From NCBI GenBank assembly GCA_944363615.1, contig CALVUQ010000003.1, forward strand, positions 1 through 64,000: DNA of 64,000 nt. Direction: 5' to 3'. This stretch comes from an uncultured Clostridia bacterium. GTDB lineage: Bacteria > Bacillota > Clostridia > Christensenellales > Pumilibacteraceae. The position numbers were made by a program, and so were the translations under genes. Numbering within the stretch: the first letter of the stretch is position 1; every line of letters begins with the position of its first letter. This document shows, in pieces, positions 1-64,000 of the stretch. The notes beneath the pieces are model-generated. The model saw nothing but the letters and a program-made list of their open reading frames with translations. It made no database searches and had not been told where the DNA came from.

Positions 1-627
1 CATTCAGAAGTGTTTATTACCGCATTTTAAATTTATTTTTGAAGTGTATGATTATGAGAGTAAACAATGAGCAAGAGCGAATATAAGAGTTGTGTTTTAT
101 TCAGTAAGTTTAAACGATTACGTTGATTGCAAAATTAGGGACAGTGTTGTTTATGGATAGATTTTTTACGCTTTTTTTTCGATGTATATTTGTAATAATT
201 CATTATTTGCTGGCAGAAATTCATTATGCGCTGAACGTAAAGAGTTTTACGGCGATTTGCGTTTTTTGATGCACGCTGTTTAATTCGAAGTATTCTGATA
301 AGAAAATATCAAAGGTAGGTAAAGTTTTTAATTTAAAATACAATGCTAGTTTCGGTTTATAATTTTAGGAGTTAATGTATAACCACAGCTTTAATCGGTG
401 ATTGTTTTATCTGAAAACGTAAAATCCATAAAGTATATCGTTGGATTATATGATATTCGTAAATCATTTTAGTCAAAAGACTGTCAACGTATTTTTAATT
501 CTTGTCTTAAGATCCATAGAATGAATAGGTTACAATTAAACGGGCAGGGCGAAAATTGCTAAAAAATACTTTAAACTGCATAAAAATGTTAAAATATATC
601 CATATTGGATAATTATTAAACGTTTGG
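1..627. other. AT-rich stretch without a recognisable gene
   Basis: No open frame of useful length begins and ends here and no tRNA, rRNA or riboswitch pattern was recognised. The first about 70 bases are open in one plus-strand frame (stop TGA near 67-69), so the tail of an upstream gene cannot be excluded, but the 22 codons are too few to identify. Base composition is clearly more AT-rich than the genes that follow. I see nothing else that can be supported. Confidence 0.5.
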
Positions 628-628
628 T

Positions 629-657
629 TTGACTTAATAAATCAAAGATGATATAAT
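629..657 (+). promoter_or_regulatory. Sigma-A promoter of the lysA operon
   Basis: A -35 box TTGACT (629-634) and a perfect -10 box TATAAT (652-657) are separated by 17 bp. The expected start of transcription is near 664, leaving a leader of about 50 nt before lysA, too short for a lysine riboswitch. Confidence 0.8.
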
Positions 658-715
658 AAACTACAATTCATAACGGGGCGAAGGTAAAAATCGTTCTTCC
701 CCAAAAGGACAACTC

Positions 716-2038
716 ATGAAAGAAAGAGAAACTTTGAGAATAAACGGCCTGGGGCATCTTGAAATAGGCGGTTGCGATACAGTGGATCTTGCGCGCAAAT
801 ACGGGACTCCGCTTTACGTCATGGACGAGGCATATATAAGAAAAGTGGCGCGCGGATATACGGAAATAATGACTTCCGGTTCCGGGGACGGTCTTATATG
901 TTTTGCATCCAAAGCGTTTTCGGTCAAAGCGATTTACGATATTTGCAAAAGCGAAGGATTGGGTTCGGACGTCGTTTCGGGCTGCGAACTTCTTACGGCG
1001 CTTGATGGAGGCATGGACGCGGACAAAATTTATTTTCACGGAAACAACAAGTCGCCTTTTGAACTGGAACTTGCGATAAAAAACGGTGTTCACGCCATAG
1101 TGGTGGACAGTTTTTTCGAGATGGACGTTATCGAGAGCTTGTGCGCGTCTTCAGGTAAAAAGATAAAAGTTCTCGTTAGGGTGAACCCAGGAATCGACGC
1201 ACACACTCATCATTTTATACAGACCACGCGCGTGGACAGTAAATTCGGATTTTCAATTGCAGACGGGACGGCTATAGAGGCGATTAAAAGCGTTGCGCAG
1301 CGGCCCCATATCGAATTTATCGGAATACATTGCCATATAGGCTCTCAGATTTTCGAGCTTAAGCCGTTTGAGTTGGCAGTCGAAAAGATGACCGATTTTA
1401 TCCTTACGATAAAGAAAGAAACCGGGCTTAAAGTGGCGGAACTGAATATGGGCGGCGGTTACGGCGTTACTTACACCGAAGAGGATAAACCCTTAAAGCC
1501 CGAAGAATACGTAAAAGCCATAGTTGCCAAGCTTAACGAATGTATAGACGTTAAGGAAATCGAAAAGCCCAGGCTTATTCTCGAGCCCGGCCGTTCGATC
1601 GTGGGCGAGGCGGGAATAACTCTTTATACGGTGGGTGCGATAAAGGAAATCAAAGGAATAAAGAAGTACGTAAGCGTGGACGGCGGTATGTTTGAAAACC
1701 CGAGATATGCGCTTTACGAGGCTAAATACGAAGCGGTGCTTGCGGGACGTATGCGTGACGAAAAGACGGAAACCGTAACAGTTGCGGGAAAATGCTGCGA
1801 AAGCGGCGACATGCTGGTGGTGGACGCAAAACTTCCCTGTGCCCGAAGCGGCGACTTAATGGCGGTACTGACGACCGGTGCGTATAATTACTCCATGGCA
1901 AGCAATTATAACCGCAATCCCGTTCCGCCCGTCGTACTTGTCAATGACGGTAAATCGGATTACATCGTCAAGCCCCAGACTTACGAAGACATAATGAGCC
2001 GCGACGTATATCCGTTCTGGTCGCAAAGGAATAAATAA
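716..2038 (+). CDS. lysA: Diaminopimelate decarboxylase
   Basis: PLP enzyme that decarboxylates meso-diaminopimelate to L-lysine, the last step of lysine synthesis, in the cytoplasm. The 440-residue length fits fold-type III decarboxylases. Visible landmarks are the PLP lysine in FASKA (K66), HCHIGSQ (about 201-207), the glycine-rich GGGYG loop, EPGRS, the active-site CESGD near 361 and the late GAYNYSMAS segment. The ATG at 716 follows AAAGGAC at a good distance. The stop codon overlaps the next start by one base, so the gene heads an operon with a site-2 protease and scpAB. It has its own sigma-A promoter and no visible lysine riboswitch. Confidence 0.95.
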   Translation: MKERETLRINGLGHLEIGGCDTVDLARKYGTPLYVMDEAYIRKVARGYTEIMTSGSGDGLICFASKAFSVKAIYDICKSEGLGSDVVSGCELLTALDGGMDADKIYFHGNNKSPFELELAIKNGVHAIVVDSFFEMDVIESLCASSGKKIKVLVRVNPGIDAHTHHFIQTTRVDSKFGFSIADGTAIEAIKSVAQRPHIEFIGIHCHIGSQIFELKPFELAVEKMTDFILTIKKETGLKVAELNMGGGYGVTYTEEDKPLKPEEYVKAIVAKLNECIDVKEIEKPRLILEPGRSIVGEAGITLYTVGAIKEIKGIKKYVSVDGGMFENPRYALYEAKYEAVLAGRMRDEKTETVTVAGKCCESGDMLVVDAKLPCARSGDLMAVLTTGAYNYSMASNYNRNPVPPVVLVNDGKSDYIVKPQTYEDIMSRDVYPFWSQRNK

Positions 2039-2703
2039 TGCTCGGGTATTCGGATATATTTCAGTTTCTGATAGCGGCCGTCGCGATAGTCATTTCCATC
2101 GTGCTGCACGAGCTTGCGCACGGTTACGTGGCGCTCTGGAACGGTGACGCAACGGCAAAAGTTTACGGCAGGCTTACGCTTAATCCGCTTGCGCATTTCG
2201 ATCCTTTCGGGCTTGCGATGTTATTGCTTGTCAGGTTCGGATACGCAAAACCCGTACCCGTCAACCCGGATAATTTCCGTAAGCGGAAGACGGGGATGTT
2301 TACGGTTGCGTTTGCGGGAATAACCTTGAATCTGGTACTTGCGTTTTTTTCCGTGCCGTTTTATTTGCTTTGTTCGCTTTCCGACGCGGCGATATGCGTA
2401 TATTTGGGCATTTTCTTTTTTTGGATGATAATCATCAACGTAAATCTCGCGTTGTTCAACATTTTGCCGATTTTTCCGCTTGACGGGTTCCGTGTGGTGG
2501 AAAGTCTTACGCGCGCCACTAATCCATATAACCGTTTCATGCGCAATTACGGTCAGTATCTTCTGATAATACTGATAGGAATAAGCGTAATAGTGGAACT
2601 TACGAATATGCCGTACTATTTTGATCTGATAGGATTGTATATCAACTTTTTCCGTAACTGGATAGTGCGCGGATTTACCGCATTTTGGGGTTTGTTTTTT
2701 TAA
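2038..2703 (+). CDS. Site-2 protease family (M50) membrane metalloprotease
   Basis: Intramembrane zinc protease of the small YwhC-like M50 group. The 221 residues are mostly hydrophobic, with about five or six membrane segments. The zinc motif HELAH (H24, E25, H28) lies in the first helix, and the second ligand motif is NILPIFPLDG with D149. Family members cut membrane-bound substrates, but the substrate of this subgroup is not known. It overlaps lysA by 1 nt and scpA by 1 nt, so it is probably translationally coupled. The order lysA, M50 protease, scpA, scpB recurs in Clostridia, which supports the assignment. Confidence 0.9.
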   Translation: MLGYSDIFQFLIAAVAIVISIVLHELAHGYVALWNGDATAKVYGRLTLNPLAHFDPFGLAMLLLVRFGYAKPVPVNPDNFRKRKTGMFTVAFAGITLNLVLAFFSVPFYLLCSLSDAAICVYLGIFFFWMIIINVNLALFNILPIFPLDGFRVVESLTRATNPYNRFMRNYGQYLLIILIGISVIVELTNMPYYFDLIGLYINFFRNWIVRGFTAFWGLFF

Positions 2704-3737
2704 TGATTGACGCAAAATCCGACATAGCCAATAATGATACTTTGAATTCTGAAGACAAAGAAAACGATTCTGCCGTTATGGCGGATCCGACCGCGTCCGA
2801 GGACGGCAATTTACATGCCGGCAACAATTCCGAAGGGGAAGTGTTGCCCGACGGCGCTTCGGAATCTTATGAAAAAGCTTCCGGCGGCGGAGAAGCCAAA
2901 GAGTCTGCCGGCGGCCCTGAAGAGGAGCTTTCCGAAGAAGAAAGGAAAAAGAGGGATGAGATTCAGAAATATATAGACTCTCTTCAGGATAAAGACGCGT
3001 ACAATCCCGATTCATACGAAGTACATCTTAAGAATTTTGACGGGCCGTTGGATTTGTTGTGGTTTCTGATACGCAGGTCCAAGATAGACATCAACGAAAT
3101 TTTCGTGTCGCAGATTACCGAGCAGTATCTTGCAAGCATGGCCGAAATAAGCAGCCTTGACCTTGAACGCGCGTCCGAATTCATCGAAGTTGCCGCATGC
3201 CTTGTGGAAATCAAGTCCAAAGCGCTTTTACCTCGGCCGCCTGTAATCGAAGATCCCGACGACGACCCCGAAAAAACGCTTATAAGAAGGCTGGAGGAGT
3301 ACCGACTTTTCAAAGAGGCCAGCAAAAAGATAAAGGAAACGGAAACGACGGGGCTGCATTACCGCGATCCCGACCCCTCTGTAGGTAAACCCAGGCTTGT
3401 GTTGGGCGACATGACCATGGACGGACTTATCGAAGCTTTAAAAAAGATGTTTGTAAAGCTGGAAATAAAAGCTAAGTCCAACCAGGAGCGAAACATAGTC
3501 AAGGACAGGTTTACCGTTGCGGAAAAAATGGCGGAAATACGGGAATATTTCGAAGACGCGGACACGGTTAAATTTACGGACTTATTCGACGCCGATTACA
3601 ACAAAAGCGAAATAATAACTACGTTTCAGGCGATGCTGGAGTTATTGAAAGGACAATTTTTTCATGCGGAACAGCATGAGATTTTCGGCGAGATTATATT
3701 ACACAGGGTAAGAGGAGAAGAAAACAAATATGATTGA
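2703..3737 (+). CDS. scpA: Segregation and condensation protein A with acidic N-terminal extension
   Basis: Kleisin subunit of the SMC-ScpAB condensin complex that compacts and segregates the chromosome. The ScpA domain begins around residue 105 (YEVHLKNFDGPLDLL, then SKIDINEI) and runs to a C-terminal winged helix. I chose the ATG at 2703, which overlaps the upstream stop by one base; a start at 2685 would add six residues. The first about 100 residues form an unusual low-complexity acidic tail rich in Glu, Asp, Ser, Gly and Ala, making the protein about 344 residues against roughly 250 in most homologues. No internal ATG lies between the tail and the domain, so the extension seems genuine. 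Confidence 0.92.
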   Translation: MIDAKSDIANNDTLNSEDKENDSAVMADPTASEDGNLHAGNNSEGEVLPDGASESYEKASGGGEAKESAGGPEEELSEEERKKRDEIQKYIDSLQDKDAYNPDSYEVHLKNFDGPLDLLWFLIRRSKIDINEIFVSQITEQYLASMAEISSLDLERASEFIEVAACLVEIKSKALLPRPPVIEDPDDDPEKTLIRRLEEYRLFKEASKKIKETETTGLHYRDPDPSVGKPRLVLGDMTMDGLIEALKKMFVKLEIKAKSNQERNIVKDRFTVAEKMAEIREYFEDADTVKFTDLFDADYNKSEIITTFQAMLELLKGQFFHAEQHEIFGEIILHRVRGEENKYD

Positions 3738-4404
3738 CGTAAGCATGCTGGACGAAATTCTGGAATCTTTGTTGCTTGTATCCGGCGGCGGGCTTAAAGT
3801 GGAAGAAATTGCGACGCATCTGGAAATAAAAACGTCCGAAGTCAACGCTTCAATAAACAGGCTGAAGGAAAAGTACGGCGGCAAATGCGGAATACATCTT
3901 CTGACCTATAACGGAAAAGTGCAATTTGCGTCCAATCCGTCTTATTCGGACGTAATTGCCTGCGTGCTTAATCCGATAAGGGAGCGAGACTTGTCCAACG
4001 CCGCTTTGGAAACCATTGCGATAATAGCTTACCGTCAGCCGGTTACTCGTCTTGAAATCGAACAGATTCGCGGCGTCAACAGCGAGTACACCGTTCAGAT
4101 GCTGCTTAAAAATAATCTTATCGAAGTGGTGGGACGTAAAGAAGCGGTGGGAAAGCCTTTGCTTTTCGGCACTACGGACGAATTTCTGAAAAGGTTCCAG
4201 CTGGAAAGCATTTCCGACCTTCCCGATTACGAAACGCTGCTTGAATCCATTAAGGTCATCGGCGGCGAAAACGAATCCAAAAGCATTTACAACGAATTCG
4301 AAATTCCCGACGAGGAGAAGGATCCGGAAAACGTCGATCTTCCCGCAGAGGAGGAAGTACCCGATTTTCTTAAGGATGAAGAAGGCCTTCAGAAAGTCGG
4401 ATGA
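3730..4404 (+). CDS. scpB: Segregation and condensation protein B
   Basis: Dimeric winged-helix partner of ScpA in the SMC condensin complex. The 224-residue protein shows the ScpB hallmarks: an early ILESLLLVSGGGLKVEE segment, LETIAIIAYRQPVTR in the middle, and IEQIRGVNS followed by a second winged helix. The last about 45 residues are acidic (many Glu and Asp), echoing the acidic tail on ScpA. The ATG at 3730 overlaps the scpA frame by 8 nt and sits behind AGGAG. The gene is followed by a rho-independent terminator at 4449-4482, which closes the lysA-scpB transcription unit. Confidence 0.95.
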   Translation: MIDVSMLDEILESLLLVSGGGLKVEEIATHLEIKTSEVNASINRLKEKYGGKCGIHLLTYNGKVQFASNPSYSDVIACVLNPIRERDLSNAALETIAIIAYRQPVTRLEIEQIRGVNSEYTVQMLLKNNLIEVVGRKEAVGKPLLFGTTDEFLKRFQLESISDLPDYETLLESIKVIGGENESKSIYNEFEIPDEEKDPENVDLPAEEEVPDFLKDEEGLQKVG

Positions 4405-4448
4405 TGCGTTTATAAAAGCGTCTTAAAACGGAAAACGATATTTTTAAC

Positions 4449-4482
4449 GGTATTCGGTCAAATAAAGCCGAGTACCTTTTTT
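4449..4482 (+). terminator. Rho-independent terminator after scpB
   Basis: The 9-bp stem GGTATTCGG (4449-4457) pairs with CCGAGTACC (4468-4476), with one G-U pair, around a 10-nt loop. Six T residues follow directly. Confidence 0.8.
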
Positions 4483-4578
4483 GTTATAAGATTTTTTTAA
4501 CTGCGGAAATTTGGAGGCTGAATAAAAAGTTGTTTTCTATCCTGGTTCCGATTTTTTCGTCTGCGCATAAAAAACGAT

Positions 4579-5199
4579 TTGCGAAAAGAAACTATAAACG
4601 TGATTACAAATATTTCTTTAGTTATACTTGCGCTTAATTTTCTGATTATTCCCTTCACATTGGTTGCGGAGGGGGATATTGACGTGTTTGAAAATCAGGG
4701 TTGGTTCAGGCTGTCGCTTTTCGGTGCGATTAAGCTTTTCAAGACCCGCGCTTATCTGAAGCATCTGGATCCTCTTCACAACAATCTTATTCTTAAAGGC
4801 AGGAAAAAGGATTACGAATTTCACATCAACGCGGACAAGCGCGACAAGCAATCGGTCATAAAACTATTGGACATTGAATTTTTTCCCTATATCAACATAG
4901 TCAGCATAGACCTTGAACTTTCCGTGGGAAAACGCGACGACGCTTTATTCACCACGTTGACGCTGGGAGGATTAAAAATAGTGTTTTACGGAATTTTCAG
5001 TTTTCTTAAATCGTCGCAGAAGCTGGAAATATCCGAAAATTTTATACCGGAATACAATAAAGATATTTTCAGGACGGCATTCTCCGGCATAATAAACATA
5101 TCTTTTGCAGATATTATATACAGCTTTATACTGTATCTTACAAAAAAGATACAAAACAGAATTAAGCGCGGAGGTAAAAAAGTTGATAATAGAGCATAA
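4579..5199 (+). CDS. DUF2953 membrane-anchored protein (YtfI-like)
   Basis: A 206-residue protein with a hydrophobic segment at about residues 10-30, a long soluble part, and a basic C-terminus after a second hydrophobic stretch near residue 175. Position directly before ytfJ, and general character, match the DUF2953 (YtfI) family; its molecular role is not established. The start is uncertain: TTG at 4579 or GTG at 4600 are possible, and neither has a strong Shine-Dalgarno sequence, although GGAGG is present further up at 4513-4517. The 3' end overlaps ytfJ by 17 nt, suggesting coupled translation. The gene follows the scpB terminator, so it needs its own promoter or readthrough; none was clear. 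Confidence 0.65.
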   Translation: MRKETINVITNISLVILALNFLIIPFTLVAEGDIDVFENQGWFRLSLFGAIKLFKTRAYLKHLDPLHNNLILKGRKKDYEFHINADKRDKQSVIKLLDIEFFPYINIVSIDLELSVGKRDDALFTTLTLGGLKIVFYGIFSFLKSSQKLEISENFIPEYNKDIFRTAFSGIINISFADIIYSFILYLTKKIQNRIKRGGKKVDNRA

Positions 5200-5566
5200 C
5201 GAACATCCGATCGAAAGAATAATGGACAACGCGTTTGTAAAGCTTAAAGGGCTTGTAAGCGCGGATACGGTTGTCGGAAACCCCGTAACTACTGCGGACG
5301 GAGTAAGTATAATTCCGATAAGCAAAGTAACCATGGGCTTTCTTACGGGCGGCGGCGAATATGCCGACATGTCGAGAGAAAGTTACTCCGAGTATCCGTT
5401 TGCCGGAGGAAGCGGCGCGGGAATTTCCGTGGCGCCGGTGGGTTTTCTGGTAAACGACGGCAGAAGCGTAAAATTGGTGGGAGTGGACGACAAAAGCGCT
5501 TACGACAAGTTGCTTTCCCTGATTCCCGACGTTATTTCTTCTTTTACCTGCAAAAAAGAGGACTGA
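5183..5566 (+). CDS. ytfJ: Spore protein YtfJ (GerW family)
   Basis: Small protein of the GerW/YtfJ family, which in Bacillus is made in the forespore and needed for normal germination. The core is visible: NEHPIERIMDN, VVGNPVTTADG, IIPISKVTMGF, a Gly-rich GGGEY segment and SVAPVGFLV. I place the start at TTG 5183, because GGAGG at 5170-5174 lies about 8 nt upstream and family members begin about here with the HPIE segment; the frame is open upstream to 5105 but inside the preceding gene. This gives 127 residues. Its presence suggests an endospore-forming host. It is followed closely by a D,D-carboxypeptidase gene, an order common in Clostridia. Confidence 0.88.
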   Translation: MIIEHNEHPIERIMDNAFVKLKGLVSADTVVGNPVTTADGVSIIPISKVTMGFLTGGGEYADMSRESYSEYPFAGGSGAGISVAPVGFLVNDGRSVKLVGVDDKSAYDKLLSLIPDVISSFTCKKED

Positions 5567-5571
5567 ACGCG

Positions 5572-6717
5572 ATGAAATCCGTATTGAGAAAATGCGCGGT
5601 TTTCACCGTTCTTGCGATAATTGCCGTATGCGTGTTTCTTTTGTCCGGAGCCATAGGAAGAGCGTACGCTTTTACGGGTTCGGCCGAGTGCATGATCGTG
5701 ATTGAAAGAGATTCCGGGCGCGTCCTGAACGAGAAAAACGCAGATAAAAGGCGTCCAATGGCAAGTACTACCAAAATAGCAACCGCCATTACGGTTATCG
5801 AAAAAGTCGCGGATTTAGACAAAAAAGTCAAAGTTCCCGCGGTGGCTGTTGGGGTTGAAGGCTCTTCGATATATCTTGAAAAGGACGAGGAGCTGAGCGT
5901 ACGCGATCTTCTTTACGGACTGATGCTGCAATCGGGGAACGACTGCGCGGTAGCCCTTGCGGTAACGACTGCGGGAAGCGTGGAAAAGTTTGCGGATATG
6001 ATGAACGAAACCGCAATAAAAGCGGGCGCGGAAAACACTCATTTCGTCAATCCTCACGGGCTTCACGACGATAATCATTACACGACCGCCCGCGACCTTG
6101 CCCGAATTGCGGCATACGCCATGAAAAACGAAACTTTCCGTCAGATAGTTTCGACAAAGAGATACACCACCTCGTGGAAGGGGCGCGATTACGACCGCGT
6201 GATAGTCAACAAGAACAAGATACTTTCCACCTATGAGGGCGGCGACGGAGTAAAGACGGGTTATACCGTCAAAGCGGGCAGGTGTCTGGTGGCAAGCGCC
6301 ACGCGCGAGGGCATGAACGTTATTGCGGTGGTGCTGAATTGCGGCCCCATGTTTGAGGATTGCCGTGCGCTTATGGATGAAGCTTTCCGTAATTTTAAAC
6401 TGAGAAACGTTACGGACGCGGTAGGGGAAAACATTTCTTCGCTTGTAACGGAGGGAAAGGAAGACAGCGTAAAACTCGGCTGCACGGATATGTTCTTGTA
6501 TCCGCTTACCGAAAGCGAATACAATTCTCTCAGATACGTGGCAGAAGACGTAAAACCCATGCGAGCGCCCGTCAGCGAAGGGGACGAAAACGGAAAAATT
6601 AAAATTTATTCGGGCAATCGGTTGCTTTTTGAGACAAAATTGTATAGTATAGAATCGGTTGAGCCACTTTCCGTCGCAGACAGACTGGGCGACATCGTGA
6701 AAAGGTGGAACAACTGA
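5572..6717 (+). CDS. D-alanyl-D-alanine carboxypeptidase, S11 family (DacF/DacB-like)
   Basis: Penicillin-binding protein of low molecular mass that trims the terminal D-Ala from peptidoglycan stem peptides outside the cell. An N-terminal signal sequence (about residues 10-33) precedes the catalytic domain. The active-site set is complete: S65-x-x-K68 (STTK), S121-G-N123 and K228-T-G. The C-terminal about 100 residues form a PBP5_C-like region. The length of 381 matches DacF/DacB of spore-formers. It starts 5 nt after ytfJ and is followed by rluB; in many Clostridia spmA and spmB lie between these, and both are missing here. Whether it is vegetative or sporulation-specific cannot be read from the sequence. 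Confidence 0.93.
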   Translation: MKSVLRKCAVFTVLAIIAVCVFLLSGAIGRAYAFTGSAECMIVIERDSGRVLNEKNADKRRPMASTTKIATAITVIEKVADLDKKVKVPAVAVGVEGSSIYLEKDEELSVRDLLYGLMLQSGNDCAVALAVTTAGSVEKFADMMNETAIKAGAENTHFVNPHGLHDDNHYTTARDLARIAAYAMKNETFRQIVSTKRYTTSWKGRDYDRVIVNKNKILSTYEGGDGVKTGYTVKAGRCLVASATREGMNVIAVVLNCGPMFEDCRALMDEAFRNFKLRNVTDAVGENISSLVTEGKEDSVKLGCTDMFLYPLTESEYNSLRYVAEDVKPMRAPVSEGDENGKIKIYSGNRLLFETKLYSIESVEPLSVADRLGDIVKRWNN

Positions 6718-6744
6718 ATATACTTTACAAGGATAACGTCGTCA

Positions 6745-7458
6745 ATGAGGATTAACAAATTTCTTGCCGAGTGCGGTATTGCAAGCAGAAGGAATTGCGA
6801 GGCTCTTGTAACCGCGGGAAGGGTCAGAATCAACGGAAAAACGGTTAAATTACTTGCAACGGACGTTGATCCCGAAAACGACCTTGTCAGCGTTGACGAT
6901 AAACCCGTAAAGCCCATAGCGCGCCATCTTTATATCGCGCTGAACAAACCCAAGGGTTACGTATGCACGACAAGCGACGAATTCGGGCGCAAAACCGTAA
7001 TGGATTTTTTTGAGGGCAAGTATCCCGGTAAAAGAATTTTTCCCGTCGGAAGACTGGATTACGATACGGAAGGCCTTTTGATTCTTACCACCGACGGCGA
7101 TTTGTCAAACCGTCTTATGCATCCGCGCAACGAAATACCCAAAACTTACGTTGCCAAAATCGAAGGGGAGATTTCCGAATCCGACCTTAACAAATTGCGC
7201 CAGGGAGTTATGCTGGACGGCGTCAGGACCAAGAAATGCAAGGTCAGGCTTTTGGGCTTTGAAAACAACGTTTCGCGCATTGAGGTGGTGATTACGGAGG
7301 GACGTAACCGTCAGGTTCGCAGAATGTTTGAAAGCATCAATCGCGACGTGGTGTTTTTAAAGCGCACGGCGATAGGAAACATAAAGCTGGGGGGATTATA
7401 CCGCGGCAATTTCCGCGAACTGAAAGACAACGAAGTCGAATATCTGAAAAACGTATAA
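6745..7458 (+). CDS. rluB: Ribosomal large-subunit pseudouridine synthase RluB/RsuA family
   Basis: Converts uridine to pseudouridine in rRNA, most likely 23S rRNA, given the gene neighbourhood. The 237-residue protein begins with an S4 RNA-binding domain (residues 1-50, MRINKFLAECGIASRR) followed by the pseudouridine synthase domain. The catalytic aspartate is D105 in GRLDYDTEGLL, and the GRNRQVRRMFE motif lies near residue 190. The ATG at 6745 follows AAGGAT. RluB and RsuA/RluE-type proteins are closely related, so the exact target site is inferred. Confidence 0.92.
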   Translation: MRINKFLAECGIASRRNCEALVTAGRVRINGKTVKLLATDVDPENDLVSVDDKPVKPIARHLYIALNKPKGYVCTTSDEFGRKTVMDFFEGKYPGKRIFPVGRLDYDTEGLLILTTDGDLSNRLMHPRNEIPKTYVAKIEGEISESDLNKLRQGVMLDGVRTKKCKVRLLGFENNVSRIEVVITEGRNRQVRRMFESINRDVVFLKRTAIGNIKLGGLYRGNFRELKDNEVEYLKNV

Positions 7459-7723
7459 TTTATGCGTCTGATTAAATTATAACGGGTTTTTGCTTTAATT
7501 CGGTTTAACGTTGTTATTTAAGGCCGATGAAATGCCTTACGTCATGCATAAGAAGTCTTTTCACGCTTTTTTACGGCGTTATAATAACGTTATGAGATAA
7601 TCTTTGACAAGATGCGCGCCCTTGCTTTGTCCGTAAAGCGGCGCGTTTTTTTATTCTATGAGATTAAACCGTAAAAAAATATCGTATTATTAAAAATTTT
7701 TTTGTTTGCAACGCTGTTTTTGC
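7459..7723 (+). other. Intergenic region between rluB and the decarboxylase operon
   Basis: About 265 bp without a coding region. It contains the terminator described at 7615-7652 and leads into the promoter at 7724-7752. The first 150 bases are AT-rich and hold no feature I can support. Confidence 0.5.
7615..7652 (+). terminator. Rho-independent terminator upstream of the decarboxylase operon
   Basis: CGCGCC (7615-7620) pairs with GGCGCG (7640-7645). Inside the loop GCTTT pairs with AAAGC. Seven T residues follow (7646-7652). It lies about 155 bp after rluB and insulates the next operon. Confidence 0.8.
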
Positions 7724-7752
7724 TTGTCTTTTCTTTGGGTAAAGTTTATAAT
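7724..7752 (+). promoter_or_regulatory. Sigma-A promoter of the decarboxylase operon
   Basis: TTGTCT (7724-7729), 17 bp, then a perfect TATAAT (7747-7752). The first gene starts at 7810 behind TTGGAGG. Confidence 0.8.
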
Positions 7753-7809
7753 GGTAATATGGAAATTTTGGGATTTCTTTAAGATTGCAAAAGTATTGGA
7801 GGCTAAAGA

Positions 7810-9189
7810 ATGAAAAGTGTTAAGGAGCTGAACAAGACTGCGGACGCGGCTTCCAAAAGCGTAAAAAAGACGCTTGACGCCGTGCTTGACCCGCAATCGT
7901 TTGTCGAGACGGATCGTTTTATCCGCTCCGAAACCGCTTTGGGCGAAGCTACGGGCGAGGGCGTTGTTTGCGGCTTTGCGTCCGTATCCGACGTTCAGGT
8001 AGGTGTTTTCGCGGTTAACGGCGACGTTCTCAAGGGCGGTATCGGTAAAGCAAATTCCGCAAAAATCGCAAAGTGCGTAAACAATGCGGTCAAAATGAAC
8101 GCGCCCGTAATAGGCGTAATCGATTCGTGCGGGGCGCGTTTTGCCGAGGGAATCGAAGCTATGGAGGGATACAGCGCGATTTTCTCCGCTTTTTCGTCGG
8201 CCTACGGCGTCGTTCCCACGATGTTGGTGGTAAAGGGCAGTAACTTCGGTATGCTTTCCTATTTGTCGGCGATCTGCGATTTTACCGTATGCTACGACAA
8301 ATCCGTTACCGCAACTTCCAGTCCGCTTATTCTCGTCGCGGGCACTACCGCTGACGCGGCTAAAGTGGGTACGGGCGAGGCTATGGCGAAGGCGGGTATT
8401 GCTTCCGCCGTCGTAAAGACGGATGCGGAACTTGCAAAGACCGTTAAAGCGCTTGTTTCCGTAGTCTGTGAGGGAGTCGTTCCTTCCGAGGACGACGGCA
8501 ACAGGGTTTGCAAGGGGCTTAAGGCTGGCGTGAAAACCGATAAAGTCGTTTCGGAAATTTTCGACCTTAACACGTTTGTGGAAATAAAGAAGGGCTTTGC
8601 TCCCGAAGTTGTGACGGGTTACGCAAGATTGAACGGTGTTGCCGTGGGTGTTGTTGCTTCCGACGCTGAAAAAGGAGAAGGCAGACTGACCGCAGACGGG
8701 GCCAAAAAGGTTACCGAACTTATCAATACCTGCGACAGTTTCGGTATGCCTGTCGTCAACATCGTCGACAGTAAAGGCGTCGTTAACTGTGCCGCTTGCC
8801 AGGGAGAACTCATGCGTTCAGTAGGCGACATGATTTACGCTTACAACGTTGCGGACGTCGCAAAAATATCTTTGATTAAAGGTAACGCAATCGGCGCGGG
8901 ATATGTTGCGTTTGCGTCTAAGAGCATTTACGATTATACGGTCGCGTGGGAAAACGCTACCGTCGGTATGCTTGACAACGTAGCGGCTGCCGAGCTTGTG
9001 TATTCCGCTGATTTGGCTAAGGCCAAAGATAAGGATGCGGCGTTAAATAAACTTGCAACCGCTTACGGCGAGGAAAATACCGCGGCTGTTACGGTTGCCG
9101 AAAAGGGTTTTATCGACAACGTAATCAACCCCAATTTTTCGCGTCAGTATCTGATTGCCGCCGTTCAGGCGTTTCTTGAAAAGAGGTAA
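7810..9189 (+). CDS. Biotin-dependent carboxyltransferase, acyl-CoA carboxylase beta / methylmalonyl-CoA decarboxylase alpha-like
   Basis: Crotonase-fold carboxyltransferase with two tandem halves (about residues 40-240 and 260-459). It is expected to move a carboxyl group from a carboxylic-acid CoA ester to biotin on the carrier encoded two genes downstream. At 459 residues it is shorter than the usual about 510. The oxyanion-hole glycines differ from the textbook family: the N-terminal GG pair is replaced around SNFGMLS, and the second half reads IGAGY where GGAY is usual. Substrate assignment (methylmalonyl-CoA or another) is therefore open. It is first in a five-gene operon with promoter 7724-7752 and a strong GGAGG ribosome site. 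Confidence 0.8.
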   Translation: MKSVKELNKTADAASKSVKKTLDAVLDPQSFVETDRFIRSETALGEATGEGVVCGFASVSDVQVGVFAVNGDVLKGGIGKANSAKIAKCVNNAVKMNAPVIGVIDSCGARFAEGIEAMEGYSAIFSAFSSAYGVVPTMLVVKGSNFGMLSYLSAICDFTVCYDKSVTATSSPLILVAGTTADAAKVGTGEAMAKAGIASAVVKTDAELAKTVKALVSVVCEGVVPSEDDGNRVCKGLKAGVKTDKVVSEIFDLNTFVEIKKGFAPEVVTGYARLNGVAVGVVASDAEKGEGRLTADGAKKVTELINTCDSFGMPVVNIVDSKGVVNCAACQGELMRSVGDMIYAYNVADVAKISLIKGNAIGAGYVAFASKSIYDYTVAWENATVGMLDNVAAAELVYSADLAKAKDKDAALNKLATAYGEENTAAVTVAEKGFIDNVINPNFSRQYLIAAVQAFLEKR

Positions 9190-9195
9190 CAGGAA

Positions 9196-9522
9196 ATGTA
9201 CTTTTGTTCAAACGATTTAACTTTTGTGGACAGCTTGTTGGTGCTGTTTATAGGAATGGCCATAACATTCCTTGCGCTTGCAATATTGGTTGTGGCGGTC
9301 ATTGCCTACGTCAAATTTTTCAAGCTGTTTGACAAAAAAGAAACCAAAAAGCCGGTTTCGGTGTCAAACGAAGCAGCTGAAGAATCCGAATCGGAAATTT
9401 CAGCAGACGCCGATACGGAAATCGTTGCGGCGATTACCGCGGCAATTTCCATGATGTACGCGGCGGAAAGCGAAGACGGAGAGGTTCCGCCTTTCAGAGT
9501 AAAAAGCATTATTCTTAATTAA
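9196..9522 (+). CDS. OadG-family small membrane subunit of Na+-translocating decarboxylase
   Basis: A 108-residue protein with one hydrophobic membrane segment (about residues 10-42) followed by KLFDKKETKK and an acidic, flexible Glu/Ser/Ala-rich stretch, then a short conserved C-terminus. This is the plan of OadG/MmdD gamma or delta subunits, which hold the decarboxylase complex together at the membrane. It lies 6 nt after the carboxyltransferase and 29 nt before the biotin carrier. Assignment rests on size, topology and operon position more than on motifs. Confidence 0.75.
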   Translation: MYFCSNDLTFVDSLLVLFIGMAITFLALAILVVAVIAYVKFFKLFDKKETKKPVSVSNEAAEESESEISADADTEIVAAITAAISMMYAAESEDGEVPPFRVKSIILN

Positions 9523-9551
9523 AGTTTTATCAGATAGAGGAGAAAGCAATC

Positions 9552-9929
9552 ATGCGTAAATTCAATGTAAACGTAAACGGAAATATGTATTCTGTCGAAG
9601 TAGAAGAAGTGGAGTCCGGCGTCAGCGAGGCTCCCGTTGTAAAAGCGGCGCCTGCGGCTTCCCCTGCGCCCGCGCCTAAAGCTGCGCCCGCACCTGCGCC
9701 CAAGGCAAACGTAAGCGGCGGCAGCGTAGTCAAATCTCCTATGCCCGGAACGGTGCTCAGTCTTGCCGTGGCAAACGGGGCAACCGTTAAAAAAGGCGAA
9801 AAGATTCTGGTTCTCGAAGCCATGAAAATGGAAAACGACATAAATGCGTCCGCAGACGGCGTTGTCACTTTTATCGTCAAGAAGGGCGATAGCGTTGAAA
9901 CCGGTTCCGATCTTGCCGTTATAAAGTAA
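9552..9929 (+). CDS. Biotin carboxyl carrier protein of the decarboxylase
   Basis: Stand-alone biotin carrier of 125 residues. A short N-terminal segment is followed by a Pro/Ala/Lys hinge (about residues 27-52) and a biotinyl domain (about 56-125). The biotin-accepting lysine is K92 in EAMKMEN. The mobile arm shuttles carboxybiotin from the soluble carboxyltransferases to the membrane pump OadB. The ATG at 9552 follows an AGGAG ribosome site. Because the OadA homologue downstream lacks its own biotin domain, this is the only carrier in the operon and must serve whichever carboxyltransferase is active. Confidence 0.93.
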   Translation: MRKFNVNVNGNMYSVEVEEVESGVSEAPVVKAAPAASPAPAPKAAPAPAPKANVSGGSVVKSPMPGTVLSLAVANGATVKKGEKILVLEAMKMENDINASADGVVTFIVKKGDSVETGSDLAVIK

Positions 9930-9939
9930 GGGGGAAGAA

Positions 9940-11151
9940 ATGGACTTCATCGAAACTTTGCGTTCTCTGTGGGAAAGCACGGGAATCGCTCATTCGATCG
10001 CTTACGGAGAGTGGCGGAATTACGTGATGTTGCTCATCTCGTTTATTCTGTTCTATCTTGCCGTGGTCAAAAAGTTTGAGCCGCTTCTGCTTCTGCCCAT
10101 AGCTTTCGGTATGTTTATAGTTAACATTCCGGGCGCATATAACATACTTTACGGCGCTGATCACGGCTTAACAGATCAGCAACTTTGGGACAAATATGCC
10201 GCGGCTACGGGCACTCCGGACGGTTTCACGCCCAGCTACGGATTGTTCCATTACCTTGAGTTCGGCGTATCGAAGGTCATATTTCCGCCGATTATATTCC
10301 TGGGAATAGGCGCGATGACCGACTTCGGTCCGCTTATCGCAAGTCCCAGAAGCTTACTTATCGGCGCGGCAGCACAACTCGGCGTGTTCCTGACTTTCTG
10401 CGGTGCGATAGCTTTGGGCTTTACCGGTGCTGAAGCCGCCGCTATAGGCATAATCGGCGGCGCGGACGGTCCTACGGCAATTATGGTTACGCAGCTTCTT
10501 GCGCCCAATCTCTTGTCGGCAATAGCCATAGCCGCTTATTCATATATGGCGCTGATACCCATAATTCAGCCGCCGTTTATGAAGCTGCTTACCACCAAGA
10601 AAGAGCGTATGATCAAAATGGAGCAGCTTCGTCCCGTATCTAAGCGCGAGAAGATAATTTTCCCGATAGCTGTTACGCTTGTATGCGGATTGTTGCTTCC
10701 CGACGCGTTGCCGCTTTTAGGCATGCTTATGCTGGGCAATCTGCTTAAAGAAAGTCTGGTTACCGAGCGTCTTGCCAAGACCGCCAGTAACGAGCTTATC
10801 AATATCGTCACCATTTTCCTCGGCATGATTGTGGGAACCAAAGCTTTGGGTTCGACTTTCCTGCAGCTTCAGACCATCATGATAATAGTTCTCGGACTGG
10901 TGGCTTTCTGCTTCGGCACGATAGGCGGACTTCTTATGGCAAAACTTCTCAACGTCATCAGCGGCGGAAAGGTCAATCCTCTTATCGGCAGTGCGGGTGT
11001 GTCCGCTGTTCCTATGGCGGCGCGCGTGTCGCAGAAGGTCGGGCAGGAGTATGATCCTACAAACTATCTGCTGATGCACGCTATGGGCCCCAACGTCGCG
11101 GGCGTTATAGGCTCTGCAGTAGCTGCGGGCGTATTCCTTGCGATATTCTAA
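9940..11151 (+). CDS. oadB: Sodium-ion-translocating decarboxylase subunit beta
   Basis: Membrane pump that decarboxylates carboxybiotin and exports Na+. The 403-residue protein is very hydrophobic, with about nine or more membrane segments. The key conserved stretch GGADGPTAI (around residue 175), carrying the aspartate essential in Klebsiella OadB, is present. The C-terminal half holds GSAGVSAVPMAAR and LMHAMGPNVAG, also typical of OadB/MmdB/GcdB. It starts 10 nt after the biotin carrier behind GGGGGAAG. It converts the free energy of decarboxylation into a sodium gradient. Confidence 0.95.
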   Translation: MDFIETLRSLWESTGIAHSIAYGEWRNYVMLLISFILFYLAVVKKFEPLLLLPIAFGMFIVNIPGAYNILYGADHGLTDQQLWDKYAAATGTPDGFTPSYGLFHYLEFGVSKVIFPPIIFLGIGAMTDFGPLIASPRSLLIGAAAQLGVFLTFCGAIALGFTGAEAAAIGIIGGADGPTAIMVTQLLAPNLLSAIAIAAYSYMALIPIIQPPFMKLLTTKKERMIKMEQLRPVSKREKIIFPIAVTLVCGLLLPDALPLLGMLMLGNLLKESLVTERLAKTASNELINIVTIFLGMIVGTKALGSTFLQLQTIMIIVLGLVAFCFGTIGGLLMAKLLNVISGGKVNPLIGSAGVSAVPMAARVSQKVGQEYDPTNYLLMHAMGPNVAGVIGSAVAAGVFLAIF

Positions 11152-11176
11152 CGGTTAATATTAAGGAGATTTTATT

Positions 11177-12574
11177 ATGGTTAAAATAATGGAAACTATC
11201 CTGCGTGACGCCCATCAGTCACAGGCGGCTACGCGCATGAGACTTGACGAGATGCTGCCCGTTGCGGACAAACTGGACAAAGCCGGTTTTTACGCGCTTG
11301 AGGCGTGGGGCGGCGCTACTTTCGATACTTGCCTGAGATATCTTAACGAAGACCCGTGGGAAAGACTGCGCGCACTGAGAAAAGCCATACCCAACACTAA
11401 GCTTCAGATGCTGCTGCGCGGACAAAACCTTCTGGGTTACAAGCATTACGCCGACGACGTGGTGGATCTTTTCTGCAAAAAATCCATTGAAAACGGAATA
11501 GATATCATTCGTATTTTCGACGCGCTTAACGATACGCGTAATATACGCACCGCGCTTAACGCCACCAAAAAGTACGGCGGAACCGCAGAAGTAGCTTTTT
11601 CGTACACGACCAGCAAGGTTCATACCATCGATTACTTTGTAAATCTTGCTCTCGAAATGGAAAAGATGGGCGCGGACATAATCTGCATAAAGGATATGGC
11701 AAACCTGTTGCTTCCTTATACCGCTTACGAGCTTGTTTCAAGACTGAAAGACAAACTTAATCCCAAGACCATGGTTCACCTTCATACGCATAACACGGCG
11801 GGCACGGGCGACATGGTTAATCTTAAGGCCATAGAGGCGGGTTGCGATATAGTGGATACCGCTTTGTCACCGTTGGGTAACGGTACTTCTCAGCCTGCGA
11901 CCGAATCGCTTGTCGCAACGCTTGCAGGCACCAAGTACGACACGGGCATCAAACTTTCCGATCTTAACGAGCTTACCAAGCATTTCAACAAGGTTGCCGA
12001 GCGTCTTGCCGCCGACGGCTTCTTAAGTCCCAAAGTGCTTAAAGTCGACGTTAACGCTCTTATTTATCAGGTTCCGGGCGGTATGCTTTCCAACCTTATT
12101 TCTCAGCTTAAGCAGGCGGGCGCATCCGACAGACTTCTCGAAGTTCTGGAAGAGGTTCCCAGGGTGAGGGCGGACCTCGGTTATCCGCCTCTTGTTACGC
12201 CTTCCAGCCAGATTGTGGGTACGCAGGCTGTGCTTAACGTGCTTAGCGGCGAAAGATACAAAATGGTTACCAAGGAAACCAAGGGAATCCTTCTCGGCGA
12301 GTACGGCAAGCTGCCTGTCGAGCCTGACGCCGCCGTCCTTAAAAAGGTTATCGGCGACGAGAAGCGTATTACCTGCCGTCCCGCGGATAACATCAAGCCT
12401 GAGCTTGACAATTACCGTAAGGAGATCGCCGAGTATTACGAGTGCGAGGAAGACGTCCTTACTTACGCTTTGTTCCCGCAGCTTGCGATACCGTTCTTCA
12501 AGCGTCGCCAGGCGGCTAAATACGGCGTCGACAAGACCGTGTACGACAGCACTTCTCAGGTTCATCCCGTCTAA
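11177..12574 (+). CDS. oadA: Oxaloacetate decarboxylase alpha / pyruvate carboxylase subunit B, carboxyltransferase domain only
   Basis: TIM-barrel carboxyltransferase that takes the carboxyl group from oxaloacetate (or adds it to pyruvate) using biotin. Visible features are the N-terminal RDAHQS metal and substrate motif, the carbamylated-lysine segment CIKDMANLL, the metal ligands in HLHTHNT, and a conserved helical region from about residue 300 on. It is 465 residues long and ends before the biotinyl domain that full-length OadA carries, so it must use the separate carrier at 9552-9929. The start at 11177 follows AAGGAG. The operon ends just after this gene at a GC-rich terminator. Confidence 0.93.
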   Translation: MVKIMETILRDAHQSQAATRMRLDEMLPVADKLDKAGFYALEAWGGATFDTCLRYLNEDPWERLRALRKAIPNTKLQMLLRGQNLLGYKHYADDVVDLFCKKSIENGIDIIRIFDALNDTRNIRTALNATKKYGGTAEVAFSYTTSKVHTIDYFVNLALEMEKMGADIICIKDMANLLLPYTAYELVSRLKDKLNPKTMVHLHTHNTAGTGDMVNLKAIEAGCDIVDTALSPLGNGTSQPATESLVATLAGTKYDTGIKLSDLNELTKHFNKVAERLAADGFLSPKVLKVDVNALIYQVPGGMLSNLISQLKQAGASDRLLEVLEEVPRVRADLGYPPLVTPSSQIVGTQAVLNVLSGERYKMVTKETKGILLGEYGKLPVEPDAAVLKKVIGDEKRITCRPADNIKPELDNYRKEIAEYYECEEDVLTYALFPQLAIPFFKRRQAAKYGVDKTVYDSTSQVHPV

Positions 12575-12594
12575 TCGTAATCTATTGCAAAACA

Positions 12595-12625
12595 CCGCCG
12601 CACGGAATTACCAAGCGGCGGTTTT
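12595..12625 (+). terminator. Rho-independent terminator of the decarboxylase operon
   Basis: CCGCCGC (12595-12601) pairs with GCGGCGG (12615-12621) around a 13-nt loop, followed by TTTTGTTATT. Confidence 0.8.
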
Positions 12626-12846
12626 GTTATTCTTCCATATGACGGAATTTTGTTTTTTATTTGTTTCGCGGTTTTAAACTGAAGCAATACAATAAAATCA
12701 ATTAAGGCGCATTTTGTTTTAAGGCGGTTTTCGTCGGTATTTATTTTAACCTGTCAACGTAAAAAAACTATAAATAGAAGTCTTGCGGAAACCAATCGAT
12801 TACATAACCGTCCGTAAGCTATAATTTAATCGCCAAGGAAATTTAT

Positions 12847-14064
12847 ATGAAAATTGCAGTTGTCGGCGCAGGGCCCGCGGGGCTGATAGCCTCCGCGACG
12901 GCGGCTTCGGGCGGCGCACGCGTTACGCTTTTCGAGCGCAACGAAAAGCCCGGTAAAAAATTATATATCACCGGTAAAGGCAGGTGTAACGTCACCAACC
13001 TGTGTTCTCCGCGCGAATTTCTGGAAAAAGTAGTCAGAAACCCCAAATTTTTATACGGCTCGATTTATAATTTCACGCCTTATGATACGGTAGACCTTAT
13101 CGAAAGCAACGGCGTAAAAACAAAAACCGAGCGCGGCAATCGGGTTTTTCCCGTTTCGGACAAAGCAAGCGACATTACAAAAGCGCTTGTCGCCAACGCA
13201 ATAAAATACGGGGTGGAAATCGCTTACGAAAACGTAGTTTCGTTATCGGCGGAAAACGGCAAATTCAGGCTTGTTTCTTCGCGCGCGGAATATGTATTCG
13301 ATAAAGTAATTCTGGCTTGCGGCGGTGTAAGTTACCCGTCCACGGGAAGCAACGGCGACGGATTCAAACTTGCCGCGTCTTTAAGGCATACCGTGACAAA
13401 GCTGTATCCTGCGCTTGTGCCGTTGAATTTTTCCGAGGACGTTAAACCCCTTCAGGGACTTTCGCTAAAAAACGTTAAAGTTACGGTTTCGGACGGGGAA
13501 AAATCCGAAAGTCTTTTCGGTGAAATGCTTTTTACCGCACACGGCGCAAGTGGCCCCGTAGTGCTTTCGTTAAGCAGCGTAATAAACCGTTGGGAAGGAA
13601 AAAACATTAAATTTTCCGTCGACCTCAAGCCTGCGCTGGATCGCGAAAAACTCGACAAACGCGTAGTTGCCGATTTTACGAAATTCAAAAACAAACAATT
13701 CAAAAACTCTCTTGACGAAATGTTGCCAAAAAGTTTAATTCCGTATATAATAGGTGTGTCCGGAATAAACCCCGAAAAGCCCGTTAATTCGGTAACCAAA
13801 GCGGAACGCGAGAATTTGGTAGATATTCTTAAGAATCTGACTTTCAGCATCAGTTCTCTTGGCGGTATTGCTGAGGGAATAGTAACCTCGGGCGGCGTTT
13901 CGGTAGACGAAGTAAATCCCAAAACAATGGAAAGCAAGCTTGTGCCGGGGCTGTATTTTGCGGGCGAAATGCTGGATGTGGACGCGCTTACGGGCGGGTA
14001 CAACATTCAGATTGCGTTGTCGACGGGCTATGCCGCAGGCACAAGCGCGGCAAATACATTTTGA
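12847..14064 (+). CDS. BaiN/RdsA-family (HI0933-like) NAD(P)/FAD-dependent oxidoreductase
   Basis: Two-domain flavoprotein of 405 residues. The N-terminal dinucleotide-binding motif is GAGPAGLIA (7-15), followed by ERNEKPGKKLYITGKGRCN (30-48), the signature of the HI0933/YhiN group. Near the C-terminus GLYFAGEMLDVDALTGGYN binds the flavin. Known family members include BaiN, a bile-acid reductase, but most homologues are uncharacterised, so the substrate is not assigned. A -10 like TATAAT lies at 12820-12825 without a good -35. The gene precedes aroH, cmk and plsC in one direction, a grouping common in Clostridia. Confidence 0.88.
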   Translation: MKIAVVGAGPAGLIASATAASGGARVTLFERNEKPGKKLYITGKGRCNVTNLCSPREFLEKVVRNPKFLYGSIYNFTPYDTVDLIESNGVKTKTERGNRVFPVSDKASDITKALVANAIKYGVEIAYENVVSLSAENGKFRLVSSRAEYVFDKVILACGGVSYPSTGSNGDGFKLAASLRHTVTKLYPALVPLNFSEDVKPLQGLSLKNVKVTVSDGEKSESLFGEMLFTAHGASGPVVLSLSSVINRWEGKNIKFSVDLKPALDREKLDKRVVADFTKFKNKQFKNSLDEMLPKSLIPYIIGVSGINPEKPVNSVTKAERENLVDILKNLTFSISSLGGIAEGIVTSGGVSVDEVNPKTMESKLVPGLYFAGEMLDVDALTGGYNIQIALSTGYAAGTSAANTF

Positions 14065-14092
14065 AAATCACTCGAAACAAAAGGGAGAAATC

Positions 14093-14479
14093 ATGCTTAA
14101 TCAGGTTTTTGCCATACGCGGCGCCACAACCGTGGACGCGGATACTGCCGAAGAAATAATTTTAAGGTCTGTGGAGCTCATGCGCGAAATAGTGACGCGC
14201 AACGGCATCGACAAGGACGACAATCTGGAGATTACCGATTATCTCATCAGCACGACGGAGGACATTACCGCTTTTTATCCCGCTCGCGCAATTCGCGAAA
14301 GCGGAGTGGTGGACGCACCCATTTTCAGCATGAAGGAACCTTCCGTAAAAGGCGCGCTGCCGCTTTGCATAAGGCTGATGGTGCATGTGGCCAATTACGG
14401 CAAGCGTAAAGCCCCCGTACACGTATATCTGCGCGGAGCCTGCAATTTACGCCGTGACCTTACGGAAAACAAAAAATAA
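14093..14479 (+). CDS. aroH: Chorismate mutase, AroH type
   Basis: Monofunctional chorismate mutase that rearranges chorismate to prephenate for phenylalanine and tyrosine synthesis. The 128-residue protein fits the Bacillus AroH trimer family: the beginning FAIRGATTVDAD carries the active-site arginine, and ITAFYPARAIRE and VHVYLRGACNLRRDL lie in the usual places. I chose ATG 14093, 10 nt after GGGAGAA; the open frame runs further upstream inside the preceding gene but has no family similarity there. The gene is close to cmk downstream. Confidence 0.93.
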   Translation: MLNQVFAIRGATTVDADTAEEIILRSVELMREIVTRNGIDKDDNLEITDYLISTTEDITAFYPARAIRESGVVDAPIFSMKEPSVKGALPLCIRLMVHVANYGKRKAPVHVYLRGACNLRRDLTENKK

Positions 14480-14513
14480 GTTTGATAATTTACGGAAACA
14501 GGACGATATAGAA

Positions 14514-15173
14514 ATGAAGATAGCGATTGACGGACCCGCAGGCGCGGGCAAAAGCACCATAGCGAAATTACTGGCCAAAAAGCTGGGAATATTGTATCTT
14601 GATACTGGTGCAATGTACAGAGCCGTAGGACTAAAGGCGATAGAAAACGGAGTCGACGTAACCGATGAAACCGCCGTGAAAAAAATGCTTGATTCCACGA
14701 CCGTGGACGTAAAATCGGAGGAAGGGGTTCAGCACGTTTACCTTGACGGAAAGGATGTGACGGGAAAAATTCGCGAACACCGCGTTTCAAAGGCTGCAAG
14801 CGATATTTCCGCCGTGCCTTGCGTCAGATACAAAATGGTGGATCTTCAGCGAGAAATAGCCGCGCGTTGCGATACGGTACTGGACGGAAGGGACATCGGC
14901 ACATTCGTGCTTCCGAATGCGGAATATAAAATATTTCTGACCGCAAGCGTTGCCGAGCGCGCCAGAAGAAGATACGAAGAGCTTAAGGCCAAAGGAGAGG
15001 AATGTACTTTGGAAAGCGTTGCTTCCGATATCGAAAAAAGGGATTACAACGATTCGCACCGCGCGCTTGCGCCGCTTCGTAAAGCCGACGACGCAGTGGA
15101 AATCGATACCACGGATTTATCCATTGAAGAAGTTGCGGACAAGATTACGGCTCTTATCGGGGGCAGGATATGA
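14514..15173 (+). CDS. cmk: Cytidylate kinase
   Basis: Phosphorylates CMP and dCMP with ATP. The P-loop GPAGAGKST is at residues 7-15, followed by LYLDTGAMYRAVG, which binds the nucleotide base and phosphate region, and VLDGRDIGTFVLP near residue 125. The RRRYEELKAKG lid is also visible. The 219-residue length is normal. ATG 14514 was preferred to the longer open frame because the P-loop in this family lies within the first 20 residues and AGGA precedes it. Its stop overlaps the plsC start (ATGA). Confidence 0.96.
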   Translation: MKIAIDGPAGAGKSTIAKLLAKKLGILYLDTGAMYRAVGLKAIENGVDVTDETAVKKMLDSTTVDVKSEEGVQHVYLDGKDVTGKIREHRVSKAASDISAVPCVRYKMVDLQREIAARCDTVLDGRDIGTFVLPNAEYKIFLTASVAERARRRYEELKAKGEECTLESVASDIEKRDYNDSHRALAPLRKADDAVEIDTTDLSIEEVADKITALIGGRI

Positions 15174-15901
15174 GCGCTTTCTACTCGTTTTGCCGCGGGC
15201 TTTTGTATATACCCGTAAAACTTGTTTTTCCGGTTAAAATCGTGGGAAAGGAGAATATACCGCTTCCCGAAAAGGTCATTACCGTTTCGAACCATCTCTC
15301 GTGGGTGGATATTGCGCTTGTTGCGATAAACGTAAAAGGCTTCCGCCACATAATCGCTAAGAAGGAACTTACAAAGAATAAAGTTTTCGCAAAGCTCATG
15401 GAATGGGCGGGCGCCATTTCCGTCGATCGCGGTAAGGCGGACCTGGGATCTGTGCGAAAAGTTATGCACGCGCTTAAAAACAACGAAAGCATAACTATTT
15501 TTCCGGAGGGCACGCGCAATAAAAAGGACGAAAATCTGCAGGAAGTCAAGGCCGGCGCCGCCATGTTCGCCCTTAAAGGGGACGCGGAAGTGGTGCCCAT
15601 AATGATTTTGCATAAACAACGCGTTTTCCGCCGCAACTATCTTTACGTCGGGAAGCCTTTTTCGCTGAAAGAATTCGGTGCGGGAAGGCTGGACAGCCAT
15701 GCTGTCGAATGCGCTTCGCAAAAAATAGAATCCGAAATGAAGAACGCAAGAGAATATCTTGAGGATTACGTTTACAATCACAGGGAAAAAGAAATAAGAC
15801 TTGCCGAAAAAGCGGCCAAAAAGCGTCTTAAGGCGTACAGAAAGCAAGCGCGCCGCGCAGAAAAGAATCTTAAAATTTATTTTAAAAACAATCCGTTATG
15901 A
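15170..15901 (+). CDS. plsC: 1-acyl-sn-glycerol-3-phosphate acyltransferase
   Basis: Transfers an acyl chain to lysophosphatidic acid in membrane phospholipid synthesis. The acyltransferase motif NHLSWVD carries the catalytic pair H42 and D47, and FPEGTRN (about residue 110) is the substrate-binding motif. Residues 10-22 are hydrophobic and may anchor it to the membrane. The last about 45 residues form an unusual very basic helix rich in Lys, Arg and Ala (KAAKKRLKAYRKQARR), which could bind anionic membrane. It overlaps cmk by 4 nt and ispH-rpsA by 4 nt, so the three genes are likely coupled. Confidence 0.93.
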   Translation: MSAFYSFCRGLLYIPVKLVFPVKIVGKENIPLPEKVITVSNHLSWVDIALVAINVKGFRHIIAKKELTKNKVFAKLMEWAGAISVDRGKADLGSVRKVMHALKNNESITIFPEGTRNKKDENLQEVKAGAAMFALKGDAEVVPIMILHKQRVFRRNYLYVGKPFSLKEFGAGRLDSHAVECASQKIESEMKNAREYLEDYVYNHREKEIRLAEKAAKKRLKAYRKQARRAEKNLKIYFKNNPL

Positions 15902-17967
15902 AAATCATAATCGCAAAAAACGGCGGGTTCTGTTTCGGGGTCAGAAGCGCAGTGGAAACGGCGGAAAAAAACGCGGGGCCGCATACCTATACTTACGGCG
16001 ACATAATCCATAACGAGCGCGTTCTTGAACAGCTTAGTCAAAAGGGCGTCAAAAGCGTGGAAGACGTATCCGAAATTACCGATTCCGACGCCACTGTGAT
16101 AATACGTTCTCACGGCGCAAAAAAAAGCGTTTACGACGAAATACGAAACAGAAGGTTCAGGCTTATCGACGCCACTTGTCCGTTCGTCAAGAAAATTCAC
16201 GCGATAGTCCGCGAGTTTCACGACAAAGGATACAGGATATTCATTATAGGCGCGGCGTCTCATCCCGAGGTTATCGGAATAAACGGCTGGTGCGACGACA
16301 GCGCTACGGTCATAGACGAAAACTTCGATTTTGCGGATGTCGACCCGGAAGAAAAAGTCTGTTTTGTCGCGCAGACTACGTTTTCAACCGAAAAATATGC
16401 AGATATAATAAAAAAAATTCATAAACACCGTTTCAAAACAGTTGAAATATTCGATACAATTTGTTATACTACTGTTGGTCGTCAAAATGAAGCGAGAAAA
16501 CTTTCGCAAATTTGCAATAAAGTTCTTGTCGTCGGAAGTAAGACAAGTTCCAATACGCAAAAGCTGGTTGCTCTTTCATCGTCACCGCGATGCCGTTCAT
16601 ACGGAATAAGCGGCGTTGACGAACTCAATAAAATAAATTTTTGCGCCTCGGACACAGTAGGTTTAATAGCGGGCGCGTCAGCTCCTGAAGAGCTGATTAC
16701 GGAGGTAAGAAGGTACATGAGTGAAAAGTTCGCAGACGTTCAGAACACAGAGTTTCTTGACGCGGTAGAAAAAACGTTTGTCAGCTACAAGGAAGGAAAA
16801 CGCGTAAAGGGCACTGTTATTTCCGCGGACGACAAGGGCATCAAGCTTAGCATCGGCGGCAAGAAAGACGGTTTTATTCCTAAGGAAGACGTTAACATCG
16901 ACGGCTCTTACGAGCCTTCCGATTATCCCGAAGGGACTGAGCTTGAGGTCAGAATCGGCAAAAGCGACCCCGATACCGGTTGCATTTTGCTTTCCAAAAA
17001 AGCGATTGACGAGATTAAGGAAGCGGATAAGATTGTGGAAACCATCCGCAACGGCGAGAGTTTTGAGGTCACCGTCGACAGAAACGTCGAAAAAGGTCTT
17101 ATCGCAAAACTCGGCACTTACAACGTCTTTATTCCCGCTTCTCAGGTTGAAGAAAGATTTGTGCGCGACCTTAAAAAATACGTGGGCAAAAAGCTTACCG
17201 TTACCGCGCTTGAGATTGACGACGCAAAACATAAAATCGTTGCAAGCCATCGTAAAATAGCCGAGGCGGAGCGTAAAGCCAAGGAAGATATTTTCTGGGC
17301 AAACGTAGTCCCCAACATGATTGTCAGCGGCGTCGTTAAGCGCACCACCGTTTTCGGCGCGTTTGTAAGCGTCGACGGTTTCGACTGTCTTGCTCATATC
17401 GTCGATTTGTCCTGGACTCATATCAAAAACGTGGAAGAAGTCCTGAAAGTGGGCGAAACTTACGAGTTTGTTGTTTTAAGCGCCGACAGAGAAAAGAACA
17501 GGGTTTCTTTGGGTTATAAACAGCTTCAGCCGCATCCTTTCGTTGCGTGCATGGAAAAACACCCCGTGGGCTCCACCGTCAAGGGTAAAGTCGTCAGCAT
17601 CGTACCCTTCGGCGTGTTTGTGGAAATCGAGCCTCATATCGAAGGTCTTGTGCATGTTTCGGAAGTTGCCCACAGCTTTGTCAAAAACATCAACGATGTG
17701 GTTAACGTCGGCGACGAAGTGGAAGTAAAGGTGCTGGGTTACGACGAGGCTAACCGCAAGATAAACCTCAGCATAAAGGCTTGCCTGCCCGAAGAGGAAA
17801 AACACGTCAACAACGAAAAAGCCGACGCTAAGGACGGCGAGGAAAAGAAAGCGAGAAAGCCCCGCATAAAACAGGAGAAATCCGAACCCGAAGAGGAAAA
17901 GGAGTGGAGCGAAGATACTTCCAACAATCCTTTTGCGAATTTGCTTAAAGATCTTGACGTCAAATAA
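15898..17967 (+). CDS. ispH-rpsA: Fusion of HMBPP reductase (IspH) and ribosomal protein S1
   Basis: Single 689-residue protein. Residues 1 to about 280 are IspH, the [4Fe-4S] enzyme making IPP and DMAPP in the last step of the MEP pathway, with all three cluster cysteines C12, C94 and C189 and the TVGRQNE segment. From about residue 300 come four S1 RNA-binding domains (near 300-370, 385-455, 470-540 and 555-625), each with a VKGTV or VSGVV-type start, as in ribosomal protein S1. An acidic/basic tail of about 60 residues ends the protein. The fusion is a known feature of many Clostridia. No frameshift or internal stop separates the parts. Confidence 0.96.
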   Translation: MKIIIAKNGGFCFGVRSAVETAEKNAGPHTYTYGDIIHNERVLEQLSQKGVKSVEDVSEITDSDATVIIRSHGAKKSVYDEIRNRRFRLIDATCPFVKKIHAIVREFHDKGYRIFIIGAASHPEVIGINGWCDDSATVIDENFDFADVDPEEKVCFVAQTTFSTEKYADIIKKIHKHRFKTVEIFDTICYTTVGRQNEARKLSQICNKVLVVGSKTSSNTQKLVALSSSPRCRSYGISGVDELNKINFCASDTVGLIAGASAPEELITEVRRYMSEKFADVQNTEFLDAVEKTFVSYKEGKRVKGTVISADDKGIKLSIGGKKDGFIPKEDVNIDGSYEPSDYPEGTELEVRIGKSDPDTGCILLSKKAIDEIKEADKIVETIRNGESFEVTVDRNVEKGLIAKLGTYNVFIPASQVEERFVRDLKKYVGKKLTVTALEIDDAKHKIVASHRKIAEAERKAKEDIFWANVVPNMIVSGVVKRTTVFGAFVSVDGFDCLAHIVDLSWTHIKNVEEVLKVGETYEFVVLSADREKNRVSLGYKQLQPHPFVACMEKHPVGSTVKGKVVSIVPFGVFVEIEPHIEGLVHVSEVAHSFVKNINDVVNVGDEVEVKVLGYDEANRKINLSIKACLPEEEKHVNNEKADAKDGEEKKARKPRIKQEKSEPEEEKEWSEDTSNNPFANLLKDLDVK

Positions 17968-17976
17968 AACAATTTA

Positions 17977-18010
17977 TTATCTCTTGTTTCAAAGCAAGAG
18001 ATAATTTTTT
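17977..18010 (+). terminator. Rho-independent terminator after ispH-rpsA
   Basis: Perfect 10-bp stem TTATCTCTTG (17977-17986) with CAAGAGATAA (17995-18004), an 8-nt loop and six T residues. Confidence 0.9.
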
Positions 18011-18051
18011 GTTTGCGGTAACTTTTTATTCCTCAGGTAATATATATTGTT

Positions 18052-18843
18052 ATGTTGTTCGATTTGCATAACGACCTTATTACCTCGGGACTCGGCCGGA
18101 ACGAAATGCGTGCCGAAGCTGAAAAATACTCGCGCTCTCTTATGGGTGCGGTGCTTGTTTTCTGGTCAACCAAGTCAACGGGACTTCCGATGAAGAAGGA
18201 TGTGCCTAAAGGCAAGAATCTGCATTTCGCCGTTGAAGATCTGCATTTTTTTTCGCCGGATAAGGGTGAGGCTCTTTTGAATCTTTCTCCCGTTTACTGC
18301 TCCTTGACGTGGAATTACGACAACGCGCTTGCCGGCGGAGCCTTGGAAAACGGAAGTCTTACGGAGAAAGGGCGCGAAACGCTGGATTTTCTTAATAAGA
18401 ACAAAATCGCGGTTGACGCCGCACACCTTAACAGGAAAAGTTTTTATGAGGTGGCCGAACGCGCCGAAAGATTTATCGATTCCCATACTTTTATCAGCGA
18501 TTTGTTCGATCATCCGCGCAATATTTCCTTATCAATGATTGATATTATAGTGCGCGGCGGCGGGTTGACAGGGCTTACTCCCGTCAGGAGTTTTATGGGA
18601 GGAAACGCCGATTTAAATAGTTACGTGCACGGACTGGACGTATTTTTACAAAGATTCGGCGACGACAATCTTTGCATAGGGACCGATTTCAACGGCTCGG
18701 ACGATTTTCCCTTTGGGCTTAAGAGTTACGTAGGCTTTTCGTCGGTGGCGGATAAACTTTTGAAATCGGGTTACTCAAACGAAACCGTAGAAAAAATTTT
18801 TTATAAAAACGCGTTAAAATATTTTGCCTTAGGAGAACGATAA
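18052..18843 (+). CDS. Membrane dipeptidase (peptidase family M19)
   Basis: Zinc-dependent dipeptidase of the renal dipeptidase family; bacterial members cut a range of L,D- and L,L-dipeptides. At 263 residues it is shorter than the usual 310-400. The family sequence of motifs can be followed: LHND (H6, D8), VED for the bridging glutamate, LTWNYDN, DAAHLN, DSHTFISD with HPRNIS, and IGTDFNG where IGSDFDG is usual. No signal peptide is visible, so it is probably cytoplasmic. Its stop overlaps the purB start by one base, which suggests shared expression, though no functional link is obvious. Confidence 0.85.
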   Translation: MLFDLHNDLITSGLGRNEMRAEAEKYSRSLMGAVLVFWSTKSTGLPMKKDVPKGKNLHFAVEDLHFFSPDKGEALLNLSPVYCSLTWNYDNALAGGALENGSLTEKGRETLDFLNKNKIAVDAAHLNRKSFYEVAERAERFIDSHTFISDLFDHPRNISLSMIDIIVRGGGLTGLTPVRSFMGGNADLNSYVHGLDVFLQRFGDDNLCIGTDFNGSDDFPFGLKSYVGFSSVADKLLKSGYSNETVEKIFYKNALKYFALGER

Positions 18844-20273
18844 TGAGAGAATTATACGAAAACCCGCTTAATTCGAGATACGCAAGTCGCGAAATGTCTG
18901 CAGTTTTTTCGGACGACAACCGTTTTAAATTGTGGCGTAAATTATGGATAGCCCTTGCCGAAAGCGAGAAGGAACTGGGACTTAACATCACCGACGCTCA
19001 GATTGCGGAGATGAAGAAATATGCCGAGGATATCAATTACGATGTTGCGGAAAAACGCGAGGCGGAAGTACGACACGACGTAATGGCTCACGTTTATGCG
19101 TTCGGTACTCAGGCGAAATGCGCAATGCCCATTATTCATCTCGGGGCTACCAGCTGTTACGTTACCGACAACGCTGAAATCATCATGATTTATCAGGCGC
19201 TTAAAATCGTGGAAAAAAAGCTTGTTGCCGTTATGGACAAGCTTAAAAAATTCGCGCTTAAGTACAAGGATACCGCGACCTTGGGATTTACGCATCTTCA
19301 GCCCGCGCAGCTGACGACCGTTGGTAAACGCGCCACGCTCTGGCTGCAGGACCTTATGCTTGATTACTACGATCTTATTCAGCTTGAAAAGAATACCAAA
19401 TTGCGCGGAGTCAAGGGTACGACAGGTACTCAGGCAAGCTTTTTAAGCCTTTTCGACGGGGATCACGACAAGGTAAAGAAACTCGAAAAGCTGATTGTCG
19501 AAAAAATGGGTTTCAGATCCGCTTACGGCGTAACGGGTCAGACTTATACCAGAAAATACGATTACAGCGTGCTTTCGGTTTTATCTAAAATCGCCCAAAG
19601 CGCTTATAAGTTTGCAAACGACTTGAGAATACTGCAGAACATGAAAGAAATGGAGGAGCCTTTCGAAAAAAGTCAGATCGGGTCATCCGCCATGGCGTAT
19701 AAACGCAATCCCATGCGCAGTGAGAGAATGTGCGGGCTTGCGCGTTATGTGATTTCGCTTCCCGTCAACGAGGCTGTTACCGCATCCACCCAGTGGTTCG
19801 AGCGCACTCTGGACGACAGCGCCAATAAGCGCATAACCATAGCTCAGGGCTTTCTGGCGCTTGACGGCGTGCTTAATCTTTACCTTAACATTACCGAAAA
19901 CATGGTAGTTTATGAAAACATCATAAAGAAGCACATTGCGGCGGAGCTTCCTTTCATGGCCACCGAAACCATTCTTATGGAATGCGTAAAAGCGGGCGGC
20001 AACCGACAGGAACTTCATGAAAGAATCCGTACCCATTCCATGGAGGCGGCAAGGCTTGTCAAAGCCGAAGGAAAGGACAACGATCTTCTGAATAGAATCC
20101 GTAAGGACGAGGCGTTCAAAGCCGTTTGGGACAGGCTGGACGAAATTACCGACCCGAACGCTTTTACCGGAAGAGCAAGCCGTCAGGTTACTGAGTTTAT
20201 CGAAAGCGAAATAGATCCTATTCTTGCCGCCCACAAGGAAGCCGCTTCGGTAAGTGCGGAAATTAAGGTCTGA
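18843..20273 (+). CDS. purB: Adenylosuccinate lyase
   Basis: Splits adenylosuccinate to AMP and SAICAR to AICAR, two steps of purine synthesis. The 476-residue protein carries the fumarase/aspartase superfamily signature SSAMAYKRNPMRSE (about 281-294) with the flexible active-site loop, HLQPAQLTTVGKR, and TGTQASF earlier. A C-terminal ADSL_C region with MEAARLVKAEGKDNDL is present. The ATG overlaps the upstream stop by one base. No strong terminator follows. Confidence 0.95.
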   Translation: MRELYENPLNSRYASREMSAVFSDDNRFKLWRKLWIALAESEKELGLNITDAQIAEMKKYAEDINYDVAEKREAEVRHDVMAHVYAFGTQAKCAMPIIHLGATSCYVTDNAEIIMIYQALKIVEKKLVAVMDKLKKFALKYKDTATLGFTHLQPAQLTTVGKRATLWLQDLMLDYYDLIQLEKNTKLRGVKGTTGTQASFLSLFDGDHDKVKKLEKLIVEKMGFRSAYGVTGQTYTRKYDYSVLSVLSKIAQSAYKFANDLRILQNMKEMEEPFEKSQIGSSAMAYKRNPMRSERMCGLARYVISLPVNEAVTASTQWFERTLDDSANKRITIAQGFLALDGVLNLYLNITENMVVYENIIKKHIAAELPFMATETILMECVKAGGNRQELHERIRTHSMEAARLVKAEGKDNDLLNRIRKDEAFKAVWDRLDEITDPNAFTGRASRQVTEFIESEIDPILAAHKEAASVSAEIKV

Positions 20274-20428
20274 TCAAAAATCTTTATTTATAATTTTCCG
20301 GGGAATATTTCCGTTTATAAAAAGCACGAATAACCTTTCGCTCAATAAATGCCTTTGTCGCACTACAATCCGGTATTTGTTTTTATAATCATAGTATATT
20401 TTTCAATTAAACGCGGGGAAGTGAGAGT

Positions 20429-21868
20429 ATGCAAACCATAAAAATAGATTCCGATAAAAAGCATTCGATTTCGAAAGACCTATATATGCAGTTTATGGAA
20501 CCGCTTGGAATTACCGACGGATCGGTGGAAGCGGCATGGGACTTTGAAAAAACGATTGGCGCACTGACGTTACTGAGATTGTAAAAGAGCTGTCGCCATC
20601 GCTTATAAGATTCGGCGGTGTGTTCAGCGCATATTATAAGTGGAAAGACGGTGTGGGACCGTTTATGAAAAGGAAATCCGTTTATAACGTCGAATGGGGC
20701 GGAATAGATTCGGGCGCGGTTGGCACCGATGAATTTGTGCGGTTTTGCCGTAACGTAGGGGCCAGCCCTTTTATAAACGTCAATTTTGAATCGGACGGGC
20801 GCGAAAGATGGGCTTTTCCCGATTTCATGAAAGGCGACAGACGCGGGTTTGCCGAGGAAGCCGCCGAATGGGTGGACTACTGCAACAACCCGGACAATAA
20901 ACTTAGGAATGCTAACGGGGAAAAGCCGTTTAATGTAAAACTGTGGCAGATAGGCAACGAAACGTCTTATATCAAAAACGGATTTGACGCAGTTACAACC
21001 GCAAAAAAGACGGCGGAATTTGCTAAAGCGATGCTGAAAGCCGACCCCGGAATAAAATTGATGGGATGGGGAGACAGCGGATACATTCACGCGGTTATGG
21101 AAGAAGCGGGGGGAATATCTTGATTACCTGGACTATCATAATCTTTTCGGACAGGAGCTTAATCGTGAAAATTCTCCTTTAGTCGGTACCGAATATTTAA
21201 AAGACGCAGCCGCGACATGGGACGCGATGACGAACGCTTATAAATACAATGAAGTCAAGCTTGCGCGGATGAGGGAAGACGTAAAAGGCTACGACGTTAA
21301 ACTTGCTCTTTGCGAAAGTCACTTTAACTTGCAAAGCAGAAACCGCGGCGAAGTACTTTCCACGTGGGCGGCAGGCGCAGGAATGGCGAGAATTTGTAAT
21401 TTATATGAAAGAAACGGCGATATTTTAAAAATAGCCAACATTTGCGATTTCTGCGGAAATTCCTGGATGGTAAACTGTGTAATGATTCCTACGCCTGTTT
21501 ATTGGAGGAAAAAAGCTTATCTTATGCCCGTCGGGTTAATAAGCAAATTGTTTGCGCGTAATATCGGGGAATATGCGATCAACGTTTCCGGCGGAGGAGA
21601 GCTGGATATTACCGCAAGCTGCACAACTACGGGCGACATTTATCTGCATGTGGTAAATACTTCGTGCGATAAATCTGTAAAAGCACGTTTTGAAATAGAC
21701 GGCACATCGGTTTCAAACGGGAAAGTGACTTATTTGTGCGCGGATCCGTTGTTTGAAGTTACCGAGTTTACCTGCGGAGAATTGAGCGAAAAAGAAGAAA
21801 ATTTCGACAACGGAGAATATGTTTTCCTTCCTGCGTCGGTATCCGCGGTAATATTAAAAAAAGCTTGA
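20429..21868 (+). pseudogene. GH51-like alpha-L-arabinofuranosidase, broken by two frameshifts
   Basis: Reading across three frames recovers one glycoside hydrolase of about 480 residues. Piece 1 (20429-20584) gives the N-terminus; piece 2 holds LIRFGG and LWQIGNE, the likely acid/base glutamate; piece 3 holds LALCESHF, the likely nucleophile, then a late beta-sandwich. The first break lies in an A run at 20547-20552: one more A would restore the frame. The second lies in a G run at 21108-21113: one fewer G would restore it. Both breaks being in homopolymers makes sequencing error as likely as true decay. Similarity is to clan GH-A arabinofuranosidases; the exact family is inferred. Confidence 0.75.
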
Positions 21869-21915
21869 AAATATTTAAAATGGCGCCGAGTAAGCTTAAA
21901 GCGCGCATTAGTGAC

Positions 21916-21963
21916 AAAAAAGCCTGAATCTCACACAAAAAACGTGTTGCGATTCAGGCTTTT
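21916..21963. terminator. Bidirectional terminator between the GH51-like gene and the tRNAs
   Basis: AAAAGCCTGAATC (ending 21930) pairs perfectly with GATTCAGGCTTTT (21951-21963). Poly-A on one side and poly-T on the other let it stop transcripts from both directions: the hydrolase on the plus strand and the tRNA cluster on the minus strand. Confidence 0.8.
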
Positions 21964-21966
21964 AAC

Positions 21967-22052
21967 TGGTGCCCAAGGCCGGACTCGAACCGGCACGGTG
22001 TTGCCACCGAAGGATTTTAAGTCCTTTGCGTCTGCCGTTCCGCCACTTGGGC
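21967..22052 (-). tRNA. tRNA-Leu (anticodon TAA)
   Basis: Class II tRNA of 86 nt including an encoded CCA. The acceptor GCCCAAG pairs with CTTGGGC, the anticodon loop reads CTTAAAA with anticodon TAA, a variable arm GGTGGCAACACC follows, and the T loop reads GGTTCGAGTCC. Confidence 0.97.
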
Positions 22053-22058
22053 AAATTC

Positions 22059-22132
22059 TGGAGGCACCACCCAGACTCGAACTGGGGGTAAAGGCTTTGC
22101 AGGCCTCTGCCTTACCACTTGGCTATGGTGCC
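22059..22132 (-). tRNA. tRNA-Cys (anticodon GCA)
   Basis: 74 nt with encoded CCA. The acceptor GGCACCA pairs with TGGTGCC, the anticodon stem GAGGC/GCCTT encloses loop CTGCAAA with anticodon GCA, and the T arm reads AGTTCGAGTCT. It lies 6 nt from tRNA-Leu, and both read toward lower coordinates. Confidence 0.97.
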
Positions 22133-22177
22133 ATAATAAAGTATATATGCCGTAATGCGGGCGGCGGTTCAAAAAAA

Positions 22178-22253
22178 TGGTGGGAGCTACAGGGCTCGAA
22201 CCTGTGACCCTCTGCTTGTAAGGCAGATGCTCTCCCAACTGAGCTAAGCTCCC
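22178..22253 (-). tRNA. tRNA-Val (anticodon TAC)
   Basis: 76 nt with encoded CCA. The acceptor GGGAGCT pairs with AGCTCCC, the anticodon stem TCTGC/GCAGA encloses loop CTTACAA with anticodon TAC, and the T arm carries GGTTCGAGCCC. It is the first gene of the three-tRNA minus-strand cluster. Confidence 0.97.
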
Positions 22254-22563
22254 ACAACGCCGAAAGCCGGTAATTTCCGACAGCTTTTATAGTTTACCAA
22301 AACATCGGAAAAAAAGCAAGAGATTTTACAGGGTTTCGGTGAAAAAATTTCAAAGCTTTTATGAAAGAATCCGATTTATAAAAAAATCAGTCGTTTTGAC
22401 AACGATTCTTAAGAGTTTCGGAATCAGAACTTTGTCTTATTCTTTTAACCGGAAAAATATTTTGGCGCTCTGCGGCTTTTTTATGAGGTTTTACGACTTT
22501 ATTCGCATATTTGCCGTGCGTAAATTCTTTCCCTTTGCATACAATATTTACGAAGAGGAAATT
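22254..22563. other. Region between the tRNA cluster and the ytxC-like gene
   Basis: About 310 bp. It must hold the minus-strand tRNA promoter; a TATAAA-type -10 is visible near 22290 on the minus strand, but no good -35. On the plus strand the frame of the following gene is open back to 22339, but those 75 codons look unlike the family and are preceded by no ribosome site, so I treat them as non-coding. Confidence 0.4.
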
Positions 22564-23322
22564 ATGTTCGAAATCAGACTGACCGTAAAAGCCGAGAATG
22601 CAGGTTGGATACAAGACAAGGAAGAATATATTAAAAGCTTCGTGGAAAGAGCGGGGGGATTCTTTGATTGCTGTAATGCGTTCGGAAGCCGCGAAATGAC
22701 ACTTTCGTGCGATAACCGTAAAAAGGAGAGCGTTGTAAAAGAAATAAAAAGCCTTTTATCGGACGTCTATTGCAACGAGCTTAAACGAAGCTATTTTCTG
22801 TCGAGATTAAGGCTTCCCATGCTTAAGGGGCTAAGCAAGGAGATTTTAATAAGGACTCTTATCGCGTTCGACCGCGAACGAGACGCAGAACTGGTTGAAA
22901 GCCGAATCAGGCTGGAAAAAGTTTTTTCGGTGGACGGGTTCTATTATTTCAGACTGCGCGAGCTTAACGACAGATGGCGGGAGATTGCGGAACTGACCGA
23001 GGCGAACGTCATGCTGCTTTACGACGAGAGCGCGCTTAATCTTTTATTGAAATTTTTATTAAGCGCTGTGGCGCCGAAATACGATACCGTAAGAATTCTG
23101 CAAAAAGCGGGCGGATATTTAATCAAAGCAAGCGACGTGCCTGTTGTGCCCGACAAGCTTCTTACCGCGGGAGAACTCCTTTTGTCGCTTGTGGACATTG
23201 CGCCCATGGAAATAGTGCTGGAAAACAAGATAACCGATTGTTCGCTTCTGATGAAGTTAAGCGACATTTTCGACGTAAAAGACGCAAATAATACATTATC
23301 TTTTTGTGAAAATCTGCAGTAA
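22564..23322 (+). CDS. YtxC-like putative sporulation protein
   Basis: 252-residue soluble protein. The middle resembles the YtxC family of spore-forming Firmicutes, notably VDGFYYFRLRELNDRWREI (about 122-140), where the family has a similar GF-x-FRL segment followed by a helical domain. The role of YtxC is not established. I chose ATG 22564 behind GAGGAA; a longer open frame begins at 22339. It lies upstream of yajC in the same direction but is separated by a yajC promoter. Similarity was judged by eye and is moderate. Confidence 0.55.
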   Translation: MFEIRLTVKAENAGWIQDKEEYIKSFVERAGGFFDCCNAFGSREMTLSCDNRKKESVVKEIKSLLSDVYCNELKRSYFLSRLRLPMLKGLSKEILIRTLIAFDRERDAELVESRIRLEKVFSVDGFYYFRLRELNDRWREIAELTEANVMLLYDESALNLLLKFLLSAVAPKYDTVRILQKAGGYLIKASDVPVVPDKLLTAGELLLSLVDIAPMEIVLENKITDCSLLMKLSDIFDVKDANNTLSFCENLQ

Positions 23323-23335
23323 CGGGAAAAATCAG

Positions 23336-23364
23336 TTGCAATATTTTAAAGGTTGTGTTATCAT
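23336..23364 (+). promoter_or_regulatory. Sigma-A promoter of yajC
   Basis: TTGCAA (23336-23341), 17 bp, TATCAT (23359-23364). yajC begins at 23397 behind AAGGAGA. Confidence 0.65.
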
Positions 23365-23396
23365 AAAGAGGATTTAAAATTTCAAGGAGATAAAAA

Positions 23397-23825
23397 ATGA
23401 AAGGATCACTTATTATGGGCGCAATAACCGCGCAGCAGATCATCCTTATCGTGGTTGTGGTTTTGCTGGTCATCGCGCTTATAGTTCTTCCCATGTTCAC
23501 CAATAAAAAGCGCCAGAAGGCGATTCAGGAACTTCACAATTCCATTTCCGTGGGCGACACCGTAAAGACCGTTGGCGGCATTGTGGGCAAGATTGTCGCC
23601 ATTAACGAGATTAACGCCGTAGACAAAGAGTTCGTGCTTGAAACCGGGCTTGACGGCAGCAAATCCACGATGGTTTTCGATTTCAACGCCATCTACCAGG
23701 TAATGGCTAAATCGGGCGCTAAACCCGCCGTTTCGGAGGCTAAAACAGTCGAAGTTACTCCCGTAGAGCAGGAAGAAAAACCCGCTGAAGACAAGCCCGC
23801 CGATAAAGAAAGCGAGAACAAGTAA
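23397..23825 (+). CDS. yajC: Preprotein translocase subunit YajC
   Basis: Small accessory membrane protein of the SecDF-YajC complex. One membrane helix at about residues 14-35 is followed by FTNKKRQKAIQELHNSISVGDTVKTVGGIVG, the YajC signature, and a beta-rich cytosolic domain. The last about 35 residues are an acidic, proline-containing tail (VEQEEKPAEDKPADKE), longer than in many homologues (142 against about 90-110 residues). secD and secF lie 2.2 kb downstream with the SCIFF genes between them, an order known from Clostridia. Confidence 0.95.
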   Translation: MKGSLIMGAITAQQIILIVVVVLLVIALIVLPMFTNKKRQKAIQELHNSISVGDTVKTVGGIVGKIVAINEINAVDKEFVLETGLDGSKSTMVFDFNAIYQVMAKSGAKPAVSEAKTVEVTPVEQEEKPAEDKPADKESENK

Positions 23826-23842
23826 TTACGTCGAATTTAAAG

Positions 23843-23884
23843 TTCTAAACGACAACATCCTTCTCATATAATTACAGTGTAATT
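23843..23884 (+). promoter_or_regulatory. Promoter-like site with overlapping palindrome before the TIGR04086 gene
   Basis: A TATAAT -10 (23867-23872) has only a weak TTCTAA (23843-23848) as -35. A perfect 7-1-7 inverted repeat, AATTACA-G-TGTAATT (23870-23884), overlaps the -10 and the expected start of transcription, a common position for a repressor operator. The ribosome site GAGGAGG follows at 23887-23893. Confidence 0.45.
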
Positions 23885-23901
23885 GTGAGGAGGATTTTTT
23901 T

Positions 23902-24294
23902 ATGCATTCCAACGAAACAGCCGTAGAGAAAAAACATTACGTTCTTGAGATGGTGAAAGCGCTTATATTGTCTATTATCGTTACGCTTGTGATGATACTG
24001 CTTGCGGCTTTCGCAATCAAGATTTTCAATATTCCCACGGACAGCATTATCATCATCAATCAGGTGATTAAAGGCGTGTCGATTTTTGTTTCGGCAATGA
24101 TATGTTTCAAGTTGCCTTCGTGCGGTTTTATAAGAGGAATTATTCTCGGAATTCTCTATATACTCCTGTCGTTTGTGGTGTTTTCGCTGTTCAACAACGA
24201 ATTCGCTTTCGGCATAAATCTTCTCAACGACGTGGCTCTTGGCGCGGTTACCGGGCTTATAAGCGGAATCATCGCCGTCAATTTAAGAAAATAA
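23902..24294 (+). CDS. TIGR04086-family membrane protein
   Basis: 130-residue protein with four hydrophobic segments (about 16-38, 46-68, 74-95 and 105-128) and short loops. Size, topology and position between yajC and the SCIFF gene match the TIGR04086 family of Clostridia, whose function is unknown. It starts 8 nt after a strong GAGGAGG. It has its own promoter-like site with a palindrome just upstream, and the SCIFF gene downstream has another promoter, so the two need not be co-expressed. Confidence 0.8.
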   Translation: MHSNETAVEKKHYVLEMVKALILSIIVTLVMILLAAFAIKIFNIPTDSIIIINQVIKGVSIFVSAMICFKLPSCGFIRGIILGILYILLSFVVFSLFNNEFAFGINLLNDVALGAVTGLISGIIAVNLRK

Positions 24295-24325
24295 GCGGCT
24301 TTTGTCTTCAGCCTGCGCAAAACAC

Positions 24326-24354
24326 TTGCAAAAACTTATGCCTTGTAGTATAAT
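24326..24354 (+). promoter_or_regulatory. Sigma-A promoter of the SCIFF operon
   Basis: TTGCAA (24326-24331), 17 bp, and a perfect TATAAT (24349-24354). The start of transcription near 24361 leaves a leader of about 25 nt with GGAGG before scfA. Confidence 0.8.
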
Positions 24355-24385
24355 GTTTACAAAAATTGCGGAGGCTTAGCCAATT

Positions 24386-24553
24386 ATGAAACACATTAAA
24401 GTTGTTGCCAAATCCACCATTTGCAGAGACAAACACACCGGTTGCGGCGAGTGTCAGTCCAGTTGCCAGTCTGCTTGCAAAACAAGCTGCACCGTGGGCA
24501 ATCAGTCTTGCGAACAGAAAATCAACCGTATCGAAAAAGAAGACAACAGATAA
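24386..24553 (+). CDS. scfA: SCIFF (six cysteines in forty-five) ranthipeptide precursor
   Basis: Ribosomal peptide precursor of 55 codons. It opens with MKHIKVVAKST, then has a dense cysteine run at positions 20, 23, 27, 31, 35 and 42, with the C-xxx-C-K-T-S-C-T-V-G-N-Q signature of SCIFF peptides. The neighbouring radical SAM enzyme installs thioether bridges on such peptides; the final product and its role are unsettled. Two features are unusual: a seventh cysteine at position 13, and about 13 extra residues, charged and Cys-free, after the last cysteine. The ATG at 24386 follows GCGGAGG by 10 nt. The maturase start lies 4 nt beyond the stop. Confidence 0.95.
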   Translation: MKHIKVVAKSTICRDKHTGCGECQSSCQSACKTSCTVGNQSCEQKINRIEKEDNR

Positions 24554-24557
24554 GTAA

Positions 24558-25892
24558 ATGGTTCACGCGTTTGACTGTCTCGGCCACAGCTTTTTGTTGG
24601 ACGTTGAAAGCGGTTCGGTATTCATTGTAGATTCACTGACAAAGGCTTTAATAGAAAACCACGATTCTCCCGTTGATTATTCAAAGGGGGAATTTTCCCG
24701 TTATACCGCAACCGAAATCGCGGAAGCTGGGGAAGAAATAGACGCTCTTATAAAGGAGGGCGTTCTCTTTTCGCCTGAGCCTCCGCACAAAAAACCCGAA
24801 TATGCGGGAATTATAAAAGCAATGTGTCTTAATATTTCGCACATGTGCAATTTAAGATGCGAGTACTGTTTTGCGGACGGCGGTTCTTACAGCGGCGCGA
24901 TGACGAACATGAGTTTCGAAGTCGCAAAAAACGCCGTCGATTTTCTCATTGCCAAAAGCGGCGGAAGGCGCAATCTCGAAATAGATTTTTTCGGGGGAGA
25001 GCCTCTTCTGAATTTCGACGTCGTAAAGCGTACCGTGGCGTATGCTCGCGGACTGGAAAAGGAAAAGAACAAAAATTTCCGTTTTACCATTACCACTAAC
25101 GCAATGTTGCTTGACGATGACGCAATTGACTTTTTCAACAAAGAAATGTATAACGTCGTCGTCAGTATAGACGGCAGAAAATCTGTACATAATTCGGTAA
25201 GGAAAACCGTTGCGGGGGAAGGGTCTTTCGACGCGGCGATGAAAAACGCGCTTAACTTCAAGGCAAAGCGCAAGGGACAGTATTACGTGCGCGGGACCTA
25301 TACTGCGCTTAACAAGGATTTTTCCAAAGACGTATTGTACCTGAACGACTGCGGTTTCGACCAGATTTCCATCGAGCCCGTGGTTCTTCCCGAAAATCAC
25401 AGGCTTGCAATACACAAAAGCGACGTTCCCGAACTTATCGAAGAATACGATAAACTGGTCAACGAGTATTTCCGAAGAAGAAAGACGGATAAGTGGTTTA
25501 ATTTCTTTCACTTCATGATAGATATTTATCACGGTCCGTGCGAAACCAAAAGGCTTGTCGGCTGCGGCGCGGGTAACGAGTATGTTGCCGTTGCGCCAAA
25601 CGGCGATATTTTCCCTTGTCACCAATTCGACGGGGACGCCGATTATAAAATAGGAAACGTTCTCGACGGCACATTCGACAATCGTATTCCCGAAAAATTC
25701 GCCCTAAACAACCTTCTCGAGAAAAAAGATTGCCGCGATTGCTGGGCAAAATATTACTGCAGCGGCGGATGCGCGGCAAACGCCATTCATTATTGCGGCG
25801 ACATCAACAAACCTTACAAGATTACGTGCGAGCTTATGCGCAAAAGAATAGAGTGCGCTATTGCCGTAAATTCCCTTGAAAAATCAAAATAA
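24558..25892 (+). CDS. scfB: SCIFF radical SAM maturase (thioether bridge-forming)
   Basis: Radical SAM/SPASM enzyme of 444 residues that modifies the scfA peptide. An N-terminal peptide-recognition region (1 to about 85, beginning MVHAFDCLGHSFLLD) precedes the radical SAM core with C97-xxx-C101-xx-C104 and the FFGGEPLL segment. The C-terminal SPASM domain has cysteines for two auxiliary [4Fe-4S] clusters, seen in GCGAGNEY, FPCHQFD, CRDCW and CSGGCAANA. It starts 4 nt after scfA without a clear ribosome site, so translation is probably coupled to the peptide gene. secD follows with its own promoter. Confidence 0.95.
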   Translation: MVHAFDCLGHSFLLDVESGSVFIVDSLTKALIENHDSPVDYSKGEFSRYTATEIAEAGEEIDALIKEGVLFSPEPPHKKPEYAGIIKAMCLNISHMCNLRCEYCFADGGSYSGAMTNMSFEVAKNAVDFLIAKSGGRRNLEIDFFGGEPLLNFDVVKRTVAYARGLEKEKNKNFRFTITTNAMLLDDDAIDFFNKEMYNVVVSIDGRKSVHNSVRKTVAGEGSFDAAMKNALNFKAKRKGQYYVRGTYTALNKDFSKDVLYLNDCGFDQISIEPVVLPENHRLAIHKSDVPELIEEYDKLVNEYFRRRKTDKWFNFFHFMIDIYHGPCETKRLVGCGAGNEYVAVAPNGDIFPCHQFDGDADYKIGNVLDGTFDNRIPEKFALNNLLEKKDCRDCWAKYYCSGGCAANAIHYCGDINKPYKITCELMRKRIECAIAVNSLEKSK

Positions 25893-25926
25893 ATGATTGT
25901 CCGACTTAAAAACGGACTGTATTTAA

Positions 25927-25956
25927 TTGACTAATCGGGCGGAAATATTATATAAT
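25927..25956 (+). promoter_or_regulatory. Sigma-A promoter of secDF
   Basis: TTGACT (25927-25932), 18 bp, perfect TATAAT (25951-25956). secD begins at 25985 behind TTGGAGG. Confidence 0.75.
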
Positions 25957-25984
25957 TATGCTATTGTAAGTTGGAGGCTCTTAG

Positions 25985-27361
25985 ATGAAGAAAAAATCGT
26001 CAATAATCAAGCTTGCGTTGATTGGCGTTGTTCTGGTAATAGGGATTGTGCTCTCGGTATGCTCTTTTAAGCTGCCGTTTTCATATTATAATTACAATTC
26101 TTTTGCAAGTTCGATTAAGCTTGGTCTGGATCTTAAGGGCGGTATTTACGCCGTTTACGATACGGAAAGCGCGGGTGTGGACAATTTCGACGCAAAACTT
26201 GCCGGCACGCAGAAAAGGCTTCAGGATCTTTTGGTCTCCAAAGGATATACGGAGGCACTTGTCACCATTGAAGACAAAACCAGATTAAGGGTGGAAGTGC
26301 CCGACGTGGACAACCCTTCCGCAGTGTTTGAGCTTATCGGCCAACCTGCCGAGTTGGAGTTCGTGCTTGACGACACCGACGAAATCGTAATTACCGGCGA
26401 TCACGTAAAAAGCGCGGAGGGATATTACGATTCTACGCAGGGCGCTCCCGTCGTTTCGCTGGAGCTTACCGACGAAGGCGCAGAAAGATTCGGTGAAATA
26501 ACCGCCGCAAACGTCGATAAAACCATGTCCATTTATATCGTTACCGACGGAGTCAGGGACGAAACGCCCATTTCGACAGCAACCATTCAGGAAGCTATTA
26601 CGGGCGGTCGCGCACAGATAACCATGTCGGGACAGGAAACTCAGGACGCCGTTGACCTTGCCGCACAGATCATGAGCGGTACGTTCGACGTCAAGCTTTC
26701 GCTTAAAGAAAGTTCCACGATTTCCCCGACGCTGGGCGAGCAGGCTTTGTTCCTGGGTATAATCGCCGGTGCAGTGGGTCTTTTGCTTGTCGTGGCATTT
26801 CTGATCTGGAGATACAGGCTTTTCGGCGTTGTCGCAACAATAGCGCTTGCGGTTTATACGGTGCTTATGCTGTTCTTCCTGGCGGTTCTTCCTTGGGTAC
26901 AGCTTACGCTTCCCGGCATTGCGGGTATTTTGTTAAGCCTTGGTATGGCGGTCGACGGCAACATCGTTATTTACGAGCGCATCAAAGACGAGTACCGTGA
27001 CGGCAAATCCATTCTGGCTTCGTTGCACGCGGGATTCAAAAAGGCTACGGTTGCGATTTTCGACAGTAACATCACTACGATAATCGCCGCAATCATTCTG
27101 ATAATATTCGGCACGGGCAGCATTTCCGGCTTTGGTATAACTCTGCTTATCGGTATTATTCTTTCCATGTTTACTTCTTTGGTTGTTACTCGCGGACTAT
27201 GCAAATACTTTACCGCTATCAACAACACGAACGAAAAGCTTTACGGCTTAAAACGCGGCAAGGACTTTGTCCCCGATGAACTGGAGAACGTTGAAGAAGT
27301 CGAAGCTGAAGAAAAAGAAATCACCGCGCCTGCCGGCGAAACGGAAGGAGCACAAGCATGA
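25985..27361 (+). CDS. secD: Protein translocase subunit SecD
   Basis: RND-like membrane protein that uses the proton motive force to pull exported proteins across the membrane with SecF and YajC. A first membrane helix (about 9-27) is followed by GLDLKGGIYAVY, a periplasmic-type domain on the outer face (about 50-240), then five membrane helices (about 250-420) with the conserved AVDGNIVIYERIKDE segment. A short acidic tail ends the 458-residue protein. The stop codon overlaps the secF start by 4 nt. Confidence 0.96.
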   Translation: MKKKSSIIKLALIGVVLVIGIVLSVCSFKLPFSYYNYNSFASSIKLGLDLKGGIYAVYDTESAGVDNFDAKLAGTQKRLQDLLVSKGYTEALVTIEDKTRLRVEVPDVDNPSAVFELIGQPAELEFVLDDTDEIVITGDHVKSAEGYYDSTQGAPVVSLELTDEGAERFGEITAANVDKTMSIYIVTDGVRDETPISTATIQEAITGGRAQITMSGQETQDAVDLAAQIMSGTFDVKLSLKESSTISPTLGEQALFLGIIAGAVGLLLVVAFLIWRYRLFGVVATIALAVYTVLMLFFLAVLPWVQLTLPGIAGILLSLGMAVDGNIVIYERIKDEYRDGKSILASLHAGFKKATVAIFDSNITTIIAAIILIIFGTGSISGFGITLLIGIILSMFTSLVVTRGLCKYFTAINNTNEKLYGLKRGKDFVPDELENVEEVEAEEKEITAPAGETEGAQA

Positions 27362-28635
27362 AATTCAACAGATTGTTCGAACAGGATTTTAAAATAGTCG
27401 AAAACAAGAAGAAAGTTTTCGCTGCGCCCGTCATAGTAATCGTTATCGCAATAATAGCATGCATTGTCTATCATTTCGTTATGGGCAGCGCTTTCAACCT
27501 GGGTATGGATTTTACCGGCGGCTACAGCATCAGCGTTACTCTCGGCAACAAGCTTACTGACGAGACGTATGACACTTACCGTAATCTTGCCGTTGACATT
27601 GCCGAAGGACTTAAGGACGATGAAGGGAACGATTACGGCATTAAGGTTTCTTCCGTTCAGCGTCAGGGCGACGCCGATACCGCAGGATTGTTGCTTAAAT
27701 ACAAATCCGTAGGCACGGAAGAGGAAATGGAAACGATTAATGAAAAACTCAATGCTGCGCTTTCCGATTCCATGTTCTTTTTTCGTCCGACCGTTACTTT
27801 CAACGATGCAAAAACCGAGTTTACCGCGGTTTACGATAATTATCTGCTTGTAGGCGATTACGCTTACAGTTTTGAAACCAGGCTTAAAGAGGCAGGTTTA
27901 AACGTAAGTTCCGTTAACGTGTCGGAAGACAAAAAATCCGTTAAAGTTGCTCTTGCCGCGGCTGCGTCCGACGAAAACGTCGCCTCCGTCAACGAGATTA
28001 TGACTATTGCCGACAATTACGGCGGCATGGTCTCCGACGGCGGACAAACAAGCTCCACGGTCAGTTCGGAAATTCTGAAAAGCGCTTTGCTTGCGGTTTC
28101 CGTTGCACTTCTTCTTATGCTTGTTTATATCATCATAAGATTTGAGCTCTTGAGCGGTATTGCCGCCGTGCTTGCACTTTTGCATGATATTATTATAATG
28201 GTGTGCTTTATGGCCATTTTCCACATCGAGATAAATTCGACGTTCATCGCCGCGCTTATCACTATCTTAGGATACTCCATCAACAACACCATAATTATAT
28301 TCGACCGCGCGCGCGAGAACATTAAATTCTATGCCAACAAGCGCATTAACGGCAAACTCGTCAAACCCGCTTATATTGCAAACAAATCCGTTCAGGAAAC
28401 GATTTGGCGTTCCATCAACACAACGCTTACCACTCTTATCATGATCGCGATGGTTGCAATAATAGGCGTAACCGATATAAGAATTTTCGCTTTGCCTATT
28501 ATCTTCGGTTTGCTTGCCGGTACTTATTCGTCCGTGTTCCTGGCACCTACGATATGGGCACTGCTTGCGAAAAGTTTTCCCGGTACAATCAAAGCGCCGA
28601 AGGCAAAACGCGCGGTGGCAAAAGCCGACAAATAA
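27358..28635 (+). CDS. secF: Protein translocase subunit SecF
   Basis: Partner of SecD. After a membrane helix at about 20-42 comes FNLGMDFTGGYSISV, typical of SecF, then an external domain (to about 225) and five membrane helices with GYSINNTIIIFDRARENI. The 425-residue length is somewhat above the usual 290-320, because the external domain is enlarged (about residues 60-225), as in several Clostridia. It overlaps secD by 4 nt and ends shortly before a strong terminator. Confidence 0.95.
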   Translation: MKFNRLFEQDFKIVENKKKVFAAPVIVIVIAIIACIVYHFVMGSAFNLGMDFTGGYSISVTLGNKLTDETYDTYRNLAVDIAEGLKDDEGNDYGIKVSSVQRQGDADTAGLLLKYKSVGTEEEMETINEKLNAALSDSMFFFRPTVTFNDAKTEFTAVYDNYLLVGDYAYSFETRLKEAGLNVSSVNVSEDKKSVKVALAAAASDENVASVNEIMTIADNYGGMVSDGGQTSSTVSSEILKSALLAVSVALLLMLVYIIIRFELLSGIAAVLALLHDIIIMVCFMAIFHIEINSTFIAALITILGYSINNTIIIFDRARENIKFYANKRINGKLVKPAYIANKSVQETIWRSINTTLTTLIMIAMVAIIGVTDIRIFALPIIFGLLAGTYSSVFLAPTIWALLAKSFPGTIKAPKAKRAVAKADK

Positions 28636-28643
28636 TCCGATTG

Positions 28644-28672
28644 AATAAGCCTTCACGCGAAGGCTTATTTTT
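28644..28672 (+). terminator. Rho-independent terminator after secF
   Basis: Perfect 11-bp stem AATAAGCCTTC (28644-28654) with GAAGGCTTATT (28659-28669), tetraloop ACGC, then T residues. Confidence 0.92.
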
Positions 28673-28730
28673 ATATCGACACTTAGCAGTGTTTTATTTC
28701 AGGTCGGGTAGTGTATAAATCGGAGCGGAA

Positions 28731-31079
28731 ATGAACGTCAACGTATCTATTAAAAATTCAAACCCCGTAGACGCGGCTAAAGCTGAAGAATTAAGCCGTC
28801 TTTTCGGGCTGGACGAAAAAATCGTCAGCCTTCTGATTTCGCGCGGTATAGATACGGCAGACGCAATAAACAGATTTCTGTACCCCGATAAATCCATGTT
28901 TCACGATCCCTTCGGTATGAAGGGAATGAAAGAAGCGGCTGAAAGAATACGCAAGGCTGTTGCAGACAGGGAAAAGGTCGTTATTTACGGCGATTATGAC
29001 GCCGACGGCGTTTGTGCCGCCGCTATTTTGTCATTATATTTGTCGTCCGAAGGGCTGGACGTATTTGTCCACATTCCCAACCGCGTAAGCGACGGTTACG
29101 GCCTTAACGAAGATTCTCTGGGTAAAATAATCGACGCTCATATGCCCGATCTCATCGTTACCTGCGATTGCGGCATCTCGGGAATAGAGGAAGTGCGTTT
29201 TGCGTTGGACCTCGGGGTAGACGTTATCGTTACCGATCATCACGAGGTGTCCGGACAGGTTCCAGAGTGTATAGTAGTCAATCCCAAGCAGGAAGATTGC
29301 GATTATCCCTTTAACATGCTTTGCGGCGCTGGGGTTGCGCTTAAAGTGGTGCAAGCTTTAGGCGGACTTGGCAAAATGCTGGAATTTACCGACCTTGCAT
29401 GCGTGGCCACTATTGCCGATCTGGTACCTTTAACAGACGAAAACCGTCTGATCGTTCAATTGGGTCTGAAAAAGATAAACGAAAAAAAGAACCTCGGACT
29501 GACTTTTTTGTTTGACGCATTGGGCCTTGAAAACGTAACCAGCGGCGACGTCGCTTATAAAGTCGCTCCTCGCATCAATGCGGCGGGAAGAATGGGCGAC
29601 GCTTATCGCGCTTTTGAGCTTCTGACTACCACCGACGTATCGCGCGCAAAACAAATAGTGGACGAAATCGACGGCGACAATCTGCGCAGAAAAGAAATGT
29701 GCGACGAGATGTACGCCGAAGCCGTTGAGGACCTTAATGCGGAAGACCTTGTAAACAACCGCGCCATAATATTAAGCCATCCCTCATGGGAGAAGGGAAT
29801 TACCGGCATACTTGCCGCACGGCTTGCCGGCGAGTACAATCGTCCGGTGTTTATACTGGTCAGGTCCGGCGATACATACAAAGGTACCTGCCGAAGCATA
29901 GACGGAATAAATGTGCACGAACTGCTTGTGTATTGCCGCGACTCACTGGTGGAATTCGGAGGTCATGCACAGGCGGCAGGTTTTTCAATAGCTCCCGAAA
30001 AAATAGACGAGTTCCGCAAATCGGTAAACGATTATCTCAAGGCTTTTCCCGACGACCTTTTTATGCCTAAGGCTTATTACGACGCTGAAATTACGCCCAA
30101 AGAAGTCAATTACGAATTTGTAAAATCATTGGAACTGCTTGAGCCTTTCGGAAACGGAAACAACAAACCGCTTTTTAAAATGGAGCTTGACAATCTGAAG
30201 ATTGCGCCCTGCAAAAGCAATCAGTCGCATATTTCAATAATGTCCGATTCGGGACTGCAGATTTTTGCGTTCAATTACTCTAAGCTTTCTTATCAGCTGA
30301 TGTCGCAGGGTAAAAAAATAATCGTTACCGAACTTCAGACAAGCAATTACGGCGGAAAGCAGATTAAAGGCATCATGAAATGCTGCGCGCCTTCGTCGCT
30401 TTATATCAACGATGCCGTATGCGAGGGGTTTAAGTACGGTTTGCTTAAATATGTGCCGCAAAATAAGCCCGAATACTCGCTTTACGACGACGGTTATCTC
30501 GATAAGATTTCCCGTAATCTGTACGGCACGCTTATAATCGCCCCAGACAAGGCCTCTTACGACGAGTATGTCGGAAAACATGCATATCCGTTTTTCAAAG
30601 AATTCATGTACGCCACGTCGCGCAATAATTATTCAAGGATAATCGTCGCACCTTCCTTAGAGCAGGGAAATCTTTGCTTTGCCAATTACGATCATATCGT
30701 ATTTTTGCGCGCGCCGTTGAACAGCGGTATAATTTCTCATCTTAATTCGGTTACGAAAGCGGAAATATTATTACCCGAAAACTGTCGGGAAGATTACGAA
30801 GTCAGCGTAAACAGACAAGTTTTCGCGGATTATTTTGAGGCGATGAAAAAGCTTCAGAATCTTTCCTTTTCGGGGTTTAACGCATATTTCCGTCATTTGT
30901 CCAAAGACAAACCCGAATTTAAAATGGCTCAGTTCATGTTCTGTCTTGACGTATTTGAGGAGCTGGGCTTCGTCACCGTCGCAAACAATCCCTATCGCAT
31001 AATGTTTAACGGCGGAAAAAGAGCGGACCTGAATTCTTCGTCCGTTTATAAACTCATAAAGGAGAAAGTTAAGGAATAA
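28731..31079 (+). CDS. recJ: Single-stranded-DNA-specific exonuclease RecJ
   Basis: DHH-family 5'-3' exonuclease for recombination and mismatch repair. Catalytic metal motifs are clear: GDYDADG (87-93) and TDHHE (168-172), followed by GAGVALKV and the DHHA1 domain with GRMGDAYRA and FGGHAQAAGF. The 782-residue length includes a C-terminal region of about 220 residues beyond the OB-like domain, seen in longer Firmicutes RecJ proteins and of unclear role. It abuts rel with no gap. Confidence 0.93.
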   Translation: MNVNVSIKNSNPVDAAKAEELSRLFGLDEKIVSLLISRGIDTADAINRFLYPDKSMFHDPFGMKGMKEAAERIRKAVADREKVVIYGDYDADGVCAAAILSLYLSSEGLDVFVHIPNRVSDGYGLNEDSLGKIIDAHMPDLIVTCDCGISGIEEVRFALDLGVDVIVTDHHEVSGQVPECIVVNPKQEDCDYPFNMLCGAGVALKVVQALGGLGKMLEFTDLACVATIADLVPLTDENRLIVQLGLKKINEKKNLGLTFLFDALGLENVTSGDVAYKVAPRINAAGRMGDAYRAFELLTTTDVSRAKQIVDEIDGDNLRRKEMCDEMYAEAVEDLNAEDLVNNRAIILSHPSWEKGITGILAARLAGEYNRPVFILVRSGDTYKGTCRSIDGINVHELLVYCRDSLVEFGGHAQAAGFSIAPEKIDEFRKSVNDYLKAFPDDLFMPKAYYDAEITPKEVNYEFVKSLELLEPFGNGNNKPLFKMELDNLKIAPCKSNQSHISIMSDSGLQIFAFNYSKLSYQLMSQGKKIIVTELQTSNYGGKQIKGIMKCCAPSSLYINDAVCEGFKYGLLKYVPQNKPEYSLYDDGYLDKISRNLYGTLIIAPDKASYDEYVGKHAYPFFKEFMYATSRNNYSRIIVAPSLEQGNLCFANYDHIVFLRAPLNSGIISHLNSVTKAEILLPENCREDYEVSVNRQVFADYFEAMKKLQNLSFSGFNAYFRHLSKDKPEFKMAQFMFCLDVFEELGFVTVANNPYRIMFNGGKRADLNSSSVYKLIKEKVKE

Positions 31080-33215
31080 ATGCAACAGCTGAGAGAAAAA
31101 TTCGAATTGGTGTTCAATCCGCAGCAAACGGAAATGCTTAACAGAGCAATGGATTACGCTGCCGAAATGCACGCCAATCAATTCAGAGAGTCGGGAGAGC
31201 CGTATATCACTCATCCGATAGCCGTTGCAAGCATTCTTTTCGATTTGGGGCTTGATTGCAATACTTTGGCGGCGGCGCTTTTGCACGACTGTGTGGAAGA
31301 TACGCCCGCAACCGAAGAAGAAATAAAAAACAAGTTCGGAGAAGAGGTGGCGGAACTTGTTTCGGGCGTTACCAAACTTGACAAAATAGCCTTTAAATCC
31401 AAAGAGGAGGAGCAGGCTGAAAACTTCAGGCGGATGTTTTTCGCGATGGCAAAGGATATCCGCGTAATCATAATTAAGCTTGCCGACAGACTGCACAATA
31501 TGCGTACGATTTCCTCCCTCAGCGAGGAGCGTCAAAAGGCAATGGCCAGGGAAACGCTGGAGATATTTGCTCCGCTTGCTTCGCGCCTGGGCCTCAGTTA
31601 TCTCAAATGCGAGCTTGAAGACCTTTGTCTTAAGGTTCTGGAGCCCGCCGTTTACAATTCGCTTGTGGGTGAAATCGCGTTGAAACGCGCCGAGCGGCAG
31701 GAGCTTGTCAATCATATTTGCGCGCGCCTTACTTCATTGTTGGCCGAGCTTAAAATTAAAGGCGAGGTCAGCGGCAGACCTAAGCATTTTTACAGTATTT
31801 ATAAAAAGATGAAAAACAATAACCGCACTTTCGACCAGATTTACGATTTGACGGCTGTGCGCGTAATTGTGGAAAACGTCAAAGACTGCTACGAAGTGCT
31901 GGGTATGATTCATACCATGTGGAAGCCTATACCGGGAAGGTTCAAGGATTATATTGCGGTCCCGAAGCCCAACAATTATCAGTCGCTTCATACGACCGTC
32001 ATGACCACATACGGCATGCCTTTTGAAATACAGATACGCACTTACGAAATGCACAAAATAGCGGAATACGGTATTGCGGCGCACTGGAAGTACAAAGAAA
32101 ACCGCAGCACGACGAACGAACTGGACGAAAAGCTGGAGTGGCTCAGAGGGGTTATGGACGTGGAAAGCCAGACTTCCAGTCCTCAGGAGTTTTACGAGTC
32201 GCTTAAATTCGACCTGTACAGCGGACAGGTTTTCGTCTTTACGCCCAAAGGCGACGTAGTAACTCTTGCCGAGGGGGCAACGCCCGTAGATTTTGCATAT
32301 TCGGTACACAGCGCAATCGGCAATAAGTGCGTAGGAGCAAAGATAAACAATAAAATCGTACCGTTGGAGACTAAACTTCACACGGGCGACTATGTGGAGA
32401 TTATAACTTCAAATCTGTCCAAAGGCCCCAGCCGCGATTGGCTTAGGTTTGTAAAGACGTCCCAGGCAAAGTCCAAAATTAAGGCTTTTTTCAAAAAAGA
32501 GCTTAAAGAGGACAACATCAAGCGTGGTAAAGAAATGCTGGAAAAAGAAGCCAAAAACCGCGGCTACGTGCTGGGCAATCTTATGGTGCCCAAATGGCTG
32601 GACGTCATCATGCAACGCTATTCGATATCGTCGATTGACGATCTGTATGCGTCGGTGGGATACGGCGGATTTACGGTTAACCAGATACTTTCTAAGCTTA
32701 TCGATTTCTATAAGAAAGAGGAGCGCGCAAAAGCACCCGTAAAGACAAACAATAGTAGCCGTTCTCTTTCTTCGGGCGGAGTGGTGGTCAAAGGCCACGA
32801 CGACCTTCTTGTGCGTATGTCGAAATGCTGTAACCCGGTCCCCGGCGACGAAATCGTGGGCTTTATTTCGCGCGGCAGGGGCGTCGCAATTCATAGGAAA
32901 AACTGTCCCAATCTTAAAAATATTGAGGATTTCCGCCTTATAGAGGCGCATTGGGCAAATGCCGGTAACGCGCCTTTTGCCGTTTCCATGCAGATAGAAG
33001 CGCAGAATTCCAACGGCTTACTGGCACGCATAACCGCCCTTATCAGCGAGATGAAACTTACCATCAACAATCTTAACGCCCGCGTGGATAAATCGGATAA
33101 CGCGATTATAAATCTATCCGTTATGGTGGGCAGCATTGCGGAGTTTGACAGCGTAGTGAATAAGATTCAGTCGCTTCCCGATGTGGAAAAAGTATTCAGG
33201 AGCAACCTTAACTGA
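31080..33215 (+). CDS. relA: Bifunctional (p)ppGpp synthetase/hydrolase Rel
   Basis: Makes and degrades (p)ppGpp in the stringent response. The 711-residue protein has all domains in order: the hydrolase HD domain with HD at 69-70 (LLHDCVEDT), the synthetase domain with KHFYSIYKKM and FKDYIAVPKPNNYQSLH, the TGS domain (about 385-450), a zinc-finger-like segment with CCNPVPGDE, and a C-terminal ACT domain. Both hydrolase and synthetase motifs look intact, so it should be bifunctional. It begins directly after the recJ stop and overlaps the next gene by one base. Confidence 0.96.
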   Translation: MQQLREKFELVFNPQQTEMLNRAMDYAAEMHANQFRESGEPYITHPIAVASILFDLGLDCNTLAAALLHDCVEDTPATEEEIKNKFGEEVAELVSGVTKLDKIAFKSKEEEQAENFRRMFFAMAKDIRVIIIKLADRLHNMRTISSLSEERQKAMARETLEIFAPLASRLGLSYLKCELEDLCLKVLEPAVYNSLVGEIALKRAERQELVNHICARLTSLLAELKIKGEVSGRPKHFYSIYKKMKNNNRTFDQIYDLTAVRVIVENVKDCYEVLGMIHTMWKPIPGRFKDYIAVPKPNNYQSLHTTVMTTYGMPFEIQIRTYEMHKIAEYGIAAHWKYKENRSTTNELDEKLEWLRGVMDVESQTSSPQEFYESLKFDLYSGQVFVFTPKGDVVTLAEGATPVDFAYSVHSAIGNKCVGAKINNKIVPLETKLHTGDYVEIITSNLSKGPSRDWLRFVKTSQAKSKIKAFFKKELKEDNIKRGKEMLEKEAKNRGYVLGNLMVPKWLDVIMQRYSISSIDDLYASVGYGGFTVNQILSKLIDFYKKEERAKAPVKTNNSSRSLSSGGVVVKGHDDLLVRMSKCCNPVPGDEIVGFISRGRGVAIHRKNCPNLKNIEDFRLIEAHWANAGNAPFAVSMQIEAQNSNGLLARITALISEMKLTINNLNARVDKSDNAIINLSVMVGSIAEFDSVVNKIQSLPDVEKVFRSNLN

Positions 33216-33817
33216 TGAAAATGCTTAAACTGGTCACAAGCGTGGCAAGCACCAATACCTATATTCTGTATAACGATTCGGATTGTGTAATCGTAGATCC
33301 GGGCGACAACGCGCCGCTTTTGTTTTCGACGCTTGAAGAAAACGGACTTAAATGCAAGTTTGTTTTGCTTACGCACGCTCATTTTGACCACTGCAACGTT
33401 TGTTCGCTTCTGCAGTCGTACGGCGCAAAAGTTTTTATGCATGCGGGGGATAAATCGCTGTTGCGTACAGATAAGAATCTTGCCGTAAAATTCGGGATTG
33501 CTTTTAAAAGTTTTAAACCCGATTATTATGTGGCGGACGGGCAAAAGCTTGATCTTTGCGGAATCGAATTTACAGTCGTTCACACGCCCGGACATACCAA
33601 CGGCAGCGTATGTTATCTTGCCGAAAATTTTATGTTTTCGGGCGATACGCTTTTTCATCTTTCGGTGGGAAGGACGGATTTTCCCACGGGCAGCGACGCA
33701 AAAATGCGCAAGTCGATTAAGAAATTATTTGCGCTTAAAAAGGATTACATCGTTCTGCCCGGACACGGGTTGCAGACCAGACTGTCTTACGAACGCGTTT
33801 CAAACCCATATGCTTGA
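33215..33817 (+). CDS. MBL-fold metallo-hydrolase (glyoxalase II-like)
   Basis: 200-residue metallo-beta-lactamase-fold hydrolase. The metal motif THAHFDH (H54, H56, D58, H59), HTPGHTNGS (about 125-133) and FSGDTLFHLSVGRTDFP give the full binuclear site. This small YcbL/glyoxalase II-like group hydrolyses thioesters in some species, but the substrate here is not known. It overlaps rel by 1 nt and hemZ by 8 nt. The order rel, MBL hydrolase, hemZ is common in Clostridia. Confidence 0.9.
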   Translation: MKMLKLVTSVASTNTYILYNDSDCVIVDPGDNAPLLFSTLEENGLKCKFVLLTHAHFDHCNVCSLLQSYGAKVFMHAGDKSLLRTDKNLAVKFGIAFKSFKPDYYVADGQKLDLCGIEFTVVHTPGHTNGSVCYLAENFMFSGDTLFHLSVGRTDFPTGSDAKMRKSIKKLFALKKDYIVLPGHGLQTRLSYERVSNPYA

Positions 33818-35240
33818 ATTTTCCACTAACAAAGAAGACATAAAAAGCGAATTGCTTGACGAAATAAAACTGTTTTTTCCTTATCCCGAGGAATGCAATC
33901 TTAACGTACGTCATTCATGCGACGAAAATCAAAACGATTCCGGAACGGAAATCGGAAATACGGTTTTTATCGATGACAAGAGATACGACTACGTCAAAAC
34001 CATAGGGAAAAATTTGTCGCAGCAGGATTTTAAAAGGCTTTTTAAACGAGAGTGCAAGCTGTCTGTTTATCGTGCGTTTTCAGCGTTTACGGGGATTAAG
34101 CCGCCCTGGGGCAGTCTTACGGGTATAAGACCCTCGAAACTGGTATATGACATGCTTGAGGAAGGACTTTCCTTAAACGAGTGTCAAGAGCAGCTTTCCG
34201 AGCGGTTTTTCGTAAGTCGCGAAAAAGCCGGTCTTATATGTGACATCGTAAAAAACCAAACGGGCTATTATAAAAAAGACGACAGCCTTTTCAACATTTA
34301 TATACACATTCCTTTTTGTACGTCAAAATGTAAATACTGCTCCTTTACGACGGAGACGGTTTCGCGCGCCTCGGGACTTATACCCGAATACGTTAAAAAG
34401 CTGAAAGAGGAGATTTCCGACGCCGTGGATACTGTTTTTTCGTACGGGAAACTGTGTTCGGTCTATGTGGGCGGAGGAACGCCCACCGCTTTGTCTGCAG
34501 AGGAATTATACAATCTTTTATATGATTTTCCGTTTCGGGACGTTGAGTTTACCGTAGAAGCGGGACGTCCCGATACGATTACGGAAGAGAAGCTGGACGC
34601 AATAATGCGCGTAGGAGCAAACAGAATATGCGTTAATCCGCAGACGCTTAACGACAAAACGCTTAAAGAAATCGGAAGAAGTCACACCGCGGAAGATTTT
34701 TACCGTAAATTCGCTCTTGCCCGCAAATACGATTTTTCGGTAAACGTTGATCTTATTGCGGGATTAAGCGGGGAAACTTTTGAGGATTTCGCGTTTTCGC
34801 TTGACAAAATCGCGGAATTAGCCCCCGAAAACGTCACGGTGCACACATTGTCCAGAAAAAACGGGTCGGAGCTTAAGCAGGAGGGGAAAATAGACAACTC
34901 CCATGTGTCCCGCATGACAGATTACGCCTTGCGCGAATTGACGGGAAAAGGTTACGTTCCCTATTATCTTTACAGGCAGAAGCAGATGCTGGGCAATCTG
35001 GAAAACGTAGGTTACTGCCTTAAGGGAAAACAATGCGTCAACAACGTCACCACAATGGAAGACTGTATGTCCGTTATTGCGTGCGGTGCGGGTTCCATAT
35101 CTAAAGCCGTTTCTGACAAAGAAAAACGTATTGTCCGTTTTGCGGATTTAAGGGACGTTAAGTTGTACCTTGACCGCTTTGACGAAAAGTTGGCGGAGAA
35201 GAGAAATTTCTGTCAAAAACAGTTTACAAAGTCACGTTAA
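33810..35240 (+). CDS. hemZ: HemZ-like radical SAM coproporphyrinogen dehydrogenase
   Basis: Radical SAM protein of the HemN/HemZ family, 476 residues. An N-terminal domain of about 160 residues (with WGSLTGIRPSKL) precedes the core with C170-xxx-C174-xx-C177 and VGGGTPTAL. HemN-type enzymes oxidise coproporphyrinogen III to protoporphyrinogen, but HemZ proteins of Clostridia lacking heme synthesis probably act on something else; no other heme gene lies in the window. ATG 33810 was chosen because it overlaps the upstream stop by 8 nt; the frame is open further up inside that gene. The next promoter lies inside the 3' end. Confidence 0.85.
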   Translation: MLEFSTNKEDIKSELLDEIKLFFPYPEECNLNVRHSCDENQNDSGTEIGNTVFIDDKRYDYVKTIGKNLSQQDFKRLFKRECKLSVYRAFSAFTGIKPPWGSLTGIRPSKLVYDMLEEGLSLNECQEQLSERFFVSREKAGLICDIVKNQTGYYKKDDSLFNIYIHIPFCTSKCKYCSFTTETVSRASGLIPEYVKKLKEEISDAVDTVFSYGKLCSVYVGGGTPTALSAEELYNLLYDFPFRDVEFTVEAGRPDTITEEKLDAIMRVGANRICVNPQTLNDKTLKEIGRSHTAEDFYRKFALARKYDFSVNVDLIAGLSGETFEDFAFSLDKIAELAPENVTVHTLSRKNGSELKQEGKIDNSHVSRMTDYALRELTGKGYVPYYLYRQKQMLGNLENVGYCLKGKQCVNNVTTMEDCMSVIACGAGSISKAVSDKEKRIVRFADLRDVKLYLDRFDEKLAEKRNFCQKQFTKSR

Positions 35241-35251
35241 AGTGATATAAT
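35223..35251 (+). promoter_or_regulatory. Sigma-A promoter of rpsO
   Basis: TTTACA (35223-35228), 17 bp, perfect TATAAT (35246-35251). The -35 box lies inside the last codons of hemZ. Transcription should start near 35258, giving an 85-nt leader. Confidence 0.8.
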
Positions 35252-35257
35252 AACAAA

Positions 35258-35342
35258 AGTACCTCGTTCCACAGGTTATGGGAATCTCCGTCCCGCTACT
35301 TAGGTCCGAGGCGAATAATTTTTCCATGGAGGGTAAACAATT
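35258..35342 (+). promoter_or_regulatory. Structured 5' leader of rpsO, candidate S15 autoregulatory element
   Basis: The leader folds by eye into an outer stem CCTCG (35262-35266) with CGAGG (35307-35311), enclosing a small hairpin GGGA/TCCC (35280-35294). Autoregulation by S15 binding its own leader is known in several bacteria, with different structures. The ribosome site GGAGGG follows at about 35329. Binding by S15 is inferred only from position. Confidence 0.45.
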
Positions 35343-35606
35343 ATGGACAAGGAGACTAAGGCACAGATCATTGCCGAATACGCAACGCATGAAGGCGACA
35401 CGGGCAGCCCGGAGGTTCAGATAGCGCTTCTGACTTATCGCATCAACCATTTGACCGAGCACCTTAAGGTTCACGCAAAGGATTTCCATTCCCGTCGCGG
35501 TTTGTTGCAGATGGTCGGTTCCAGAAGAAGTCTGTTGAATTATCTCAAAGATCTTGACATCGAGAGATACAGACAGCTTATCGCAAAACTTGATTTAAGA
35601 AAGTAA
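35343..35606 (+). CDS. rpsO: 30S ribosomal protein S15
   Basis: Primary 16S rRNA-binding protein of the small subunit platform. The 87-residue sequence shows the full S15 signature, including [35 protein letters not shown] and [17 protein letters not shown]. It has its own promoter and leader and is followed by a terminator and then pnp, the rpsO-pnp order seen across bacteria. Readthrough of that terminator probably feeds pnp. Confidence 0.98.
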
Positions 35607-35619
35607 TTTGTAAAATTTC

Positions 35620-35654
35620 AAGGGCGTAATCGGTTGTTATGCCCTTAATTTTTT
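35620..35654 (+). terminator. Rho-independent terminator between rpsO and pnp
   Basis: AAGGGCGTAA (35620-35629) pairs with TTATGCCCTT (35637-35646), one G-U pair, followed by AATTTTTT. No clear promoter lies between this and pnp, so pnp may depend on partial readthrough. Confidence 0.8.
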
Positions 35655-35681
35655 GCCGTCCGCGAGAGACGCGGGTTCGGC
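35655..35681 (+). promoter_or_regulatory. GC-rich hairpin directly before the pnp ribosome site
   Basis: GCCG (35655-35658) pairs with CGGC (35678-35681) and CCGCG (35660-35664) with CGCGG (35670-35674), loop AGAGA. It ends 2 nt before the GGGAGG ribosome site. E. coli pnp is controlled through cleavage of a leader hairpin; a similar role here is inference. Confidence 0.4.
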
Positions 35682-35696
35682 GTGGGAGGTTTTTAT

Positions 35697-37781
35697 ATGA
35701 ACGAAGCTAAAATTTTCAAGACTACGATAGGCGGCAGGGAAATGACCGTCGAAATCGGCAAGTACTGCGGCCTTTCAAACGGTTCGTGCATCATAAGATG
35801 CGGCGATACCGTCGTTATGACCAACGTAAACATGTCGCCCGAGCCGCGTCCCGGTATGGATTTCTTTCCTTTAAGCGTGGATTTCGAGGAAAAAATGTAC
35901 GCCGTGGGTAAAATTCCCGGCAGCTTTAAAAGAAGAGAAGGAAGAGCAAGCGACAAAGCCATTCTTACCTCGCGTCTTATAGACAGACCCATAAGACCTT
36001 TGTTCCCCAAGGGACTTTTCAACGACGTTTGCGTGGTCGCAACCGCACTTTCCGTTGATACCAATATACCGCCCGAAGTGTTCGGTATGATCGGTTCCTC
36101 CATTGCGCTTTCCATTTCAGACATTCCTTTCTACGGCCCCACGGGCTCCGTTGTGGTGGGATACGTTGACGGTCAGTACGTCATTAACCCCGATAACGAA
36201 CAGCGTGCAAAAAGCCAGATGCACGTTTACGTTTCCGGTACCGCTGACGCCATTATGATGGTGGAAGCAGGCGCCGACGAGGTTTCCGAGGACGTTATGC
36301 TGGGCGGTATTCTTTACGCGCATGAGGAAATCAAGAAGCAGGTTGCGTTTATTAACGATATAGTTAAAGAAGTGGGCAAGGAAAAACTTGCCGTAAATCT
36401 TTACACCATTCCCGAGGAAATCAATCTTGCCGTAAGAGAATATGCGGACAAGCTGGTCGACGAAGCTTTGGCCGAAACCGACAGGCAGGAGCGTCAGAAA
36501 AAACAGGACGCCGTCGACGAAAAAGTGCTTGAGCATTTTGCGGATATTTATCCCGACAACGCGCGCGAAATCAAAGACGTGATTTATTACATTACCAAAG
36601 AAAAAGTACGCGCAAAGATTCTTAACGAGGGATTCCGTCCCGATGGCAGAAAGATGACCGAAATACGCGACATCTGGTGCGAAGTGGGCATACTTCCCAG
36701 GGTTCACGGTTCGGCGGTATTTACCCGCGGCCAGTCTCAGGCGCTTTCCACCTGCACTCTCGGCATGATGAGCGAAGTTCAGAAGCTTGAAAACCTGGAC
36801 GAAGAATACTGCAAAAGATACATGCATCACTATAATTTCCCGGGATACAGCTCCGGCGAGGCTAAGCCGTTAAGAGGTCCCGGCCGCCGCGAAATCGGCC
36901 ACGGCGCTTTGGCGGAACGCGCGCTTGAGCCCGTCATTCCTTCCGAAGAGGAATTCCCTTACTGCATCCGTACCGTCAGTGAGATTTTAAGTTCCAACGG
37001 CTCGACTTCTCAGGCAAGCGTTTGCGGCTCCTGCCTTGCGCTTATGGACGCCGGCGTACCCATAAAAGCACCCGTCGCGGGCATTGCCATGGGACTTGTC
37101 AAGGACACCGAAAGCGACAGAGTTGCGATTATGTCCGATATTCAGGGCATGGAAGACTTTTTGGGCGATATGGACTTCAAAGTGGCCGGCACCGCGAAAG
37201 GTATTACCGCCATTCAGATGGATATTAAAATCAAAGGTATTGACGAAAGGATTCTGCGTACTGCGCTTGCTCAGGCAAGAGAGGGCAGACTTTATATCCT
37301 GGACAAAATGCTTGCCGTCCTGCCCGAACCCAGAAAACAGCTTTCGCCCTGGGCGCCCAAGATTATCACCTTTACCATCGATCCCGAGAAGATCGGCGAC
37401 GTTATAGGAAAGCAGGGTAAAGTAATCAACAAGATTATCGAAGAGACGGGAGTCAAGATGGACATCGAGGACGACGGAACGGTTTACATCGCCACCAACG
37501 ACAGCGATATGGCCGAGAAAGCAAAGAGCATTGTGCTTTCCATCGTCGAGGATCCCGTACCCGGCAAAATTTACGAGGGCAAAGTAGTCCGCACCATCGA
37601 GATAGGCGCGTTTGTGGAAATTGCCCCCAACAAAGACGGAATGATTCATATTTCCAAGCTTGCTAAAGAGCGCGTGGGTAAAGTCACCGACGTGGTCAAC
37701 GTGGGCGATACCGTCGTCGTGGAAGTCATTAAGATCGACGACAAGGGAAGGATTAACCTTCGTCTTAAGAAAAAACTCTGA
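35697..37781 (+). CDS. pnp: Polyribonucleotide nucleotidyltransferase (PNPase)
   Basis: Phosphorolytic 3'-5' exoribonuclease of mRNA decay. Two RNase PH domains (about 1-230 and 310-545) flank a helical linker; SQALSTCTLG and SNGSTSQASVCGS lie in the catalytic half, followed by a KH domain (about 553-615, GKQGKVINKII) and a C-terminal S1 domain (about 620-692). The 694-residue length is normal. ATG 35697 follows GGGAGG by 7 nt; an in-frame GTG at 35682 lies too close to the hairpin and has no ribosome site. Confidence 0.97.
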   Translation: MNEAKIFKTTIGGREMTVEIGKYCGLSNGSCIIRCGDTVVMTNVNMSPEPRPGMDFFPLSVDFEEKMYAVGKIPGSFKRREGRASDKAILTSRLIDRPIRPLFPKGLFNDVCVVATALSVDTNIPPEVFGMIGSSIALSISDIPFYGPTGSVVVGYVDGQYVINPDNEQRAKSQMHVYVSGTADAIMMVEAGADEVSEDVMLGGILYAHEEIKKQVAFINDIVKEVGKEKLAVNLYTIPEEINLAVREYADKLVDEALAETDRQERQKKQDAVDEKVLEHFADIYPDNAREIKDVIYYITKEKVRAKILNEGFRPDGRKMTEIRDIWCEVGILPRVHGSAVFTRGQSQALSTCTLGMMSEVQKLENLDEEYCKRYMHHYNFPGYSSGEAKPLRGPGRREIGHGALAERALEPVIPSEEEFPYCIRTVSEILSSNGSTSQASVCGSCLALMDAGVPIKAPVAGIAMGLVKDTESDRVAIMSDIQGMEDFLGDMDFKVAGTAKGITAIQMDIKIKGIDERILRTALAQAREGRLYILDKMLAVLPEPRKQLSPWAPKIITFTIDPEKIGDVIGKQGKVINKIIEETGVKMDIEDDGTVYIATNDSDMAEKAKSIVLSIVEDPVPGKIYEGKVVRTIEIGAFVEIAPNKDGMIHISKLAKERVGKVTDVVNVGDTVVVEVIKIDDKGRINLRLKKKL

Positions 37782-37795
37782 TTGAAAAACACAGT

Positions 37796-37836
37796 AAACA
37801 TATCCGCCCGTATCAAGCGTGCGGATATGTTTTTTT
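37796..37836 (+). terminator. Rho-independent terminator after pnp
   Basis: AAACATATCCGC (37796-37807) pairs with GCGGATATGTTT starting at 37821, with a 13-nt loop and a T tract to 37836. Confidence 0.9.
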
Positions 37837-37947
37837 GCGCCGCATAATTCCGAATTTTTTCCTACGCTTCATATAAAAGAATTTTCCCGAATATTATTAT
37901 ACAGTGAAACTAAAGCCGCTTGTTGCGGCGGTGTCGGGAGAGTGCAG

Positions 37948-38655
37948 ATGAAATCGGGCTTAAAATTTACGCGCAGAGTAGTGGCAAACTTTGCCATGGC
38001 GGCTGTTATAGCGGGTCTTTTCCTGTTCGGAATAACGGGAACCGTCGTTGCCGCGGACGCAAACAACGCTCCCGTTTACAAAGGGGCTAATCCCGGGAAA
38101 GTTTCGCTTATGATAAACGTATATTGGGGCACGGAATATATCGACGGCATGCTTGATGTGCTTAGGGAAAATAACGTTAAGACCACTTTTTTCGTTGGCG
38201 GAATGTGGGTGCGCGACAACGAGGAGACCTTCAAAAAAATAGTTGCCGACGGACACGAAATCGGCAATCACGGTTTTTTTCACAAGGACCACGATAAAAT
38301 TTCGGCGGAACGCAACCGCGAGGAAATTTCTTCCACGCATAATCTCGTTTCGGCGGTCAGCGGGATAAACATGACGCTTTTTGCCCCGCCGTCCGGCGCT
38401 TTTGACGACGTAACGCTTGAAATTGCCAAAGAATTGGGTTATACTACAATCATGTGGTCCAAAGACACTATAGACTGGCGCGATAAGGACAGCAAGCTTA
38501 TTTTCAACCGCGCCGTAAAAAACGTTTCGGGCGGAGATCTTATTTTGATGCATCCTACGGCGGCTACGCTTGCGGCGCTTGACAGCATTGTGAAAGCAGT
38601 AAAGGAAGCGGGACTTACGGTTGCGCCCGTCAGCGAAGTTTTACCGGCGGAATAG
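37948..38655 (+). CDS. PdaB-like polysaccharide deacetylase with altered catalytic motif
   Basis: Carbohydrate esterase 4 (NodB) protein of 235 residues with a signal or anchor segment at about 12-36, so it acts outside the membrane. Family features include KTTFFVGG, DGHEIGNHGFFH (metal histidines H108 and H112), and HP near the end. The first NodB motif, normally TFD or FDISWG in PdaB, reads INVYWG, with Asn57 in place of the catalytic and metal-binding Asp. It may be inactive or bind only. PdaB is a sporulation protein in Bacillus. ATG 37948 follows GGGAGAG. It ends 56 nt before the M16 peptidase. Confidence 0.82.
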   Translation: MKSGLKFTRRVVANFAMAAVIAGLFLFGITGTVVAADANNAPVYKGANPGKVSLMINVYWGTEYIDGMLDVLRENNVKTTFFVGGMWVRDNEETFKKIVADGHEIGNHGFFHKDHDKISAERNREEISSTHNLVSAVSGINMTLFAPPSGAFDDVTLEIAKELGYTTIMWSKDTIDWRDKDSKLIFNRAVKNVSGGDLILMHPTAATLAALDSIVKAVKEAGLTVAPVSEVLPAE

Positions 38656-38711
38656 TTGCTTGCCTTATAAAACGCGACGGCGAAAAGAATACTATCCGAG
38701 GAGGAGTTCAG

Positions 38712-39965
38712 ATGAACAATATACTTGAATACGAAAACGGCTTGAAAGCGGTTATTACTTATATACCCGGCGTAAGATCGGTTGCCGCCGGGGTCTGGGT
38801 AAGAGTGGGCAGCAATGCCGAAAACAAGGAAAACAACGGTATTTCCCATTTTACGGAACATATGATGTTTAAGGGGACGGACAAGCTTTCTCCTTTCGAC
38901 ATTGCAAACAAATTCGAATCTTACGGCGCAAACGTAAACGCGTTTACCAGTAAGGAATGTACTTGTTATTATTTTAAATCCGTGGACGAGTATGCCGAAA
39001 ATTGTTTTTCGCTTCTCGGCGACATAATCTTCGACTCTGTTTTTCCGCCGCAGGAGCTGGATAAGGAACGTAAAGTAATAGTAGAAGAAATTAACATGGT
39101 GGAAGATTCGCCCGAAGACATCTGTTACGACGAAATAGCTTTCGCCACTTACGGCGACAGGGGACTGGGCAAGACGATTCTGGGCCCTGCGGAAAACGTT
39201 CTTCGCTTTACCGGCGACGATGTAAGAGAGTTTATGGCGCGCTATTATTCTCCGCAGAATACGGTTATAGCTTTTGCGGGAAACATTACCGACAAAGCCG
39301 CCGACAAGCTTATCAGAAAATATATTCTCAGCCGTTACAAAAGGGATTACGGACAAACCCGTCCTGAAGCAAACGAGTTCAGAAAGAGAAATTATTCGGA
39401 AAGAATCAAAAATTTCGAGCAATCCAACATAGCTTTGTCTTTTCCGTCGCTTCCGTTCGGAGATAAGGATTTTACCGTTCAGGCCGCGCTTAACGTAATA
39501 GTCGGCGGCGGAATGAGCTCCAGACTGTTCCAGTCGGTAAGGGAACAGCAAGGCCTTGCGTACAGCGTTTATTCGGCGCCCAACGGTTACAGCGATATAG
39601 GCACGATTAACGTTTTTCTCAACATAAGCGAATGCAATACGGAGTGCGCTCTTACCGCGGTCAAAAAAGAAATCGACCTTATCAAAGAAAAGGGGATTAC
39701 CGACGAGGAGCTTGAAAGAACTAAGGTACAGCTTAAGTCCGCTTTGGTATTTGCGGAAGAAAACGTCCAGACCGTGATGTCGTCCTGCGGAAAGTTAATG
39801 TTGCTTAAGGGCGAGCTTTATGACGTCGACCGCAAGATTGCAGAAATAGACGCAGTAACCAAAGAGAAAGCAAACGCTTTCGCAAAAGAGGTTTTCGATT
39901 ATTCCAAAATGAATGCGGCATACGTCGGCAAAAAGACCGATGTCGACATAATGAAATTATTCTGA
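38712..39965 (+). CDS. M16-family zinc peptidase (YmxG/PqqL-like)
   Basis: Inverzincin peptidase of 417 residues, cytoplasmic. The zinc motif H46-F-T-E49-H50 in GISHFTEHMMFKGT is intact, with the third ligand glutamate further on in VIVEEINMVEDSPED. A second M16 domain follows from about 185, with GGGMSSRLFQSVREQQGLAYSVY. The same type of gene follows pnp and a deacetylase in Bacillus (ylxY, mlpA/ymxG), so the conserved order supports this. ATG 38712 follows GAGGAGG. Confidence 0.93.
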   Translation: MNNILEYENGLKAVITYIPGVRSVAAGVWVRVGSNAENKENNGISHFTEHMMFKGTDKLSPFDIANKFESYGANVNAFTSKECTCYYFKSVDEYAENCFSLLGDIIFDSVFPPQELDKERKVIVEEINMVEDSPEDICYDEIAFATYGDRGLGKTILGPAENVLRFTGDDVREFMARYYSPQNTVIAFAGNITDKAADKLIRKYILSRYKRDYGQTRPEANEFRKRNYSERIKNFEQSNIALSFPSLPFGDKDFTVQAALNVIVGGGMSSRLFQSVREQQGLAYSVYSAPNGYSDIGTINVFLNISECNTECALTAVKKEIDLIKEKGITDEELERTKVQLKSALVFAEENVQTVMSSCGKLMLLKGELYDVDRKIAEIDAVTKEKANAFAKEVFDYSKMNAAYVGKKTDVDIMKLF

Positions 39966-39991
39966 GCGAATATTTTACGGGAGAAAAAATT

Positions 39992-40354
39992 ATGGATAAA
40001 CTGGATAAGATTTTTCAGATGCAAAAGGCGCTTGACGGCTATATTGCGGAAAACCGATCGCTTGATTTTACTGTGGACGAGTGGGTTCAGAAAAAGTGTC
40101 TTGCCATGATCAGCGAAATCAGCGAACTTCTTTGCGAAGTCAATTTCAAATGGTGGAAGAACAAGAAGGAAATCGACGTAAAAGCCGTTAAAGAAGAAAT
40201 GGTGGACATACTGCATTTTCTTGTGGGCATGTGCATCAACGTCGGTATGACGGCGGACGAAATGTTTGAAATTTATTATAATAAAAACAAGGAAAATTTC
40301 GACAGACAAAACGGACTTTCGCAGAAAAAAGGTTACGAGCTTAAAAATAATTGA
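39992..40354 (+). CDS. Dimeric dUTPase-like protein (dUTPase_2 family)
   Basis: All-alpha NTP pyrophosphatase of 120 residues, expected to hydrolyse dUTP to dUMP. Metal-binding pairs E42-xx-E45 and E69-xx-D72 lie in two helices, and the NFKWWKNKKEID stretch that follows the first pair is characteristic of the dimeric dUTPase group found in Firmicutes and their phages. It starts 26 nt after the M16 gene behind GGGAG. A terminator follows at once. Confidence 0.85.
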   Translation: MDKLDKIFQMQKALDGYIAENRSLDFTVDEWVQKKCLAMISEISELLCEVNFKWWKNKKEIDVKAVKEEMVDILHFLVGMCINVGMTADEMFEIYYNKNKENFDRQNGLSQKKGYELKNN

Positions 40355-40368
40355 CGAAATTTTATGAA

Positions 40369-40393
40369 AATCGTCCGAAAAAGGGCGGTTTTT
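40369..40393 (+). terminator. Rho-independent terminator after the dUTPase gene
   Basis: AATCGTCC (40369-40376) pairs with GGGCGGTT (40383-40390) with two G-U pairs, a loop of six, and a T run. Confidence 0.7.
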
Positions 40394-40430
40394 AATTAAA
40401 TTTTAATGATTGATTTACGCTTGAAAATGA

Positions 40431-40459
40431 TTGAAAGTAATTTCTTAATGTGTTATAAT
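40431..40459 (+). promoter_or_regulatory. Sigma-A promoter of ftsK
   Basis: TTGAAA (40431-40436), 17 bp, perfect TATAAT (40454-40459). Confidence 0.75.
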
Positions 40460-40493
40460 ATATCGGTAGAATTTTTGTCAGAGGTGTTTTGTT

Positions 40494-43400
40494 TTGCCTG
40501 CCAAAAAATATTCTGAAAGAAAAAGAGAACAGCGCGACGCCGCCAACAGTGAGGCTGCAGGCGTTATTCTTATCATAATTTCGGCTTTCCTGCTTTTGTG
40601 CATGCTTACCCGCGGGCTTATTCTGGGCGATATCGGAAGGGCTATTGCAAACGTTTTTATGGGAGTCATCGGATACGTTACATATCCGCTGCTGCTGTTC
40701 ATGCTTATTCTGGGCATTCTTAAGGTTCAGAAGCGTAAGCTTTCCGTCCGCGTCAGATATGCCGTCTGGATTTCCGTCATCGCTTTTGCCGTAATCCTCA
40801 TCGCTCAGCTTGCCACAAGTCACTCATATCTGGGTAACGGATTCAATTCCTATGTTTCCGATGTTTACGCAAATAAAAATACTGTGGGCGGAGTGCTTTT
40901 CGGCGTTATCGATTATGCGTTTTACGCCGTTGTGGGCACTGTTTTTGCTTATATAATTTTTTCGCTGCTTATAGTTGCGGCACTGTTTTTCATGTCCGGT
41001 TTTTACACCAATCTTCCCGTAGTAAAACGGGCGGACAAAAGGCGCAAAAACAAAATGGTGAAAAAGTCTTCCAAGGGATTCGTTACCGAGGCGTCATATG
41101 ACGCAAACGGATTTTTCGACTCGGAAAATCGCGGCGGCGGACTTTTTGTCGGTTCGATTATAAAGCCGGACGTAAGATATTCTGATTCGGGCAGCTTCGA
41201 CGATATTCCCGAAACACGTGAAAAAGCGGAACAGCCCAAACCCGAAGTCCGCGAGGAGATCGACGCCGAAAAAATTTATGACAGGGAAAGGGCGCGCAAA
41301 ATCCTTTTTGAAGACAACAAAGAAGCTTACGAGAGATATTTGCCCTCTAAAGCTACGGCTCAGCCCGTCGTTAAGTACGAAAAAGAAAAGGAAGATAAAC
41401 AGGTTATCCCCGAAGTTCCGGTACCTCCCCAGAAATATTTCGAACAGAATTACGTCGCAGGAGAAATCATTAACGGGGATGAAGTTACCGCGCAGTTGTC
41501 GGGCAAAAGCAAAACTTCGGAATCCAAACCCGTTTCCGATTATTCTTCTTTCGGCGCAAGCGTGTCCCGTAACGATTCGACTGCTTCCGACAGCGTTATA
41601 AACTATACCAAAAGCACGGCTACTCAGGACGCGCTGAAAAGCAGCGTACAGGAAGATCAGCCTTATTTTAATCCAGGGCCCATCATCAACGGCGACTTTT
41701 TCGTGGAAGGCGAAGAGGCGCCCGTCGTAAAAATGTATGAAGAGGAGAAATCCGATAAAGAAGCCTCATCGGACGAGCCCGCGGCGAACGCCGATCTTAG
41801 CGGAACTTATGAATCCGACTCCGCGCGCGATAATAACGAAAACAACTTCAATTCCTCATATGTAAGCCATGACGATTATGTCGAAGACAAGCCCGCGCCC
41901 GTGTCGCAGCCGGACATGAGCGTATATTATCATCATGAGGAAGAATCCGATATAAACGAGCCCGCAACGGCGAAACAGCCTGAAATCACCGAAACGGTTT
42001 TCAAGCACGACGAAACCGCTTATTCCAACCTTGTGGACGAATTGGAAAACGAATCGCTTGAATTCGAAACGGAAAAACCCGACTCAGAATCCGTTTCCGA
42101 GGAAATTGAAACGGAAGTTCAGACCGAAGTTCAGCCCGTTTATGACGCTTATGCGGATTTGGAAACGGACGTGGAAACCGAAAAAACCGCGCCTTCAACC
42201 GAACCTGAAGAAGTTTTGTCGGCAGAAAAGACGGAAACGCCTGCTGCCTCGGCCAACGTTGAGGAAAATAAAACCGTAGAGGAGAATAAAACCGAAGACA
42301 AGGAAACTGAACTTTCCAAGAAATTCGAAAGCTCCACTTCGTCTTTTAATATTTCCGAAGAGGTGGAGGATCTAAGCGAAAAGTCTTATTCCAACCCCAA
42401 CGACACAACGGGATATTACAATACCGTTACGCAATCCGCCGCAACGGCTAAGGCGCCTGATAAAAATACTTTCGAAACCAGAGTAAACGCTCTCGATCAA
42501 AAGCTTAATCCTTCGTCTAAGCTTGCCAACCAGATAGACATCGATACTTTCTCGCACCAGCTGGCTAAAAAGCAATCGACGGAAGAGGTTAAGCCCAAAC
42601 CCAAAAAGCACGCCAAATACGTCGCGCCTCCCATAGATTTGCTTGTTACCGAATCCATGCGGCCCGAATCGGATGAAAGCGACACCAATGCCAAAATAGC
42701 TACACTTGAAAACACTCTTGAGGAATTCGGCGTACCCGCAAAAGTAAACGGAGTCACTTACGGCCCTGCAATTACGCGGTACGAACTTGATATGCCGCCA
42801 GGAATGTCAGTAAGGAAAATAGAGTCGCTTGCGCCCGACATCATGTACAGCATGAAGTGCAGCAAGCAGATACGTATCCAGTCGCCTATTCCCGGCAAGC
42901 GCGCAGTGGGTATAGAGCTTCCCAACGACATAATTTATACGGTCGCGCTTAAAGACATAATCAATTCAAGCGAGTTCAAAGCGTCTCCGTCACCGCTTAC
43001 CATTGCTCTTGGAAAGGATATTCAGGGTAAGGTGATGACTGCCCGACTGGACAAAATGCCTCATCTTCTTATCGCGGGAACAACGGGCAGCGGTAAAAGC
43101 GCATGTATAAATTCTCTTTTGATAAGCCTTTTGTATAAGGCTTCTCCTCAGGATTTAAGAATAATACTGGTAGATCCCAAGCTTGTCGAATTTACGGCAT
43201 ACAACGGATTGCCGCACATGATGATACCCAATGCAATTACCAACGTCAATCAGGCGATAAACGCGTTCAAATGGGCGGTTGAGGAGATGGAGCGTCGTTA
43301 CGAAACCTTGCGTGAAAACCAAGTGCGCGACATTCAGGAATACAACTCAAGCACCGCCGTTAAGGAGGGTGCTGAGCCTAAAATGCCGTTTATCGTGCTT

Positions 43401-44090
43401 GTCGTGGACGAGTTTGCGGATCTGATTACTTCTTCGCAGGCTAACCGCAAAATACTTGAAGACTACATCATGCGCATAACCAGTAAAGCGCGTGCGGCGG
43501 GAATTCATCTTGTACTTGCAACGCAGCGCCCGTCGGTGGACGTCATTACTGGTACTATCAAGGCAAACCTTCCCAGCAGAATTGCTTTTGCGGTCGCAAG
43601 CGCGCAGAACTCAAGAATCATTCTGGACGACGTGGGGGCGGAAGCGCTTCTCGGTCGAGGGGACATGTTGTTTGCGCCTGTTGGCGAAAGCGACGCGATA
43701 AGAATTCAGGGCGCTTTTGTGCAGAACGACGAAGTTAAAAATATCGTAAACTTTGTTAAAGAGCACAATCAGCCTGACTTTAACGATGATTTCGAAAAGG
43801 CGATCGTCGTCAAGGAGAACGATTCCGATCACGACGGTTCCGGATCGGACGAAAACGGTCCTTACGACAACGAACTGATTGACGTCGTACGTTGCGTCAT
43901 AAAAGCGGGTATGGCTTCCAGCTCTTTCATACAGCGTCGTTTCCGCTTCGGCTGGAACAAAGCCGCAAGAATAATGGAACAGATGGAAGAACTGCATTTT
44001 ATCGGACCTCAGAACAATTCCAAGCCCAGAGAAGTTTATATTACCAAAGAAAAGTTTAAGGAATTCTTCGGTGAGGATTATGAAGAGTAA
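40494..44090 (+). CDS. ftsK: DNA translocase FtsK/SpoIIIE
   Basis: Hexameric motor that pumps DNA through the division or sporulation septum. The 1198-residue protein has an N-terminal membrane domain of about four helices (18-165), then an unusually long acidic linker (about 180-700) rich in Glu, Ser, Thr, Asp and Pro, then the alpha-beta motor. Walker A GTTGSGKS is at 862-869, Walker B is in LVVDEFADL, and the C-terminal gamma winged helix (about 1125-1195) recognises orienting DNA sequences. The start is TTG 40494 behind AGAGGTG. Its 3' end overlaps rimO by 11 nt. Confidence 0.95.
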   Translation: MPAKKYSERKREQRDAANSEAAGVILIIISAFLLLCMLTRGLILGDIGRAIANVFMGVIGYVTYPLLLFMLILGILKVQKRKLSVRVRYAVWISVIAFAVILIAQLATSHSYLGNGFNSYVSDVYANKNTVGGVLFGVIDYAFYAVVGTVFAYIIFSLLIVAALFFMSGFYTNLPVVKRADKRRKNKMVKKSSKGFVTEASYDANGFFDSENRGGGLFVGSIIKPDVRYSDSGSFDDIPETREKAEQPKPEVREEIDAEKIYDRERARKILFEDNKEAYERYLPSKATAQPVVKYEKEKEDKQVIPEVPVPPQKYFEQNYVAGEIINGDEVTAQLSGKSKTSESKPVSDYSSFGASVSRNDSTASDSVINYTKSTATQDALKSSVQEDQPYFNPGPIINGDFFVEGEEAPVVKMYEEEKSDKEASSDEPAANADLSGTYESDSARDNNENNFNSSYVSHDDYVEDKPAPVSQPDMSVYYHHEEESDINEPATAKQPEITETVFKHDETAYSNLVDELENESLEFETEKPDSESVSEEIETEVQTEVQPVYDAYADLETDVETEKTAPSTEPEEVLSAEKTETPAASANVEENKTVEENKTEDKETELSKKFESSTSSFNISEEVEDLSEKSYSNPNDTTGYYNTVTQSAATAKAPDKNTFETRVNALDQKLNPSSKLANQIDIDTFSHQLAKKQSTEEVKPKPKKHAKYVAPPIDLLVTESMRPESDESDTNAKIATLENTLEEFGVPAKVNGVTYGPAITRYELDMPPGMSVRKIESLAPDIMYSMKCSKQIRIQSPIPGKRAVGIELPNDIIYTVALKDIINSSEFKASPSPLTIALGKDIQGKVMTARLDKMPHLLIAGTTGSGKSACINSLLISLLYKASPQDLRIILVDPKLVEFTAYNGLPHMMIPNAITNVNQAINAFKWAVEEMERRYETLRENQVRDIQEYNSSTAVKEGAEPKMPFIVLVVDEFADLITSSQANRKILEDYIMRITSKARAAGIHLVLATQRPSVDVITGTIKANLPSRIAFAVASAQNSRIILDDVGAEALLGRGDMLFAPVGESDAIRIQGAFVQNDEVKNIVNFVKEHNQPDFNDDFEKAIVVKENDSDHDGSGSDENGPYDNELIDVVRCVIKAGMASSSFIQRRFRFGWNKAARIMEQMEELHFIGPQNNSKPREVYITKEKFKEFFGEDYEE

Positions 44091-45366
44091 AAAAATTGCC
44101 GTTATTTCATTGGGATGCGACAAAAACCGTGTCGATACCGAGAAAATGCTTTGGTATCTCAGCAGCGGCGATTACGTTGTCACAAACGACTATGCGGAAG
44201 CGGAAGCGATAATAGTCAACACTTGCGCGTTTATCGAAAGCGCCAGACAAGAGGCGATAGACACTATTTTACAGGCGGCGGCGTTCAAAACCGCGGGTAA
44301 ATGCGAAAAGCTTATCGTCACGGGATGCCTTATCGAAAAGTATGCCGACGAGGTGAAATCGGGCATACCTGAAATCGACGCCGTGCTCGGGATAAACGAA
44401 TACGAAAAGATTCGTTCTTGTTTGGAGGAGGGCACCGGGCCAGCAGTTCCCGACGACGGCAGAATTCTTACCACTCCGCCGCATTACGCATATCTCAGGA
44501 TTGCCGACGGCTGCGATAATTTCTGTACGTTTTGCACCATTCCGTCCATAAGAGGCAAATACCGCTCCAGAACTATCGAAAGCCTTTACGCTGAAGCAAA
44601 GTTTCTTGAGTCAGAAGGCGTGAAGGAGCTTATACTGGTTGCTCAAGACGTGACAAGTTACGGCAAGGACATCTACGGGGATTACAAACTCATTGACCTG
44701 CTTCGTAAACTTTCGGAATTGGATTTCAAGTGGATAAGACTTATGTATTGTTATCCCGAGCTTGTGACCGATGAGCTTATCGACGAAATTGCGTCCAATC
44801 CCAAAATTGCCGATTACATAGACATTCCGTTGCAGCACGTTTCTAACCCCGTGCTTAAGCGCATGAACAGACGCAGCAATTACGCTGACATCTGCAAAAT
44901 CTGCGATAAGCTTAAGGAGAAAAAGATAGCTTTGCGCACTACTTTTATGGTAGGATTTCCCGGGGAAACAGAAGAGGATTTTGATTTGCTTATGGATTTT
45001 ACCAAGCGTTTCAAGCCTTATAACTTAGGTATTTTTGCATATAGTAAGGAAAAGGATACGCCTTCTGCCAAGCTTAAAGGACAACTTCCTAAAGCGGAAA
45101 AACTTAAAAGAGTAAGATTGTTGGGCGATCTTAATCTTGAAAACGTACGTGAAAGCAACAGCTCCGCAATAGGCAAAACTTTTGAAGTGCTGTACGAGGA
45201 CGTCGATTACGACAGGGGGCTTTTTAAAGGCAGGACTCAGTACGACGCACCAGATATTGACCGAACCGTTTTCTTTAAGGCGGATTTTGTAGAGGCGGGC
45301 AATTTTTATAAAGTCAAAATCACAGGATTTGACGACTATGACCTTTTAGGAGAGATTACAGAATGA
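44080..45366 (+). CDS. rimO: Ribosomal protein S12 methylthiotransferase RimO
   Basis: Radical SAM enzyme that adds a methylthio group to an aspartate of ribosomal protein S12. The UPF0004 domain has cysteines C13, C49 and C83 for one [4Fe-4S] cluster; the radical SAM core has C145-xxx-C149-xx-C152 in GCDNFCTFCTIP. A C-terminal TRAM domain ends the 428-residue protein. ATG 44080 was chosen, as GTG 44071 would add three residues; both lie inside the ftsK end. pgsA follows with a 4-nt overlap, an order widely conserved in Firmicutes. Confidence 0.95.
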   Translation: MKSKKIAVISLGCDKNRVDTEKMLWYLSSGDYVVTNDYAEAEAIIVNTCAFIESARQEAIDTILQAAAFKTAGKCEKLIVTGCLIEKYADEVKSGIPEIDAVLGINEYEKIRSCLEEGTGPAVPDDGRILTTPPHYAYLRIADGCDNFCTFCTIPSIRGKYRSRTIESLYAEAKFLESEGVKELILVAQDVTSYGKDIYGDYKLIDLLRKLSELDFKWIRLMYCYPELVTDELIDEIASNPKIADYIDIPLQHVSNPVLKRMNRRSNYADICKICDKLKEKKIALRTTFMVGFPGETEEDFDLLMDFTKRFKPYNLGIFAYSKEKDTPSAKLKGQLPKAEKLKRVRLLGDLNLENVRESNSSAIGKTFEVLYEDVDYDRGLFKGRTQYDAPDIDRTVFFKADFVEAGNFYKVKITGFDDYDLLGEITE

Positions 45367-45950
45367 ATTTACCCACAAAGATTACCGTTGCCAGATTAGC
45401 GCTTATACCTGTTTTCGCAGTATTGTATCTTGTGCCTTTTCCGTACCATACGATCGTTGCCACTGCGGTTTTCTTAATCGCAAGTCTTACGGACTGGCTG
45501 GACGGATATCTTGCGCGCAAAAACAATATGGTCACCACGTTGGGAAAATTCCTGGACCCCGTTGCGGATAAGGTGCTGGTTGCATGCGCTCTTGTGCTTG
45601 CGGCCGTCATCGTTACCGAAAATCCTGCTTATCAGACGGCAATTGTGGTGTGTACGGTTATAATTCTGGCGCGCGAACTTATTATAACCTGCTTCCGAAC
45701 CATTGCGGCGACAAAAAACGTCATAATGGCTGCGGATAAAATAGGCAAGCTTAAAACCACGACTCAGCTTATAGGACTTATCTTCTATTTGCCGCACAAG
45801 GACATTTATGCGCTTAACTCGCTTGCCGGAGACGTGTTTTTCTTTGCGGGATTCTCGTTCCTCATGCTTGCAACCGTTCTTACCGTGGTTTCCGCAGTAA
45901 ATTATATTGTGCGCAATCGCAAGGTTCTGAAGGAAGATCATGCTGAATGA
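45363..45950 (+). CDS. pgsA: CDP-diacylglycerol-glycerol-3-phosphate 3-phosphatidyltransferase
   Basis: Membrane enzyme making phosphatidylglycerol phosphate. The CDP-alcohol phosphotransferase motif is complete: D44, D47-G, A51-R52, G61, D65 and D69 in SLTDWLDGYLARKNN and LGKFLDPVADK. The 195 residues form about six membrane helices. It overlaps rimO by 4 nt and the following pncC gene by 11 nt, so the rimO-pgsA-pncC-recA stretch is probably one transcription unit. Confidence 0.96.
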   Translation: MNLPTKITVARLALIPVFAVLYLVPFPYHTIVATAVFLIASLTDWLDGYLARKNNMVTTLGKFLDPVADKVLVACALVLAAVIVTENPAYQTAIVVCTVIILARELIITCFRTIAATKNVIMAADKIGKLKTTTQLIGLIFYLPHKDIYALNSLAGDVFFFAGFSFLMLATVLTVVSAVNYIVRNRKVLKEDHAE

Positions 45951-46449
45951 TACTGAAAACAGGCTGACCGCCGCCGCACGGGAAGTGTTTGGAAAATTGT
46001 CGGTCAACAAGCTTACTCTTGCAACGGCAGAATCTTTTACGGGAGGAGCTGTTGCAAACGCCGTTATCGGCATCCCGGGTGCAAGCGCTTTTTTCAAGGA
46101 AGGCATCGTATGTTATTCCAATCAGTCTAAAATGTTCAGATTGGGCGTCAAAGCGGAGACGCTGAACAATTACGGCGCGGTGTCGGAACAGACTTGCAGA
46201 GAAATGGCGGAAGGACTGCTTTCGTCGCCGCTTAAACCCGATTTCGCAGTGGCGACTACGGGAAACGCAGGCCCGGGTACGGAAGAAAAATCCCTGAGCG
46301 GCGAATGTTTCGTCGCGGCGGGGGATAAAAACTCGATTACGGTGAAACGTATTTTTGTTAAAGGCACAAGGCGGGAAAACATATGCGAAGGGGCGGCGCA
46401 AGCGCTGGAACTTCTTAACGAATCGTTAAAAAACAAAGGGGTACAATAA
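45940..46449 (+). CDS. pncC: CinA C-terminal domain protein (nicotinamide-nucleotide amidohydrolase)
   Basis: 169-residue stand-alone CinA C-terminal domain, expected to deamidate NMN to nicotinate mononucleotide. The family segment [21 protein letters not shown] carries the catalytic serine region; [12 protein letters not shown] and [10 protein letters not shown] follow. The longer CinA of many Firmicutes has an extra N-terminal molybdopterin-binding-like domain, which is absent. It overlaps pgsA by 11 nt and precedes recA by one base, the usual cinA-recA neighbourhood. Confidence 0.92.
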
Positions 46450-46450
46450 A

Positions 46451-47548
46451 ATGGATAAAAAAGAAAAGGGTAAAAAAACTTCGGTAATCGATCCCAACAT
46501 GTCCAAGGAAGATAAAGCCAAGGCGCTTGAAGACGCCATTGCGCAAATAGAAAAAACTTTCGGCAAAGGATCAATAATGAAAATGACCGATTCCAAAGTG
46601 GACAAGGTGGAAGTCATATCAACGGGGTGCCTTTCCATTGACCTTGCGCTTGGGATCGGCGGCTTGCCGCGCGGAAGAATCGTGGAAATTTACGGACCCG
46701 AATCGAGCGGCAAAACCACGCTGTCCCTGCACGTCATAGCGGAGGCGCAGAAAGCGGGCGGTAACGTTGCTTTTATCGACGCCGAGCATGCTTTGGATCC
46801 CGTTTACGCCAGTAAGCTTGGGATAAATTTGGGCGAACTTTACATATCTCAGCCGGACAACGGAGAACAGGCGCTTGACATTACCGAATCGCTTGTAAGA
46901 AGCGGCGCTTTGGACGTGGTGGTCATAGACTCCGTCGCCGCGCTTACTCCCAAAGTCGAAATAGACGGAGAGATGGGCGAAAGTCACGTCGGACTTCAGG
47001 CAAGGCTTATGTCGCAGGCTTTGAGAAAACTTGCGGGCGTCTGCAACAAGACCAAAACCTGCATTATTTTTATCAATCAGTTGCGCGAAAAGGTGGGAGT
47101 ATTATACGGCTCTCCCGAGGTGACTCCCGGCGGCAAGGCGCTTAAATTCTATTCTTCCGTAAGAATAGACGTGCGCAAAGGCGAACCGGTCAAAAACGGC
47201 ACGGAAATAATAGGCAACAAAACCAAAATCAAAATAGTAAAAAACAAACTGGCTCCGCCTTTCAGAGTGGCCGAAGTGGATATAATTTACGGCAAAGGAA
47301 TCAGCAGGGAAAGCTCTTTGCTGGAGCTTGCGCTTAAATTCGACATAATTCAGAAAAGCGGTTCCTGGTTCAGTTATAACGACGAGCGCCTTGCGCAGGG
47401 CAAAGAGGCGGTCAAGGCTTTACTTGAAAGCAACAAGGAACTTTACGACGAAATCGAGCGTAAGGTTAAGGCGGAAGCCATGGAAAAAACCGATCTTATC
47501 GACATAGATTCCGACGACGAGCCGTCAAACGCCGAAATGCAGGAATAA
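46451..47548 (+). CDS. recA: Recombinase A
   Basis: ATP-dependent strand exchange protein and LexA co-protease. An N-terminal extension of about 20 residues precedes the conserved core. Walker A is GPESSGKT (82-89), Walker B lies in [12 protein letters not shown], the L2-like [15 protein letters not shown] is present, and the acidic C-terminus ([10 protein letters not shown]) is typical. The 365-residue length is normal. No clear LexA box was recognised upstream; the gene lies one base after pncC and is probably expressed from an upstream promoter. Confidence 0.98.
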
Positions 47549-47569
47549 CCGCAATATAGCGAGTATTTG

Positions 47570-47598
47570 TTGACAAAATTCACAAATTGTTGTATGAT
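47570..47598 (+). promoter_or_regulatory. Near-consensus promoter running into a hairpin, after recA
   Basis: TTGACA (47570-47575), 17 bp, TATGAT (47593-47598). The expected start of transcription near 47605 lies inside the 5' arm of the hairpin at 47601-47636. Confidence 0.65.
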
Positions 47599-47600
47599 AT

Positions 47601-47636
47601 AAGCAGGTGTGTCTATCACCTGCTTATTTGTTTTTT
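47601..47636 (+). terminator. Rho-independent terminator between recA and rny
   Basis: Perfect 9-bp stem AAGCAGGTG (47601-47609) with CACCTGCTT (47617-47625), loop of seven, then ATTTGTTTTTT. It closes the recA unit. Confidence 0.88.
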
Positions 47637-47661
47637 ATCTTAAAAGTTTGACGAGAACTGT

Positions 47662-47689
47662 TTGGGATTTTAGCAGATACGATTATACT
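47662..47689 (+). promoter_or_regulatory. Possible second promoter of rny
   Basis: TTGGGA (47662-47667), 16 bp, TATACT (47684-47689), just downstream of the terminator. This is a weaker match than the site at 47570 but is not blocked by the hairpin. Confidence 0.45.
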
Positions 47690-47724
47690 TTTATATATTT
47701 ACAGGAGGATACAATTTTCTGACA

Positions 47725-49329
47725 ATGATTTACGGAACATCATTGCTGTTTTGCTTGTCCGTCGGGGCTACAATCGGGTTAACTGTCGGAATCGGCGTCG
47801 CCGCACTCGTCATAGGCGCGTTTGGTGGACTTTTCATACATTCGCTTGTTACCAAGAAGAAAATCGGCGAGGCAAAGCAGGTAGCCAATAAAATGGTTGA
47901 AGAAGCCATTGCGGAGGCAAAGACTTTACGCAAAGAGGCAATACTGGAATCCAAGGAAGAAATTCACAAAGAAAGGGTTGAATTCGACAAGGAAGTAAAG
48001 GACAGAAGGAACGAGTTGCAGCGCTCGGAAATGCGCATACAGCAGAAGGAAGAATCTTTAGAGAAAAAGGAAGCCGCGCTTGACAAAAAGACCGAGTCGC
48101 TTGAAAAGGCCAAAAAGGACCTTGAAAACGAACAGAAGCTTATCGACGAAAAGAAGTCACAGGTAGACGCGGCCCACGAAAACATGATTGCCGAGCTGGA
48201 AAAAGTTTCGCAGATGACCAAAGACGAAGCTAAGAATCTTCTCATCGAGAACCTTGAAGACGAGGCAAAGCGCGACGCGGTCAAGTATGTGCGCGAAATC
48301 GAGGCTCAGGCAAAAGAGGACGCCGACAAAAAGGCAAAAGACATTGTATCCCTTGCCGTGCAGCGCTGTGCGGTGGACCATTCGGCGGAAATTACCGTTT
48401 CCGTGGTTAACCTTCCCAACGACGACATGAAAGGCCGCATTATCGGAAGAGAAGGAAGAAACATTCGCGCGCTTGAGAACGCCACCGGAATCGACCTTAT
48501 AATCGACGATACTCCCGAAGCGGTTGTGTTGTCGGGCTTTGATCCGGTAAGACGCGAAATCGCAAGAATTACGCTTGAGAAACTTATTGCGGACGGAAGA
48601 ATTCATCCCGCCAGAATAGAGGAGATGGTCGAAAAAACGCGTAAGGAACTTGAAGCTCAGATTAAGGAGACGGGCGAGTCCGCCATGTTCGAGGCAGGAG
48701 TTTTCGGACTGCATCCGGACCTTGTGAAACTTCTGGGCAGACTAAAATACAGGACCAGCTACGGACAAAACGTATTGCGCCATTCGATAGAAGTATCGCA
48801 TCTTGCGGGCTCTATGGCGGCGGAACTGGGTGCGGACGTAAACCTTGCCAAACGCGCGGGACTGTTGCACGATATAGGTAAGGCCGTCGACCACGAGGTG
48901 GAAGGCACTCATATCACGATAGGCGCGGATCTAGCGAAAAAGTACAAGGAAAGCAAAGAGGTTATTCATTGTATCGCCGCGCATCATAACGATATCGAGC
49001 CTCAGACGATAGAGGCTGTACTCGTTCAGTGTGCAGACGCAATCAGCGGAAGCAGACCCGGCGCAAGACGCGAGTCGCTTGAAAATTACGTTAAGCGTCT
49101 GGAAAAACTTGAGGAAATCGCAAATTCGCATCAGGGCGTCGAAAAGTCTTTTGCAATCCAGGCAGGCAGAGAAGTGCGTATCATGGTTAAACCCGAGGTG
49201 GTTGACGACGCGGGCACTTTGTTCCTTGCCAAGGAAATTGCAAAACAAATCGAAAGCGAGATGGATTACCCCGGTCAGATTAAAGTCAACGTAGTACGCG
49301 AAATGCGCAGCGTTGAATACGCAAAATAA
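47725..49329 (+). CDS. rny: Ribonuclease Y
   Basis: Membrane-bound endoribonuclease that starts mRNA decay. A membrane helix at about residues 8-35 is followed by a long charged coiled coil (about 40-215), a KH domain with [13 protein letters not shown] (about 235-250), and the HD domain with [10 protein letters not shown] (about 385) and a C-terminal region, 534 residues in all. The start is unsure: AGGAGG at 47703-47708 lies 16 nt before ATG 47725, an unusually long gap, and an in-frame CTG at 47719 lies at a better distance. The order recA-rny is conserved in Firmicutes. Confidence 0.96.
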
Positions 49330-49339
49330 TTTATAACTA

Positions 49340-49378
49340 AATAATGCTTTAAAATAAAATTTTAAGGCATTATTTTTT
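49340..49378 (+). terminator. Rho-independent terminator after rny
   Basis: AATAATGC (49340-49347) pairs with GCATTATT (49367-49374), with further pairing of TTTAAAAT and ATTTTAA inside, then a run of T. Confidence 0.75.
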
Positions 49379-49405
49379 ACTGTTATCATTAAAAAGGCGG
49401 ATATT

Positions 49406-51586
49406 ATGAGAGAAAAATTTAACGTTGTAAAACTGGATACTACGAATACGTCCCTTGTTTTTGCAGTAAACGACGGCAATTTAGGAATCGCGCATTACGG
49501 TAAAAAAATAACCGATTTACCCCAATCCGATTCGCTTGACATGTTTTTACTGAATGGGCAATGGGGTGCGTCTGTTGACAGATTCAATATTACCAAAATG
49601 TCTTATTCTTTTGTGGGCGACGGTAATATGAGGGAATCTCTTGTTTCGGTAATCAATTCCGACGGTACATATACAAGCCGTTTTGTTTATAAAAAACACT
49701 CTTTAGTAAACGGAGGTATCCCTTTAGACGATTTGCCGTGCGCGCGTAATGCGGAAAAAACTCTTATTGTGGAGCTTGCCGACGATTACGCTAATCTGAC
49801 TCTTAAACAGTATTATACCGTTTTTAAGGACAGCGACATTATTGCGGTCAGACAGGAACTTACAAACAACGGCAAAGGTAACGTGACGGTATTAAGGCTG
49901 ATGAGCCTTCAGCTGGACGTCAGCGGCACATCGTACAATTGTGTATCGTTCAACGGGGCTTGGGCGCGTGAAAGATATCGCAAAGACACCGCAGTTACCG
50001 CGGGGACGTGGATGATTCAAAGCATGGGCGGGCAGTCTTCGGCTATTATGAATCCGTTTTTTATGGCAAAGAACCCTGACGGCAACGGCGTGTATGCGTT
50101 TAACCTGATTTATTCGGGAAATCACAAGGAAATTGTCGAAGCCTGCAACGACATCAACAGCACGCGCTTTTTGGTCGGTATAAACGATTATTGTTTTAAC
50201 CTGACGCTTAAGGCAGGCGAAACTTTTGCCACTCCTCAGGCGGTAATGCTTTTTGCCGATTCGGAGCAATCGGTGACAAGCGAAATGCACAATTTTGTCA
50301 ACAATCATATTGTCGACCCGAAATTCGCTTATAAAGACAGACCGTTGCTGCTTAACAACTGGGAGGGTACGCACTTCAGTTTTACCGAAGAAAAGCTGCT
50401 TGAACTTGCAGACAAAGCCGCGGAGCTGGGCGTGGAGCTTTTCGTTTTGGACGACGGTTGGTTCGGTCATCGCGACAACGACGCAAGCTCTCTTGGCGAC
50501 TGGTACGATTACAAGGAAAAGCTTAACGGCAGTTTAGGAAAGCTTGCCGACAAAATCCGCGCCAAAGGCTTGCATTTCGGCATCTGGGTGGAACCTGAAA
50601 TGATAAGCGAGGACAGCGATTTATTCAGAAATCATCCCGAATATGCCATGATTGTTCCGGGTCGCGAACCCATCAGACGCAGAAACCAGTTAGTGCTTGA
50701 TTTAGTTAATAAAGATGTTCAGGATTATCTGATAAAGGAAATCGGCGACGTAATCGAAAGATGTAAAGCTTATTACGTCAAATGGGACTGCAACCGTCAT
50801 ATAAGCGACATATATTCCGCCACGTTTGAAAACACGGGCGAATATTTTCACCGTTACGTGCTGGGGCTTTACAGAGTAATTTCCGCGCTTAAAAAACGCT
50901 TTCCCGATGTTCTTTTCGAGTCCTGTTCCGCGGGCGGAAACCGCTTCGATTTAGGTATGCTTTATTACATGCCGCAAACGTGGTGCAGCGATATGACAGA
51001 ACCCAGGCACCGTTTGTCAATCCAGGAGGGCACTTTGTACGCTTATCCGCAGTCTGCTATAGGCGCACACGTATCGGCGTGTCAAAATTCGTCTTTTGAA
51101 AGCAAGTTCAACGTTGCATGCCTTGGTGCGTTCGGTTATGAACTGGATGCGACGAAATGCACTCAGGAAGAATTGGAAATAATAAAAAAACAAATTGTTT
51201 TTTATAAGCAACACAGACATTTGTTGCAGTTCGGAAAATATTACAGACTTAAAAGCATCTTCGGAAGAGAAAGGAAAAGTTCCTGGATAATCATAAGCGA
51301 AGACAAAAGCGAAGCTATTGCTTTTCTTGCCGAAACCGACGAACTTATTAACAGTGTTCCGTCCGAATGGCGTTTTACGGGACTGGACGACAATGCTTTG
51401 TATTCGTTTGAAGTGCGGCCGCAAAACAATTTTAAAAGCGATGTCATTGCTTCGGGAACGGCCGGAGGAGACGCTTTGAATAATTGCGAATTTTCTTTCG
51501 GAAAACTTTTCTCCGACGAAACCGACAGACAACCGTACGGTACTCCGCTTGCGACAAGACTTATTTACTTTAAAAGAATAGATTGA
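49406..51586 (+). CDS. Alpha-galactosidase, family GH36
   Basis: Releases terminal alpha-galactose from raffinose-type oligosaccharides or galactomannan; cytoplasmic, since no signal peptide is visible. The 726-residue protein has an N-terminal beta-sandwich (to about 310), the TIM barrel starting at NNWEGTHF with LDDGWFG, and a C-terminal sheet domain. The likely nucleophile is D461 in VKWDCNR and the acid/base D529 in WCSDMTE. It follows the rny terminator with a ribosome site AAAGGCGG, stands alone, and is closed by a strong terminator. No transporter gene accompanies it here. Confidence 0.95.
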   Translation: MREKFNVVKLDTTNTSLVFAVNDGNLGIAHYGKKITDLPQSDSLDMFLLNGQWGASVDRFNITKMSYSFVGDGNMRESLVSVINSDGTYTSRFVYKKHSLVNGGIPLDDLPCARNAEKTLIVELADDYANLTLKQYYTVFKDSDIIAVRQELTNNGKGNVTVLRLMSLQLDVSGTSYNCVSFNGAWARERYRKDTAVTAGTWMIQSMGGQSSAIMNPFFMAKNPDGNGVYAFNLIYSGNHKEIVEACNDINSTRFLVGINDYCFNLTLKAGETFATPQAVMLFADSEQSVTSEMHNFVNNHIVDPKFAYKDRPLLLNNWEGTHFSFTEEKLLELADKAAELGVELFVLDDGWFGHRDNDASSLGDWYDYKEKLNGSLGKLADKIRAKGLHFGIWVEPEMISEDSDLFRNHPEYAMIVPGREPIRRRNQLVLDLVNKDVQDYLIKEIGDVIERCKAYYVKWDCNRHISDIYSATFENTGEYFHRYVLGLYRVISALKKRFPDVLFESCSAGGNRFDLGMLYYMPQTWCSDMTEPRHRLSIQEGTLYAYPQSAIGAHVSACQNSSFESKFNVACLGAFGYELDATKCTQEELEIIKKQIVFYKQHRHLLQFGKYYRLKSIFGRERKSSWIIISEDKSEAIAFLAETDELINSVPSEWRFTGLDDNALYSFEVRPQNNFKSDVIASGTAGGDALNNCEFSFGKLFSDETDRQPYGTPLATRLIYFKRID

Positions 51587-51609
51587 AACAAATTGTTTTA
51601 ATTACGTTT

Positions 51610-51643
51610 CGGGACGGTATTATTTCCGTCCCGTATTTTTTTT
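51610..51643 (+). terminator. Rho-independent terminator after the alpha-galactosidase gene
   Basis: CGGGACGG (51610-51617) pairs perfectly with CCGTCCCG (51626-51633), loop of eight, then TATTTTTTTT. Confidence 0.92.
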
Positions 51644-51656
51644 ATTGTATTTTAGA

Positions 51657-51719
51657 TTGACAAACGAATATGTATATAGTAAAATAATCATAGTTGCATG
51701 TGCAACTGTCGCAGTTGCA
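51657..51719 (+). promoter_or_regulatory. Promoter and MarR-type operator of the exporter operon
   Basis: TTGACA (51657-51662), 17 bp, TAAAAT (51680-51685). Just downstream is a perfect inverted repeat AGTTGCA-TG-TGCAACT (51692-51707), with a third copy of AGTTGCA at 51713-51719. This placement fits autorepression by the MarR protein encoded next. Confidence 0.75.
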
Positions 51720-51741
51720 ACAAATACGGAGGAAATGAAAG

Positions 51742-52185
51742 ATGGCGTTCATGAAAAAAATAGGTATAATATGGCGGTGCGCCAATTTATACCGCACGCA
51801 AAAATTCGAGCCTTTGGGAATAAACTGCTATCAATATTCCTACATACTTAACGTATGCGCCAATCCCGGCATATCGCAGGATAAACTTGCCCGTGCGATA
51901 TTCATACATAAGAGCAATGCGGCAAGACAGTTGTCCGTGCTTGAAGAGAAGGGGTTTATCGAAAGACAGGCCGACGTAAACGATAAAAGAAGTCTGCTTG
52001 TCTATCCTACGCAAAAGGCAATCGACGCGGTGCCGAAGATAAGAAGCGTGCTTAAGGAATGGAACGAGTTGCTTTTTAAGGATTTTGACGAAAACGAAAA
52101 GCAGATTCTTGAAGACGTTACGGATAAACTGTGTGAAAGGGCAAAAGAAATGGCAGACAAAATAGGCGGCGACGGAGAATACTGA
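51742..52185 (+). CDS. MarR-family transcriptional regulator
   Basis: 147-residue winged-helix dimer. The DNA-binding part is seen in SQDKLARAIFIHKSNAARQL (recognition helix, about 48-67) and the wing in FIERQADVNDKRSLLVYPT, with the D-x-R of MarR proteins present. It precedes two ABC exporter genes with a 1-nt overlap, a common arrangement in which the regulator represses the pump until a ligand binds. An ideal palindrome sits upstream. The ATG at 51742 follows GGAGGAA at about 9 nt. The inducer is unknown. Confidence 0.92.
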   Translation: MAFMKKIGIIWRCANLYRTQKFEPLGINCYQYSYILNVCANPGISQDKLARAIFIHKSNAARQLSVLEEKGFIERQADVNDKRSLLVYPTQKAIDAVPKIRSVLKEWNELLFKDFDENEKQILEDVTDKLCERAKEMADKIGGDGEY

Positions 52186-53900
52186 TGCGAACGATTTTTT
52201 CATATTTATCGCCATATAAGATAAGGATAACTTTCGGGCTTTTAATTAAATCGATCGGAACATTTTCCGAACTTTTTTTACCCATGATTATGGCGTACAT
52301 GATTGACGAGATTGCCCCTACCGAAAACGTAACTTTACTGGTCGTATGGGGTATTATAATGCTTGTGTGCGCCCTTGCCGCATTGTTCGGAAACGTGATC
52401 GCAAACAGAATGGCGTCAAAGGTTGCAAGGGACACTACCGAAAGGATACGCAAGGATCTGTTTGCAAAGACGCTGTCGCTTTCCGCTAGTCAGACTGACG
52501 ACATAACCGTTCCCTCGCTGGTTTCAAGGCTTTCGTCGGATACTTACAACGTGCACAATTCCATAGGAATGATGCAACGGTTAGGTATACGCGCCCCCAT
52601 ACTGGTTATAGGCGGCATAGCCATGACTTTTACGGTGGATCCGATACTTGCGCTTGTCCTGCTTGCAGTGGTGCCTTTTTTGACGATAGTCGTGATATGG
52701 GTATCTAAAAAGGGAATTGTGCTGTACACGGATTTACAACGCGCCGTTGACGTAATGGTCCGGAAGGTGCGCGACGACTATACCGGAATAAGAGTTATAA
52801 AAGCCCTGTCCAAAACGGAGTACGAAAACGCAGAGTTCAGTAAGATAAACGACAATATGGTAAAATGCGAAACCAAAGCAGGCGTCACTATGGGAATAAC
52901 AAACCCCGTGATGAATCTTTTGCTTAATCTCGGAATGACGGCCGTTATTATCGTCGGCGCATACAGGGTAAGTTCCGGCAAGGCAATGGTGGGTGAAATA
53001 ATCGCCTTTACTTCTTATTTTACCATAATCCTGAACGCCGTTATTTCGATAAGCCGTATTTTCGTCAATCTTTCAAAGGGCAGCGCTTCCGCGAAGAGAA
53101 TTGAATATGTCCTTAAGCGTGAGGAAGAACTGATTCCGATTCCCGAAAAAGAGAGTGCGGCAGACGACTGTGCCGTGCGTTTCGAAAACGTGTCTTTTGG
53201 TTACGACGCGAAAAATTATATTCTTAAAGACATTGATTTTGCCGTGAAAAAAGGCGGCTCGCTTGGAATAATAGGCGCCACGGGAAGCGGAAAATCCACG
53301 ATAGTGGCCTTGCTTTTACGATTTTACGACGTTACCGAAGGCGCGATATTCATTGACGGCAAAGACGTGAGAAGTTACGACAGGCATGAATTGTGCAAAA
53401 AGTTCGGCGTCGTACTGCAGAACGATTTTCTTATGGCGGCCTCCGTTCGGGAAAACATAGATTTCGAGCGCGGAATAGACGACGAAATGATTGAAAGCGC
53501 CGCACGTTTTGCAAAAGCAGACGACTTTATCCGTTCTTTTGAGGAGGGATACGACAGAAAGCTGAGCGCGCGCGGAGCTAATTACAGCGGAGGACAAAAA
53601 CAAAGACTGCTTATTGCCCGCGCACTGGCGTCACGGCCGAGTATTCTTATTCTTGACGACAGTTCAAGCGCGCTGGACTACAAGACGGACGCGCAGCTCA
53701 GAAGCGAAATTCTTGCCCACTTTCCCGAAACCACAATCATAATGATTGCTCAGAGAATTAGTTCGGTAAGATTTGCCGACAAAATTCTGGTGCTTGACGG
53801 CGGTAAGGCGGCGGGCTTCGGCAGCGATGAAGAACTTATGCAAAATTGTGAAGAGTATCGCCGTATTTATGAATCGCAACACGGCGGGGAGGATCTTTAA
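52185..53900 (+). CDS. Heterodimeric ABC exporter subunit with degenerate ATP site
   Basis: Half-transporter of 571 residues: six membrane helices (about 15-310) and an ATPase domain. Walker A GATGSGKST is at 364-372, signature YSGGQKQR near 466, Walker B ILILDD at about 487-492. The catalytic glutamate is replaced by D492 and the switch histidine by Q523 (IAQRIS), as in the degenerate-site subunits of heterodimeric exporters such as TM287/288 or LmrCD. It overlaps marR by 1 nt and the partner gene by 1 nt. The substrate, perhaps a drug or lipid, is not known. Confidence 0.93.
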   Translation: MRTIFSYLSPYKIRITFGLLIKSIGTFSELFLPMIMAYMIDEIAPTENVTLLVVWGIIMLVCALAALFGNVIANRMASKVARDTTERIRKDLFAKTLSLSASQTDDITVPSLVSRLSSDTYNVHNSIGMMQRLGIRAPILVIGGIAMTFTVDPILALVLLAVVPFLTIVVIWVSKKGIVLYTDLQRAVDVMVRKVRDDYTGIRVIKALSKTEYENAEFSKINDNMVKCETKAGVTMGITNPVMNLLLNLGMTAVIIVGAYRVSSGKAMVGEIIAFTSYFTIILNAVISISRIFVNLSKGSASAKRIEYVLKREEELIPIPEKESAADDCAVRFENVSFGYDAKNYILKDIDFAVKKGGSLGIIGATGSGKSTIVALLLRFYDVTEGAIFIDGKDVRSYDRHELCKKFGVVLQNDFLMAASVRENIDFERGIDDEMIESAARFAKADDFIRSFEEGYDRKLSARGANYSGGQKQRLLIARALASRPSILILDDSSSALDYKTDAQLRSEILAHFPETTIIMIAQRISSVRFADKILVLDGGKAAGFGSDEELMQNCEEYRRIYESQHGGEDL

Positions 53901-55669
53901 TGAATACTGCTTCGCCTTTAAATAAAGAAAAACCCAAAAACAGGCGCAAAGTTCTTTTGCGAATGGCAAAATACTTCTTCAGATATAAATTTACGATATT
54001 CATAGTCGTTTTGCTGATGCTTTCAAGTAATTTGCTGGCTTTGCTTGGACCTTTGCTTTCGGGCATGGCGATCAATGCCGTGGATTTACCCGGTGGCGTG
54101 GATTTTCAGGCGGTATTCAAATACTGTTTCCTGATGGCGATTTTTTATGTCGTTTCGTCGGTGCTGTCTTACGTTTTGTCCGTAATGATGATTCGTTTAA
54201 GTCAGAAAATAATCCGCAAAATGCGCCAGGACGTATTTGAAAAGTTGATGACTTTACCCGTCGGATATTTCGACAGGTTGCAGGCCGGCGACATAATTAA
54301 CCGCATATCTTACGACATAGACACTTTAAATGCTTCTCTTTCAAACGATATTCTGCAGGCGGCTACCGGTATTATCACGGTTGTGGGCGCGTTTATAGGA
54401 ATGTTGCTCATATCTCCCATTTTACTTGCAGTCTTTGCGATTACCATTCCCATATCGATCTGGATAACGCTTAAACGCAGTAAGTCCGTAAGACCGCTTT
54501 TCAGAAAACGTTCCGCTTCGCTGGCTTCATTGAACGGATTTTCCGAAGAAATGCTGTCGGGGCTGAGGACCATCAAAGCATACGGGCGTGAGCAACAGAT
54601 ATCAGGCAAATTCAACGAAAAAAACACTTACGCCGTAGACGCGTTTTATGACGCCGATTACCATGCAAGTCTTATCGGTCCAAGCGTTAATTTCGTAAAC
54701 AATTTGGGAATGGTACTTATAAGCACGGTAGGATCCATTCTGTATCTGTTCGGAAGAATACTTATCGGGGATATTACGTCGTTCTTATTGTATTCCCGCA
54801 GATTTTCCGGTCCTATCAACGAATTCGCAAACATAATGGGTGAAATCCAGTCCGCTCTTGCCGCTGCCGAACGCGTTTTCGGCGTGCTGGATGAGGCCCC
54901 AGAAAAAGAAGACGCCGTAGACGCCGAGGAGCTTGTTTCGCCCGAAGGAATAGTTGAATTCCGTAACGTAAAATTCGGTTACAACCCCGAATTTCCCGTC
55001 ATTCACGACCTTTCGTTTATTGCAAACAAAGGACAGACCGTTGCAATCGTCGGTCCTACGGGGGCGGGGAAGACTACTCTTGTAAATTTAATGATGCGGT
55101 TTTACGATCCCCAAAGCGGAGTTATCAGCATAGACGGAACGGATATACAGTCTTTTACCAGGAAAAGCCTTAGGGCTGCGTTTTCGATGGTGCTGCAGGA
55201 TACCTGGCTGTTTGAAGGCACTGTTTTCGAAAATATCGCTTACGGAAAGGATAATGCCACTTTAGATGAGGTAAAAGCCGCAGCGAAAGCGGCCCACGTT
55301 GCCGATTTCATAGAAAAATTACCCGACGGATACGACACGCTTATCACGGACGGCGGCGTTAATCTTTCCAAAGGTCAGAAGCAGCTTATGACTATTGCGC
55401 GTGCAATGCTGTCTTCGGCGCATTTACTGATTCTTGACGAAGCCACAAGTAACGTTGATACCCGCACCGAGATTCTCATACGCGACGCCATGCTGGCTCT
55501 GATGCGCGGTAAAACCTGTTTTGTGATTGCCCACAGACTTTCCACGGTAAGAAATGCCGATCTTATACTTGTCGTAAAGAACGGCGACATAGTCGAAAGC
55601 GGTAAACATAACGAACTTCTTGCCAAAAAAGGCTTTTATTCGGAAATTTACCGTGCTCAGTTCGAATAA
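53900..55669 (+). CDS. Heterodimeric ABC exporter subunit with intact catalytic residues
   Basis: Partner half-transporter of 589 residues: a basic N-terminal elbow (residues 8-22), six membrane helices and an ATPase domain. Walker A GPTGAGKTT is at 385-393, Walker B LLILDEATS carries the catalytic E514, and the switch histidine is H545 (IAHRLS). The signature reads LSKGQKQ instead of LSGGQ; in the heterodimer this loop faces the degenerate site of the other subunit, so the changes in the two proteins match. No clear terminator follows. Confidence 0.93.
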   Translation: MNTASPLNKEKPKNRRKVLLRMAKYFFRYKFTIFIVVLLMLSSNLLALLGPLLSGMAINAVDLPGGVDFQAVFKYCFLMAIFYVVSSVLSYVLSVMMIRLSQKIIRKMRQDVFEKLMTLPVGYFDRLQAGDIINRISYDIDTLNASLSNDILQAATGIITVVGAFIGMLLISPILLAVFAITIPISIWITLKRSKSVRPLFRKRSASLASLNGFSEEMLSGLRTIKAYGREQQISGKFNEKNTYAVDAFYDADYHASLIGPSVNFVNNLGMVLISTVGSILYLFGRILIGDITSFLLYSRRFSGPINEFANIMGEIQSALAAAERVFGVLDEAPEKEDAVDAEELVSPEGIVEFRNVKFGYNPEFPVIHDLSFIANKGQTVAIVGPTGAGKTTLVNLMMRFYDPQSGVISIDGTDIQSFTRKSLRAAFSMVLQDTWLFEGTVFENIAYGKDNATLDEVKAAAKAAHVADFIEKLPDGYDTLITDGGVNLSKGQKQLMTIARAMLSSAHLLILDEATSNVDTRTEILIRDAMLALMRGKTCFVIAHRLSTVRNADLILVVKNGDIVESGKHNELLAKKGFYSEIYRAQFE

Positions 55670-55735
55670 ACTGCGGGTTTTCTTTTTGTGAAAAAAATAT
55701 TTCGATAAATTTTTATCAATTTTTATTAAACTCTG

Positions 55736-55764
55736 TTGACAACCTGATTTTTAAATTGTATAAT
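55736..55764 (+). promoter_or_regulatory. Perfect consensus sigma-A promoter before the dehydrogenase gene
   Basis: TTGACA (55736-55741), exactly 17 bp, TATAAT (55759-55764). Expected to be strong and constitutive unless an unseen regulator acts. Confidence 0.88.
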
Positions 55765-55809
55765 TTTACCAGTATTTGAGATACAATAAATTTATAAGGG
55801 GTGAGTTAC

Positions 55810-56835
55810 ATGAAAAGAATCAGAGTAGTTCAGTACGGTTGCGGTAAAATGTCCAAGTATATTCTGCGTTATCTTCATGACAAGGGCGCGGAAATCGTGG
55901 GCGCTATAGACGTCAATCCCGAAGTCGTAGGCAAAGACGTGGGAGATTTTGCAGAGCTCGGCGTTAAGACGGGAGTGCTTATTTCCAACGACGCCGATAA
56001 AGTTTTGGACGAATGCGACGCCGATGTCGCGATTGTAACCTTGTTCAGCTTTTTGGGCGATATTTACGAACATGTCGAAAAGTGCGTTTCGCGCGGAATT
56101 AACGTCATCACCACTTGCGAAGAGGCGATTTATCCTTGGACGACTTCGGCTGTGCTTACCAATAAACTTGACAGCCTTGCCAAGGAAAACAATTGCACCG
56201 TTACCGGCAGCGGTATGCAGGATATATTCTGGATAAACATGGTTGCCATGGTGGCGGGCGGTTGCCACAACATCACTAAAATCAAAGGCGCTTACAGTTA
56301 TAACGTCGATGAATACGGAATGGCGCTTGCAAAGGCGCACGGCTGCGATCTTACGACCGCTCAGTTTGAAAAGGAACTTGCTCATCCTGATGAAGTCGTT
56401 CCATCTTACGCGTGGAATGCGGCAGAGGCAATCTGCAACAAACTCGGACTCACGATTAAATCCATAAAGCAGGAAAACGTTCCCTGCACATCCGATAAGG
56501 ATATTTACAGCGAAACTTTGGGTAAAACCATCAAGGCGGGTAAATGTATCGGAATGTCCGCCGTCGTCACCATTGAGACCTATCAGGGAATTGTGGTGGA
56601 AGAGGAAACTATCGGTAAAGTTTACGGACCCGATGACGGAGATATGTGCGATTGGTGGATCAAGGGTGAACCTGACACCGAATTTCACGTTGTCAAACCC
56701 GCAACGGTAGAACATACTTGCGCAACTATAGTCAATCGTATTCCCTCGCTTTTGCGTGCTCCCGCAGGATATGTCACTGCAGACGAACTGGAGGAGATTT
56801 CCTATCTCACGTATCCCATTCATTATGAGCTTTAA
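55810..56835 (+). CDS. 2,4-diaminopentanoate dehydrogenase-like NAD(P)-dependent oxidoreductase
   Basis: 341-residue oxidoreductase. The N-terminal Rossmann fold starts at [18 protein letters not shown], close to the DapB-like group that contains 2,4-diaminopentanoate dehydrogenase of ornithine fermentation. Later segments [36 protein letters not shown] and CATIVNRIP also fit that group. None of the other ornithine-degradation genes is in the window, so the substrate is uncertain. ATG 55810 follows AAGGGGTGAG; GTG 55801 would overlap the ribosome site. It is a single-gene unit between a consensus promoter and a terminator. Confidence 0.8.
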
Positions 56836-56849
56836 TTTATAGAGACCGA

Positions 56850-56890
56850 CAAGGGGGTGTCCGCAAAAAGACATTCCCTTGTTTTTTATT
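56850..56890 (+). terminator. Rho-independent terminator after the dehydrogenase gene
   Basis: CAAGGGGGTGTC (56850-56861) pairs with GACATTCCCTTG (56870-56881), two G-U pairs, loop of eight, then six T. Confidence 0.88.
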
Positions 56891-57041
56891 TTGCTTTAAG
56901 TCAGGCTGTTTTATCTTTTTTTGCGGATTCAGGGCCGAGTCTAATAGAGGATAATATCGATGTAAACTTTTATAACGAATAAGCTGAGAAAAACGATTAT
57001 TAAATAAAAATACTGCTTAAAATAACAGCGAGGATAAAAAT

Positions 57042-58439
57042 ATGGAATTACTGACGGAAAAGACCGTTAAAAATCTTTTAACGAAACAAAAACTGTTCTT
57101 TAACGACGGCAAAACGCTTTCTCTTAATTTTCGCCTTGACGCGCTTAGCAAACTTAAAAACGCTATTCTGTCGTTTCAGACGGAGTTGGAAACTGCTTTA
57201 GCGAAAGATCTGGGAAAGTGCCGGCAAGAATGCTATACTTCCGAAATAGGTTTTGTGTTAAGCGAAATCACACATACGCAGAAGCATTTGAAAAAATGGA
57301 TGAAGGACGACAAGGTAAAGTCTCCTATGGCGGTTTTTTCCTCGAAAAGCAGAGTCATGAAACAGCCTTACGGCAGCGTCCTGATTATAGGACCGTTCAA
57401 TTATCCTTTTCAATTGTTGGTTGAGCCTCTTGTCGCGGCAATTTCGGCGGGAAACTGCGCCGTGTTAAGCCCGTCGGAACTGACTCCCAATACTGCCGAA
57501 GTCATTAAAAAACTGATAAACGATACTTTTGAAAGCAATTACGTATTTTGCGTCGACGGCGGAATAGAAAATAACGGAGTCTTACTGAAAAGCCGTTTCG
57601 ATAAGATATTTTTTACCGGAAGCATAAACGTCGGTAAAATAGTCATGCGCGCAGCCGCGGAAAATCTGGTGCCTGTTACGCTTGAGCTTGGAGGTAAAAG
57701 TCCCGTTATCGTATGTCTGTCCGCAAAATTACGCACTGCTTGCGAAAGAATAGTCTGGGGTAAATTCATGAACGCCGGTCAGACATGCGTTGCGCCCGAT
57801 TATATTTACGTGCATAAAAGCATTGAAGAGGAATTTATACGGGAACTTAAATCCACGATTGTCAGGTTTTACGGCGAAAACATAATCAACAATCCCGATT
57901 ACGGCAGAATAGTAAACGACAGGCACATGACAAGGCTTAAAAAACTGATTGAACTTGACAAAAAATATGTTGCTTTCGGCGGCGAAACGGATGAAACCGT
58001 TCGCTATATTTCGCCCACGGTATTATGTCCCGTAGACGCAGCTTCATCTGAATGCATGAAAGACGAAATTTTCGGACCTTTGTTGCCTGTGTTCTCTTAT
58101 GAAAATCTCAGCGAACCGCTTGACTATATCAACAGCAACGAAAAATCGCTTGCCTTATATGTTTTCAGCGAAGACAAAGCGGAAATCAGAAACATATTGG
58201 AAAAAACTTCTTCGGGCGGAGTTTCCGTAAACGATACCGTAAGCCATATTATCAATCATAACCTTCCTTTCGGCGGAGTAGGTTACTCGGGAATGGGCAA
58301 CTATCACGGCGAATACGGCTTCTTGAATTTTACGCATTTACGAAGCGTTTTGAAACGCTCTACAAGAATCCAGTTGAAATTGGCATTTCCGCCTTTTTCT
58401 CCCAAAAAACTTAAAACCATAAAAAAATACATGAAATGA
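57042..58439 (+). CDS. Aldehyde dehydrogenase, class 3-like
   Basis: NAD(P)+-dependent aldehyde dehydrogenase of 465 residues, oxidising an aldehyde to the acid. The catalytic cysteine is C249 in AGQTCVAPDY and the general base E215 in LELGGKSP. Other landmarks are GPFNYPF and FFTGSINVG for cofactor binding, EIFGPLLP, and LPFGGVGYSGMGNYHGEYGF near the end. The short N-terminus and the basic, slightly hydrophobic C-terminus resemble class 3 fatty or aromatic aldehyde dehydrogenases. The substrate is not known. No clear promoter was found; the ribosome site is GCGAGG. Confidence 0.93.
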   Translation: MELLTEKTVKNLLTKQKLFFNDGKTLSLNFRLDALSKLKNAILSFQTELETALAKDLGKCRQECYTSEIGFVLSEITHTQKHLKKWMKDDKVKSPMAVFSSKSRVMKQPYGSVLIIGPFNYPFQLLVEPLVAAISAGNCAVLSPSELTPNTAEVIKKLINDTFESNYVFCVDGGIENNGVLLKSRFDKIFFTGSINVGKIVMRAAAENLVPVTLELGGKSPVIVCLSAKLRTACERIVWGKFMNAGQTCVAPDYIYVHKSIEEEFIRELKSTIVRFYGENIINNPDYGRIVNDRHMTRLKKLIELDKKYVAFGGETDETVRYISPTVLCPVDAASSECMKDEIFGPLLPVFSYENLSEPLDYINSNEKSLALYVFSEDKAEIRNILEKTSSGGVSVNDTVSHIINHNLPFGGVGYSGMGNYHGEYGFLNFTHLRSVLKRSTRIQLKLAFPPFSPKKLKTIKKYMK

Positions 58440-58554
58440 CTTTAAATCGATTAACCTGTTTGCTGTAATTTATTATTAAAGTTTCAGGTTTGAACACTGT
58501 ATTTCTTAACGAGTTTCCGAAACGGATAATGCAAAAATACAGCAAAAAAATCTA

Positions 58555-58583
58555 TTGAATAACTTTTTGCAATGGATTATAAT
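58555..58583 (+). promoter_or_regulatory. Sigma-A promoter of the FAD-dependent oxidoreductase
   Basis: TTGAAT (58555-58560), 17 bp, perfect TATAAT (58578-58583). The gene begins at 58614 behind CGAGGAA. Confidence 0.75.
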
Positions 58584-58613
58584 GAGACAAAATAAAGTCA
58601 TTCGAGGAATATT

Positions 58614-60329
58614 ATGAAATTTGAATTTGCCGTAATAGGCGGCGGAGTTTCGGGCTTTTGCGCCGCCGTCGCTGCCGCAAGACACGGCGTCAAAACTGCA
58701 TTGATTCAGGATCGTCCCGTATTGGGCGGAAACGCAAGCAGCGAAATCCGTATGCATATTTGCGGAGCCGATCGTCACGGCTCGGTAGAAGAAGCGCGCG
58801 AAACGGGTATAATCGAAGAATTGCAGCTCAAAAACAGGGCGCGTAATCCGCAACACAGTTTTTCCGTACAGGATTCGGTATTCTGGGAAATGGCCGAGTT
58901 CCAGGACAATCTTACGCTGTTTCTTAACGCAACCGTTACGGACGTAAAAACGGAAAACGGGAAAATAATTGCCGTATCCGCTTACCAGATGACCACGGAA
59001 AAACATTTGGATATCCGGGCCGATTATTTTGCCGATTGCACGGGCGACGGCACAATCGCCTTAAAAGCAGGCGTTCCGTTTGCGTCGGGGACTGAATCGC
59101 GCGACGTGTTCGGTGAAGAAAACGCGCCTGAGATCGGAAGCGGCTGTACGATGGGCAGTTCGGTAATGTTCATTGCCAGGGATACCGGGAAAAATTGTCC
59201 TTTCGTTGCGCCCGATTGGGCATATAAATTTACCGAAGATGATCTGAAATACCGCGGACATTCTTATACGGGTTCGGGATATTGGTGGATCGAGTACGGC
59301 GGAGATAAACTCAATACTATTGACGACGCCGAAAAAATTCGCGACGAATTGATTAAAATCGTGTTCGGCATCTGGGACCACATAAAAAATACCGATAAAG
59401 CAGCCGCTAATTATGCGCTTGACTGGTTCAATTTCTTGCCCGGCAAACGTGAAAGCAGGCGCCTTAAGGGTGCATACGTCCTTACTGAAAACGACGTGCG
59501 TAAGACGAAAAGCCATTTCGACGATATTGCTTACGGCGGTTGGAAAATGGACGTGCACGTCCCGGGCGGAATAAAAGCCGCAGATAAGGAGCCTACAACC
59601 TATTATGAAACCGACGGCATTTACGGCATACCTTATCGTTGTCTGTACTCTGAAATCTGTCCCAATCTTTGGGTGGGAGGAAGAGCAATCAGCGTGTCCC
59701 ACATGGCGTACGGTTCTACGCGCGTGATGGGTACGTGCGGAGTGGTAGGACAGGCTATCGGCTGCGCCGTGTCAACCGCCAAAAAGTACAACGTAAACAA
59801 CTACGGTATAATTGAGCATATCGAAGAACTTCAGCAAACCTTGTTAAGAGAGGATTGCTACATACCGGGGGTAAAAAACGAAGATCCGTCTGACTTTGCA
59901 AAAAAATGCAAAATAGTATCTGAAAATAAGGATGCGTCGCGCGTCGTGGACGGATATTCGAGAAACGAAAAATCCGCCGTACACAGATGCGACCTAAGTC
60001 CCGATGAAACAATAGAATTGCTATTTCCCGAAAAACGGAAAGTTAAGGAAATTTTGCTTAAATTCGACAGCGACTTGTCCCACGAACTTACGATTACGAT
60101 AAGCGAATACGTTAAAAGCCGTCAGCAGGATTTTCCGCCTTCGCTTGCAAAACGCTTTGAGCTTATAGGTTTGTCGGACGGGAAAGAAGTTTACAAATTT
60201 ACCGAAAATAACAACTTCCTCAGGCTGCGGACGTTCTATCCCGATGTCGAAATGGACACTTTGCGTATCCGCATTACGGAATCTTATAAAAACAAAAAGG
60301 CGGGCCTTTACGAAATCCGCCTGTACTGA
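58614..60329 (+). CDS. FAD-dependent oxidoreductase with C-terminal galactose-binding-like domain
   Basis: 571-residue protein. The N-terminal GGGVSGFCAAVAAARHG (about 10-26) binds FAD, followed by LGGNASSEIRMHICGA, typical of the FAD_oxidored (PF12831-like) family often found near glycan-degradation genes. Residues 1 to about 430 form the oxidoreductase. From about 435 on, the sequence resembles a discoidin-type beta-sandwich, seen in VKEILLKFDSD and the end LRIRITES...GLYEIRLY. No signal peptide is visible, so it is cytoplasmic. The substrate, possibly a sugar or glycoside, is not known. Confidence 0.75.
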   Translation: MKFEFAVIGGGVSGFCAAVAAARHGVKTALIQDRPVLGGNASSEIRMHICGADRHGSVEEARETGIIEELQLKNRARNPQHSFSVQDSVFWEMAEFQDNLTLFLNATVTDVKTENGKIIAVSAYQMTTEKHLDIRADYFADCTGDGTIALKAGVPFASGTESRDVFGEENAPEIGSGCTMGSSVMFIARDTGKNCPFVAPDWAYKFTEDDLKYRGHSYTGSGYWWIEYGGDKLNTIDDAEKIRDELIKIVFGIWDHIKNTDKAAANYALDWFNFLPGKRESRRLKGAYVLTENDVRKTKSHFDDIAYGGWKMDVHVPGGIKAADKEPTTYYETDGIYGIPYRCLYSEICPNLWVGGRAISVSHMAYGSTRVMGTCGVVGQAIGCAVSTAKKYNVNNYGIIEHIEELQQTLLREDCYIPGVKNEDPSDFAKKCKIVSENKDASRVVDGYSRNEKSAVHRCDLSPDETIELLFPEKRKVKEILLKFDSDLSHELTITISEYVKSRQQDFPPSLAKRFELIGLSDGKEVYKFTENNNFLRLRTFYPDVEMDTLRIRITESYKNKKAGLYEIRLY

Positions 60330-60339
60330 ATAATATAAT

Positions 60340-60370
60340 AGCCGCGGCTTTTAAAAGGCGCGGCTTTTTT
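60340..60370. terminator. Terminator between the converging FAD and araC genes
   Basis: AGCCGCG (60340-60346) pairs with CGCGGCT (60359-60365), followed by T residues on the plus strand. It overlaps the 3' end of the minus-strand araC gene by two bases and may serve both, though the minus-strand side lacks a T run. Confidence 0.7.
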
Positions 60371-61196
60371 ACTGAGATCTGCTTTTACGATGAATACTGG
60401 GCGAAACTCCGAAGTATTTTTTATAGAATCTGGAAAAATAATAAATATCTGTAAAGCCCAGGATTTCGGCTATTTCGCTGATGTTGAGGGAAGAATTGAA
60501 TATCAGGTCTTTGGCTTTGTTGGCTATAATTTGCGAATAAAATGCGTGCGGCGGCATGCCCGTAGATTGTTTGAACATGTGCGCAAAACGCGATACGGAC
60601 AAACAGCACGACTCGGCATAAGCTTTTATGTCGAAACCGCCGTTGTCGAAATACATTCTTTCTATAATTTCTCCGAATGCGTTTTCTTTAGCGGAATTTT
60701 TCTCCGAATTCTTGGAATTTCTTGCCAAAAAAATCAGAATCCTGTAAAAATAAGATATGCAAGCCTCCTTGAAAAATTCGTTTTTTATGGTAATTTCACG
60801 TATTATATTCTGAAAACAGTTTATAAAATCAGCCGAAGCGTTATGCAGTGAATATGTTTTAAAGATATCGATATTAAACTTAACTAAGATTTCTTCGGCT
60901 TTGGAGCCTCCGAAATGCATCCAGAATACGTCGGTGTTTTTTTCGGCGACGTACGTGTAGTCGTGACGCGTTTGGGGCGGGAAAAATATGACTGCTCCGT
61001 CATTATAGGTTTTTCCGGTAGTGTTAATCCTGATTTCGCCTTTATCGACGTAAATCATTTGAAAGTCATTCGTACCGTTTTCACGGTAAGTACGGAAATC
61101 TTCTTGCGATATCCGATAGTTGCCGCAACTGTTTACTGTAAGCTCGCCTTCGGAAAATTCGTTTCGGTTTATATATGCGCCCGTATATTGATTCAT
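60369..61196 (-). CDS. AraC-family transcriptional regulator
   Basis: 275-residue regulator. The N-terminal half is a cupin-like sensor domain (about 25-110, with FFPPQTRHDYTY). The C-terminal about 85 residues hold the two helix-turn-helix motifs, seen in LSVSRFAHMFKQSTGMPP and ISEIAEILGFTDIYYFSRFYKKYFGVSPS. It is divergent from the GH43 gene and probably controls it in response to a sugar. The ATG at 61196 has no ribosome site, and the promoter places the start of transcription at or one base before it, so the mRNA looks leaderless. No other start codon exists upstream of the sensor domain. Confidence 0.92.
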   Translation of the reverse strand: MNQYTGAYINRNEFSEGELTVNSCGNYRISQEDFRTYRENGTNDFQMIYVDKGEIRINTTGKTYNDGAVIFFPPQTRHDYTYVAEKNTDVFWMHFGGSKAEEILVKFNIDIFKTYSLHNASADFINCFQNIIREITIKNEFFKEACISYFYRILIFLARNSKNSEKNSAKENAFGEIIERMYFDNGGFDIKAYAESCCLSVSRFAHMFKQSTGMPPHAFYSQIIANKAKDLIFNSSLNISEIAEILGFTDIYYFSRFYKKYFGVSPSIHRKSRSQ

Positions 61197-61502
61197 AGGC
61201 GTAGTATAACATAAGCCTCAGGCGTTGTCAATATGCATACAGCAGAAAAGTACAAATTTATGCCTGCTTTATATATTTGCTTAAAAGTCTTTTCATGGTA
61301 AAATATCTTAAAATAGGGTTTTAAGGCGATACAAATAATTATACGTCTTAAATCCGAAGCGTTTTTTATTTTGAAACAAAATGCGCTTTAAGAAAAAGCT
61401 GGAAATATCAATATATACAAGCATAGTGTATAAAATCTTTTTTTTCTTTACAAAACAGGATTGCAGATAAAATAAAAAAATTTACGTACTGGAGGAAGAC
61501 AA
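61197..61502. other. Divergent control region between araC and the GH43 gene
   Basis: 306 bp without a coding region. It contains the araC promoter (61203-61231), an inverted repeat CTTAAAA-TAGGG-TTTTAAG (61307-61325) that could be an operator, and near 61430 a TATAAA-like -10 for the GH43 gene without a good -35, as expected for an activator-dependent promoter. Confidence 0.5.
61203..61231 (-). promoter_or_regulatory. Sigma-A promoter of araC (minus strand)
   Basis: On the minus strand, TTGACA (61231-61226), 17 bp, TATACT (61208-61203). The start of transcription is predicted at 61197 or 61196, the first base of the araC start codon. Confidence 0.78.
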
Positions 61503-63332
61503 ATGAAGAAATTCGCTAAGCTTATCTGTGCGTTGTTGGGCTTGTTTGTCGTAACTGCTTCGGTTACGCTTACGGGTTGTTCTTCCATGGTGCCTAACGG
61601 CAGTAAGCTTGAAATACCTTACGGAACAGGCATTGACGATAAAGGCGATTACGACACGTCGCTGTTTTATCGCAACGATAAAACCGTATTCAACGCTGAT
61701 CCTCAGGTGATTTATGTAAGTCCCGAACAGGATGAGGTTTACGGCGGATGGTATTACATGTATACGACCGGGCAAACCGATATCGTTTCGGGTGAAAAAG
61801 CCGGTTTCTGGGTCATGCGGTCCAAAGACATGCAGGATTGGGAAATGTGCGGCGCGGTCAACGACGGCTATGCGGTGAAAACCGACGCCGACGACTGGAT
61901 GTACTCGCGTTTTTGGGCGCCCGAGTGTTATTACGACGCGGAAAGCGGACTGTATCGATTGTATTTTACCGCGTCAAGCAAGGTGGGTGAAGGCGACGAG
62001 GTAAATTACAGCGACGCTTCCGATGAAGCCCTTCGTACTTATATAGGGATTGCGGTATCCGAAACGCCCGTAGGTCCTTTTGTTCTTTGGGAGGGCGAAA
62101 ACGCCGACGGAGAAATTCTCGACAAGTCACGTCCTCAGATAAATTTTGCGCAAAAATTAAATCTCGATCATGAGTTTCCCGTTATCGACGTACATCTTTT
62201 TACGGACGACGACGGAGCATTATACATGTATTTTGTAGAGCATGTTTATCTGACAACGGGAAGCGGCACCAGCAATATTTGCGTAGTTAAAATGAAAGAC
62301 TACGTCACGCCCGATTATTCTACCTTAAGGGTAATTGCCATACCGGGTTACAGGACGGTAACGGGGACCGCCGGCGATTACGATTCCTTTACCGGATCAG
62401 GTGAATTTTCTACCGTTCAGGGCGCTTATGATGCAAACGAGGGCGGAATTAACGAAGGGCCTTTTATACTTAAGCATAACGGCAAATACTATCTGACATA
62501 TTCGCAGGACGGTTATACCTCAAAGTTTTATTCCGTATGGCAGGCTGTCGGCGACAGTCCTTTGGGACCTTTCGGAAAAATCGACAAACAGGACGGGGGT
62601 ATGATTCTCGGCGCAAGTTTTGACAACGATTTTATAACGGGAACCGCCCATCACAGCTTTATCAAAATCGGCGACGAATATTTTATTCTATATCATGCCC
62701 ATGCAAGCACGCTTAGCTTTGACGACTGTCCTTACCGCGCCATAGCGATGGACAGAATAGCTTTTACCGAAGGCAAAGACGGTTATGACCTGATTTACGC
62801 AGACGGTCCGACTGCCTCGTTACAGTATCTTCCCGCAGAAATTTCGGGATATTCAAACATCGCCGACGAGGCTGAAATCAAGGTGTCGGACGGGGAAGGA
62901 AAGGAATATCTTAACGACGGAATATTCACCACTCAGCCCGAAAACGAGGACAAAGAATTTTCTAACGACGGCGCCGTTAAAATCACGCTTACCTTTTCGC
63001 AGCCGCGTACGGTAAAAAGCATAATGGTTTACAACAGCAGCGTATGGGAAAAAGCATTTTCGAAAATTGACGCCGTTTATTTCAAGCTTGCGGAAATTCC
63101 CGATTGGTTTAACGGTGCAAACGCCGATTACGCCGTGGTAAGCGATATTGTTTTCAACAGCGATTATTATAACGAAGAGGAAGGGTTCATGCGCCCGGGC
63201 GGAAGCTGCGTAGCCGTTTTTCAGGATCTTAAAGTAAGCGAAATCGTCATTACCGTGTCCGAAAAACTTGTAAACGATTCAGAATACGGAAACCTCATCA
63301 ATATTTCCGACATAGTCGTTCTGGGGGTGTAA
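61503..63332 (+). CDS. Lipoprotein glycoside hydrolase, family GH43-like
   Basis: Surface-anchored hydrolase of 609 residues, probably acting on arabinan or xylan side chains. The signal peptide ends in the lipobox LTGC with C26. The five-bladed propeller domain (about 40-440) shows NADPQVIY (likely base D66), WAPECYYD, VIDVHLFTDDDG and INEGPFILKHNGKYYLTYS (likely acid Glu), the usual GH43 pattern. The last about 150 residues resemble a discoidin-like beta-sandwich. The gene is divergent from araC and followed 3 nt later by another lipoprotein gene, suggesting a joint operon. The start ATG follows TGGAGG. Confidence 0.88.
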   Translation: MKKFAKLICALLGLFVVTASVTLTGCSSMVPNGSKLEIPYGTGIDDKGDYDTSLFYRNDKTVFNADPQVIYVSPEQDEVYGGWYYMYTTGQTDIVSGEKAGFWVMRSKDMQDWEMCGAVNDGYAVKTDADDWMYSRFWAPECYYDAESGLYRLYFTASSKVGEGDEVNYSDASDEALRTYIGIAVSETPVGPFVLWEGENADGEILDKSRPQINFAQKLNLDHEFPVIDVHLFTDDDGALYMYFVEHVYLTTGSGTSNICVVKMKDYVTPDYSTLRVIAIPGYRTVTGTAGDYDSFTGSGEFSTVQGAYDANEGGINEGPFILKHNGKYYLTYSQDGYTSKFYSVWQAVGDSPLGPFGKIDKQDGGMILGASFDNDFITGTAHHSFIKIGDEYFILYHAHASTLSFDDCPYRAIAMDRIAFTEGKDGYDLIYADGPTASLQYLPAEISGYSNIADEAEIKVSDGEGKEYLNDGIFTTQPENEDKEFSNDGAVKITLTFSQPRTVKSIMVYNSSVWEKAFSKIDAVYFKLAEIPDWFNGANADYAVVSDIVFNSDYYNEEEGFMRPGGSCVAVFQDLKVSEIVITVSEKLVNDSEYGNLINISDIVVLGV

Positions 63333-63335
63333 ATC

Positions 63336-64000
63336 ATGAAAAAGTTTCTTGTTGTATGGCTTTCGGCGCTTTGCGTAATTTGTGCAGCGGTATTTTTGAC
63401 CGCCTGCACCGGTAAGACCGAGCAATTGGACGGCGAATATAAGCCGGAATATCACAAAGTATTTACGGACGAATGCGATGCGTTTATGAACATAGACGGA
63501 AAGCTGGACGAGGACGAGTGGAAGAACAAAAAATATCTTACAAATTCTTACGTCGTACCCGATTTGAATAACGACGCAACCGTTTATTACACCGTTCACA
63601 TGACGGAAAAGGGTTTATATGTGGGCTCCTATACTGACGATACGTCTTTTACTTATAACCGTCCTTTCAGCGATTCTAATTCCAATTGGAAAATATACGT
63701 TGCACCGGTCACACAGACTGAAAACAATCAGGCTTACGTCAAATCCTTTCAGATAGATTATAAAACCGTCCGTTCCATGCAAGGGGCAAGAGTTTCTTCT
63801 GCGGTGTACGTAGAAGGGGAAGTGAATTCCGGTAAAACAGTAAAAGCATCCATGGAGATGTTTGTCAGCTGGGATCAGCTTAACATAGACGTGTCCGAAA
63901 CCGCGAACGGTTACCCCGAGCAGATAGGGATTTACGCGATTTATAAACTGATACCCAATTCGACGGGTACGGAATCGCGAGTAATTTCCACCGCGTTTAC
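63336..64000 (+). CDS. Lipoprotein with CBM9/DOMON-like domain, cut by the window end
   Basis: The frame is open from ATG 63336 to the end of the window (about 221 codons). The signal peptide ends in LTAC with C24, so it is a membrane-anchored lipoprotein. From about residue 45 the sequence (FMNIDGKLDEDEWK, then VYYTVHMTEKGLYVGSYTDD and WKIYVAPV) resembles the beta-sandwich of family 9 carbohydrate-binding or DOMON-type modules. The start is 3 nt after the GH43 stop, behind GGGGG, so translation is probably coupled. The C-terminal part and any catalytic domain lie beyond the window. Confidence 0.75.
   Translation, partial: MKKFLVVWLSALCVICAAVFLTACTGKTEQLDGEYKPEYHKVFTDECDAFMNIDGKLDEDEWKNKKYLTNSYVVPDLNNDATVYYTVHMTEKGLYVGSYTDDTSFTYNRPFSDSNSNWKIYVAPVTQTENNQAYVKSFQIDYKTVRSMQGARVSSAVYVEGEVNSGKTVKASMEMFVSWDQLNIDVSETANGYPEQIGIYAIYKLIPNSTGTESRVISTAF

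Follow-up and report, generated by a model that had tools for sequence, protein, structure and literature searches.

The scfA-scfB pair in the window (the whole stretch of DNA that was analysed, 64,000 nucleotides) encodes a SCIFF ranthipeptide precursor and its radical SAM/SPASM maturase, a known kind of system with variation that is shared by its lineage. With a probability of about 0.72, we regard it as an ordinary SCIFF system, in which ScfB would form a single thioether from the cysteine C31, the extra leader cysteine C13 would be an uncrosslinked thiol retained in the lineage, and the C-terminal tail would lie outside the modified core. ScfA thus adds no new kind of system, and the recurrence of a single extra cysteine across the SCIFF family is mildly intriguing. 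SCIFF peptides, which are small and rich in cysteine and come with a modifying enzyme, form a family that is widespread in gut bacteria and, to our knowledge, almost universal in Clostridia.

The scfAB locus and its family assignment

The features of the locus, all on the forward strand, are the following.

23902..24294, +, TIGR04086/DUF3792 membrane protein, a conserved neighbour by profile matches and by the neighbourhoods of relatives
24326..24354, +, sigma-70-type promoter-like site of scfAB, TTGCAA-17-TATAAT, 10 of 12 consensus letters
24370..24374, +, GGAGG ribosome-binding-like sequence, 11 nt 5' of the scfA start, read in the sequence
24386..24553, +, scfA, SCIFF precursor of 55 aa, above the cut-offs of TIGR03973 and PF13165
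24422..24424, +, codon of the leader cysteine C13
24443..24511, +, core from C20 to C42, C-x2-C-x3-C-x3-C-x3-C-x6-C
24512..24550, +, charged, Cys-free C-terminal tail EQKINRIEKEDNR, 13 residues after C42
24558..25892, +, scfB, radical SAM/SPASM SCIFF maturase of 444 aa, TIGR03974 and CteB 5wgg match
25985..28635, +, secD and secF, conserved neighbours by profile matches and by the neighbourhoods of relatives

The scfA product has the order MKHIKVVAKSTICRDKHTG-CGECQSSCQSACKTSCTVGNQSC-EQKINRIEKEDNR and carries seven cysteines, at positions 13, 20, 23, 27, 31, 35, and 42. The preliminary description of a 55-codon peptide with six cysteines from C20 to C42, an additional C13, and a Cys-free tail of about 13 residues can be read directly in the sequence. 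Both genes are intact and without a frameshift, and 4 nt separate scfA from scfB.

ScfA scores 66.8 bits against TIGR03973 (NCBIfam, cut-off 50) and 68.2 bits against PF13165 (Pfam SCIFF, cut-off 27), and ScfB scores 588.4 bits against TIGR03974 (NCBIfam, cut-off 425). ScfB matches PF04055 and PF13186, with C97, C101, and C104 forming the radical SAM CxxxCxxC motif, and also has the SPASM cysteines. The closest solved structure is CteB (PDB ID 5wgg, E value 1.3e-147, residues 1-439 aligned), and the full-length alignment takes in the N-terminal region of CteB, which is the predicted RRE region. These matches bear out the earlier assignment as a SCIFF ranthipeptide precursor with an ScfB maturase. 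The core of ScfA has the six-cysteine spacing with the CQSACKTSC motif, and scfA adjoins a maturase gene of the ScfB type (TIGR03974). Taken literally, the family name describes about 45 residues with exactly six cysteines, which does not fit the 55 residues and seven cysteines of ScfA; this wording is not defining, as the curated models make no such demand and 108 of 266 distinct relatives have a seventh cysteine, in the leader. The genome yields a single SCIFF match and no second copy.

We also considered ScfB as a maturase of the PapB (freyrasin) type and rejected this, with the NF047865 model scoring 275.9 bits, under its cut-off of 340. The phmmer search of solved structures with ScfA as the query returned an epoxyqueuosine reductase alone (E value 0.34), which we attribute to chance Cys-rich similarity.

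Compared with known systems, ScfB has the same maturase architecture as CteB of the CteA/CteB pair from Clostridium thermocellum (thermocellin; PDB IDs 5wgg and 5why). By analogy with CteA, the ScfA product would be a ranthipeptide with a thioether from a cysteine to a non-alpha carbon. CteA has six cysteines and a short end, unlike ScfA with its C13 and 13-residue tail. In the consulted parts of two reviews, CteA is described as a SCIFF whose leader is about 20 residues long and whose thioether starts at the fourth cysteine (PMC8326336, PMC8172795). Tte1186a, the SCIFF of the Tte1186a/Tte1186 pair from Caldanaerobacter subterraneus, is described with a single Cys32-Thr37 thioether in vitro, and the part of the review consulted mentions no leader cysteine for it, as opposed to C13 in ScfA (PMC8326336). 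Freyrasin (PapA/PapB), being a ranthipeptide from a related SPASM enzyme, is described in the same parts of the reviews with six Cys-Asp S-Cbeta thioethers (PMC8326336, PMC8172795).

The genes upstream of scfAB are a YajC-like gene (39.9 bits, just below the cut-off of 44.2) and the TIGR04086 gene, and the profile search downstream of scfB gives secD, secF, and recJ. The order YajC-TIGR04086-ScfB-SecD-SecF on one strand is found on 23 of 80 named contigs around ScfB homologues, a count made with 2 kb flanks in which many contigs end early and 15 of the 80 show ScfB alone. In family relatives, scfB also lies directly 3' of scfA. Just 5' of yajC, a 327-aa frame (22339-23322) shows a weak likeness to the sporulation protein YtxC, with 22.8 bits against the Pfam model (cut-off 33.1) and 15.7 bits against the NCBIfam model (cut-off 206.95).

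The gene pair was also described as having its own strong promoter. The promoter-like site alone is weak evidence, because the 4 kb scanned around scfAB contain 10 such sites, compared with 6.4 (SD 2.7) in shuffled sequences. Among relatives in the family, however, 48 of 60 upstream regions carry an exact TATAAT as their best -10 element (counted by eye), and a real scfAB promoter is therefore likely; its strength is a matter of inference. A second, near-consensus site (TTGACT-18-TATAAT, 11 of 12 letters) lies between scfB and secD at 25927-25956, so secDF probably has its own transcription start.

Distribution of the leader cysteine

The scfA gene was readable at 335 of 340 loci. Among the 267 distinct peptides encoded there, 266 keep the canonical spacing and one, L233, is a truncated reading; the extraction pattern itself demanded most of the spacing. 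Five loci without a match to this pattern were dropped (L063, L064, L096, L106, and L251). Because the class sample came from the matches with the highest scores, it is biased to canonical forms. To offset this, a second draw, outside the 266 peptides, covered 34 genomes from other orders whose matches scored lower, with each family represented once. The 262-row ScfB tree leaves out rows with ScfB shorter than 380 aa, and the 149-row IQ-TREE those with ScfB outside 400-520 aa. Among open-licence PMC papers, we found no title on SCIFF leader cysteines or tails, and we do not claim that the variation is unpublished.

In the source family, the Pumilibacteraceae, SCIFF is found in 63 of 74 genomes, with 62 usable loci. 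A leader cysteine is present in 52 of these 62 loci and absent in 10. It is at position 13 in all 23 loci of the genera g1, g3, g4, and g8, together with T11 and I12, and leader positions 9, 10, 14, 15, and 16 vary among the same 23 loci. Position 13 is also used in one of two g12 loci, position 14 in g9 and one of two g10 loci, and position 16 in g2, g5, and g7. The relatives of the same genus (L002 and L031), of mostly g3 (L018-L026), and in several cases of g8 (L043-L055) resemble ScfA in having a leader cysteine, a long tail, and a CTVGNQ core. Family relatives differ from ScfA in the position of the leader cysteine (13, 14, or 16) and in the varied letters of the tail; the isolate Anaerocaecibacter muris (L052) is an example of the C16 variant.

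The comparison with the sister genome shows 17 synonymous and no non-synonymous changes over scfA codons 1-42, including the same leader. A frameshift or mis-assembly behind C13 or the tail is rejected, with the sister genome having the same leader and core and a similar tail. The preliminary description took C13 and the tail to make the peptide unusual and proposed an alignment to other Clostridia, naming a frameshift here together with six-cysteine, tail-less close relatives as the outcome that would speak against it. In our survey, C13 is present at every locus of four genera and the long tail is mostly confined to the own order. The close relatives have both features, as lineage traits, and elsewhere in the order long tails and lone leader cysteines appear repeatedly; ScfA is thus ordinary for its lineage.

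Across the 266 distinct peptides, 108 have a single leader cysteine, 158 have none, and none has two. Among the 108, the cysteine is at position 10 (3 peptides), 11 (35), 13 (41), 14 (8), 15 (4), 16 (16), or 18 (1), and it is at position 17 in L342 of the second draw, making eight positions overall. An apparent pattern of never using position 12 or 17 was discarded, given this C17 and a cysteine in L361 that falls at 12 by plain count and at 13 if aligned. By family code, the own order has the leader cysteine in 20 of its 31 families, and other orders have it in 2 of 43. In the second, weaker-scoring draw, 9 of the 34 genomes have it (counted by eye, leaving aside the tandem precursor L368), and its distribution thus extends across the class. 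Its presence changes at least 23 times on the 262-row ScfB tree and 22 times on the 149-row IQ-TREE.

Pairs of scfAB with C13, a short tail, and a CG[IV]ANQ core are found in at least 10 family codes, including genus g12 of the own family (members L004, L133, L256-L258, L261, L262, L265, L266, L269-L271, L321, and L324). Judged on the 149-row ScfB tree, this spread of the group over families looks like horizontal transfer or misbinned contigs. Three precursors are tandem, with leader-core-leader-core in one frame and twelve core cysteines (L368 in genome G440 of family f37, L380 in G592 of f61, and L381 in G745 of f42). Two of the three bear one leader cysteine per unit, and none has more per unit.

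The crosslink and possible roles of C13

The published SCIFF chemistry, as far as the consulted parts of the two reviews describe it, is one thioether per peptide, from Cys32, the fourth cysteine of CteA and Tte1186a, to Thr37 in vitro or to Thr34 on co-expression, the latter being an S-Cgamma bond (PMC8326336, PMC8172795). The same parts describe the leader as binding the RRE of CteB as a strand, note that, in a peptide of residues 1-21, Cys21 could come within reach of the open iron in a SPASM cluster, and leave the bridged threonine and the role of the other SCIFF cysteines undecided (PMC8326336, PMC8172795). By our own spacing-based correspondence, ScfA C31, T33, T36, and C20 would equal CteA Cys32, Thr34, Thr37, and Cys21.

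The residues C31, K32, T33, and S34 are identical in all 266 distinct peptides. The invariance of T33 (24482-24484), as opposed to T36 (24491-24493), which is replaced by Gly in 50 of the 266, favours the Thr34-type bond as the conserved crosslink and bears on the published disagreement over the acceptor. The survey thereby offers two handles, the invariant Thr34 equivalent set against the Gly-replaced Thr37 equivalent, and a recurrent seven-cysteine subclass.

We propose that the first part of the leader binds the N-terminal RRE domain of ScfB, as known for CteA/CteB, and that the core is threaded to the ScfB active site. There, ScfB would form a single S-Cgamma thioether, with C31, the fourth cysteine of the core, as donor and a threonine of the core, most likely T33, as acceptor; this bond is suggested by the published CteA and Tte1186a chemistry and by the conservation in this survey. 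C13 would lie between the RRE-binding strand and the core, most likely uncrosslinked, as a single thiol of a repeatedly gained kind that is retained in the lineage and either tolerated or weakly useful. It may, for instance, serve transiently as a ligand near the open iron-sulfur cluster of the SPASM domain, for which its place is plausible.

The preliminary description offered C13 as either an additional crosslink donor or a free thiol. In the published bond, the fourth cysteine of the core is the donor and a threonine of the core the acceptor; C13 is therefore most likely not a thioether donor, and a bond from C13 to T18 (i+5) or D15 (i+2) appears very unlikely to us. ScfB-type enzymes are described as making Cys-x-Thr or Cys-x4-Thr thioethers in the part of the review consulted (PMC8326336), and among 19-residue leaders with C13, T18 is present in 21 of 24, at i+5, the spacing of the Cys32-Thr37 proposal. 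T18 is, however, also present in 13 of 37 leaders without any cysteine, and a threonine at i+2 or i+5, the spacings proposed for CteA, follows the leader cysteine in just 37 of the 108 peptides and in 1 of 35 of the C11 group. The shifting positions of the cysteine and the lack of any ScfB cysteine column that covaries with it likewise speak against a donor, and the published SCIFF peptides have one thioether despite six cysteines (PMC8326336, in the part consulted). The free thiol is the more plausible half of the earlier proposal.

A rather improbable alternative in our estimate is that the leader cysteine is a selected single thiol, a transient ligand of the open iron of the SPASM auxiliary cluster that helps to position the core, where a second leader cysteine would compete and only one would be kept. 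Two leader cysteines are never found in the 266 peptides or the 34 further genomes, nor within one unit of the tandem precursors, and the positions are confined to 10-18 among the 266. The invariance of C13 in the 23 loci described above, while neighbouring positions vary, and the ability of CteA Cys21 to bind the open cluster iron in a crystal, according to the review part consulted, point the same way. The use of eight different positions and the 158 of 266 peptides that manage without a leader cysteine argue against such selection. Covariation of the leader cysteine with eight partial ScfB cysteine columns, including ScfB C7, gave no signal, with few informative pairs.

The retention and the lack of doubles were compared with variable ScfB columns and with simulations. 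For each change, the leader has 4.1 cysteine-bearing rows and the variable ScfB columns have 2.1. The 110 cysteine-bearing rows of the leader are matched by 8 of 149 runs of nine successive variable columns; its number of changes is nevertheless equalled or exceeded in 19 of the 149 column blocks. Under independent sites, 12.3 doubles are expected, and zero doubles occur in 0.8% of 5000 combinations (P = 0.008; site-specific rates, conditioned on site counts). A looser simulation with rates shared by all sites gives no doubles in 24% of runs, which weakens the case for selection, and when conditioned on 90-130 Cys-bearing tips, it does so in 0 of 178 runs. Each of the 13 overlapping blocks of ScfB columns in which 80 or more rows bear a cysteine contains 3-8 doubles. 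The simulations make a "never two" rule suggestive only. The evidence for a constraint of some kind on the leader cysteine is weak, for a thioether there is none, and a role for the thiol is possible. The retention of leader cysteines once gained and the lack of doubles give a hint that the thiol matters and that "merely tolerated" may be wrong.

In a broader form of this idea, the single leader thiol would be a recurrent selected accessory of SCIFF precursors, acquired many times within Clostridia and confined to a single site in each case. It would always fall outside the RRE-binding strand and would serve ScfB catalysis through auxiliary-cluster ligation or an extra bond; we hold this reading to be doubtful. 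If true, the "six cysteines" definition hides a seven-cysteine subclass of about two-fifths of the distinct peptides sampled.

The C-terminal tail

In the preferred reading of an ordinary SCIFF system, the tail would be a C-terminal extension of the kind usual in the order; it would lie outside the modified core, with its codons immediately 5' of the scfB start codon. The tail may also be a follower or a trimmed part, as the preliminary description suggested. Tails of at least 11 residues are found at 60 of the 62 loci of the own family. The preliminary description held that a standard SCIFF peptide stops shortly past its sixth cysteine, which fits the 143 of 266 distinct peptides with tails shorter than 11 residues but not the 123 with tails of 11-23 residues. 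By family code, the own order has the long tail in 19 of its 31 families, other orders have it in 1 of 43, and in the second draw it occurs in 2 of the 34 other-order genomes (counted by eye, again leaving L368 aside), so it is mostly a feature of the own order. Tail length switches between long and short at least 6 times on the 262-row ScfB tree and 6 times on the 149-row IQ-TREE, and coevolution with the leader cysteine could be assessed on 5 independent pairs, too few to reach significance.

A tentative alternative, which we consider possible and less probable than the preferred reading, is that the tail serves translation: it would extend the coding sequence up to the scfB start and thereby couple the translation of scfB to that of scfA. 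Among loci with a usable start estimate, the gap between the genes is at most 10 nt at 50 of 96 with a long tail, compared with 6 of 101 with a short tail (relatedness uncontrolled), and the 4 nt at the studied locus agree with this. At a quarter of the long-tail loci, however, the gap exceeds about 55 nt. The motif [KR][IV]N is present in 45 of 123 long tails, compared with 7.1 (maximum 16) in shuffled tails (relatedness uncontrolled), mostly 4-6 residues past the last cysteine, which suggests a constraint at the protein level instead. Given the recurrence of this motif and the long-tail genes abutting scfB, peptide-level and translational roles of the tail are both possible.

Cysteines make up 3 of 2477 tail residues, a depletion that we do not press because Met, Trp, Tyr, and Phe are scarce in the tails too. 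Of 124 peptides with a CTVGN core, 105 have long tails, and CTVAN, CGVAN, and CGIAN cores mostly have short ones.
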